The position numbers were made by a program, and so were the translations under genes. The notes beneath the pieces are model-generated. The model was not told the origin of the DNA. It did not search any database and worked only from the letters and a program-made list of their open reading frames with translations. Source: a virus. From it: a stretch of 32,299 nt of DNA. The DNA is taken from IMG/VR virus record IMGVR_UViG_3300025138_007131, positions 1 to 32,299 of that record. One strand, written 5' to 3'. Positions 1 to 32,299 of this stretch are shown here, piece by piece (within the stretch, counting starts at the first letter, position 1; the number at the start of each line of letters is the position of its first letter).

Positions 1-1040
1 CAGGTACTACGTATACCGCCTAGCAAGTCCTGTATTGTAGCTTGAACATCGCCTCTATACGGAACAAGAACTTCTCGGCCTTCTGAGCTACGATAATCTT
101 TAAGACCACCAAAGTGTTTTTTATTTGCGGCGTCACTGCTCATGCCGTAAAACTGTACAAACTGTTTTTCTTGAATTACTCTATTACCGACACTGTCTGA
201 TAATTCATCAGTTAAGTATTTCTTAGTTATTACTTCCCCGCCGCCTTGATCATGCCCAGCAAGCATACCACCAAGCATAACATAATCTGCTCCACCTGCA
301 AAGGCTTTAGCGACATCTCCAGGGCAAGTACACCCACCGTCAGCAATAACGTGACCCCCAAGTCCATGGGCGGCGTCTGCACATTCGATAACCGCAGATA
401 ACTGCGGGTATCCAACACCAGTTTGAATCCTAGTAGTGCAAACAGACCCGGGACCAATGCCCACTTTAACAATATCAGCTCCAGCAAGAATCAATTCCTC
501 CGTCATTTCTCCAGTAACTACGTTACCTGCTATAATTACAATATTTGGATATAAAGTTCTAAACTCTGCAACCACATCTCTAAAACGACTACTATAGCCA
601 TTTGCTACATCAATACATACATATTTTAATTGGTCTCCAACTTGCTCGTATACATCACGAAATTTTTGATGATCTGCATCTGTAATACCAATACTCATTG
701 ACACGTACTCAGTTCTAGCAGGATCATGTGATCTATCGTCTACATCAAAATATCCAACCAGATCATTAACACTATAAGTCTTCACTAAGCATGTCATGAT
801 GCCTTGCAAAGCTAGTGTATCTGCCATTTCAAATGTTCCAACTCCATCCATATTACTTGCCATGATAGGAATACCACGCCAGTGTCTATATTCATCAGTA
901 GTGTCTGGTAATATAGATTTATAGTTACGGAACGTAAATCCTCTTTCTAAGTCAACTTCTTTACGTGATCCTAGTGTGCTTCTTTTAGGACGTATTAAAA
1001 CATCCTTGTAGTCCAATTTCATATCTTCTTCAATACGCAT
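1..1040 (-). CDS. guaC: GMP reductase, 3' end cut by window edge
   Basis: NADPH-dependent GMP reductase, converting GMP to IMP in the cytosol (purine interconversion). I translated it by hand from ATG at 1040; the reading frame is open to base 1, so the C-terminus is missing. The catalytic loop reads [13 protein letters not shown] with the thioimidate cysteine. It is followed by [22 protein letters not shown] and [14 protein letters not shown], and later by FYGMSS and [12 protein letters not shown]. These distinguish GMP reductase from IMP dehydrogenase, and no CBS domains are seen. The ATG overlaps the stop of the upstream oxygenase by one base (TAATG), so translation is probably coupled. 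In a phage it would recycle host GMP toward adenine nucleotides together with the ribonucleotide reductase genes downstream. The family call is firm; the role in infection is inferred. Confidence 0.93.
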
Positions 1041-1606
1041 TATCTCACTCCATAATTGAACGACATACTTACTCGTTCTCCGTTACTTCTACTTCCTTGT
1101 ACACTGTGTCTTAACCAGCCAGGAAAAATTAATACCTTACCTACTTCTGGTTTATAGGTTGCTTTTTGTGATGTAAAATTATTATATGTTTCTAATGGTG
1201 GCATATAATATTGACTATCGTCGTCTCTGTAAAATTCTATATCGCCACATTCATCATCAGGAATATTTAAATATAAAACTCCACTAAGTATAGAATCTTG
1301 GTGATTATGAACTGTATTATAATCTCCGTAGTTATTAACACAGAACCATGTATTATATAATTTTAAGGGAGGTAATCCTGCTTGTGAACAACATAATTTA
1401 ATTGTCTGATCTAATTCTATTAGTAGTTCAACATGTTCAGGTGGCAAAACAGTACCTTCACTTTGCCAACCTCCATAGTTAGTTAATTGTATACCTTTGG
1501 TGTTATCTTTTAATGTTAATGCATATTGCCTAACTGCGTCTAAGTTAGCAGTTAGTTTCTTATGCCATACTAAAGTTGGAAACCAAATATCCGCCTTTAG
1601 ATCCAT
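1040..1606 (-). CDS. 2OG-Fe(II) oxygenase family protein
   Basis: A 188-residue protein of the phage-type putative 2-oxoglutarate/Fe(II) dioxygenase group. The iron-binding HxD is in [11 protein letters not shown]. The distal His is in [11 protein letters not shown], followed by the 2OG-contacting Arg in [10 protein letters not shown]. The N-terminus ([13 protein letters not shown]) is the usual opening of this family. Such proteins are common in T4-like marine phages and their substrate is not known; hydroxylation of a protein or of nucleic acid are both possible. It lies between bS21 (3-base gap) and guaC (1-base overlap) and probably shares the promoter at 1923-1952. Confidence 0.82.
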
Positions 1607-1609
1607 AAG

Positions 1610-1861
1610 TTAAAGCCCCCATTGCTCATTTAGTTTTTGTTGTTTTTTAAGCCAACGAGCTCTACCTGCGGCTTTTGCCTTTGCACGTTTTTCACTTGGC
1701 TTTGTATAATGTGATCTTTCACGTAACTCTTGCATTAATCCTGATTCTTGTATTTTCTTTTTAAATTTACGTAATGCAAAATTAACATCATTATTACGTA
1801 CTTCAACATATAAGCCGGCCCCTAAGTCTTTAGGTGCTCCCCGTTTATCATTTCTTCTCAA
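1610..1861 (-). CDS. rpsU: Phage-encoded ribosomal protein bS21
   Basis: Small basic homologue of bacterial bS21, the 30S protein near the mRNA exit site that helps initiation. The core reads LYVEVRNNDVNFALRKFKKK, followed by HYTKPSEKRAKAKAAGRARW, matching bS21 with a short N-terminal extension. I place the start at TTG 1861 because an excellent Shine-Dalgarno, AAAGGAGG, lies 5 bases before it. The in-frame ATG at 1879 lies upstream of that site and would put it inside the gene. The TTG start gives 83 residues and a 14-base overlap with the preceding gene. Phage bS21 is known from marine phages and is thought to bias host ribosomes to phage mRNAs; that role here is inferred. A promoter and a palindromic leader lie just upstream. 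Confidence 0.88.
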   Translation of the reverse strand: MRRNDKRGAPKDLGAGLYVEVRNNDVNFALRKFKKKIQESGLMQELRERSHYTKPSEKRAKAKAAGRARWLKKQQKLNEQWGL

Positions 1862-2252
1862 AATTGCCTCCTTTGGCATTGGATATATTATCTAGATTAT
1901 ATATCCTGTTTAAGCTAAGTTTATTATAATACGAATCCTCCCCTTTTGTCAACCAGAAAGTGTTCGTATTGCTGATAAAATATGATGTAAGATCGTGTAT
2001 CTTAGCTGGACAGTTGTCTATACATAAAATTACAGTGTCAGCTATCTTATGTAAACTTAATAGCCAATCAACATCTTGATCATATTCTTCAGGTTCATAT
2101 ACATATACATTAACAGATGTTTTCCATTCTGCTAAAATATTGTGTAATTCGTTTTTAATAAAGTCGTCAGGGTATATTAGTAAAAAGTTGTATGCTTTAT
2201 TAAATAATTTATCGGGTGGAGTTATTACAGTGATTTTATCCAAAGGGCACAC
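1848..2252 (-). CDS. Conserved phage protein of unknown function
   Basis: A 134-residue soluble protein starting at GTG 2252, which overlaps the stop of the upstream membrane protein (TAGTG). The pattern is alternating strand and helix: ITVITPPDKLFNKAYNFLLI, then NVYVYEPEEYDQDVDWLLSL, then DTVILCIDNC and NTFWLTKGEDSYYNKLSLNRIY. This suggests a small alpha/beta Rossmann-like fold. It resembles an uncharacterised protein I associate with T4-like marine phages, but I assign no function. Its 3' third carries the promoter and the palindrome that serve the bS21 gene, and its stop lies inside bS21. Confidence 0.7.
   Translation of the reverse strand: MCPLDKITVITPPDKLFNKAYNFLLIYPDDFIKNELHNILAEWKTSVNVYVYEPEEYDQDVDWLLSLHKIADTVILCIDNCPAKIHDLTSYFISNTNTFWLTKGEDSYYNKLSLNRIYNLDNISNAKGGNFEKK
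1880..1905 (-). promoter_or_regulatory. Near-perfect 26-bp palindrome in the bS21 leader
   Basis: The sequence runs from GGATATAT to ATATATCC around a central ATCTAGAT and is self-complementary except for one symmetric mismatched pair. In RNA it would form an 8-bp stem extended by the central palindrome. It lies between the predicted transcription start (about 1916) and the Shine-Dalgarno at 1866-1873, only a few bases before the latter. It could be a translational operator for bS21 or a DNA operator. It also encodes part of the upstream protein, so chance AT-richness cannot be excluded. Confidence 0.5.
1923..1952 (-). promoter_or_regulatory. Sigma-70-type promoter inside the upstream gene
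   Basis: On the minus strand TGGTTGACA (-35 at 1952-1947) is followed after 18 bases by TATAAT (-10 at 1928-1923). It lies within the coding region of the 134-residue protein and would drive bS21, the oxygenase and guaC. It carries the extended GGTTGACA shared by five other promoters in this window. Confidence 0.65.
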
Positions 2253-4330
2253 TATTTTTTAAGTTTATTAAAAATTGTATCGTCATTTTGCTCTGCATTT
2301 TGTTGATAGCCTTTGGTTTGTTCTCCGTCAGCTTCTTGTCTGATGTACGTTTTAGGAGCATATTTTTCTTCATCTTCCCAAGGTAGTTTATCGATTACTC
2401 CTTGTATATACCATTTTTTATACTGCTTTAGTGTCTCGTTTGGATTTTTATCTTTCCATACATTCTTAGCTGATAAGAATTCTTCAGTCTGATCTTTAGC
2501 ATCATATTCGTCTTTACGTGCTTGTTGTTCAGCGGTTAATTCTTCCGAGTTTGACTCTTCCGATAATTTTACTTTTTTTTTGGGTTCTTCGATTTCTTCT
2601 AATTCATTAGTCGGAGTAGACTCATCTGGCATAGGTTCAAAATCTTTTTTATACGGATTAGGAGATTGGTCATCTACTTGTGTGTCTTTAAGCTCTTGTA
2701 GTTTTTCTTCATCAAATTCATGATCTAGTATCTCTTGGTCAACATCTTCGTATTGTGGTTCTTCTATAGGTTTAGGCTTATCATCTTTTGGTCCTTGATT
2801 CCTAGCTATTGCATTACCTCGTATTGTCTCGTAGTCACGACGTTCTTTTTGTCTCCTACTGTCTCTAGCAAAATCAAATGTATACTGACTTGCAATTAAT
2901 AGTAAGACAGCTAGTGGATCAAATACAAATATAATAATTAGTATTACCCAACGTACTGCTTCTTCAAGCATTGTTTTATCTGCGGCTTCACCGTAAACAA
3001 ATTCAGCAATGTACTTAATAGGACCAACTTCAGCTTCAAGCATACGATACTCTGCTTCTAGCTTATATTTTTCTTCGGTAAGTAAATCAACTTCAGCTTC
3101 TGTAGTTTTGATACGTGCCAGTTGTTCGTCAATAGCCGCATCTATTTCATCTGCTTTGTCTGTTTGTGCTAGTTGTCCACGTAGTCTTTCTATTAATGCT
3201 TGACTGTTTACAACTTGCGATTCTGCACTTTCTCGTAGTCTTTGTATTTCATCTCTTGCAGTTTGTATAACAGGAGATTCAGTTTGACGTACTTCGTCTA
3301 TCTTACTCAACATAGTAAGTTCACGTTCTTTGAGTGTAGGTATCAAACTTGTGCGAATATCTTTAACTACATTTGATAGCCTTGTTCGTTCTGCATCTAC
3401 AGATGAAGTTGCTTCTGACCGTAGCCTACTTATTTCCTCATTAATTGTACTAATACGTAATTTCTGTTGTTCTATCCAAGTATTGATCGCGGCACGTGTT
3501 CGTGGACCTACACTTCCGTCTGCATTAGCACCTGCTGTCTGTTGTGCTTGTTTAATTTGCTCACGTTCACCACTTGCTACTTGTCCTTCAACTTTTGATA
3601 TAGTTGCTTGTATACTAGCAATTTGATCTATTAAAGGTTGTACGGCTGAGTTATCAACTTTTAGTCCTGCAATAGTTCCTTCGTATTCTTTTGCACTTGT
3701 TTCTAGTCTAATAATTTCTGCTTGTATGTTACTTAATTGATCTTCATAAGGCTTAGTACGATTTGCATCTCCTGCTCTTGCATCTGTAATGATTTGATTC
3801 TGTTGTGCAATAGCAGGTTTAATTCTATCAAATGCTTTGTCAATACGATCTTGTTCTTTATCTATCTGTGCTTGTAGATTTGCATCGCTACCAGTACCAC
3901 TAGTTTCAAGTTGTTTAATCTTTAATTCAGAACGATCAATAACGGCATCAAGTCTAGCCAGCTCAGTAGTTATTTGTTCTACTTTAGCTATACTTTCTTC
4001 ACTAGCACTTGTTTGTTCGATATGTGCTTTAGACAGATATCCAAAGATACCCATACTAGTAATAAACATTAGCACAACTACGGCTGTTGCTAGGTAATAT
4101 CTAAGCCACCATGTTGCTTGTGTCCAATACCTATGTAACCATACTGCGGTTACAAGTTTAGCAATTTCAAGTGTACCTCCCATTATCATAATTGGGATAG
4201 CGGCCGCGGCAAAAATAGCTACCAGACCTGCTACGGAATAATATATTGCTACGGCACTAATTGACAATGCCGTTATCATTGTGAGTATTGCTAAGAACAT
4301 GTTATAGTATTTACCGGGTTTTAATGCCAT
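2252..4330 (-). CDS. Large membrane coiled-coil protein, DUF4407-like
   Basis: A 692-residue protein. Residues about 10-100 hold three or four membrane segments (MFLAILTMITALSISAVAIY; YLATAVVVLMFITSMGIFGY). Residues about 105-440 form a long, Ala/Gln/Glu-rich coiled coil, and another hydrophobic pair follows near 460-490 (WVILIIIFVFDPLAVLLLIA). The last 200 residues are an acidic, Pro/Glu/Lys-rich cytoplasmic tail. This layout is that of DUF4407-like phage membrane proteins. Within the coiled coil, near residue 270, NADGSVGPRTRAAINTWIEQ resembles a peptidoglycan-binding-domain repeat. It is the first gene of the bS21-guaC run, with the next start overlapping its stop. The role is unknown; sensing or reshaping the envelope during infection is a guess. 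Confidence 0.75.
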   Translation of the reverse strand: MALKPGKYYNMFLAILTMITALSISAVAIYYSVAGLVAIFAAAAIPIMIMGGTLEIAKLVTAVWLHRYWTQATWWLRYYLATAVVVLMFITSMGIFGYLSKAHIEQTSASEESIAKVEQITTELARLDAVIDRSELKIKQLETSGTGSDANLQAQIDKEQDRIDKAFDRIKPAIAQQNQIITDARAGDANRTKPYEDQLSNIQAEIIRLETSAKEYEGTIAGLKVDNSAVQPLIDQIASIQATISKVEGQVASGEREQIKQAQQTAGANADGSVGPRTRAAINTWIEQQKLRISTINEEISRLRSEATSSVDAERTRLSNVVKDIRTSLIPTLKERELTMLSKIDEVRQTESPVIQTARDEIQRLRESAESQVVNSQALIERLRGQLAQTDKADEIDAAIDEQLARIKTTEAEVDLLTEEKYKLEAEYRMLEAEVGPIKYIAEFVYGEAADKTMLEEAVRWVILIIIFVFDPLAVLLLIASQYTFDFARDSRRQKERRDYETIRGNAIARNQGPKDDKPKPIEEPQYEDVDQEILDHEFDEEKLQELKDTQVDDQSPNPYKKDFEPMPDESTPTNELEEIEEPKKKVKLSEESNSEELTAEQQARKDEYDAKDQTEEFLSAKNVWKDKNPNETLKQYKKWYIQGVIDKLPWEDEEKYAPKTYIRQEADGEQTKGYQQNAEQNDDTIFNKLKK

Positions 4331-4345
4331 ATATAAAGTACCTGT

Positions 4346-4786
4346 TTATGAATAAATGAATCTCCAACCATCGTGACCTGCTTCTTTACAGGCAGTTTCT
4401 TCGAACGATCGTTGCTTGCCGTTTTTTACAATAGTACTGTATAACACTCTACAAAACCCGCTACCCATTGGGTATCCGTGTACTGCTTTTACACCGCCTT
4501 TTGCATTAGACTCGTACCAATGAAATATTTGGCCGTAGTCTGATTCTAAGGCAGAGTAAACTGCCATAGTTTGTTTTTGTTTTTGTACGTCTGTCAAACT
4601 ATAATACTTGTCATTTAATAAATTGTATCCAAGTGTTATTGCTGACCCGCTTGCCGTATATGGACCACTAACTGAATTTTGAATAGTTGATGTTTGGTAT
4701 GCAGTATTATGGTTACTACATCCAACTACACTACTTATAATTACCATTAATGTTAAGAATTTCCCAACTGCCGTTAAGTTTCTCAC
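4346..4786 (-). CDS. Lipoprotein, 17-kDa surface antigen-like (RT0821/Lpp0805 type)
   Basis: I choose GTG 4786 as start because AAAGAGGAG lies 6 bases upstream. It gives a lipoprotein signal, RNLTAVGKFLTLMVIISSVVGC, whose lipobox cysteine is followed by SNHN. The mature part contains LTDVQKQKQTMAVYSALES and the C-terminal pattern GFCRVLYSTIVKNGKQ, ACKEAGHDGWRFI. That pattern matches the conserved Cys-Cys/W end of the 17-kDa surface-antigen-like family common in Alphaproteobacteria. A longer frame extends to 4924 but would bury the signal sequence. The gene overlaps the preceding lipoprotein gene by 56 bases. Phage lipoproteins often block superinfection or act in lysis; neither is shown here. 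Confidence 0.72.
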   Translation of the reverse strand: MRNLTAVGKFLTLMVIISSVVGCSNHNTAYQTSTIQNSVSGPYTASGSAITLGYNLLNDKYYSLTDVQKQKQTMAVYSALESDYGQIFHWYESNAKGGVKAVHGYPMGSGFCRVLYSTIVKNGKQRSFEETACKEAGHDGWRFIYS

Positions 4787-5054
4787 ATCGAACTCCTCTT
4801 TGTCTATATCCTTGGCCGTTTCGATATTCAGTAAAGAAAAACTCTTCACATGACTTATCAATACCACCTCGTTGGATTGCCATTTGTTGTCCTGGTCGAT
4901 CCGTACATTGTAGAGTAGTATCACTTGACACTACCCCGTCCTTTTTTGAAATAGTTTGATCGGTATAACAGTACGGAGTTTGATAAACAACTTTGTCATT
5001 GCTCGAACACCCTGCAAGGGTAACTGCAATGATAACTGCAATTATCCTAATCAT
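4731..5054 (-). CDS. Small cysteine-rich lipoprotein
   Basis: A 107-residue lipoprotein with signal MIRIIAVIIAVTLAGC and lipobox LAGC. The mature part has four more cysteines (PYCYTD, LQCTDR, KSCEEF, RCEKLNGSWEI), likely forming disulfides in the periplasm. The RCEKLNGSWEI ending resembles the ACR-GSW ending of 17-kDa surface-antigen-like proteins, so it may be a diverged relative of the next gene. It starts 1 base after the LPP20-like gene and overlaps the following one, so the three are probably one transcript from the promoter at 5579-5606. Confidence 0.75.
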   Translation of the reverse strand: MIRIIAVIIAVTLAGCSSNDKVVYQTPYCYTDQTISKKDGVVSSDTTLQCTDRPGQQMAIQRGGIDKSCEEFFFTEYRNGQGYRQRGVRCEKLNGSWEILNINGNYK

Positions 5055-5055
5055 T

Positions 5056-5535
5056 TTATCTAACCGCTTGAGATGTTATTAATCCGTCAAACACTTCTCT
5101 AGGCATACGTAATTTTACAAATGTGTAATGATTGCCTGCGTAAATGTATGTACCACGTTCTTCTTCTAAATGTTGTGTGACTGCGGTATCAGTTACTTTG
5201 TAAGAAATATCTGTAGTAGTATTTTTTACATCGTTCTTAAAACTAATTTTAGTTTCGCTATTAACTCTACCGTTAATACGTTTAGCAAAGTTATTCATTG
5301 CTATTGCATACATTTGCTCTTCAGCCGCTTGTTGATATCGACTTTCGCCTGCACCGCATGCATAAACATAATCTTTCTTCCACCAAAACCAACCTTCGGA
5401 TCCAGCTTGAGCACAACTTGCATACCATTTAGGTTGTGCATAGCTGTCACGTTCTGCGATTTCTACTGTAGAACTACATGCTCCTAAGGTTGCTAATGCC
5501 GCGACTACTGTAGCCGTTTTGATAATATTCTTCAT
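5056..5535 (-). CDS. LPP20-like lipoprotein
   Basis: The start is taken at ATG 5535 because GGAGG sits 6 bases before it; an in-frame ATG at 5547 overlaps that site. The protein (159 residues) has signal MKNIIKTATVVAALATLGAC with lipobox LGAC. It continues with PKWY, YACGAGESRYQQAAEEQMYA, NNFAKRINGRVNSETK and VTDTAVTQHLEEERGTYIYA. This arrangement (PxWY, GxG-S, helix, then a strand-rich end finishing with VKLRMPRE) is typical of LPP20-family outer-membrane lipoproteins. It is the first gene after a strong sigma-70-type promoter. The function in a phage is unknown. Confidence 0.75.
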   Translation of the reverse strand: MKNIIKTATVVAALATLGACSSTVEIAERDSYAQPKWYASCAQAGSEGWFWWKKDYVYACGAGESRYQQAAEEQMYAIAMNNFAKRINGRVNSETKISFKNDVKNTTTDISYKVTDTAVTQHLEEERGTYIYAGNHYTFVKLRMPREVFDGLITSQAVR

Positions 5536-5578
5536 TTGAGCCTCCATGTGCCTTTAATGTTTGTTAACTTATACTACG

Positions 5579-5606
5579 AGTATAACACAAGTTATAGGAT
5601 TGTCAA
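5579..5606 (-). promoter_or_regulatory. Sigma-70-type promoter for the lipoprotein genes
   Basis: AAGGTTGACA (-35 at 5606-5601), 16-base spacer, TATACT (-10 at 5584-5579). The upstream flank is AACCAAAAAAGGTT, an inverted repeat of AACC/GGTT also seen beside the promoter at 6669-6696. Confidence 0.75.
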
Positions 5607-5623
5607 CCTTTTTTGGTTAACCT

Positions 5624-6193
5624 TTATGGCCACCTGTAAAAAACATGTGTTCCAATTCTACCAACTAGATCCAACTCAGGTGCCCATTTAGGCGATACAT
5701 AGTCTGCATGATAATGTGTTGAACCTTCTGTAATACCTCTATACTTTCTGTTTACCATAATCATATATGATACAGTTTGAGCTCGTCTCCAGGAGTCACT
5801 GTCATATACTGTATCGCTCTTTCCATCGCAATACCAACTAAACTGACACTTGTGTCGGACAGGGTAATACTCACGTTCGCTGTCGAGTAAATCTTTATGT
5901 TGTTTTGTTTTCCAACTTTCTCGCATTTTTGCTTGCATTACTACTGCACAAACATTGTCAGGATAACGTTTGTCATTTACTCTATTAAGAGTTACGTCTG
6001 CGACAGCAAATTGACCTGCTAATGATTCTGCTCTAGCTTCAAAATAAATATTTGTAGCAAGACAGTATAGATCTGGTTCAGATGTTGCAGTATACAATTC
6101 GTCCGGTTGTGCCTGTTGAAGTGTTGTTGCGATACCTGCATGTGAGAATGTACACATCAGAACCACGGTTAAAGATACAAAGAATGTTTTCAT
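5624..6193 (-). CDS. SleB-type cell wall hydrolase, exported
   Basis: Start at ATG 6193, preceded by AAGGAAG; in-frame codons back to 6226 are ignored. The protein has 189 residues. The signal peptide MKTFFVSLTVVLMCTFSHA is followed by the hydrolase domain. LYCLATNIYFEARAESLAGQ carries the catalytic Glu (about E52). Then come VADVTLNRV, PDNVCAVV, CQFSWYCDG and GSTHYHADYVSPKWA. These are the hallmark motifs of the SleB/CwlJ family, which cuts peptidoglycan. With a Sec signal it would act in the periplasm, either as the lysis enzyme or to open the wall locally. It is followed by the lipoprotein promoter. Confidence 0.88.
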   Translation of the reverse strand: MKTFFVSLTVVLMCTFSHAGIATTLQQAQPDELYTATSEPDLYCLATNIYFEARAESLAGQFAVADVTLNRVNDKRYPDNVCAVVMQAKMRESWKTKQHKDLLDSEREYYPVRHKCQFSWYCDGKSDTVYDSDSWRRAQTVSYMIMVNRKYRGITEGSTHYHADYVSPKWAPELDLVGRIGTHVFYRWP

Positions 6194-6264
6194 TTTTTTC
6201 TTCCTTAAGTTATTATAGCCCGTCATATATTTAAACCCAAAATTACGTAATTAATGTACATACT

Positions 6265-6636
6265 TTAGTTACGTCTCATATTTGCGATATCAACTGCATC
6301 TTCTTTCTTGTCTGCAAACACAGGAACCATATTGCTCTTGTGCATTGTTGCAATACCTAACAGTTGCCTTTCGCCACTATATGTCATAGACTCTTTTACT
6401 GTTCCATGTCCACAAATTTTGTTACTAGTGGGCAGGCCTCTAGCACCGTCTCTATAGTCAGGAATCGTATTAACTGGAATTTTTGGCTTCTTTGCAAGTT
6501 GTTCAGGATGACATCCCATTTTACGCAACCATTTGTCGTGTTCAACTTGTGCCTGTTTGTCTTTTGCTGTAAGACCTTTTGCCTTACGCTTCTTAGTATT
6601 GAGCGTGGACATACCACGTACTAAATGCATTGTCAT
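6265..6636 (-). CDS. Conserved phage protein of unknown function
   Basis: A 123-residue basic protein starting at ATG 6636, with AAGGTAGG 5 bases upstream. It has a Lys-rich N-terminus (NTKKRKAKGLTAKDKQAQ) and a conserved-looking C-terminal half: SGERQLLGIATMHKSNMVPV, then DAVDIANMRRN. I recognise this C-terminal pattern from proteins of T4-like marine phages but know of no assigned function. It is the first gene after the promoter at 6669-6696. Confidence 0.75.
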   Translation of the reverse strand: MTMHLVRGMSTLNTKKRKAKGLTAKDKQAQVEHDKWLRKMGCHPEQLAKKPKIPVNTIPDYRDGARGLPTSNKICGHGTVKESMTYSGERQLLGIATMHKSNMVPVFADKKEDAVDIANMRRN

Positions 6637-6668
6637 ATTGCCTACCTTATGCCTTTAACTGTATAAAC

Positions 6669-6696
6669 AGTATAGCACAATATAAGTATATGTCAA
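6669..6696 (-). promoter_or_regulatory. Sigma-70-type promoter
   Basis: TAGGTTGACA (-35 at 6696-6691), 16-base spacer, TATACT (-10 at 6674-6669), with AACCAAAATAGGTT upstream. It begins immediately downstream of the stop of the 98-residue exported protein and drives the gene at 6265-6636. Confidence 0.75.
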
Positions 6697-6706
6697 CCTA
6701 TTTTGG

Positions 6707-7003
6707 TTAAGCTGATGTAGGAGAGTAGATAGGATGCTTTTGTAACATTGTTGGCTTACCATCTTCTACCACGGTACGAAAGTCAACTAATGCACATCCT
6801 GCTTCTTTAATAGAAACTTCGCTGTTATATGCTCTTTGGGCATGTTCCATTAATCCGTTAAGTAACTCGGCCTGGTTAACCATATAGTAATCAATACACT
6901 CAGTCTTTGTGGTAAAGATAAGTTGTTGACTATAAAATTCTTTTTCGTTACCATTAGCTAACAGAGTAGCTAATGCATAAATTGTTATAATAATAGTTTG
7001 CAT
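6707..7003 (-). CDS. Small exported protein with two cysteines
   Basis: A 98-residue protein beginning MQTIIITIYALATLLANG, which looks like a Sec signal peptide. The mature part has two cysteines (TECIDYY and AGCALVDF), consistent with one disulfide in the periplasm. It has no recognised domain and no lipobox. It lies 10 bases downstream of the thermonuclease and ends just before the promoter of the next gene. Confidence 0.65.
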   Translation of the reverse strand: MQTIIITIYALATLLANGNEKEFYSQQLIFTTKTECIDYYMVNQAELLNGLMEHAQRAYNSEVSIKEAGCALVDFRTVVEDGKPTMLQKHPIYSPTSA

Positions 7004-7013
7004 GGTCGCTCTA

Positions 7014-7481
7014 TTAATCCTCCATTAACTTTACAGCGGCATCGTACTCTTCTTGAGTTACTACACCTTCATTAAGTAGTCGTTCTCTATTTGCTAGATG
7101 TTGTGCATCAATGTCATCTTTATTTCCACCATAGTAAGGTACAGCATGTCCATTGTTAACCATTATATCAGTTGCAAATTTTGTTTCAATCATAAAGTCA
7201 CCTAGAATACGTCCAAACTTTCCTTTTGCATCTTCTCCACTTTTATCAATTTCAGTTTTTAGATGTTGAATAGATCCAACTGGTAATAATCCTTTAAGAT
7301 GTTCTTTCGCCGCTAAGCCAAAAGTTTTTTCTACTTTATCTCGTGTTCTTGATTCTGGAGTATCGATGCCCATCATTCGAACACGTTCTTTATGCATCCA
7401 AACACCAAACCCTAGATCAATATCAATATCAACAGTGTCTCCATCTACTACTCTTAAAATTTTACATTTGTATTCATACAT
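7014..7481 (-). CDS. Thermonuclease (staphylococcal nuclease family)
   Basis: A 155-residue calcium-dependent nuclease-fold protein. Visible motifs are VVDGDTVDIDIDLG, RVRMMGIDTPES (catalytic Arg35, Asp40, Glu43) and GKFGRILGDF (second catalytic Arg, about R91), then NNGHAVPYYGG. It has no signal peptide, so it should act in the cytosol, perhaps degrading host DNA or RNA; in other settings the fold binds nucleic acid. Its ATG overlaps the end of the 44-residue gene upstream by eight bases, with CAGGAG as ribosome binding site. Confidence 0.9.
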   Translation of the reverse strand: MYEYKCKILRVVDGDTVDIDIDLGFGVWMHKERVRMMGIDTPESRTRDKVEKTFGLAAKEHLKGLLPVGSIQHLKTEIDKSGEDAKGKFGRILGDFMIETKFATDIMVNNGHAVPYYGGNKDDIDAQHLANRERLLNEGVVTQEEYDAAVKLMED

Positions 7482-7608
7482 TTTTCTTCTCCTGGTTTAT
7501 TTTATCAATTATTTGGCGTTGTTCTTGTATAATTTGTTGTTGTCTCTCTAACTCTAAGAACTGCTTATCAGTATCACTTGTTTGTGGGAATTTAATTACA
7601 TTTTCCAT
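7474..7608 (-). CDS. Small coiled-coil protein, 44 residues
   Basis: I found this by translating the gap upstream of the nuclease. ATG 7608 to TGA 7474 encodes MENVIKFPQTSDTDKQFLEL followed by a Gln/Glu/Arg/Ile-rich helix (QIIQEQRQIIDKINQEKK). Its ATG shares a base with the stop of the gene before it (TAATG) and its end overlaps the nuclease start. The continuous chain of overlaps supports it as a real gene. Function unknown; the helix suggests oligomerisation or a partner protein. Confidence 0.65.
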   Translation of the reverse strand: MENVIKFPQTSDTDKQFLELERQQQIIQEQRQIIDKINQEKKNV

Positions 7609-7757
7609 TATTTTATATACTTTTTTAATAACAAATATATTGTATAACAAGCAAACAAATATGCAGTTGCTACACCTACATCAACTAAATGTTCTCGCAT
7701 ATGGTATATGAATTCTATACCTGCTTGAACATCGCCTTCTGTTACTTTTTGTTCCAT
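7608..7757 (-). CDS. Small single-pass membrane protein, 49 residues
   Basis: ATG 7757 to TAA 7608. The N-terminus MEQKVTEGDVQAGIEFIYHM is soluble and amphipathic. It is followed by a hydrophobic segment (VGVATAYLFACYTIYLLL) and a basic tail KKYIK. The start lies 2 bases after the upstream stop and the end overlaps the next start. Function unknown; with its neighbours it forms a run of small inner-membrane proteins. Confidence 0.65.
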   Translation of the reverse strand: MEQKVTEGDVQAGIEFIYHMREHLVDVGVATAYLFACYTIYLLLKKYIK

Positions 7758-7759
7758 TA

Positions 7760-8080
7760 CTAATTCCCCCATGTTTCCATTATAAGTTCGCTAAACGCCT
7801 GTCCTATGAGCCACATAAAAACTAAAAGATAAAATGTCATTACAAGCATTATTGGTATTGCTATTATACTAACCCATATTGGTTTATTTTTTAACCAATA
7901 AATTAATCTTTTAATTTTATTTTTAACTCCATCTAAAAAATATTTACCTACTGTCCATCTCATCAAACGCATTACTATCAATATAGGCGATGTAATTACA
8001 TCAAATAGTATTAAGAATAAGTCTACGCATATATCCACAACATGGTCTATATTCAACCACTTGCGAAAACGTTGCCACAT
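7760..8080 (-). CDS. Small membrane protein
   Basis: A 106-residue protein with a hydrophobic stretch near residues 17-40 (VDICVDLFLILFDVITSPIL). A basic amphipathic middle (KNKIKRLIYWLKNK) follows, then a strong membrane segment near 69-95 (VSIIAIPIMLVMTFYLLVFM). No family is recognised. The ATG overlaps the stop of the 66-residue gene upstream by one base. Possible roles include a holin-like or host-takeover membrane protein; nothing in the sequence decides this. Confidence 0.65.
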   Translation of the reverse strand: MWQRFRKWLNIDHVVDICVDLFLILFDVITSPILIVMRLMRWTVGKYFLDGVKNKIKRLIYWLKNKPIWVSIIAIPIMLVMTFYLLVFMWLIGQAFSELIMETWGN

Positions 8081-8280
8081 TAGTCACTGCCGACCATGTC
8101 GAATAATGCAGGGCCAAACGTACTTCCAGCCCATCCTAATGCTACAATAGTTATTACTCCTAATACAAGCCATTTCATTTTAAAGTCGTCTACTACCATC
8201 TTTAGTCCAATGAATTCGTTACCTAATATTCTTACACTTACTTCTAATTTTCCTTGATCGTCCGGTCCTTTGATTGACAT
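8080..8280 (-). CDS. Small membrane protein
   Basis: A 66-residue protein. The N-terminal half (SIKGPDDQGKLEVSVRILGN) is polar and strand-like, and a membrane helix follows (WLVLGVITIVALGWAGSTF). The ribosome binding site AGAGGTAAG precedes ATG 8280. A TATAAT-like -10 lies about 20 bases upstream without a clear -35. It leads the run of small membrane genes ending with the nuclease. Function unknown. Confidence 0.62.
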   Translation of the reverse strand: MSIKGPDDQGKLEVSVRILGNEFIGLKMVVDDFKMKWLVLGVITIVALGWAGSTFGPALFDMVGSD

Positions 8281-8329
8281 ACTTACCTCTTCTATTATAT
8301 ACTGCTATTATTTACCTAATTTTAGTCAT

Positions 8330-8356
8330 AAAAAAAGGATCTTTTAAAGATCCTTT
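8330..8356 (-). terminator. Rho-independent terminator after the barrel gene
   Basis: On the minus strand AAAGGATC and GATCCTTT form a perfect 8-bp stem around a 7-base loop, followed by a run of Ts (T7 including the stem end). It lies 23 bases past the stop of the outer-membrane protein gene. The distal sequence CCTTTTTTTATGAC is shared with the terminator at 21507-21536. Confidence 0.88.
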
Positions 8357-8378
8357 AATTATTGATTCCTGATTAAAT

Positions 8379-8966
8379 TTAAAACTTAACTGTAAAACCT
8401 ACTTGTGCTTGTCTTTCGCCAGCATCGGTAAAGTTCATATCACGTGGTTCTGTGATACTTACTTTAAAGTCTAAGGCGTTAGTTATTGCATATGATGCAC
8501 CTAATTCGATATAAGATCTACTTCTATCAAAGTTAGCCCATTCATTTGAAGTTGCCTGCCACGACAGTCCTAGTTCTGCATAAGGAGATACTCCCATTAC
8601 GTTACCTTTTGCACCTACGTGTGGTGTTAGTGCTAGTGTACGTGTTTCAGTAGTAAAGCTATCTCCAAATGTTAATTTAGCATCTGCACCAGCATATAAG
8701 CCAGCTAATGGTAAGTTCATTGACTTTCCTGCATTTACAGAATAGTTATCAACATCTCCATTACGCATCCAAGTTGCCTCTAGGTCAACTGGTGCAATAC
8801 TTGAAGATCCAATTGCAAAACTACTTGCTCCGGTCTTAGGCTCTGCGATGCTTATATGAAAAGATTCTGTCTGAGCTGTAAACTTAACAGCCGTATTATC
8901 GTAATCCTCCGCCAACGCCGATGTACTAATTATTGCCGCAATGGCAAAAATTGCTATATGTTTCAT
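8379..8966 (-). CDS. Outer-membrane beta-barrel protein, porin-like
   Basis: A 195-residue protein with signal peptide MKHIAIFAIAAIISTSALA. The mature part alternates polar and hydrophobic residues in about eight strands (TPHVGAKGNVMGVSPYAELG; SYIELGASYAITNALDFKVS) and ends in VGFTVKF. The terminal Phe is the usual BAM-complex recognition signal of outer-membrane barrels. TAAGGA precedes the ATG. It is a single-gene unit between the tmRNA and a terminator, with a candidate late promoter at 9025-9032. In a phage it could change the host surface or block receptors; the family beyond 'small barrel' is not clear. Confidence 0.78.
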   Translation of the reverse strand: MKHIAIFAIAAIISTSALAEDYDNTAVKFTAQTESFHISIAEPKTGASSFAIGSSSIAPVDLEATWMRNGDVDNYSVNAGKSMNLPLAGLYAGADAKLTFGDSFTTETRTLALTPHVGAKGNVMGVSPYAELGLSWQATSNEWANFDRSRSYIELGASYAITNALDFKVSITEPRDMNFTDAGERQAQVGFTVKF

Positions 8967-9024
8967 TATTTTTCCTTAGTTTAGTATATAATATAGTTGC
9001 TAAATGTTTAATCTTTAGCCTCTA

Positions 9025-9032
9025 TATTTATC
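9025..9032 (-). promoter_or_regulatory. Candidate T4-type late promoter
   Basis: GATAAATA on the minus strand, about 60 bases upstream of the barrel gene. It matches the NATAAATA form of T4-like late promoters and has no obvious -35 box, as expected for that class. Confidence 0.45.
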
Positions 9033-9101
9033 TCATATTTGTGTTTTTACTTTAGTTATGGCACTTCTGTTGCCAGGTAGTACCCACCCCGGAAAGCCTA
9101 G

Positions 9102-9143
9102 TTAGGCCGCCATTGCCATTTCTGGCGCATAATTGTCATTTGC
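9102..9143 (-). other. tmRNA tag reading frame
   Basis: Resume codon GCA at 9143. The frame encodes ANDNYAPEMAMAA and ends with TAA at 9102. ANDN is the typical alphaproteobacterial start and the C-terminal AA is the ClpXP-type degron, but MAMAA replaces the more usual LAA or VAA ending. The Ala-Ala pair is GCG GCC, following the window-wide absence of GCWGC. Confidence 0.92.
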
Positions 9144-9228
9144 AATTATAAGTTTTCTTCGCGTTAACCGAGCTTAGATCCGGACAACTCCACTAACCTA
9201 TTAAACACCAGTCGATCCTATTTCGGCC

Positions 9229-9267
9229 CCGTCAAATGTACATTAGGATTGCCGTCAAATGTACATT
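9229..9267 (-). repeat. Direct repeat in the tmRNA linker
   Basis: Two identical 16-base copies of AATGTACATTTGACGG (9267-9252 and 9244-9229) separated by 7 bases. The first begins right after CCA of the acceptor piece. The last two bases of the second are the first bases of the coding piece. AATGTACATT is self-complementary. The repeats therefore sit at the two processing points and may guide them. Confidence 0.85.
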
Positions 9268-9333
9268 TGGTGGAGCCGCCGGGTACCGCCCCCGGGTCCT
9301 GTATGTCGTTGAGCTTGCTTCAACGTTGTAGTA

Positions 9334-9364
9334 TATTTATACTGTCACTTAAAGTGTTTGTCAA
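9334..9364 (-). promoter_or_regulatory. tmRNA promoter with sigma-70 -35 and late-type -10
   Basis: TGGTTGACA (-35 at 9364-9359), 17-base spacer, TATAAATA (9341-9334). The -10 region also matches the T4 late consensus exactly, so the tmRNA might be made both early and late. It lies in the end of the upstream small membrane protein gene. Confidence 0.7.
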
Positions 9365-9533
9365 CCATTTTTTTGCCAACATACATTACTGCTACAATGA
9401 GTACTATAAAAACTAGTAAGATGCCTTCAGCAAATATATCACCGTCGCTTGAATCTATTTCGATTCCGTCTTTAGTAACTGCTATACGGCAGTCTTCACA
9501 TGTTGTTTCTGCCACGCCTTTACCCCAGTACAT
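9345..9533 (-). CDS. Small membrane protein
   Basis: A 62-residue protein. The polar N-terminal part has a CEDC pair (VAETTCEDCRIAVTKDGIEI) and an acidic stretch. A C-terminal membrane helix (ILLVFIVLIVAVMYVGKK) and short basic tail follow. Its ATG overlaps the preceding stop by one base and its 3' end contains the tmRNA promoter. The two cysteines could bind metal or form a disulfide. Function unknown. Confidence 0.62.
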   Translation of the reverse strand: MYWGKGVAETTCEDCRIAVTKDGIEIDSSDGDIFAEGILLVFIVLIVAVMYVGKKMVDKHFK

Positions 9534-9742
9534 TATAATAATCCTAACAGTTTTGCATTACCAGCTATAATCATACAACACGTTATTATGTGTAGTACAA
9601 TCCAAAAAGTTCGGAAAGCCAGAGCCTTCTTTACATCATCTTGTGTAATAGGAAGGAACTCTGGCTTATCCTCGTCTGTAATGCCAACGGGCATGCCAAC
9701 AGTCCTAGCCCATAGTTTGAGCCATCGCCGTTGTCCGCTCAT
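9533..9742 (-). CDS. Small membrane protein
   Basis: A 69-residue protein with a basic N-terminus (SGQRRWLKLWARTVG). A linker with PITQDDVKKALAF follows, and a C-terminal membrane helix (FWIVLHIITCCMIIAGNAKL). Both ends overlap neighbours by one base, so it is translated in a chain with 9742-9918 and 9345-9533. Function unknown. Confidence 0.62.
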   Translation of the reverse strand: MSGQRRWLKLWARTVGMPVGITDEDKPEFLPITQDDVKKALAFRTFWIVLHIITCCMIIAGNAKLLGLL

Positions 9743-9918
9743 TACATGTCGTTCTTTTTATCTTGTATTTCTGCTCTACGTGTTTTGGTTAGTTTACCAA
9801 GATCACCTAATGCTTTCCTTGCTCTTGCGGCCGCCGCTTTTACATTTTTAGATTCAAAAGTGTTTGATTCTGCAAGATAGTTGTTGTACGCTTGTACGAT
9901 TTCATCGTGTAATGTCAT
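9742..9918 (-). CDS. Histone H1-like (Hc1-type) small basic protein
   Basis: Start chosen at ATG 9918 because AAGGAG lies 7-8 bases upstream; the in-frame ATG at 9924 is too close to it. The 58-residue product has an acidic N-terminus and then NVKAAAARARKALGDLGKLT followed by KTRRAEIQ. This repeats the K-A-A-x-R-A-R-K-A-L-x-x-L-x-K-L pattern of bacterial Hc1 histone H1-like proteins, which bind DNA. It could compact or coat phage or host DNA. It is the first gene after the promoter at 9941-9969. The Hc1 assignment is by motif only. Confidence 0.6.
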   Translation of the reverse strand: MTLHDEIVQAYNNYLAESNTFESKNVKAAAARARKALGDLGKLTKTRRAEIQDKKNDM

Positions 9919-9940
9919 ATACATTCTCCTTAATTTGTTT

Positions 9941-9969
9941 ATTATACTATAGAATTAAAGTGTTGTCAA
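9941..9969 (-). promoter_or_regulatory. Sigma-70-type promoter
   Basis: AAGGTTGACA (-35 at 9969-9964), 17-base spacer, consensus TATAAT (-10 at 9946-9941). It starts just past the PAAR stop and drives the Hc1-like and small membrane genes toward the tmRNA. Confidence 0.8.
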
Positions 9970-9973
9970 CCTT

Positions 9974-10264
9974 TTATGGTCCAGCAAAAACATTTGAACT
10001 ACCAGCCGCAACTGATGTACATCCGCTAATACCGTCTCCAATTCGGCCACAACCTTTGTCGTTTACAAATACAGTAGTAGAACCTACTGCAATTGGTGCT
10101 GAGTGTGATGGGCAAGGAACGCCAGGAAGTAAATGTCCGGTGTTATTATCACCTTGTCTACTTACACCTATTCCATTTGCAAACACATCTCCTGAGCCTA
10201 CTGCTCTAGTCATTCCTGAGCAGTGTGCTACATCTGCATCGCCTATTCTAGTTACTGCTGGCAC
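9974..10264 (-). CDS. PAAR-motif tail spike tip protein
   Basis: A 96-residue PAAR protein, the conical zinc-binding cap that sharpens the tail spike (T4 gp5.4 role). It starts at GTG 10264, with GGAGAG upstream inside the preceding gene (17-base overlap). Pro-Ala-Ala-Arg-type repeats are seen as PAVTRIGD, DVFANGIGVSRQGD, IAVGSTTVFVNDKGCGRIGD and VAAGSSNVFAGP. Candidate zinc ligands are in DVAHCSG, TGHLLPG, CPSHSAP and the later cysteines. It is followed by the promoter at 9941-9969. Confidence 0.88.
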   Translation of the reverse strand: MPAVTRIGDADVAHCSGMTRAVGSGDVFANGIGVSRQGDNNTGHLLPGVPCPSHSAPIAVGSTTVFVNDKGCGRIGDGISGCTSVAAGSSNVFAGP

Positions 10265-10451
10265 GTTCTCTCTCCATTAATTCTGCTAATCTATCACCCC
10301 ATTGTTCCATTTCTGCATGTTGTTCGTCAGTATGGGGAGGTTCAGGCATAGTTGGCATAAATTCAATAACATGATCAAAGCTAGAAGGAATATCTTCGTA
10401 CTTTGTGTACGTTAATAATTCTCCATCTTTCTTCACAATAAACTTAGACAT
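10248..10451 (-). CDS. Small conserved phage protein
   Basis: A 67-residue protein with a strand-rich start (SKFIVKKDGELLTYTKYEDI), a Pro/acidic linker and a charged helix (WGDRLAELMERERASSN). It has no cysteine or signal. It overlaps PAAR by 17 bases and the preceding gene by one base, so it is probably made with the spike tip, but a role in the tail is only suggested by position. Confidence 0.68.
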   Translation of the reverse strand: MSKFIVKKDGELLTYTKYEDIPSSFDHVIEFMPTMPEPPHTDEQHAEMEQWGDRLAELMERERASSN

Positions 10452-10741
10452 TAGACTATTGCAATGCCTGATGTTGTGCTGACATATTGTTTACTAATTT
10501 CTTTTTCTGTTTTAGCAATACAACTGACAGCACTCGACTGTAACATAAACTTACCGTCTGGTGATACACTAAACATAAAAGGCGCTAGTCCTAGACCTTC
10601 TTGTTGTGCAATAAGTGTCATTGGTTTCTTAAGTGTGTACATACCTGGTTCTTCAGCCTCAAGTCTAGCAACAATCTCTTCGCCAGAATTAAGTTTAAAA
10701 CTTACAGTATCTCCTATTTTATATGGTGTCTCGATTAACAT
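10451..10741 (-). CDS. Sm-like fold candidate protein
   Basis: A 96-residue protein. YKIGDTVSFKLNSGEEIVAR followed by YTLKKPMTLI is the strand pattern of Sm/Lsm-like small barrels, with the typical 'L-x-x-G-x-x-hhh' turn. The rest (GLAPFMFSVSPDGKFMLQSS) completes a beta-rich protein. I have seen similar proteins in T4-like marine phages without assigned function. RNA binding would be a reasonable guess but is not shown. One-base overlaps link it to glutaredoxin upstream and the 67-residue gene downstream. Confidence 0.62.
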   Translation of the reverse strand: MLIETPYKIGDTVSFKLNSGEEIVARLEAEEPGMYTLKKPMTLIAQQEGLGLAPFMFSVSPDGKFMLQSSAVSCIAKTEKEISKQYVSTTSGIAIV

Positions 10742-10992
10742 TATATTGTATATCCTGTTCCGTTATAGTTAGTGTCTTCGATATATTTAACTAGTCCTTC
10801 GTAGCCTCCTACAGGGTTAGTTCCTACTTTAATTTGTGGGAATGTTCTAGCCTCAGGAAACTCTTCAAACAGTTCCTCTCGGGTGAAGTCTGCCCCGAGT
10901 GTTAAGTATTCAAACTTATAGCCTCTGCTTTCACATAGTGCTTTTGCTTTAACACAACTTGGACAAGCAGGCTTGCCATATATCTGAATCAT
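10741..10992 (-). CDS. Glutaredoxin
   Basis: An 83-residue glutaredoxin with active site CPSC (C10, C13) after MIQIYGKPA. It has the cis-proline motif TFPQI and the glutathione-binding GGYEGL turn. It supplies electrons to ribonucleotide reductase, as T4 NrdC does. Its ATG overlaps the nrdB stop (ATGA), and the gene order nrdA-nrdB-glutaredoxin fits that job. Confidence 0.92.
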   Translation of the reverse strand: MIQIYGKPACPSCVKAKALCESRGYKFEYLTLGADFTREELFEEFPEARTFPQIKVGTNPVGGYEGLVKYIEDTNYNGTGYTI

Positions 10993-12092
10993 AAGGTAAA
11001 TCCTTTAAGTGCATCCTTGTCAACATCTTGTTTAATACCACCAATAATATAAGACTCTACTTCTGTCTCTTGTGGTGCAACCTGTAGGCCTGAGCTTGAT
11101 AACCAATGCTGTGTCCAAGGTAATGGGTTAGTATTAACTGGTGCATCAAAAATTGTATCAAATCCTAGAGCTTTTAGTCTACGATTTGCAATATACTCGA
11201 CATATTGATTAAGTAAGGTAGTATTTAAACCAATCATTGACCCGTCTTTAAACAAATAGTCTGCCCAGTCTTTTTCTTCTGCAACACATTCACGCCATAA
11301 GTCGTATACATCTTGTGTACACTCTTTTGCAATCTGTGCCATTTCTGGATCGTCTTTACCCTGTGCCCAAAGTTTAAGAACATGTGTTGATAATGCAAGA
11401 TGTTGTGCTTCGTCACGTGCAATTAATGAAATAATCTTTGCAGAGCCTTCCATTAGTTTTAATTCACCAAATCCAAAAGTACATGCAAAACTTACATAAA
11501 AACGCAATCCTTCTAAAATATTTACAGTGTGCATTGCTAGGTATAGTTTCTTCTTAACTTCCTTCATACTGCCTTCTTTACGATGATTAAATGCATCCGC
11601 CGCTTCAGTAAATGCATCGTAGTGTTTTGTAACACTAGTTGCTCTAGCGATGATCTTTTCGTCATCTAAAATTGTATCAAAGACTTCGCTTGGATCAGCA
11701 TAGACATTTTTCATAATATGTGTATAACTACGTGAATGGATTGTTTCAAAGAAGTCCCAAGTAACAATACAACCTTCTAGTTCAGGTAATGATACATGTG
11801 GCAAGAATGCTAAACATGGACCACGACCTTGAACACTATCAAGTAGTGTTTGATATTTTAGGTTAGCAGTAAATATATGCTTTTGTTCAGGACGAAAGTT
11901 TTGGAAGTCAGCACGATCTTTTTGTAAACTTACTTCCTCAGGTCTCCAAAAATAACCAAGCATTGTTTGATTAAGTTTATCAAACACAGGATGACGAAAT
12001 GTATCGTATCTTTGTGTATTCATATCTGCTCCAAAGAACATATTCTGTTTAGTGAAGTCTACCTTCTCTTGGTTAAAAATTGTCTTAGCCAT
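10989..12092 (-). CDS. nrdB: Ribonucleotide reductase class Ia, small subunit
   Basis: The 367-residue beta subunit that makes the tyrosyl radical for NrdA. The start is ATG 12092, preceded by AGAGGA; upstream in-frame codons to 12137 are not conserved and overlap the promoter. Di-iron and radical residues are all present: LLDSVQG (D85), ETIHSRSYTHI (E116, H119, radical Y123), NILEGLRFY (Glu) and IARDEAQH (Glu, His). The C-terminal ALKGFTL tail would dock on NrdA. Its length matches E. coli NrdB (about 376). It has its own promoter at 12129-12156. Confidence 0.96.
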   Translation of the reverse strand: MAKTIFNQEKVDFTKQNMFFGADMNTQRYDTFRHPVFDKLNQTMLGYFWRPEEVSLQKDRADFQNFRPEQKHIFTANLKYQTLLDSVQGRGPCLAFLPHVSLPELEGCIVTWDFFETIHSRSYTHIMKNVYADPSEVFDTILDDEKIIARATSVTKHYDAFTEAADAFNHRKEGSMKEVKKKLYLAMHTVNILEGLRFYVSFACTFGFGELKLMEGSAKIISLIARDEAQHLALSTHVLKLWAQGKDDPEMAQIAKECTQDVYDLWRECVAEEKDWADYLFKDGSMIGLNTTLLNQYVEYIANRRLKALGFDTIFDAPVNTNPLPWTQHWLSSSGLQVAPQETEVESYIIGGIKQDVDKDALKGFTL

Positions 12093-12128
12093 TGTCCTCT
12101 TTCTATTATCTTTGCTCCGTGTAATACA

Positions 12129-12156
12129 AGTATACACTAATCTATTATGTTGTCAA
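12129..12156 (-). promoter_or_regulatory. Sigma-70-type promoter for nrdB
   Basis: AAGGTTGACA (-35 at 12156-12151), 16-base spacer, TATACT (-10 at 12134-12129). It lies in the short gap just past the nrdA stop, so nrdB-glutaredoxin can be expressed apart from nrdA. Confidence 0.78.
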
Positions 12157-12158
12157 CC

Positions 12159-14492
12159 TTAAATGTTGCATGCCTCGCACTCTTCTTCATCAAATGCTTC
12201 TAAAGTAGCATGTTCTGTTTCAGGAACATTATCATGCCAACCTACTGAATGCTGTGGTTCATCAATAACTAACTCACTTGGATCAGTTTTATAATCATAA
12301 GTGTTTTGGTAGTAACTAGTCTTCCAACCCATTTTGTATGTAGTTAATAAGTCTTGTATCATCTGACTCATTGGAACTTCATTATTTTCAAAGTGCGTTG
12401 GATTATAACTCCAGTTACCACTAATGCCTTGATCAAAGAACTTTTGCATTACCGCAACTGTATTTATATATCCTGTGTTATTAGGCATATCCCATAACAA
12501 GCTGTAGTGGTTCTTTAGTGTGTTATACTGTGGAACAATCTGTTTAAGAGGCCCTTTTTTGGACTTTTTAACGGACAAGTATCCCCTGGGTGGTTCAATT
12601 CCATTGGTGGCGTTCGACACAACGGAACTGCTCTCCGAAGGCATTTGTGCGGACAATGTGCTGTGCCTAAGACCGTGTTGTCGTATGTCTGTGCGTAAAG
12701 TATCCCAATCATAATTTAACTTATTCTCCACTATGCTATCGACATCACTTTTGTATGTGTCAATTGGCAGTATGCCATCACTGTATTTAGTGCGGTCAAA
12801 ATAATCACACGCACCACGTTCTTTTGCAAGTTTATTACTTGCCCTTAGTAAGTAATATTGGAATGCTTCACTTAAATCGTGTACAAGTTTCCATGCTTGA
12901 GGATCACTATACATTACTTTATTTTTAGCTAGGTAATGTGCTAATCCAATATATCCTACACCTAAACTACGTCTTGCCTTAGTACTAATTTCTGCGGCTG
13001 GAATAGGATAGTTCTGATAATCAATAATCTCTTCTAATGCTCTAACTGCTAATTCACATAGCTCTTCTAAGTCGTTCAAGCTCTTAATAGTTCCTACATT
13101 AATAGCTGATAGAATACACAATGCAATTTCACCTTCTGTATCGTCTATATGGTTAAGTGGTTTAGTTGGTAGTGTAATCTCTTGACATAAGTTACTCATA
13201 TAAACTTTATCTTTAAACGAACTGTGTGTATTACAGTGATCAACATTCATAATATAGATACGTCCTGTTTCAGCACGTTCTTTAATTAATGCACTAAACA
13301 ATTCCATTGCTGGTATTGAACGCTTCTTGATACTTGTAGCACGTTCATACTTTTCGTATAGCTGTTGGAATTCTGCAGGATCGTCAAAGTATGCTTCATA
13401 TAATCCTGGTACATCGTGTGGCGAAAATAAAGTTATATCTCCACCAGATAATAATCTTTCATACATTGTTTTATTCAGCTGTATGCTATAGTCTAATTTT
13501 CTTACTCTATTATCCTCTGTACCTTTATTATTTTTTAGTACAAGAATATCTTCAATTTCTTGGTGCCAAAAAGGAAAATGTGTTGTGGCACTTCCACCAC
13601 GCACTCCATTCTGTGTACAACAACGTACAGTCGCTTCGAACTTTTTTAGAAACGGAACAATACCTGTGTGTGCTACTTCTCCTCCTCTAATTCTGCTATT
13701 GACTCCTCTAATTCTTCCTGCATTGATTCCGATGCCTGCTCTTTGCGCCGTATAGCGGCCAATAGACATATCGCTGGCAAAGATGCTATCAAGGGTATCG
13801 TCAGAGTCAACAAGAACGCAACTTGCAAACTGCCTGACAGGGGTCCTGACTCCAGCCATGACCGGCGTTGGGATATTGATTTTAAATAGGGAAGTCGCAT
13901 TATAATATCTCCTCACATATTGCATTCGTTCATTTTTAGGATATTGTGCAAACAATGTTGCCGCAATCATCATATACATAAATTGAGGAGTTTCAAATAA
14001 TCTTCCTGTGCTTCTATCCTGACACAGATACTTGTCAACTACTTGACGTAGTCCTGCATATGTAAAATTCTCGTCACGCCCATGTTGAACGTAACTATCT
14101 AGTGTAGTAATTTCGTCTTGGCTATAATACTCTAATATAGCAGGATCATAAACACCGCGTTCGATATTTAAGTCAATCATTTCTTGTAACGACTTTGGTG
14201 CATATTCACCAAACACATCTTTGTTAGTTGAGTAGGATAACAAACGGGCGGCCGCATATTGATAATTTGGTGCATCTAAATTAATCAAATCATTAGCAGA
14301 TCTAATTAAGACTTCCTGTATTTCACTAGTTGCCATTCCGTCATAAAATTGTAAATTTGCATTCATCTCAATTTGACTTGAGCTAACTCCTGGTAGTTGT
14401 CTACATGCCTCTTCAACTACGATATGTATTTTATCTATATTAAGTCTTTCTTGTTTACCGTCTCTTTTTACTACCATTATCCCGTTTGACAT
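12159..14492 (-). CDS. nrdA: Ribonucleotide reductase class Ia, large subunit
   Basis: The 777-residue alpha subunit, which reduces ribonucleoside diphosphates in the cytosol. The N-terminal ATP cone is present (MVVKRDGKQERLNIDKIHIV), so dATP feedback is possible. Catalytic motifs are RQFASCVLVDSDDTLDSI (redox Cys), NLCQEITLP (Asn, thiyl Cys, Glu), LCILSAINVG (second redox Cys), MPSESSSVVSNATNGIEPPR, and the radical-transfer pair SYYQNT. The C-terminal CEACNI gives the shuttle cysteine pair reduced by glutaredoxin. The length is normal, with no intein or intron. AGGAG precedes ATG 14492. Confidence 0.97.
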   Translation of the reverse strand: MSNGIMVVKRDGKQERLNIDKIHIVVEEACRQLPGVSSSQIEMNANLQFYDGMATSEIQEVLIRSANDLINLDAPNYQYAAARLLSYSTNKDVFGEYAPKSLQEMIDLNIERGVYDPAILEYYSQDEITTLDSYVQHGRDENFTYAGLRQVVDKYLCQDRSTGRLFETPQFMYMMIAATLFAQYPKNERMQYVRRYYNATSLFKINIPTPVMAGVRTPVRQFASCVLVDSDDTLDSIFASDMSIGRYTAQRAGIGINAGRIRGVNSRIRGGEVAHTGIVPFLKKFEATVRCCTQNGVRGGSATTHFPFWHQEIEDILVLKNNKGTEDNRVRKLDYSIQLNKTMYERLLSGGDITLFSPHDVPGLYEAYFDDPAEFQQLYEKYERATSIKKRSIPAMELFSALIKERAETGRIYIMNVDHCNTHSSFKDKVYMSNLCQEITLPTKPLNHIDDTEGEIALCILSAINVGTIKSLNDLEELCELAVRALEEIIDYQNYPIPAAEISTKARRSLGVGYIGLAHYLAKNKVMYSDPQAWKLVHDLSEAFQYYLLRASNKLAKERGACDYFDRTKYSDGILPIDTYKSDVDSIVENKLNYDWDTLRTDIRQHGLRHSTLSAQMPSESSSVVSNATNGIEPPRGYLSVKKSKKGPLKQIVPQYNTLKNHYSLLWDMPNNTGYINTVAVMQKFFDQGISGNWSYNPTHFENNEVPMSQMIQDLLTTYKMGWKTSYYQNTYDYKTDPSELVIDEPQHSVGWHDNVPETEHATLEAFDEEECEACNI

Positions 14493-14527
14493 GTCTCTTT
14501 TTCTCCTTCTCTCTTTATTGCTGGTAT

Positions 14528-14953
14528 TTATTTTCGTCTAGGCATCTGATAGACGCATTGCGAAATAAACTTGTTATTAATTTCTGATTGATTGACGTGT
14601 GTATTCTTATCATAACCTAAAACCCTATCTTCTACATACAAAAGATAATAATGCTCACTCTTAACTTCATCTAATGTAATATGTATCTCAAAATCACTAG
14701 TAGAAAAGCGATCTGTTAATTGTAAAGTATAACACATTCCTAGTAAAATGCAATAGTCACAGTACTCATTTTCATGAACTAATTGCCAAGGATCTGGCCA
14801 GCTGGACATATCATAAGGATCAGTATGAATGCTCACTACAGGAACTTGTTTGTAGTAATCTATTACGTCTTGTATTGGATCATTAGAGGATTCTAATGAT
14901 TGCCTAAAGCTCGACCACTCTGCTAATCGAGCTTCGTATGTGTTGTTTCTCAT
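14528..14953 (-). CDS. Conserved phage protein of unknown function
   Basis: A 141-residue protein. The N-terminal half is acidic and aromatic (IDYYKQVPVVSIHTDPYDMS, SSWPDPWQLVHENEYCDYCI). The C-terminal half is strand-rich (YYLLYVEDRVLGYDKNTHVN). It has no membrane segment or signal. It lies between nrdA and the tail fibre gene (14-base gap) and may be co-transcribed with the fibre from the candidate late promoter at 16598-16605. Similar proteins occur beside structural genes of T4-like marine phages; the function is unknown. Confidence 0.7.
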   Translation of the reverse strand: MRNNTYEARLAEWSSFRQSLESSNDPIQDVIDYYKQVPVVSIHTDPYDMSSWPDPWQLVHENEYCDYCILLGMCYTLQLTDRFSTSDFEIHITLDEVKSEHYYLLYVEDRVLGYDKNTHVNQSEINNKFISQCVYQMPRRK

Positions 14954-14967
14954 CTATCCAACATTTT

Positions 14968-16578
14968 TTAGCGTCTTTGTGTTACACGAAATTTAAATGT
15001 ACCTACATCAGCAGATGTAGTATTTTTAATTGTTACTTCAACTGTTTCTTTTGTTGCGTCTGCATTATCGTCTACGAAGTTTGCAGTTAGTTCTAAATTA
15101 GTTTGGTAAGAGGTGTCACCTACATAATCAAAATCATCACGTACTATTAAGTCAGCATTTACTGCATCTAATGTTATATTAAGTACACCGCTTCTATATG
15201 CGGTAACAGCCGTACTTTTATATACATATTCAATTGTATATGATACGTCTGCATCACCCGGCAACTTAAAGAACCTAAGTGCAGGATCCTGATTAACTAC
15301 TGGTAACTCATCACCAAAGTTCAATGTACTAATACATCTACCACTAATAATAGGAGTAAATTTTTGGCCTGTAAAAAATGTTGGACTATATGATAGTAGT
15401 TCAAATCTTTTAAAGTAATCTTCTGTACTTGTATTATGTTTATCAACATATTTAATAATAGAATAAGCACCTGCGGCTTCTGTTCCATTAACATTACCAA
15501 CATTAAGAAATGTGTTGCCACTACTTCTATTATGAGTTCCAGTCTCTACCCATATTGCTTCACGTGCAATTTCTTCAAATGTACAAGAAGTAATATAATT
15601 ATTACTTGGTCCAGTTAATTGATTTGGTGAGCCTAATACAGTTCCTTGACCTAGAACAATACCATGTACGTTAGTATCAAAAGTGCAATTTTCAAACTTA
15701 TTGTAAACAATATCTTCTGTTGATCTAAACGGATAACTCCATTTAGTAAATTTACAATTTTCAAATGCATTATTTTCACAAGTTACGCTAGTTGAAATAC
15801 TAACTGCATGAATAGCTGTTTGTCCTATATTAACACTATCACCTACACTCCAAGGTCCATAAAATTTAATATTTCTAAATATACTATCTTTAGTGCTTTG
15901 TAATTCTAATGCAGTATGAGCAGTAGTCTGCTTAATTGTCATACCTTCCATTAATATGTTTCTTGATTGGTTACTTGTATCTGTTGTAGATTCATTAGCA
16001 GGTGCTCCAGGTAATGAGGAACTGTTAACCATCTTAAATGCTGTATTAGTACTAGCATTAATTACAGTTTTATCTGCTCCCGCACCTACAATACTTGTGT
16101 ACGGTGGAAGGAAAATTGTATCATTGATAAGATATTCTCCTGGACCAAGGTTAAGTATTACTCTACTTGAACTGCTTGCTTTTGTTGCACTATTCAAAAA
16201 TAGTTGGTCAATTGCTCTTTGTAGTGCTACCGTTACATTACTACCATCATTAAGTACTCCAAAGTCTTTTGCATTAACTACGTCATCAATCTTTGATTGC
16301 AATGTGCGTTTAATTGGAGTTGTGGCTGACGCTCCTGTTTGTAATCCATTGTCTTTGTAGGTATAAGTATTTGCGAATGTAAAAATGTTATCATGTTCAG
16401 TAAGTATCTTACTATTGCCTACTGCTGGTGCGCCTTCACTTACTGCACCGTTTCCTATATACATTTCTTGGGTGTCTACTGCCCAACCTATTTCACCACT
16501 TGCTAATTGCGGAAGGCCTGAACCTGCGTTCTTCTGCCCTCTACGCATTTGAATTCTACTTATTTGAACTACAGCCAT
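14968..16578 (-). CDS. Tail fibre/spike protein with beta-helix domain
   Basis: A 536-residue structural protein. The N-terminus (QISRIQMRRGQKNAGSGLPQ, LASGEIGWAVDTQEMYIGNG) is the phage-attachment module typical of T4-like tail fibres. Residues about 95-400 form a pectate-lyase-like parallel beta-helix. VILNLGPGEYLINDTIFLPP marks its first turn, and repeated short strands follow (NNAFENCKFTKWSYPF; YNKFENCTFDTNVHGIVLGQ). The C-terminal 130 residues are a beta-sandwich-like tip. It probably recognises or degrades surface polysaccharide. A late-type promoter lies 20 bases upstream and TAGGAGACG precedes the ATG. Confidence 0.85.
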   Translation of the reverse strand: MAVVQISRIQMRRGQKNAGSGLPQLASGEIGWAVDTQEMYIGNGAVSEGAPAVGNSKILTEHDNIFTFANTYTYKDNGLQTGASATTPIKRTLQSKIDDVVNAKDFGVLNDGSNVTVALQRAIDQLFLNSATKASSSSRVILNLGPGEYLINDTIFLPPYTSIVGAGADKTVINASTNTAFKMVNSSSLPGAPANESTTDTSNQSRNILMEGMTIKQTTAHTALELQSTKDSIFRNIKFYGPWSVGDSVNIGQTAIHAVSISTSVTCENNAFENCKFTKWSYPFRSTEDIVYNKFENCTFDTNVHGIVLGQGTVLGSPNQLTGPSNNYITSCTFEEIAREAIWVETGTHNRSSGNTFLNVGNVNGTEAAGAYSIIKYVDKHNTSTEDYFKRFELLSYSPTFFTGQKFTPIISGRCISTLNFGDELPVVNQDPALRFFKLPGDADVSYTIEYVYKSTAVTAYRSGVLNITLDAVNADLIVRDDFDYVGDTSYQTNLELTANFVDDNADATKETVEVTIKNTTSADVGTFKFRVTQRR

Positions 16579-16597
16579 ATTCGTCTCCTATATAACA

Positions 16598-16605
16598 TAT
16601 TTATG
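16598..16605 (-). promoter_or_regulatory. Candidate late promoter for the tail fibre
   Basis: CATAAATA on the minus strand, 20 bases upstream of the fibre ATG and overlapping the stop of the nuclease gene. It fits the NATAAATA late-promoter form. Confidence 0.5.
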
Positions 16606-17320
16606 CGAACTTCTCGTAATAGGTGTAGACTCTATTGTACCATTCGGTCCGCCACTCGTCATATTCATGCGGCCATACATCAAACTGTTGATATGTTTCT
16701 CCACCTAGCAACATTCCGTCATCTCCGCGACTACACATAAAAATATGTCCTTCACGTATGTCTGTGCCGTAGATTTCGTTGTGTGCTTCTGCGTATGCTA
16801 CTAGCTGTAAGAAGTAGTTTTGTACATACTCTAGCTTCTTAGGCTTGTTAGTTTGTTTAAAGTCCATTATGCTAGGTTGTCCTTTGTACTGTCCAACTAA
16901 GTCTGTTGTGCCTGCATACATTTGTGGAACATAAAGAGCAACCTCACTTCCCCAAATCTCATCTACATCAACCATAGCATTGTCGCGAACTTGTGTTGCC
17001 ATTGCATGTGCTTTCTTAGCAAATGGATTGCTTCCAGGAGTCGGCCATTCACCAAAGTCTACATAGTCCTCTAAATATTTGTGCATACGTGTGCCAACAC
17101 CTGCGGCTTCTGTTGTTATTTCTCTTGCTTTAGTTTCACCTACACGTTTACGCCAAGCTATTAGTCCTGTCTTGTCGCTTGTAGCATCAAGAATAGTTGT
17201 AACACTAGCAACTGCACCTCCGTCAGGAGTTAGATACTTTCGTTTACCATCTATTTGTTTACGTGAAATTGGTTTATAATCGTACTTAGGCTTAATCAAA
17301 CTACTCATAGTCAAGACCAT
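16601..17320 (-). CDS. PD-(D/E)XK nuclease, RecB/Cas4-like exonuclease
   Basis: A 239-residue nuclease (ATG 17320; an internal ATG at 17308 is equally possible). Motifs in order: GLIAWRKRVGETKA; AGVGTRMHKYLEDYV (the G-T-x-x-H-x-x-E helix); EVALYVPQMYAGTTDLVGQY (Glu, then Asp); IMDFKQTNKPKK (the D-x-K catalytic core); YFLQLVAYAEAHNEIY (QxxxY). This is the RecB-family layout, found in phages for recombination or host DNA degradation. Its start overlaps the Nfu stop by 20 bases. RecB/Cas4-type enzymes may carry an iron-sulfur cluster, but I see no four-cysteine set here (a single Cys in FMCSRGD), so it is probably cluster-free. Confidence 0.82.
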   Translation of the reverse strand: MVLTMSSLIKPKYDYKPISRKQIDGKRKYLTPDGGAVASVTTILDATSDKTGLIAWRKRVGETKAREITTEAAGVGTRMHKYLEDYVDFGEWPTPGSNPFAKKAHAMATQVRDNAMVDVDEIWGSEVALYVPQMYAGTTDLVGQYKGQPSIMDFKQTNKPKKLEYVQNYFLQLVAYAEAHNEIYGTDIREGHIFMCSRGDDGMLLGGETYQQFDVWPHEYDEWRTEWYNRVYTYYEKFA

Positions 17321-17618
17321 CGTCCATCATAGATGGTCCGTAATCATTATAATAAGGTTGTACATCACTAGCACCGTCTTGAGCTTCAACTGTTAGTACC
17401 TCAGGTACATAATGTTTTAGCATATTTTCAACACCCATTTTAAGTGTAATTGTGCTTCCCATACATCCACTGCATGCCCCGCCTAATTCTAGAAGCAAAT
17501 GTCCTTCTTTATAATCAACGTATTCAATAACGCCGCCGTGACTAGCTACAGCTGGTTTTACATGTGATTCGATTAACTCTTTGATTTGTTCAATGACTTC
17601 TTCGTCAGGTCTACTCAT
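17301..17618 (-). CDS. NifU-like (Nfu) iron-sulfur cluster carrier
   Basis: A 105-residue protein consisting of the NifU C-terminal domain. It shows IKELIESHVKPAVASHGGVI, then LLLELGGACSGCMGSTITLK with the cluster-binding C49-x-x-C52, followed by GVENMLKHYVPEV. Such proteins hold a 4Fe-4S cluster between two subunits and pass it to target enzymes. There is no degenerate A-type domain, so it is the minimal form. It has its own promoter (17641-17669) and AGGAGA. A phage copy would help mature host or phage Fe-S enzymes or repair them under oxidative stress; the target is unknown. Confidence 0.9.
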   Translation of the reverse strand: MSRPDEEVIEQIKELIESHVKPAVASHGGVIEYVDYKEGHLLLELGGACSGCMGSTITLKMGVENMLKHYVPEVLTVEAQDGASDVQPYYNDYGPSMMDDGLDYE

Positions 17619-17640
17619 TCTTATCTCCTAATTAGTTGTT

Positions 17641-17669
17641 ATTATAACAGTTAGTTAGGTAAATGTCAA
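17641..17669 (-). promoter_or_regulatory. Sigma-70-type promoter for nfu
   Basis: CTTGACA (-35 at 17669-17664), 17-base spacer, TATAAT (-10 at 17646-17641). It lacks the GG before TTGACA that marks the other promoters in this window. Confidence 0.75.
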
Positions 17670-17674
17670 GTGTT

Positions 17675-17995
17675 TTATAGTCCTGCATCTGCTTTAGTTG
17701 CAGATTTAGCCATATTAGCAACTGTGTTGTCGCCTTTGGTGTCTGCTGTAGGCATATCATCAACTGCACTACCGTCGCTAAATGTTATTTTTTCAGCATC
17801 AAAATTCTTTACAAGTTCTTTGAATCCACCATCTTTATCGTATGCAGATTTAAAAACATCATAATTAAATTGTGACTGAAGAACGTTCTGCATGATCTTA
17901 TCTAGTTCGTCAAAGGTATAATCCTTGCGTTCGCCCTTTGATAAGACTTTTAGAACGTTATATATTTGATCTGTGCTTACAGACTCAATTATTTC
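17675..17995 (-). CDS. C-terminal extension reached by -1 frameshift
   Basis: This frame encodes EIIESVSTDQIYNVLKVLSK, then a Tyr/Asp-rich segment, and ends ANMAKSATKADAGL. Between the upstream in-frame stop (near 18024) and the ATG at 17893 there is no ATG, GTG or TTG. Yet the peptide in that stretch reads like real protein (ERKDYTFDELDKIMQN). It is entered by a -1 shift at the slippery site 17995-18001, giving a 418-residue fusion with the scaffold-like protein. The alternative is a separate 72-residue protein from ATG 17893, for which I see no good ribosome binding site. Confidence 0.68.
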   Translation of the reverse strand, partial: EIIESVSTDQIYNVLKVLSKGERKDYTFDELDKIMQNVLQSQFNYDVFKSAYDKDGGFKELVKNFDAEKITFSDGSAVDDMPTADTKGDNTVANMAKSATKADAGL

Positions 17996-18930
17996 TTTTT
18001 TTTTCCGGAAAGTATAGCGCCAACCTTACGTGAACGTTCGATTGATTCTCTAGTAGCTCGACCAGCTTCTTCTTCGCCACTTTGTGCCGCCGCGGCCGCC
18101 GCAAAGTCATCTTCACTTGGTTCTTCTGCAGGTGCTTCTGCGTCTACTGTTGGTTCCATTGCTGGATCAGCTTCTGCGTCCATTGCTGGGTCTTCTGCAC
18201 CCATTGCATCTGCCGGCTCACCTTCTCCTGTAAGCATGCCAACTCCGCCAGTCAACGCAACACGAGTTGTTTCCATTTCAGCATATAGTGCATCAAGTGC
18301 TGGCTTAATTGCCGCAGTAAATGCTTCCGAAGTTTCTGAACCCATTTCGTCTCTGATAGCATCTGCTAGTTCTAACATTGATTCTGACTGCATCTCTGCT
18401 GTGTCTTCCATCCAACCTGTTAGTTTGTCAACCATATCCTTAGATGCCATTACTAGTTGTGCTTTATCTTCTTCACCTTCTTTAATAACTGATTCTTTCA
18501 TTCCTGATTTACAATCTTTGACCATTGCTTTTATTTTTGCTTGATCGCAATCTGGATGCATTTTACAAATTTCTTCCATACTCTTACCATCTTTGCACAT
18601 TTTCATAATGTGTGCTTTTGATGGCATTTTGCCTTTTTCAGTTTCAGAAAGTTCTTCTGCTGTTGGAATGCCTTTTTCGTCTTGACGTTCAATAATAGCT
18701 TTGTTCAAAATGTCTAGGAACAATTTTGATTTTTGGTAGCTGTCTGTATGAACTGCATTGAAGCTTTCATTAGTTTCAATATCTCTTACTTGAGATCTAA
18801 GTTGGTTACGTGCATCTTCTAACTGTGCAAAATTAAACTTTGCTAAGTCAATTTTCGTTCCAAACTTTTGTGCCATGCTTTCATTAAGGGTAGCACTTGT
18901 AATTGGTTTTGCTATTTCTCTAATATTCAT
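17989..18930 (-). CDS. Virion/head scaffold-like protein with frameshift end
   Basis: A 313-residue protein in the zero frame. The N-terminal domain (MNIREIAKPITSATLNES; QLEDARNQLRSQVRDIETNE; DSYQKSKLFLDILNKAI) resembles a structural protein of T4-like marine phages. A middle section with cysteine-containing repeats (IMKMCKDGKSMEEICKMHPD) follows, and a long acidic, Ala/Glu-rich helical region (about residues 155-290) typical of head scaffold proteins. It ends SGKKKK, with the last lysines encoded by an A9G run that is a dnaX-type slippery site. Late-type promoter GATAAATA lies at 18967-18974. The scaffold role is inferred from composition and context. Confidence 0.72.
   Translation of the reverse strand: MNIREIAKPITSATLNESMAQKFGTKIDLAKFNFAQLEDARNQLRSQVRDIETNESFNAVHTDSYQKSKLFLDILNKAIIERQDEKGIPTAEELSETEKGKMPSKAHIMKMCKDGKSMEEICKMHPDCDQAKIKAMVKDCKSGMKESVIKEGEEDKAQLVMASKDMVDKLTGWMEDTAEMQSESMLELADAIRDEMGSETSEAFTAAIKPALDALYAEMETTRVALTGGVGMLTGEGEPADAMGAEDPAMDAEADPAMEPTVDAEAPAEEPSEDDFAAAAAAQSGEEEAGRATRESIERSRKVGAILSGKKKK
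17995..18001 (-). other. A AAA AAG slippery heptamer for -1 frameshift
   Basis: In the zero frame the gene ends GGA AAA AAA AAG AAA TAA, so A-AAA-AAG is in the right phase for tandem -1 slippage (as in E. coli dnaX). The stop follows one codon later. About 11 bases downstream, TCTGT-AAGC-ACAGA can form a 5-bp hairpin (17983-17970), a possible weak stimulator. No clear upstream Shine-Dalgarno-type stimulator is seen. Confidence 0.68.
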
Positions 18931-18966
18931 TTGTCCACTCTTCCTAGTACTGTGTCTTGTTACTAT

Positions 18967-18974
18967 TATTTATC
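18967..18974 (-). promoter_or_regulatory. Candidate late promoter for the scaffold-like gene
   Basis: GATAAATA on the minus strand about 36 bases upstream of ATG 18930, in the 46-base gap before that gene. There is no -35 box, as expected for a T4-type late promoter. Confidence 0.5.
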
Positions 18975-18976
18975 AT

Positions 18977-19396
18977 CTAACTGTATATATAGTTATCAAG
19001 AAGAGACCTAGCATGTTCAGTATTGGCTTGTGCAATGTCTAATCTTGTTAATAATACTTCTTTTTTCATACCATCTTCAGTTTTTTTATAACTATTATGA
19101 AAATATACTGAATCCATATAGTTTTTTTCTATTTGTTTATCCAATCTCATAATAGCTACACTGTTGTCTTTGTTATGTGCAAGTGACTTAGCCATTGCAA
19201 TCGCACTTGCTTTGCTAAAGGTTTGGTCTACTTGTTTATTATGTTCAGTATCATATACTAGGTATCCGTGTTTACTTGTTCGTATAATCATCTTACCTAT
19301 ACGGATACTATTTCCTTTTACATAAGGAAAGTGAACACCGTCAAAGCCTTTATTAATAATAGCTTCTAATTCATTTATTAGTAAATTTTGATCCAT
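18977..19396 (-). CDS. Hypothetical phage protein
   Basis: A 139-residue basic protein. The N-terminal part has a helix and strands (LINELEAIINKGFDGVHFPY; RIGKMIIRTSKHGYLVYDTE). The middle has ASAIAMAKSLAHNK, and the C-terminal half is helical (LLTRLDIAQANTEHARSLLD). The start overlaps the 74-residue gene by 26 bases. It sits within the virion gene run; the function is unknown and I recognise no family. Confidence 0.65.
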   Translation of the reverse strand: MDQNLLINELEAIINKGFDGVHFPYVKGNSIRIGKMIIRTSKHGYLVYDTEHNKQVDQTFSKASAIAMAKSLAHNKDNSVAIMRLDKQIEKNYMDSVYFHNSYKKTEDGMKKEVLLTRLDIAQANTEHARSLLDNYIYS

Positions 19397-19595
19397 TAGT
19401 TTTTACCAGAGTATACCCGTTATTAATTACTTTACTTACTAAACTTTTCCGAACAAGCCCGTCAATAATGAACTGGTCTCTTTCGTCAAAACTATCTAAA
19501 GGTATGTTACCTTTAATAGAATTATAAAGTTTTTTTTCTTCGTTGTTCATAACAACTTTTATAGTAGTATCTGATAAGAATTCATTAGCTTTCAC
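19371..19595 (-). CDS. Small hypothetical phage protein
   Basis: A 74-residue protein beginning MKANEFLSDTTIK, which shares the M-K/R-x-x-E-F/L pattern found at the start of several proteins in this run (possible capsid-targeting peptide). The rest (FDERDQFIIDGLVRKSLVSK, NGYTLVKTNG) looks like a small winged-helix or mixed alpha/beta domain. It overlaps the genes on both sides. Function unknown. Confidence 0.62.
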   Translation of the reverse strand: MKANEFLSDTTIKVVMNNEEKKLYNSIKGNIPLDSFDERDQFIIDGLVRKSLVSKVINNGYTLVKTNGSKFTNK

Positions 19596-20026
19596 TATTT
19601 TTGTCCTTGATTGCCTAAGGTACCCTCAGGTCCTTTAGCATTTGGGGTAGAGCTATTTGGATCGCCCAACCCTTTAACAATAGTGTCAATGTCTTTCTTT
19701 AAATAGGATATTTTCTCCGGTTCTTCAGGAGCTTTTTTAGCATCAGGATTAATAAGTGTAACCATATCTCCGTCAACATCGTCAATTTCAAAATCATTTG
19801 TTCCGTTTTTAGTTGGCATTGGTATTGTACCACCTGGCTTAACTAACTGTTGTATAACTTTATCTTGACTTTTCTTTACTGTATTAGCAGGACTACCCGG
19901 TCCTGATCCAGCTGTGTCGTCTTTACCATCAGTGTCTCGAGTCATTCCTTGACCCTGTGGCATTACTGGAAGTTCTTCAGTTGTAGGAGTATTTTTTTTA
20001 GTAATAATAAATTCACTATATCTCAT
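19595..20026 (-). CDS. Low-complexity phage protein with targeting-like N-terminus
   Basis: A 143-residue, Gly/Pro/Thr/Asp-rich, mostly disordered protein. It begins MRYSEFIITKK, matching the shared N-terminal pattern. One ordered stretch is visible (NDFEIDDVDGDMVTLINPD), followed by a short helix (ISYLKKDIDTIVKGL). The ATG overlaps the previous stop (ATGA). Composition and place suggest an internal head or scaffold-associated protein; this is inference. Confidence 0.6.
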   Translation of the reverse strand: MRYSEFIITKKNTPTTEELPVMPQGQGMTRDTDGKDDTAGSGPGSPANTVKKSQDKVIQQLVKPGGTIPMPTKNGTNDFEIDDVDGDMVTLINPDAKKAPEEPEKISYLKKDIDTIVKGLGDPNSSTPNAKGPEGTLGNQGQK

Positions 20027-20469
20027 ATCTTCTTAGCCCTTCCTTTTGCAAATCTTCTCTTAGGTCTTTTGTTAGCAGATCCTAAGCGTCTTGATACTGC
20101 ACTTGTTCTTTTAGTTTTAGCAGTTTGAATTTTAATTCTACTGCCCTTCTTGCGTTTGGTCTTTTTCATTGTCAGCTTGGCTGTTTGATTTATTGGAGCA
20201 TTACATGTCGCCGCTTTAGCAACAATACGTCCTTTACGTTGTCCACTAGTACATCGATATTTACGGACTTGTTTGTTACCGCTCTTACCCCAGATAGCTC
20301 TCACAGCTTCATCTATGTCTTCATGTGGTTCCCCATCTTTCATTAACTCCCCGTCTGGCATAACATGATATCCATCTGGAATAGGTTTACACATGTCAGA
20401 AGTTCTACAAAAATATTCACCATCTTTGCATTGTGGGTCTGCCTCTGATATTAGCTCACGTAAATTCAT
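20023..20469 (-). CDS. KYRC-motif basic protein with Cys-rich N-terminus
   Basis: A 148-residue protein starting MNLRELISEA, followed by a cysteine-bearing segment (DPQCKDGEYFCRTSDMCKPI). A very basic C-terminal domain follows: QVRKYRCTSGQRKGRIVAKA, ATCNAP, then KKTKRKKGSRIKIQTAKTKR. The last 90 residues are paralogous to the next upstream gene, with both conserved cysteines kept. Similar proteins are common in T4-like marine phages. The charge suggests DNA contact in the head. An L-x-x-E/A junction after the first nine residues would suit a T4 gp21-type prohead protease. Confidence 0.68.
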   Translation of the reverse strand: MNLRELISEADPQCKDGEYFCRTSDMCKPIPDGYHVMPDGELMKDGEPHEDIDEAVRAIWGKSGNKQVRKYRCTSGQRKGRIVAKAATCNAPINQTAKLTMKKTKRKKGSRIKIQTAKTKRTSAVSRRLGSANKRPKRRFAKGRAKKI

Positions 20470-20753
20470 CTTCTCTTACTACTCTTATTCATACTAGCAA
20501 CTCTACGACTTGCTGGATTCATACGTTTAGTACGCTTCGCCTTACGTATCATACGCTTACCTAATCTAGCCTTAGTTCTTTTAAGCGACATCCTCTTTTT
20601 CATATCAGGTGCCGCAAAACATGCCGCAGGACTGCTTACAATCCTACCATGTCTTTTACCGCCAGAGCAACGATACTTTCGGACTACATTCTTTCCAGAA
20701 CGTGCCCAAACTTGTTTCTCTACGATAGTTGATATAAGTTCACGCAAATACAT
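20466..20753 (-). CDS. KYRC-motif basic protein, paralogue
   Basis: A 95-residue, strongly basic protein with N-terminus MYLRELISTIVEKQ. Its core is VVRKYRCSGGKRHGRIVSSP and AACFAAPDMKKR, then a Lys/Arg-rich helix ending NPASRRVASMNKSSKRR. It is the shorter paralogue of the gene at 20023-20469; the two overlap by four bases, suggesting tandem duplication. A role as a packaged DNA-binding or head-maturation protein is inferred from charge and location. Confidence 0.7.
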   Translation of the reverse strand: MYLRELISTIVEKQVWARSGKNVVRKYRCSGGKRHGRIVSSPAACFAAPDMKKRMSLKRTKARLGKRMIRKAKRTKRMNPASRRVASMNKSSKRR

Positions 20754-20772
20754 AACGTATGTATTTAGCGTC

Positions 20773-21003
20773 TTAGTTGAATTGAATTAAAATAACGATA
20801 ATGGTTGAAAGTAGTCCTGCAACAATAGTACCAGCTGTACCTATTAATACCTTCATCATAGCTTTGTTGCCATGCACAATATCTGTATGGATATGTTCGA
20901 CTTTTTCTTCTATCTTACCTAATCGACCTTCTAGTTGCTGATATCTTTCCTCGCAAAGGTCAACGTGTGCTTCTAAATTCTTTTTTTCTAGGGCAGTCGC
21001 CAT
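20773..21003 (-). CDS. Coiled-coil plus C-terminal membrane helix (XhlA/holin-like)
   Basis: A 76-residue protein. Residues 5-48 form a charged coiled coil (EERYQQLEGRLGKIEEKVEH). A membrane helix near the C-terminus follows (MKVLIGTAGTIVAGLLSTII). This is the layout of XhlA-type phage proteins involved in lysis and of some tail-associated membrane proteins. A TATAAATA late promoter lies about 70 bases upstream, consistent with late expression. Lysis is the first hypothesis; no catalytic function is implied. Confidence 0.66.
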   Translation of the reverse strand: MATALEKKNLEAHVDLCEERYQQLEGRLGKIEEKVEHIHTDIVHGNKAMMKVLIGTAGTIVAGLLSTIIVILIQFN

Positions 21004-21073
21004 AATATTTTCCTTGTGTAATCATTTCCCGGAGCCTGATAGTCGTATTATGTTTATGCCTTTTACGTAATAT

Positions 21074-21081
21074 TATTTATA
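21074..21081 (-). promoter_or_regulatory. T4-type late promoter
   Basis: Exact TATAAATA on the minus strand in the 82-base gap before the coiled-coil/membrane gene at 20773-21003, just beyond the stop of the previous gene. Confidence 0.6.
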
Positions 21082-21085
21082 CTCT

Positions 21086-21487
21086 CTATAGTATAGTATT
21101 ATCTACTACTTTAAAGATAATATTACTATTCTTAGAATCATTAGTCCTAAACACATTGGCTCCATGCTCACATGTCTCTGTTAATCCTGAGATAAAAGGA
21201 ACTAAGTTTAAATCTAATTCAAGGATATTAATACTATCTGTTCCTTGACTATCAAAACATAATTCCATTGTCCAAACATTATGTTTGCCTTTATATAGGC
21301 TACCAAAGTCTTTGGTTGTAGATACACTACTCATTGATACTGGTGTAACTATTTCAAAATTACTACGTAATCCTATGGTATTTAATAGTGTCATATAGTT
21401 TTGTTGCTGACTATATGCTAACTTGTCATCACCCTTACGTGCATTTGTGTTAGTTATATCGATTAGTGTATGTATTACAATTTGCAT
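21086..21487 (-). CDS. Conserved phage protein, probably virion-associated
   Basis: A 133-residue protein. It opens MQIVIHTLIDITNTNARKGD and continues KLAYSQQQNYMTLLNTIGLR, a pattern I associate with T4-like marine phage proteins of unknown role. The rest is strand-rich (VWTMELCFDSQGTD; ILELDLNLVPFISGLTETCE), suggesting a small beta-sandwich. It lies just after the terminator at 21507-21536, so its own promoter should be in the 20 bases after that or transcription reads through. Confidence 0.68.
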   Translation of the reverse strand: MQIVIHTLIDITNTNARKGDDKLAYSQQQNYMTLLNTIGLRSNFEIVTPVSMSSVSTTKDFGSLYKGKHNVWTMELCFDSQGTDSINILELDLNLVPFISGLTETCEHGANVFRTNDSKNSNIIFKVVDNTIL

Positions 21488-21506
21488 ATGTATACTTATT
21501 TGTCAT

Positions 21507-21536
21507 AAAAAAAGGCCCACTTAAAAGTGAGCCCTT
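21507..21536 (-). terminator. Rho-independent terminator
   Basis: Minus strand GGCTCACTT and AAGTGGGCC form a 9-bp stem (one G-T pair) with a 2-base loop, followed by T7. It lies 22 bases past the stop of the 113-residue structural protein, capping an abundant late transcript. Confidence 0.88.
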
Positions 21537-21557
21537 TCTTGTTAGCTGTATTAGCTA

Positions 21558-21899
21558 TTACACTGCAATAGTTAGTGTCTTAGCTGTAACTGTTGCCGCT
21601 GATACATCAACACCATCGAATGTACCAAGGGTTCTGATTGCCGCTTGCAATGTTGCTACAACAACGTTGTTGCCTTCTACTGCAAATGTTTGCTCAGTAT
21701 TTGAGTTACCAAGTGGGCCAGCCGCAATGATTGTGGTTGTGTCCATAATCTTACGTAATACTGCCGCTTGTACTCCTGCTGGTCCTGCTGAACCATTTAC
21801 TGCATTGATATAATCAATTGTGAAAAATTGGATGTCTTGTCCAACTACTTCATAACCAGTAGTTGTTGCTACTGGATTTACTGCCGCTACTCCTGCCAT
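21558..21899 (-). CDS. Small structural protein, likely virion decoration
   Basis: A 113-residue, Ala/Val/Thr-rich protein with low charge. Segments include ATTTGYEVVGQDIQFFTIDY, VLRKIMDTTTIIAAGPLGNS and ATVTAKTLTIAV. Strong AGGAGA, its own terminator and an isolated position suggest high expression, as for a head decoration or tail tube-like protein. All Ala-Ala pairs are GCG GCx. I assign no specific structural role. Confidence 0.68.
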   Translation of the reverse strand: MAGVAAVNPVATTTGYEVVGQDIQFFTIDYINAVNGSAGPAGVQAAVLRKIMDTTTIIAAGPLGNSNTEQTFAVEGNNVVVATLQAAIRTLGTFDGVDVSAATVTAKTLTIAV

Positions 21900-21983
21900 T
21901 TTATTTCTCCTATTCTAATGACACATACTCATTACTCTATGAGTTTGTTATATGTATTTAGTCTTTTTAAAAAAAAGTGCTGG

Positions 21984-22922
21984 TTATCGGCGTTTTTTGG
22001 CTCTCTGATGCAATACTCTAAGGTTTTGCACATAAGTTGGGCCTGCTTGTACAATATCATCTATCATTTTAACCGCTGGTAAGTATGCTTGTACATATGG
22101 AGAACTAATTGATTTACCTTGTCCTGCAAGTTCTAAGAACTTTTTAGTTAGTGCTACATTCTTTTGTCCAACTAGGTATCTATATAAACTAATATCCCTA
22201 GCTGATTTACCTAAGTCGGGTACACTTACTGTAGGCTCGTTATCTCTTACTGCTGACGTTTCTAGATTAGTATCAGCAACAAACTTACTGAACTCGTCAA
22301 TTAAGTCACTACTTCTTAGCTTTGCTCTAGCCGCAAATAAGAGTTTAGTAATTACTGCTCTACGTTGTCCTGTTGTACTATTACTAAAATATGTAAGTAC
22401 TCGCCTAATTTCTTTGTAGTCTGTATTTGTAATCTTTAAACTGGCTTCAAGTTTAATTAAAAACGGTCCTACTCTTGTCGGACTACTACCAACACCGAGC
22501 ATTCTTAAATATCTATCAAGTTCTTGAATATCAATTTTGGTACTAGCTCTCATTGCCTTTGCCGCATTTGGATCTTTTAACTTTTCTTGTGCTGAGTTGT
22601 CACCTACTACATAATATATAAAATTATGTAGATCAGTACGGTTGCTCATATAAGCAAAATACTTTTGAGTAGACATCTTAGCATATCGTTTAACTTGTCC
22701 TGTATAAGCAGGATATTGACGCATTGCTTCTAGCATTAAAATACTAAGGTACAGTCTTTCACAGCAATCTGTATAGGTAAGTATCCTATTTGAATCTTGG
22801 CCTCTGGTAAGCCTAGCTTCTTGCATATCTTGTATGAATGAAAAAGGTTTTTCTTTTTCAGGCTCAACAGTATGCCCGCCTTCAATTGCCGCCCATTGTG
22901 TAGCTGTGAATTTTTCAGCCAT
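21984..22922 (-). CDS. All-helical phage protein of unknown function
   Basis: A 312-residue, mostly alpha-helical protein. Visible segments are SNRILTYTDCCERLYLSILM, KVEASLK-like repeats around residues 150-180 (VGPFLIKLEASLKITNTDYK), TGQRRAVITKLLFAARAKLR, and a basic end LHQRAKKRR. There is no membrane segment. It lies among virion genes, directly downstream of the 104-residue gene, and resembles uncharacterised structural-block proteins of T4-like marine phages. Confidence 0.7.
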   Translation of the reverse strand: MAEKFTATQWAAIEGGHTVEPEKEKPFSFIQDMQEARLTRGQDSNRILTYTDCCERLYLSILMLEAMRQYPAYTGQVKRYAKMSTQKYFAYMSNRTDLHNFIYYVVGDNSAQEKLKDPNAAKAMRASTKIDIQELDRYLRMLGVGSSPTRVGPFLIKLEASLKITNTDYKEIRRVLTYFSNSTTGQRRAVITKLLFAARAKLRSSDLIDEFSKFVADTNLETSAVRDNEPTVSVPDLGKSARDISLYRYLVGQKNVALTKKFLELAGQGKSISSPYVQAYLPAVKMIDDIVQAGPTYVQNLRVLHQRAKKRR

Positions 22923-22927
22923 GTTGT

Positions 22928-23242
22928 TTACTTACCTACTATCTTATGATATTCTTTTGCCATAGCCTCTTTAGATTGTGCAATAGCATTAGCAAATTCA
23001 TCTTTCTGATCTGATGTTCTTAATTTAGTATGGTACTGGTCTAATTTCATTAATACATTTTGATTAATTTCATGTTTGCTACCATCTTTAAATTCTATTG
23101 GTTTATTTTGTCCAAATCTCATTTGATGAGCTTTTCTAACTTGCATAATGATATTGCTATCAGCTGATGCTTTGTCTTTGTCTGTTGCAACTAGATCGAA
23201 ATCAGCTGGATCAAACTTTTCATTGAGGTCTTTCATTAACAT
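22928..23242 (-). CDS. Conserved small phage protein
   Basis: A 104-residue, charged helical protein (MKDLNEKFDPADFDLVATD; NIIMQVRKAHQMRFGQNKPI; VLMKLDQYHTKLRTSDQKDE). ATG 23242 has GGAG 7 bases upstream. It lies 5 bases before the 312-residue gene and 11 bases after the ligase-like gene. No family with known function is recognised. Confidence 0.68.
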   Translation of the reverse strand: MLMKDLNEKFDPADFDLVATDKDKASADSNIIMQVRKAHQMRFGQNKPIEFKDGSKHEINQNVLMKLDQYHTKLRTSDQKDEFANAIAQSKEAMAKEYHKIVGK

Positions 23243-23253
23243 AATACTACTCC

Positions 23254-24390
23254 TTATCGTACTACGGCTCTATTAGCCGCACTAAATGTTGCTCTTGGTA
23301 CTAGTTTTACATCGCCTTTAGGGTGAGCTAGTACATACCCTTCACCGCCCGGTTGGCCGTTGATACTTTGTTTAACCTGTCCGCCTTGACTATCAAACTT
23401 ACTAATAATATCATTCTTGGTATTCATTACTGCTGTTACTACATTCCATAATGCTGTAAAAGCAGACTTATGTTCATTAATATATTGTAGGACTTTGTTT
23501 TTCATCTTGTCCGATACTTGTTTTCTAACCTCTAACCATTTAGCAAAGTCTGCACCTAGGTTAGTTAATCCTGTATCTACTTTGCTGTTCATATATGCAT
23601 AAAGCAAATCAGGTAACCCTTTCATTTGCTTTTGTGTTAAGGTATTAACATTTAGTAATTCATCTATACCTGCGGCATTTTTAGTTACTATTGATTTAAG
23701 TTGATCAATAGCGCCTGTGTCAATTTCAACTGGTTGCTCTGTTGTTACACTTGGAACTACTAATACATCTTTTTGGCTATTAAACATATCAATACTCTTA
23801 AATGGTCCTTCGTTACCTTGGTCATCTACTTCTCTATGTATTACAATGCCAGTTGTACTTTTACCTATACGTTTTCCTAAGTCACTATTAACATCAACAG
23901 CATACTCAACTATCTGCGGTTTAAATATATAATTTTTCTCTTTAACTTCTGGTGTTGTATAATACAACAGGTCGCCTTTGAAATATCCTCGATATGTATC
24001 CGGAACTGTTTTTTCATATAATCCAAAAATAGTTGCCATTTTATCTGCAAATGCTATTCTACCTGGGTCGTCTTTGAGCTTTCCTCCACTACGTCCAAGT
24101 AGTGCGGCTTTAAGTGCGTCTGGTGAAGTAGTACGTTCTACTCCGTCCTTTTTCATAAATCCTGACTTATCTGTAAAAACAAACTCACCCTTATCGTTAC
24201 GACCAAATACAACAGCTGGTGCACCGTCCCATTTAAGTGTTACTGATTTATGAGCATCACCTGTCATGCTACGAAGTGCATCTATTGCATGACTTGCTCC
24301 TTTACTTCCTTGATAAAAGATTAAGTCTTCAGCATGTTGTATACGTGCTTCCATTTCTTTTAATGGTTGTTTGAATTCAACAAAACGCAT
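23254..24390 (-). CDS. Ligase-like covalent nucleotidyltransferase candidate
   Basis: A 378-residue protein. After a targeting-like N-terminus (MRFVEFKQPLKEME) it carries motifs in the order of the DNA/RNA ligase superfamily. VTLKWDGAPAVVFG (K-x-D-G, nucleophilic Lys about residue 51) is followed by YFKGDLLYYTTP (motif III-like) and TTGIVIHREV. Near the C-terminus, GGEGYVLAHPKGDVKLVPR has an E-G-Y-V-L motif IV and K-L-V motif V. A helical insertion separates them. It overlaps by one base the upstream polymerase-beta-type gene. I believe related proteins occur in T4-like marine phages as an uncharacterised family. Ligase or capping activity is predicted from motifs, not shown. Confidence 0.7.
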   Translation of the reverse strand: MRFVEFKQPLKEMEARIQHAEDLIFYQGSKGASHAIDALRSMTGDAHKSVTLKWDGAPAVVFGRNDKGEFVFTDKSGFMKKDGVERTTSPDALKAALLGRSGGKLKDDPGRIAFADKMATIFGLYEKTVPDTYRGYFKGDLLYYTTPEVKEKNYIFKPQIVEYAVDVNSDLGKRIGKSTTGIVIHREVDDQGNEGPFKSIDMFNSQKDVLVVPSVTTEQPVEIDTGAIDQLKSIVTKNAAGIDELLNVNTLTQKQMKGLPDLLYAYMNSKVDTGLTNLGADFAKWLEVRKQVSDKMKNKVLQYINEHKSAFTALWNVVTAVMNTKNDIISKFDSQGGQVKQSINGQPGGEGYVLAHPKGDVKLVPRATFSAANRAVVR

Positions 24391-25559
24391 TATCTAATCC
24401 TCTGTGCCAAATCTATTATTTCGTTATAGGCTTCTGGAAGTTCCAAATTATCTCTTGCAAATCCTTCTTTAGCATCTGCTACCAATTGTTCGTAATCTGG
24501 TCTACCTTTAATAGCTTTAATAATATTTTCAACACTATCTAAGTCTGAAATCTTAGTACCTTTACCAAGTAAATTATCTGCAACTCCCTGCGGATCTTTT
24601 GCTATCATTTCTCCAGACTCCCTATTTGTAAGTCCGTTTTGGAAACTCCATTTCATACCTTGTGCTTTTGCAATACTAGCCATTAGTAAATGCCTATGCA
24701 TACCTTTGTATGGAGTATTGTCTCCTGAGCCTCTAAGGCTAAACTTTTGCCATTCTGGATCGCCAAACATTAAATCTGTCTGTACAAATCCATTCTTTGG
24801 ATCACCAAGTATCGGTGTTTTGAAGTGAACACTAACTCCTGATTTCGCAACCCATTGTCTAACTTCGTCCTCAGGATGATTCTTTTGTGCCCAAGCCGCT
24901 AGTTTATTAAATAGTTCCTGTTTATCTACATCATTTTGGTTAACGCTGATATCCATATCACCACTTGTGCTTCTAATACCTGTGCTACCTAATTTAAAAT
25001 CTTTATGCGGAAGTCCTGTAATCTTTTCTAACCATGCAAGTGTTGGATCAACGTCAGCTTGATTAATACGTTGCGTCACTGGTTGCTTGTTTTGATCTTT
25101 AAAGATGTTTCCACCTTCTTTTAATAGTTGCCCTGTATTTGTCTTACTTTCGTAAAATCCTCGGTCAGTTGGCTTTGCCGCATTGTATCCTCTAGCACCA
25201 TCTCTAGCACTTAAAGGTATTTGATTGTTATTACTAGGTAGCCACGCATCTCTTGCTGGCTCCCATGCCCATACAATACCGTTCTTATCTTTGTATTGTG
25301 CCGACTTTGGCATTTTATCTTGATTAATTCTTGTATTTCTAAAATTATTTTTTTGAACTTTTTTAGTTTTAGATTTTTTATCATCTTTGTTATCACCAAC
25401 CGGTTCAGCAGTAGAAGCAGGTCCTTTGTTGCCTGTTTGTTTTTGTGCAATATCAACCTGTTGTTGTAACCAACTACCACGTACCCAGTCATCGGCTTTT
25501 TTCACCCAACTCTTACCTTTTTTCTTTTTAGGTGCTTCTAATAGATCGTCTATTTTCAT
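24390..25559 (-). CDS. Polymerase-beta-type nucleotidyltransferase candidate
   Basis: A 389-residue protein beginning MKIDDLLEAPKKKKGKSW, a targeting-like then basic N-terminus with a disordered linker to residue about 90. The catalytic domain shows LGSTGIRSTSGDMDISV (G-S with D-x-D about ten residues later, near residue 187-203) and a third Asp in VQTDLMFGD. Together these are the metal ligands of the polymerase-beta nucleotidyltransferase fold. The C-terminal part is helical. Its stop overlaps the start of the ligase-like gene (TAATG), implying a functional pair. The substrate is unknown; tRNA or nucleic-acid end addition are candidates. Confidence 0.72.
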   Translation of the reverse strand: MKIDDLLEAPKKKKGKSWVKKADDWVRGSWLQQQVDIAQKQTGNKGPASTAEPVGDNKDDKKSKTKKVQKNNFRNTRINQDKMPKSAQYKDKNGIVWAWEPARDAWLPSNNNQIPLSARDGARGYNAAKPTDRGFYESKTNTGQLLKEGGNIFKDQNKQPVTQRINQADVDPTLAWLEKITGLPHKDFKLGSTGIRSTSGDMDISVNQNDVDKQELFNKLAAWAQKNHPEDEVRQWVAKSGVSVHFKTPILGDPKNGFVQTDLMFGDPEWQKFSLRGSGDNTPYKGMHRHLLMASIAKAQGMKWSFQNGLTNRESGEMIAKDPQGVADNLLGKGTKISDLDSVENIIKAIKGRPDYEQLVADAKEGFARDNLELPEAYNEIIDLAQRIR

Positions 25560-25807
25560 TTTTTACTCTCTATAATCTTGTCAATGGCACGTTTAAACTT
25601 TTTTGGATCACCGGTTCTAATTGAATTTAGAAATCGTCTTTCCATTTCACTTGCTGTAACCTCATCGTACTGCTCATTAATTCTATTCAAAAGATTGATT
25701 GCACTTTCAATAATATTATTAGCCGTAGTCTCAATTAAATGATCACTGTTTTTAGACATTGATAGATTATTAAGCTCTTGCAAAATACTTCTTGTTCGTT
25801 TTTTCAT
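25556..25807 (-). CDS. Conserved small phage protein
   Basis: The start is set at ATG 25807, six bases after GGAG; in-frame codons to 25834 are not conserved in character. The 83-residue, basic, all-helical protein reads MKKRTRSILQELNNLSMSKN, then ANNIIESAINLLNRINEQYD and ERRFLNSIRTGDPKKFKRAI. I recognise the pattern from T4-like marine phages, where it also sits in the structural region. Function unknown. CTAAATAC, a loose late-promoter variant, lies at 25824-25831. Confidence 0.75.
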   Translation of the reverse strand: MKKRTRSILQELNNLSMSKNSDHLIETTANNIIESAINLLNRINEQYDEVTASEMERRFLNSIRTGDPKKFKRAIDKIIESKK

Positions 25808-25837
25808 CTTATACTCCGATACTGTATTTAGCAAGCA

Positions 25838-25845
25838 TATAAATA
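25838..25845 (+). promoter_or_regulatory. T4-type late promoter for the lipase
   Basis: Exact TATAAATA on the plus strand, 28 bases before the lipase ATG (25873), in the divergent gap to the gene at 25556-25807. AAGAGG precedes the start codon. Confidence 0.6.
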
Positions 25846-25872
25846 GTACTGTATTTAATTAAGAGGTAGTCA

Positions 25873-26652
25873 ATGAGCATAAGAGAACTGAGTTTCAAAG
25901 AACGATCCTTACTTTTTGCTAAACTTGCTTTTATATCGTATAATAGCTTAAAAACAGTAAAAAGTCAAGCAAAAAAATTAGGATTTACACAAGTAGAGTT
26001 TTACGACAAAGATGGCGCACAAGCATATCGGTTTATGAATAAGACAGACTTAGTTATTGCATGTCGTGGAACACAGCCAACAGAGTTTAACGATATAAGT
26101 GCAGATTTAAAAGCATTACCAGTACTAGCAGAAACAGTAAGTAGAGTCCATAGAGGATTTAAAGCAGAAGTAGATCAACTATGGCCTAGAATAATGGCAG
26201 ACCTAATGTCAAAACGACCTGATCATGATGTTTGGTTTTGTGGACATAGTTTAGGAGCCGCAATGGCAACTATTATGGCAAGCAGATGTCATTACAATAC
26301 AAAAGTACCTAATCCCCAAGAACTATATACATTTGGTTCACCTCGAGTAGGATGGAGAGGATATTGTATTCATATAGGAGTAAAACATCATCGTTGGAAG
26401 AATAACAACGATATTGTTACAACTGTTCCTTTATTGTTAATGGGTTACGTACATCATGGAACCGAACATTATTTGAATGCATATGGACAATATCGTTCTC
26501 CCACTGGTTGGCAAATGATTAAGGATAGATTTCGTGGTATGTGGATAGGAATAAAAAATCGTAAGATAGATAATTTTAGCGATCATTCAATGACCGAGTA
26601 TATTAAACATATTAGTGATTTACAAGAACCTATAGAGACCAAACATAAGTGA
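25873..26652 (+). CDS. Class 3 lipase-like alpha/beta hydrolase
   Basis: A 259-residue protein without signal peptide. Hallmarks of lipase class 3 are VIACRGTQPTEFNDISADL (oxyanion strand), VHRGFKAEVDQLWP, DVWFCGHSLGAAMATIMAS (nucleophile Ser126 in GHSLG), LYTFGSPRVGW, NNNDIVTTVP (Asp180), and VHHGTEHYLN (His about 195). It could attack host membrane lipids at lysis or act from the virion. It is a lone plus-strand gene in a minus-strand region, and its last 33 bases overlap the end of the DUF3147 gene convergently. Confidence 0.88.
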   Translation: MSIRELSFKERSLLFAKLAFISYNSLKTVKSQAKKLGFTQVEFYDKDGAQAYRFMNKTDLVIACRGTQPTEFNDISADLKALPVLAETVSRVHRGFKAEVDQLWPRIMADLMSKRPDHDVWFCGHSLGAAMATIMASRCHYNTKVPNPQELYTFGSPRVGWRGYCIHIGVKHHRWKNNNDIVTTVPLLLMGYVHHGTEHYLNAYGQYRSPTGWQMIKDRFRGMWIGIKNRKIDNFSDHSMTEYIKHISDLQEPIETKHK

Positions 26653-26943
26653 ACTTATAATTATAGTTCCTACTAGCATTGCTATCCAAAAACCGTAAAT
26701 TGGTAAAACATAAACAAAGATAGGAAAAAATAAGAGGCTTACTAAAACAAAGTATATTGTTTGTATACTTAAAGTTTTAAAAGTTTCTACATCAACTCCT
26801 GCATAATACAAAAATATAAAAGATACAAAACTTGCTAAAGGGATACCTAATACAAATGCACCTATCGTAGGATATCTTTCACTAACAGTACTTACAGTAG
26901 CAATTATTATTCCGCCTATGATTGCTTTGAACAAAAGTTCCAT
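26620..26943 (-). CDS. DUF3147-like small membrane protein
   Basis: A 107-residue protein with four membrane segments (FKAIIGGIIIATVSTVSERY; TIGAFVLGIPLASFVSFIFL; IYFVLVSLLFFPIFVYVLPI; FWIAMLVGTIIISSLMFGLY). The order and the S/P-rich loop fit the DUF3147 family of unknown function. The ATG overlaps the prs stop by one base. It may be an accessory membrane protein of the PRPP/phosphate gene group; no mechanism is known. Confidence 0.75.
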   Translation of the reverse strand: MELLFKAIIGGIIIATVSTVSERYPTIGAFVLGIPLASFVSFIFLYYAGVDVETFKTLSIQTIYFVLVSLLFFPIFVYVLPIYGFWIAMLVGTIIISSLMFGLYRFL

Positions 26944-27875
26944 TATACAAACAACGTACTTACTGACTCTTCGTTAGTCACTCTACGTATTGCTTCCCCA
27001 AACAAAGGTGCAACACTAACCTGTCGAGTCTTTTTACAGTTCTTAGGACATCGATTAGCAATTGAATCCGAAACTACTAATTCGTCCAGGACACTTTTCT
27101 CTACTTTCGCACATGCTTCGTCTGACAGTACACCATGTGTAATATAAGCACGAACACTTGCCGCACCAGCCTCCATAATAGCTTTGGCCGCATTACATAA
27201 TGTACCTCCACTATCTACAATATCATCAACTAGAACTGCATGTTTACCTTTTACATCTCCTATTAGATTCATAACTTCGCTTTTGCCTGCTTCTGGTCTA
27301 CGTTTGTCGACAATAGCAATGTCTCCATTAAACATATCTGCAAACTTTCTAGCACGAACAACTCCACCTGCATCAGGTGATACAAATACTGTTCCTTCTG
27401 TTGTATCTACATTACGTTTAATATCTTTAGCAAAGACTGTTCTACTTGTTAAGTCATCAACTGGTATATCAAAAAATCCTTGTATCTGTCCTGCATGAAG
27501 ATCCATAGTTAATATCCTATCAGCACCTGCTACTGTAATAAGATTAGCAACTAACTTAGCGGTAATTGGTGTTCTACTTGCACTCTTACGATCTTGTCTT
27601 GCATATCCGAAATAAGGAATTACTGCTGTGATTCTTTTAGCACTACTACGCCTAGCCGCATCAATCATAATTAATAATTCCATTACACTATCATTAACAG
27701 GAGTACAAGTGCTTTGGACAATAAACACATCTTCACCGCGAATGTTTTCTAAAAATTCTACACTCGACTCGCCGTCAGCAAAAGTCGAGACGTTCGCAGG
27801 AACTAATGTAGCAAAACATTGTTCTGCTATCTCCTGGGCCAAGTGAGGATTGGCGTTCCCTGTTATGATTTTCAT
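26943..27875 (-). CDS. prs: Ribose-phosphate pyrophosphokinase (PRPP synthetase)
   Basis: The 310-residue enzyme makes PRPP from ribose-5-phosphate and ATP, feeding nucleotide synthesis. The start is ATG 27875 ([17 protein letters not shown]); a TTG two codons upstream is nearer to GGGAG and could also serve. Motifs: [59 protein letters not shown] and the PRPP-binding [16 protein letters not shown]. The length is typical of the class I enzyme. It has its own promoter (27918-27946). With guaC and nrdAB it suggests a nucleotide-supply role. Confidence 0.95.
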
Positions 27876-27917
27876 TTTCAATTTGACTCCCTTTCCGTTA
27901 ATGATATGTGTACTTAT

Positions 27918-27946
27918 ATGATACAATCATATTAAGAATTAGTCAA
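27918..27946 (-). promoter_or_regulatory. Sigma-70-like promoter for prs
   Basis: TTGACT (-35 at 27946-27941), 17-base spacer, TATCAT (-10 at 27923-27918). It is just past the stop of the transporter gene. Confidence 0.6.
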
Positions 27947-27951
27947 GAAAA

Positions 27952-28911
27952 TTAGTATCCGTTTGGTACAATAACATAATGTATTGCAAGTACAACTCCT
28001 ACACTTGCACCTAAGCCTATCATCATCTTAATGAAGTCTTTAGTTATAAGAGGAAATACTGTTTTAAACTTTTCCTTGCCTGTGACAGTTGCCATAGCAA
28101 GTTCTCGTCCACATAGTAGTCCTACGAATACCCAAGTTGTTGACATTGGAATGTCGTTTATTTCTTTAAAGAATAACAGTATTACAAAATAAACACAATC
28201 AATAATTGTAGCACTACGCACATATCTTGTGTTGTGTTTCTCAATTACAATCTGTTGTATCTTTCCTCCCCCTTCACGAAACATATATCCTAATCCAAAT
28301 ACAAACATTGCACTGATTAGAACCATTAGGTCCCAAGGTATTTCTCTTGGTAAGAACACAGCAATGTTTGCCATGTCATGTGATAACCAAGTGAACCATA
28401 AGAAGCCTGTTGTGAACCATTGTGCTATGCGCCATCGATTCTTGTGTTCTTCCTTAACAGGCTTTGCTTCGTCTAGCAGTTTGCTAACTACTAACCAAAT
28501 AACATATGCCGCTACTGCCGCTACTGCATATCCCATCATGCTTTTTACAAGCATCTTCTCTAATACAAATGTACTGGCAAATGCACTCAGCACTAGGAAA
28601 CTAGTACTAACTGGTACTCCTATCCTTGTAAGTATTAATAATAGTCCTGGTGCCATTGCGTGATACCACTGTATCTCTTGGAACGGAATCTTATTCAAAC
28701 GTCCGTAACTAATGTCACCTCCGTTCATATACCAACCATACCATAATGTATAAATGAGAACAGCCGAAGCCGCCAACCACATAATCTTCCAATTTACTTT
28801 TTCGTTATTTGATGCAATCCATGTACCTAAAGTTTGTACACTATCGTTTGCTATTACAGAATAACCTGCGAACAGGAATCCTACAGCCATCCATAAGGTG
28901 AGTGCGTCCAT
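27952..28911 (-). CDS. PiT-like inorganic phosphate transporter
   Basis: A 319-residue membrane protein with about nine to ten helices; ATG 28911 follows AGAGGAGA. Two signatures of the PiT family are seen: AGYSVIANDSVQTLGTWIAS near the N-terminus and WLSHDMANIAVFLPR in the middle. These correspond to the inverted 'GAND-V-N-G' repeats that bind phosphate and cation. STTWVFVGLLCGRELA also fits the family. It would bring phosphate into the infected cell; sulfate or another anion cannot be excluded. It lies next to prs, whose reaction needs phosphate groups. Confidence 0.78.
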   Translation of the reverse strand: MDALTLWMAVGFLFAGYSVIANDSVQTLGTWIASNNEKVNWKIMWLAASAVLIYTLWYGWYMNGGDISYGRLNKIPFQEIQWYHAMAPGLLLILTRIGVPVSTSFLVLSAFASTFVLEKMLVKSMMGYAVAAVAAYVIWLVVSKLLDEAKPVKEEHKNRWRIAQWFTTGFLWFTWLSHDMANIAVFLPREIPWDLMVLISAMFVFGLGYMFREGGGKIQQIVIEKHNTRYVRSATIIDCVYFVILLFFKEINDIPMSTTWVFVGLLCGRELAMATVTGKEKFKTVFPLITKDFIKMMIGLGASVGVVLAIHYVIVPNGY

Positions 28912-29010
28912 TTTATATCTCCTCTGCTTGACGGCTTTACCCCGTCGCTCACATAATAAGAGCAGGCTCAACGATGCCTGCCAAGAACTTTATTGTTCAT
29001 CGTTATTTAC

Positions 29011-29039
29011 AAAGTAACATCTATATTAAGTTCTGTCAA
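29011..29039 (-). promoter_or_regulatory. Weak promoter candidate for the transporter
   Basis: CTTGACA (-35 at 29039-29034) with TACTTT (29016-29011) after 17 bases. The -10 is poor. It lies about 100 bases before ATG 28911. Confidence 0.4.
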
Positions 29040-29121
29040 GAAAAACCTAAGCCATGCGTATCAAGCATGACAGCCTTTACAAAAAAGTAGTCGATTTTAT
29101 GTAAGTTATGCTGTACTATTA

Positions 29122-29129
29122 TATAAATA
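29122..29129 (+). promoter_or_regulatory. Late-type promoter of the plus-strand accessory block
   Basis: Exact TATAAATA on the plus strand, giving a predicted start near 29135 and a leader of about 170 bases before ATG 29306. Confidence 0.5.
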
Positions 29130-29134
29130 ACAGT

Positions 29135-29305
29135 GTTAAAGAGCTATTAGATGGCGATTTAACGACACACAGACACTGGGATAGACCGGCGCACTACTCA
29201 TGCGTTACAAGCAGTTGACGGTAGCAAAGACTACTGACGCCATGCAAAGACATGGGGTATTGCTTTCCTCAAGCATCCACAACTTAAAAGAAACAGGAGA
29301 ACACT
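29135..29305 (+). ncRNA. Structured 5' leader with twin CAAAGA hairpins
   Basis: This non-coding stretch follows the promoter at 29122. Two consecutive hairpins have the same six-base loop: GTAG-CAAAGA-CTAC (29221-29234) and CCATG-CAAAGA-CATGG (29240-29255). ACAGGAG precedes ATG 29306. No known riboswitch is recognised. It may be a leader regulating the small genes downstream or an independent small RNA. In the adjacent 29040-29121 I see only a CATGC/GCATG hairpin at 29053-29069. Confidence 0.45.
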
Positions 29306-29506
29306 ATGAAAAACGTGTACAAAGTCCTACGGTTTTTGTTTGGATCAGGTAATTCATCCAAAAACGAAAGCTATCGTGTATGGGCTAAGACAGAGTATGG
29401 AAATGATTGGCGATTTGCTTATCAGCACTTGCTTGATCATGAAGGCCAGCCGCCTAAAAGGCAAGACCACCACAACACCAACGATAACTTAAAAGGATGG
29501 GTATAA
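29306..29506 (+). CDS. Small hypothetical protein
   Basis: A 66-residue protein, basic and aromatic (MKNVYKVLRFLFGSGNSS; RVWAKTEYGNDWRFAYQHLL), with a polar tail. CAGGAG lies 7 bases before the ATG. It is the first gene of the plus-strand accessory block, 4 bases before the first DUF1127-like gene. I recognise no family. Confidence 0.68.
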   Translation: MKNVYKVLRFLFGSGNSSKNESYRVWAKTEYGNDWRFAYQHLLDHEGQPPKRQDHHNTNDNLKGWV

Positions 29507-29510
29507 AATT

Positions 29511-29699
29511 ATGACGACACAAACACTAACAACTTACTATTGTAAAATATGCGATAGTATTTCAAATGGACTAAAAACTTTCGGGAATGGCTGTATTAGT
29601 TTTTTCGAAACTGCAGGCACTGCTAGAGCGGCCGCTGAACTTACTCGAATGGGTATGCACAAAGAAGCTCGTGCATTAATGATGGACTTAAAAAAATGA
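29511..29699 (+). CDS. Short DUF1127-related protein, copy 1
   Basis: A 62-residue protein. The N-terminus MTTQTLTTYYCKICDSI is shared with the next gene at both protein and DNA level. The C-terminus ARAAAELTRMGMHKEARALM resembles short DUF1127-related proteins of Alphaproteobacteria rather than the canonical DIG-I-S form. Its end overlaps the next start (ATGA). DUF1127 proteins of Alphaproteobacteria are small, arginine-rich and linked to RNA turnover; the role here is inferred. Confidence 0.62.
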   Translation: MTTQTLTTYYCKICDSISNGLKTFGNGCISFFETAGTARAAAELTRMGMHKEARALMMDLKK

Positions 29700-29917
29700 C
29701 TACACAAACACTAACAACTTACTACTGCCAATTCTGCGATATGGTTGCAGGGTTTTTTAAAGCTAGAGTGGCAAACTATCGCCACCAAAGAAACGTAAGG
29801 TCTGGTATAAATCAACTAAATGCTATGACAGACCTAGAGCTAAGGGATATTGGTATTAGCCGATGTGACATAGTTCGTGTAGCAAGCGGCCAGTGGGGTC
29901 GTCCGGAGAAGTTCTAA
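29696..29917 (+). CDS. DUF1127 protein, copy 2
   Basis: A 73-residue protein starting MTTQTLTTYYCQFCDMV. After an amphipathic segment it has the DUF1127 core: INQLNAMTDLELRDIGISRC followed by DIVRVASGQ. The 'L-x-x-L-x-D-x-x-L-x-D-I-G-I-S-R-x-D-I' pattern is diagnostic. In Alphaproteobacteria DUF1127 proteins are stress-induced and at least one binds RNA. A phage-borne copy is unusual and may act on host RNA metabolism. Stop and start overlap with both neighbours. Confidence 0.85.
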   Translation: MTTQTLTTYYCQFCDMVAGFFKARVANYRHQRNVRSGINQLNAMTDLELRDIGISRCDIVRVASGQWGRPEKF

Positions 29918-30000
29918 TGATACTTTATCATATGATTAGAAGTTACAAATACTACATAGGTGGTATCTATTATGTACATCTAAAAATGAAAGGAATGTAA
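29917..30000 (+). CDS. Micro-peptide, 27 residues
   Basis: ATG 29917 overlaps the stop of the DUF1127 gene (TAATG). The product is MILYHMIRSYKYYIGGIYYV followed by HLKMKGM: Tyr-rich, basic and weakly amphipathic. The coupled start supports translation, but the small size limits certainty. Confidence 0.45.
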   Translation: MILYHMIRSYKYYIGGIYYVHLKMKGM

Positions 30001-30001
30001 C

Positions 30002-30064
30002 ATGTGGCCTTACACAGACGACGAAGCAGATTTTTTAAGCGGTAATAAGCCTGCTACAAAATAA
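30002..30064 (+). CDS. Micro-peptide MWPYTDDEADFL type, 20 residues
   Basis: ATG 30002 with AAGGA 7 bases upstream encodes MWPYTDDEADFLSGNKPATK and stops at 30064. The MWPY-acidic opening resembles tiny peptides I recall from Alphaproteobacteria (MWPY/F followed by acidic residues), though I cannot verify this. It lies 1 base after the previous stop. Confidence 0.5.
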   Translation: MWPYTDDEADFLSGNKPATK

Positions 30065-30076
30065 CACATCCAAGGT

Positions 30077-30108
30077 GAGTTGACTTAACGGTCAACTCAT
30101 GCTATATA
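30077..30108 (+). promoter_or_regulatory. Promoter with palindromic operator over the -35 box
   Basis: TTGACT (30080-30085), 17-base spacer, TATATA (30103-30108), upstream of the pseudoazurin gene. The -35 lies inside a perfect inverted repeat GAGTTGAC-TTAACG-GTCAACTC (30077-30098). No T-run follows, so this is more likely an operator than a terminator. Confidence 0.6.
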
Positions 30109-30155
30109 TATTACATGGCTACAATCAGTAGCAACACATACACAAAGGAAACTAA

Positions 30156-30584
30156 ATGAAAAATTTACTATCAACAGTTGCCCTCTTGGGTCTACTATCA
30201 ACTCCGGCACTAGCCGCAGACACAACAATCGACATGCTAAACAAACGTGATGACGGAGCCAAAATGGTTTACAGTCAAGATATTGCACGTATTGATGCAG
30301 GCGATACAATTACTTGGTTACCAAAGTCAAAAGGTCACAACGTAGAATTCGTTGCAGGTCCAGATGGTTGGGAAGCACCAAAGAAATCAAAGAATGGTAA
30401 AGAAGTTGCTATTACATTTGATACTCCAGGAATATATCTATACCAATGTACCCCACACAAGAGCATGGGCATGATTGCAATGGTAGTTGTTGGCGATGAT
30501 ACATCTAACTTAGATGCAATGGCTGGTATGAAAATGCGTGGCAAAAGCAAAAAGAAGATGAAAGCATTACTTGCTGATCTCTAA
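30156..30584 (+). CDS. Pseudoazurin, periplasmic type 1 copper protein
   Basis: A 142-residue cupredoxin with signal peptide MKNLLSTVALLGLLSTPALA. The blue-copper ligands are all present: His61 in SKGHNVEFV, then YQCTPHKSMGM with Cys98, His101 and Met106. The start of the mature part and the C-terminal Lys-rich helix (KMRGKSKKKMKALLADL) fit pseudoazurin, an alphaproteobacterial electron carrier to nitrite reductases, peroxidases or oxidases. It would act in the periplasm, with host enzymes as partners. It is the first gene after the palindromic promoter, with AAAGGAAA before the ATG. Confidence 0.92.
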   Translation: MKNLLSTVALLGLLSTPALAADTTIDMLNKRDDGAKMVYSQDIARIDAGDTITWLPKSKGHNVEFVAGPDGWEAPKKSKNGKEVAITFDTPGIYLYQCTPHKSMGMIAMVVVGDDTSNLDAMAGMKMRGKSKKKMKALLADL

Positions 30585-30988
30585 TGAAACTTGTAAATAA
30601 AATTCCTGAGTTTTGTTTGAGCCATTGGTTACTGCGAGTGCCGCTGGCCATTGTGTTCATACAACAGGGTTTAAGTAAGTTTCCAGTGACAGTGGAAGAT
30701 GCTCAATCATTTGAACTTCCGTACCTAGTATGGTGGATAGTTGCCTATGGTGAACTAGGCGCAGGTATTGGATTACTTGTGGCTGGTTTGTTAGCGTCAT
30801 GGACATGGTTAAGTGACATTGGCGACATGTTAACACGTTTTTGTGGTATTACAATTTGTAGTATTATGACAGGCGTTATTTGGGTAGGACAACCAGAAAG
30901 TTTTTGGGATGTCATACTGTACGATAACCTACACGTCTTTCTTTGGGTAGGTGGAATGTTTTTTGCACTAAGAGGTAATAGAACATGA
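30584..30988 (+). CDS. DoxX-like membrane protein
   Basis: A 134-residue protein with four membrane helices. It has LLRVPLAIVFIQQGLSKFPV (the DoxX-type 'R-hhhG-h-F-hh-G-h-x-K' start), WWIVAYGELGAGIGLLVAGL (E-hh-G-hhL) and HVFLWVGGMFFAL. DoxX proteins are quinone-linked membrane subunits in sulfur or redox enzymes. Its ATG overlaps the pseudoazurin stop, so the two are translationally coupled and may act together. Confidence 0.8.
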   Translation: MKLVNKIPEFCLSHWLLRVPLAIVFIQQGLSKFPVTVEDAQSFELPYLVWWIVAYGELGAGIGLLVAGLLASWTWLSDIGDMLTRFCGITICSIMTGVIWVGQPESFWDVILYDNLHVFLWVGGMFFALRGNRT

Positions 30989-31155
30989 GCGAACAAATTA
31001 AATGGCATGGAATTGGATACGCATTTTTGTGTGTCATATTCATGTTAGTTGGAGTACCAATAATCAGTATGATGCTTATAGTAGGTCCAGAAGACTACTT
31101 TAGTAGTTACTGTAAACAAACTCCATTACTACCGTGTTTAGGAATGACCAAATGA
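30985..31155 (+). CDS. Small membrane protein, 56 residues
   Basis: Found by translating the gap between DoxX and the next gene. ATG 30985 overlaps the DoxX stop (ATGA) and TGA 31155 overlaps the next ATG. It has one membrane helix (AFLCVIFMLVGVPIISMMLI) followed by a short tail with two cysteines (SSYCKQTPLLPCLGMTK). It could be an accessory subunit of the DoxX protein or another redox partner; function unknown. Confidence 0.68.
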   Translation: MSEQIKWHGIGYAFLCVIFMLVGVPIISMMLIVGPEDYFSSYCKQTPLLPCLGMTK

Positions 31156-31343
31156 AATACTCAATATTAAATACTGACACAGGTGATGTCCAAGAAATGT
31201 GTTTTGTAGATACATTACAATTTACAAACTGGTTTAAAATTGCACCCGATAATTTTAAATCGTTAGGCAAAGTAGATGCATACTTACCAACTAGACATGT
31301 AAGAATGCAAAACAAAGAGGAGTTTGCTGGATGGAGGAGTTAA
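31152..31343 (+). CDS. Small soluble hypothetical protein
   Basis: A 63-residue protein with start at ATG 31152, which overlaps the preceding stop; an in-frame ATG at 31134 lies inside the upstream gene. The sequence MKYSILNTDTGDVQEMCFVD, FTNWFKIAPDNFKSLGKVDA is mixed strand/helix, with no signal or membrane segment. No family recognised. Confidence 0.62.
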   Translation: MKYSILNTDTGDVQEMCFVDTLQFTNWFKIAPDNFKSLGKVDAYLPTRHVRMQNKEEFAGWRS

Positions 31344-31549
31344 CACCTAGAGAGGAAGCAGAAATAGAAGCAAAGAAAACTTATGTTGGATTCTTAAAAG
31401 CAAGTAAGTATACATTTTATGGTGCTCTTGCTTTTTTCCTTGCAGTAGCATCATGTAACTTTGGTGTTGAAGATGGTCCTAAGAAAACAGGATCAGGATA
31501 TAACGGTGAGCAATATGCTCCTACGAATTTGAACGATAAGGACAAGTAA
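31331..31549 (+). CDS. Small membrane protein, perhaps cytochrome oxidase subunit IV-like
   Basis: A 72-residue protein. The acidic N-terminus (TPREEAEIEAKKTY) is followed by VGFLKASKYTFYGALAFFLA, a membrane helix, and a polar tail after ASCNFG. The 'F-x-x-F-x-K-x-x-K' run into one helix resembles bacterial aa3-type cytochrome c oxidase subunit IV. A lipobox (AVASC) reading is possible but too far from the N-terminus. GAGGAG lies 8 bases before the ATG within the preceding gene. Confidence 0.55.
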   Translation: MEELTPREEAEIEAKKTYVGFLKASKYTFYGALAFFLAVASCNFGVEDGPKKTGSGYNGEQYAPTNLNDKDK

Positions 31550-31550
31550 T

Positions 31551-32069
31551 ATGCTTTTAAGATGTTTTATTATATTAATGATATTTGCATTACCAGTAAA
31601 GGCTCAAGTTAGTTGGAGCGACAGTGCAAGAATTATAACATGGTTGACAGATAATAGTGATTACGAATGGAATGGTGAACCTTTACCTAAGATTAAGTTT
31701 GAAACTATAGAAAACATGTGTATAACTTTGTTCCCAGAAGGAGTGCCTGACCCGTGTGAAATTGGTGGATACTATAATGACGAAACTAACGAAATCTTTA
31801 TTGCAACAACTCCTACCAAACATATGGTTGAAGAAAGGTATGAAGAATCAGTACTTGTGCATGAACTAGTTCATTTTTTACAAAAAATTAATGGAACATA
31901 TGAAACTATTAAATGTAGACAAGGTCTAGAAAAAGATGCTTTTCATTTACAAGACAAGTATATTGACGAGTTTGGATTGCCAGAAGAGTTACACAATGAT
32001 CCATTATTTGCACTTGTAATGAGTTCATGTCCTCAAATGGGAGGATTTTTAAACTCGGGCGGTGGTTGA
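31551..32069 (+). CDS. Exported zincin-like metalloprotease candidate
   Basis: A 172-residue protein with signal peptide (MLLRCFIILMIFALPVKA). The zinc motif is SVLVHELVHFLQ (H104-E-x-x-H108), with a candidate third ligand Glu in RQGLEKDAFHLQDKYID. Four cysteines follow the signal (ENMCIT, PDPCEIG, IKCRQG, SSCPQMG), likely forming disulfides. It would act in the periplasm. It resembles uncharacterised small HExxH proteins of Alphaproteobacteria; the substrate is unknown. The last base of its stop overlaps the next ATG. Confidence 0.72.
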   Translation: MLLRCFIILMIFALPVKAQVSWSDSARIITWLTDNSDYEWNGEPLPKIKFETIENMCITLFPEGVPDPCEIGGYYNDETNEIFIATTPTKHMVEERYEESVLVHELVHFLQKINGTYETIKCRQGLEKDAFHLQDKYIDEFGLPEELHNDPLFALVMSSCPQMGGFLNSGGG

Positions 32070-32167
32070 TGGATCCACAAAAACGTACAGTTTACTTAAT
32101 GATATCTATATGTGTGCTACTGCACTTTGTGGTAATACCAATATGGATGTGGAGTTTAGGATTGTAG
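32069..32167 (+). CDS. Single-helix membrane peptide, 32 residues
   Basis: ATG 32069 shares its A with the upstream TGA. The product starts MDPQKRTVYLMISICVLLHF and ends VVIPIWMWSLGL: a short basic head and one membrane helix. The stop at 32167 runs into the stem of the terminator. A coupled start and terminator position support it. Confidence 0.62.
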   Translation: MDPQKRTVYLMISICVLLHFVVIPIWMWSLGL

Positions 32168-32203
32168 GCAGAGCCCCCGCCAAGAAGGCTCTGCCACTTT
32201 TTT
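32167..32203 (+). terminator. Strong rho-independent terminator of the plus-strand block
   Basis: GGCAGAGCC (32167-32175) and GGCTCTGCC (32187-32195) form a perfect 9-bp GC-rich stem with an 11-base loop, followed by T6 (32198-32203). The stem could also act for the converging minus-strand gene, but the T-run is on the plus strand only. Confidence 0.92.
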
Positions 32204-32214
32204 AAAGTGTTATA

Positions 32215-32299
32215 TTACTTCTTTGAATAAATTGAATATAATACCCATACCGCAACAAGACCTACTAGTCCTTGAGCAGAGAAGCCTGCTACTATTGCT
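32215..32299 (-). CDS. C-terminal end of a membrane protein (partial)
   Basis: The minus-strand frame is open from the window edge to TAA at 32215 and encodes AIVAGFSAQGLVGLVAVWVL followed by YSIYSKK. It is one hydrophobic helix with a basic end. Its start lies beyond the window, so no family can be given. Confidence 0.5.
   Translation of the reverse strand, partial: AIVAGFSAQGLVGLVAVWVLYSIYSKK

Follow-up and report, generated by a model that had tools for sequence, protein, structure and literature searches.

Our analysis suggests that a large clade of uncultured, mostly marine relatives of Rak2-type jumbo myoviruses uses -1 ribosomal frameshifting to join a small virion protein to a head-precursor protein, from which the prohead protease would then free it. 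We consider this overall account likely, with the slip, the delivery and the release inferred from sequence comparison. Taken separately, programmed -1 frameshifting at the heptamer A_AAA_AAG is highly probable, and the complete scheme of slippage, packaging by a carrier and cleavage is moderately likely. Under this scheme, most ribosomes would stop at a TAA codon and produce a protein of 313 aa, while a fraction would slip on A_AAA_AAG beside that stop, probably aided by a downstream hairpin, to produce a protein of 418 aa. The slip would append a 106-aa winged-helix-like domain (hereafter the tail) to the head-precursor protein, which would carry the fused domain into the prohead. There the phage's own gp21-type prohead protease would cut at (V/I/L)xE just past the slip, leaving the small domain free inside the head. 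The slip would take the place of a separate tail gene that, in relatives, has its own start codon and a capsid-targeting-like leader.

The window (the whole stretch of DNA analyzed, 32,299 nucleotides) carries the gene on its minus strand. A preliminary description had placed it at 17675-18930; the span stands but the orientation does not, as these positions are the 3' and 5' ends of the gene, respectively. The zero-frame ORF closes with TCC GGA AAA AAA AAG AAA TAA, and rechecking of phase and positions confirmed the terminal in-phase heptamer exactly as first described: its phase is X_XXY_YYZ, a single sense codon separates it from the TAA, and the A9 run occupies 17996-18004 on the minus strand. 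In the -1 frame, no stop codon intervenes between 34 nt upstream of the zero-frame stop and 314 nt downstream of it, and the predicted trans-frame product has 418 aa. The claims that this frame stays open for 106 codons and lacks a start codon before 17893 were both borne out; its earliest start codon is an ATG at that position, 98 nt past the zero-frame stop. Separately, a NifU-domain protein, possibly the product of an iron-sulfur cluster gene, is encoded between the tail and an exonuclease gene (Table 1).

Table 1. Positions in the window of the frameshift gene, its candidate signals and the genes downstream (arrows mark candidate cleavage positions).
Feature	Position	Strand	Basis or remark
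Zero-frame ORF, head-precursor protein, 313 aa	17989..18930	-	Homologue of virion protein CBB_298
Slippery heptamer A_AAA_AAG in zero-frame phase	17995..18001	-	Kept in 159/188 distinct relatives
Zero-frame stop TAA	17989..17991	-	One codon past the heptamer
-1-frame tail, 106 aa plus stop	17675..17995	-	Codons 17995-17678, stop 17677-17675
Candidate stimulatory hairpin UUGA.UCUGU(AAGC)ACAGA.UCAA	17966..17988	-	3' of the heptamer; folding energy and z-score
Prohead-protease-like junction motif I-I-E↓S, -1 frame; junction peptide K-K-E-I-I-E	17981..17992	-	Tail motif statistics
N-terminal L-N-E↓S, candidate prohead-protease site closing a capsid-targeting-like propeptide	18877..18888	-	L-N-E followed by S, T or N, or a close variant, in 181/187 relatives; same L-N-E-S in CBB_298
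I-K-E↓G, second protease-like site, directly ahead of the conserved long helix	18475..18486	-	[V/I/L/M]-x-E-G ahead of the helix in 184/187 relatives; E151 and G152 invariant
NifU-domain gene, 3' of the tail	17301..17618	-	PF01106, E=1e-24
Exonuclease gene (phrog_298)	16601..17320	-	In synteny with the nuclease that follows CBB_298/CBB_299 in Rak2-like phages

A scan of IMG/VR yielded 523 stretches encoding a relative of the 313-aa protein. Together with searches from divergent members and two MAG loci, it gave 188 distinct loci, which are not independent of each other. The preliminary description had proposed looking for the slippery run in relatives, and it is widely retained: in 159 of the 188, an in-phase A_AAA_AA[G/A/C] is combined with a -1-frame tail. 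The form A_AAA_AAG accounts for 139 of these 159, and in 133 the heptamer ends 0-3 nt ahead of the zero-frame stop. This retention far exceeds chance; further upstream in the same genes, an in-phase A precedes only 22 of 164 AAA-AAR Lys-Lys pairs.

The length of the A run varies among the 159 loci (A9 in 134, A10 in nine, A8 in eight, A6 in eight), which bears on two explanations that dispense with a ribosomal slip. One is a sequencing or assembly error reporting A9 in place of A10; such errors are common in homopolymers, and the window is a single contig from a metagenome. The same frame relation, however, recurs in 159 distinct relatives drawn from numerous metagenomes and two MAGs, always with the frames one apart whether the run is A6, A8, A9 or A10. 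We regard such an artefact as extremely improbable, with the A6-only loci excluding it. The other is that RNA polymerase adds an A within the run, so that an edited mRNA is read straight through. The A9 and A10 runs are long enough for this in principle, whereas A6 is too short, and the eight A6 loci keep an exact in-phase A_AAA_AAG; a further eight loci have only A8. Moreover, the AAG form stays in phase in 139 of the 159 loci, although slippage on a run needs no codon phase. Transcriptional slippage (reviewed in PMC5009743) is thus unlikely, and the A6-only loci disfavor it as a general cause.

One of the 188 loci is truncated; the remaining 28 lack the slippery site, and in each of them the tail has an ATG and a capsid-targeting-like leader. 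Relative to the main gene, these tails lie in frame 0 in 13 cases, +1 in six and -1 in nine, and most have a TAAGGA-like ribosome-binding sequence ahead of the ATG. At one such locus (L266) the peptide Ser-Lys-Lys-Lys is kept but spelled TCA AAG AAG AAG, which is not slippery, and the tail has its own ATG. A normal tail start codon in relatives had been named in advance as a finding that would speak against frameshifting. Such start codons do exist, but in exactly those relatives without a slippery site, and we read them as an alternative arrangement rather than as a refutation: with the heptamer present in 159 loci and absent from the 28 that have their own ATG, slip and own start appear to be substitutes for one another. 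On a quick tree, in which the outgroup branch is very long, the two states require five changes, so the exchange has probably occurred more than once. At L053 (6945-7361), an A6G slippery site coexists with a tail ATG and a leader-like peptide, which may represent a transitional form. At another locus, L043 (6001-8274), we observed a tandem partial duplication in which the 3' half of the main gene is copied (7520-7984) together with its own -1-frame tail (7981-8274).

Purifying selection acts on the tail as a -1-frame protein. Over 42 independent pairs, its dN/dS is 0.14 in the -1 frame, compared to 1.2 for a wrong-frame reading of the same DNA. Codon conservation upstream of the ATG at 17893, a check proposed at the outset, is also protein-like: the first 25 tail codons after the zero-frame stop have a dN/dS of 0.23 in the same number of pairs. 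These values weigh against the idea of a separately initiated tail, through reinitiation or an internal -1-frame start, with no frameshift involved. Such an origin would accord with the tail ATG of the 28 split relatives, with the presence of some start codon within 36 nt in 18 of 143 distinct frameshift-type tails, and with the co-occurrence of slippery site and ATG at L053. However, in 65 of the 143 tails the first 90 nt or more past the heptamer contain neither ATG nor GTG nor TTG, yet the codons in this interval are conserved as protein; at L077 no tail start codon appears until 272 nt past the stop, and in the window the first ATG falls within the conserved domain. We therefore consider separate initiation very improbable and a ribosomal slip the better account of the frameshift-type loci.

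A_AAA_AAG is the natural shift site of E. coli dnaX and out-shifts related heptamers in E. coli tests (PMC5009743). The hairpin TCTGT/ACAGA described earlier is real and longer than first noted (Table 1), and the 40 nt past the heptamer of the window fold with -7.2 kcal/mol (z -3.3). Across 109 non-redundant loci, the region just 3' of the heptamer is the most structured window between -180 and +285 when compared with shuffles, with a mean z of about -1.1 to -1.2. As the split class shows a similar value after its stop (-1.25, n=17), this structure is not specific to frameshift-type loci and lends frameshifting moderate support. We found no consensus RNA structure common to all loci, no match to a known frameshift element in Rfam, and no upstream Shine-Dalgarno stimulator (longest match 2.97, versus 2.49 at control positions); such a stimulator is dispensable in some known cases, for instance cso2 (PMC5009743).

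Both halves of the putative fusion have counterparts among virion proteins. When isolated phages were searched directly with the window gene, neither DNA nor protein comparison returned a match, and the link to Rak2-like jumbo phages was obtained through synteny of the neighboring exonuclease. The main protein is matched by the CBB_298 group (E 8.5e-8) and by phrog_14154, a "virion structural protein" family (E=3e-12). The next gene, CBB_299, occupies the position of the tail and aligns with it end to end, though the profile match is weak (probability 31%, E 5e-4); this match and the synteny together suggest that the two are homologous. CBB_299 carries a leader of its own, M-R-F-S-Q-I-T-E. Mass spectrometry of CBB virions identified ten unique peptides of CBB_298 and two of CBB_299 (PMC5259590 Table 4), and the pair ENKO_328 and ENKO_329 was detected by LC-MS/MS in published data on virions of phage fENko-Kae01. 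In isolated relatives, both split homologues thus belong to the virion.

For the main protein, prediction gives an all-helical structure that includes a long helix and a disordered, acidic linker, and Foldseek returned no match for it below E 0.8. This fits the all-helical head-precursor type and to that extent the initial label "scaffold-like", but CBB_298 occurs in mature virions, and the gp22-type scaffold is apparently another gene beside the protease. We accordingly rejected the identity of this gene with the gp22 major scaffold: one large relative, G020, has a 364-aa coiled-coil-like ORF beside its protease and the frameshift gene elsewhere, and CBB has a different gene between its protease and major head protein. 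For the tail, a small winged-helix-like fold is predicted (mean pLDDT 70, core about 80-85), followed by a C-terminal part that is predicted to be disordered and ends in a conserved V-x-x-M-A motif. Its top Foldseek matches in the PDB are mostly winged-helix domains, none below E 0.03; the best viral match (E 1.5e-4) is an uncharacterised protein. No Pfam or PHROGs family matched the tail, and its alignment varied too much to serve as the query for scanning the collection. Because the tail domain is acidic, a DNA-binding role is less likely, and a structural or protein-binding role for the released domain is the more likely one.

The junction created by the slip resembles a processing site. 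In 95.8% of the 143 distinct tails, [V/I/L]-x-E lies no more than 9 aa from the slip, against 1.0% of internal windows; the preliminary description had overlooked this motif. The prohead protease of T4, gp21, cleaves after L/I-x-E (PMC9026906), and short N-terminal leaders direct the T4 internal proteins into the head before this protease removes them (PMC9958956, PMC9026906). Valine is the commonest residue at the first position of the junction motif, where the T4 motif has L/I. This likeness suggests a precursor from which the tail is released, and two sites of the same kind are conserved within the main protein (Table 1). The three largest relatives (G020, G021 and G022) encode a gp21-type protease (PF03420, E about 1e-26), and all of them have the frameshift arrangement. 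Profiles for the gp21-type protease and the major capsid protein found no match in short contigs, nor was the protease found in the 32 kb fragment that forms the window.

It is also conceivable that the frameshift is real but the tail remains uncleaved, as a permanent C-terminal extension on a minority of head proteins. Frameshift extensions of phage coat proteins, as in T7/T3 or A2, are a precedent for this (PMC5009743). On the other hand, the junction motif is nearly universal and fixed in position relative to the slip, further sites of the same motif are conserved in the main protein, and relatives make the tail as a virion protein in its own right. A permanent extension is hence improbable, although less so than the other alternatives considered above, and we favor release by the protease. 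Similar leader-like N termini were seen by inspection in the neighborhood of the gene (19595-20753, 23254-25559 and 17989-18930, minus strand), namely MRYSEFI, MNLRELISEA, MYLRELIS, MRFVEFKQPLKE and MKIDDLLEA; these genes are possibly a cassette of head-targeted proteins. Over whole contigs, there is a mild enrichment of capsid-targeting-like leaders (12.3%, against 7.6% of internal windows).

Frameshifts annotated in phages lie mostly in tail assembly chaperones, with few in coat proteins, and among the papers listed by our literature searches on frameshifting in phage scaffold, internal and head proteins, none describes the present case. The frameshift proposed here is kept in 159 distinct sequences and lies where two virion proteins meet, at a protease-like site. 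It suggests that the dose of an encapsidated protein could be fixed at assembly without a second start site, and it offers a natural comparison, in which sister lineages deliver the same protein through a frameshift fusion or through a targeting leader. More generally, we lean, somewhat tentatively, toward a mode of cargo loading in which the slip rate sets the dose of tethered cargo, the protease frees it, and tethering is exchanged in evolution with capsid-targeting leaders. Annotations of many relatives probably miss the start of the tail or the entire tail gene.

Several other observations concern the contigs themselves. Inspection of translations by eye revealed a curli-like cluster, with a CsgG-like lipoprotein and curlin-repeat proteins, at about 11200-14589 of L098 and about 2196-5513 of L102, and a DnaK homologue elsewhere on both contigs. 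Two jumbo-phage-like contigs, L103 (PBPT01000016.1, 335 kb) and L104 (PALK01000009.1), are binned in a Neomarinimicrobiota MAG and a Rickettsiales MAG, respectively, which may reflect contaminated bins or hint at hosts.

Among known systems, E. coli dnaX shares the heptamer and its phase, and has a stem-loop downstream where the window has its candidate hairpin, but there the shift shortens the product whereas here it lengthens it; here, in addition, the stop codon adjoins the heptamer and we found no upstream Shine-Dalgarno-like stimulator. The tail assembly chaperones gpG/gpGT of lambda, to which the preliminary description likened this gene, also yield a short and a long product through a decoding choice. 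The analogy holds for that step but not for the genes involved: the flanking genes are those for NifU, exonuclease and ribonucleotide reductase, with no tail tube or tape-measure neighborhood found, the proteins are of head type, and both split homologues occur in virions. Closer in outcome are gene 10 of T7/T3 and the major head protein of Lactobacillus phage A2, in which a -1 frameshift adds a C-terminal extension to a minority of the head protein. In these phages, however, the extended form is a capsid shell protein, while the gene described here does not encode the major capsid protein, its tail is also encoded as an independent virion protein by relatives, and the junction bears a protease-like site. 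The internal head proteins of T4 (IPI-III and Alt) resemble the split relatives in having a leader-like N terminus that ends in a gp21-like site, and the large relatives encode the protease; in the frameshift arrangement, by contrast, the cargo would be fused to a carrier and has no leader of its own, and V is preferred where T4 has L/I. The nearest counterpart is the Rak2-like pair CBB_298/CBB_299 (gp27/gp28 of 121Q, ENKO_328/329), which appears homologous, has the same gene order with the same nuclease following, and is found in virions, but consists of two ordinary genes, the second with its own start codon and leader.
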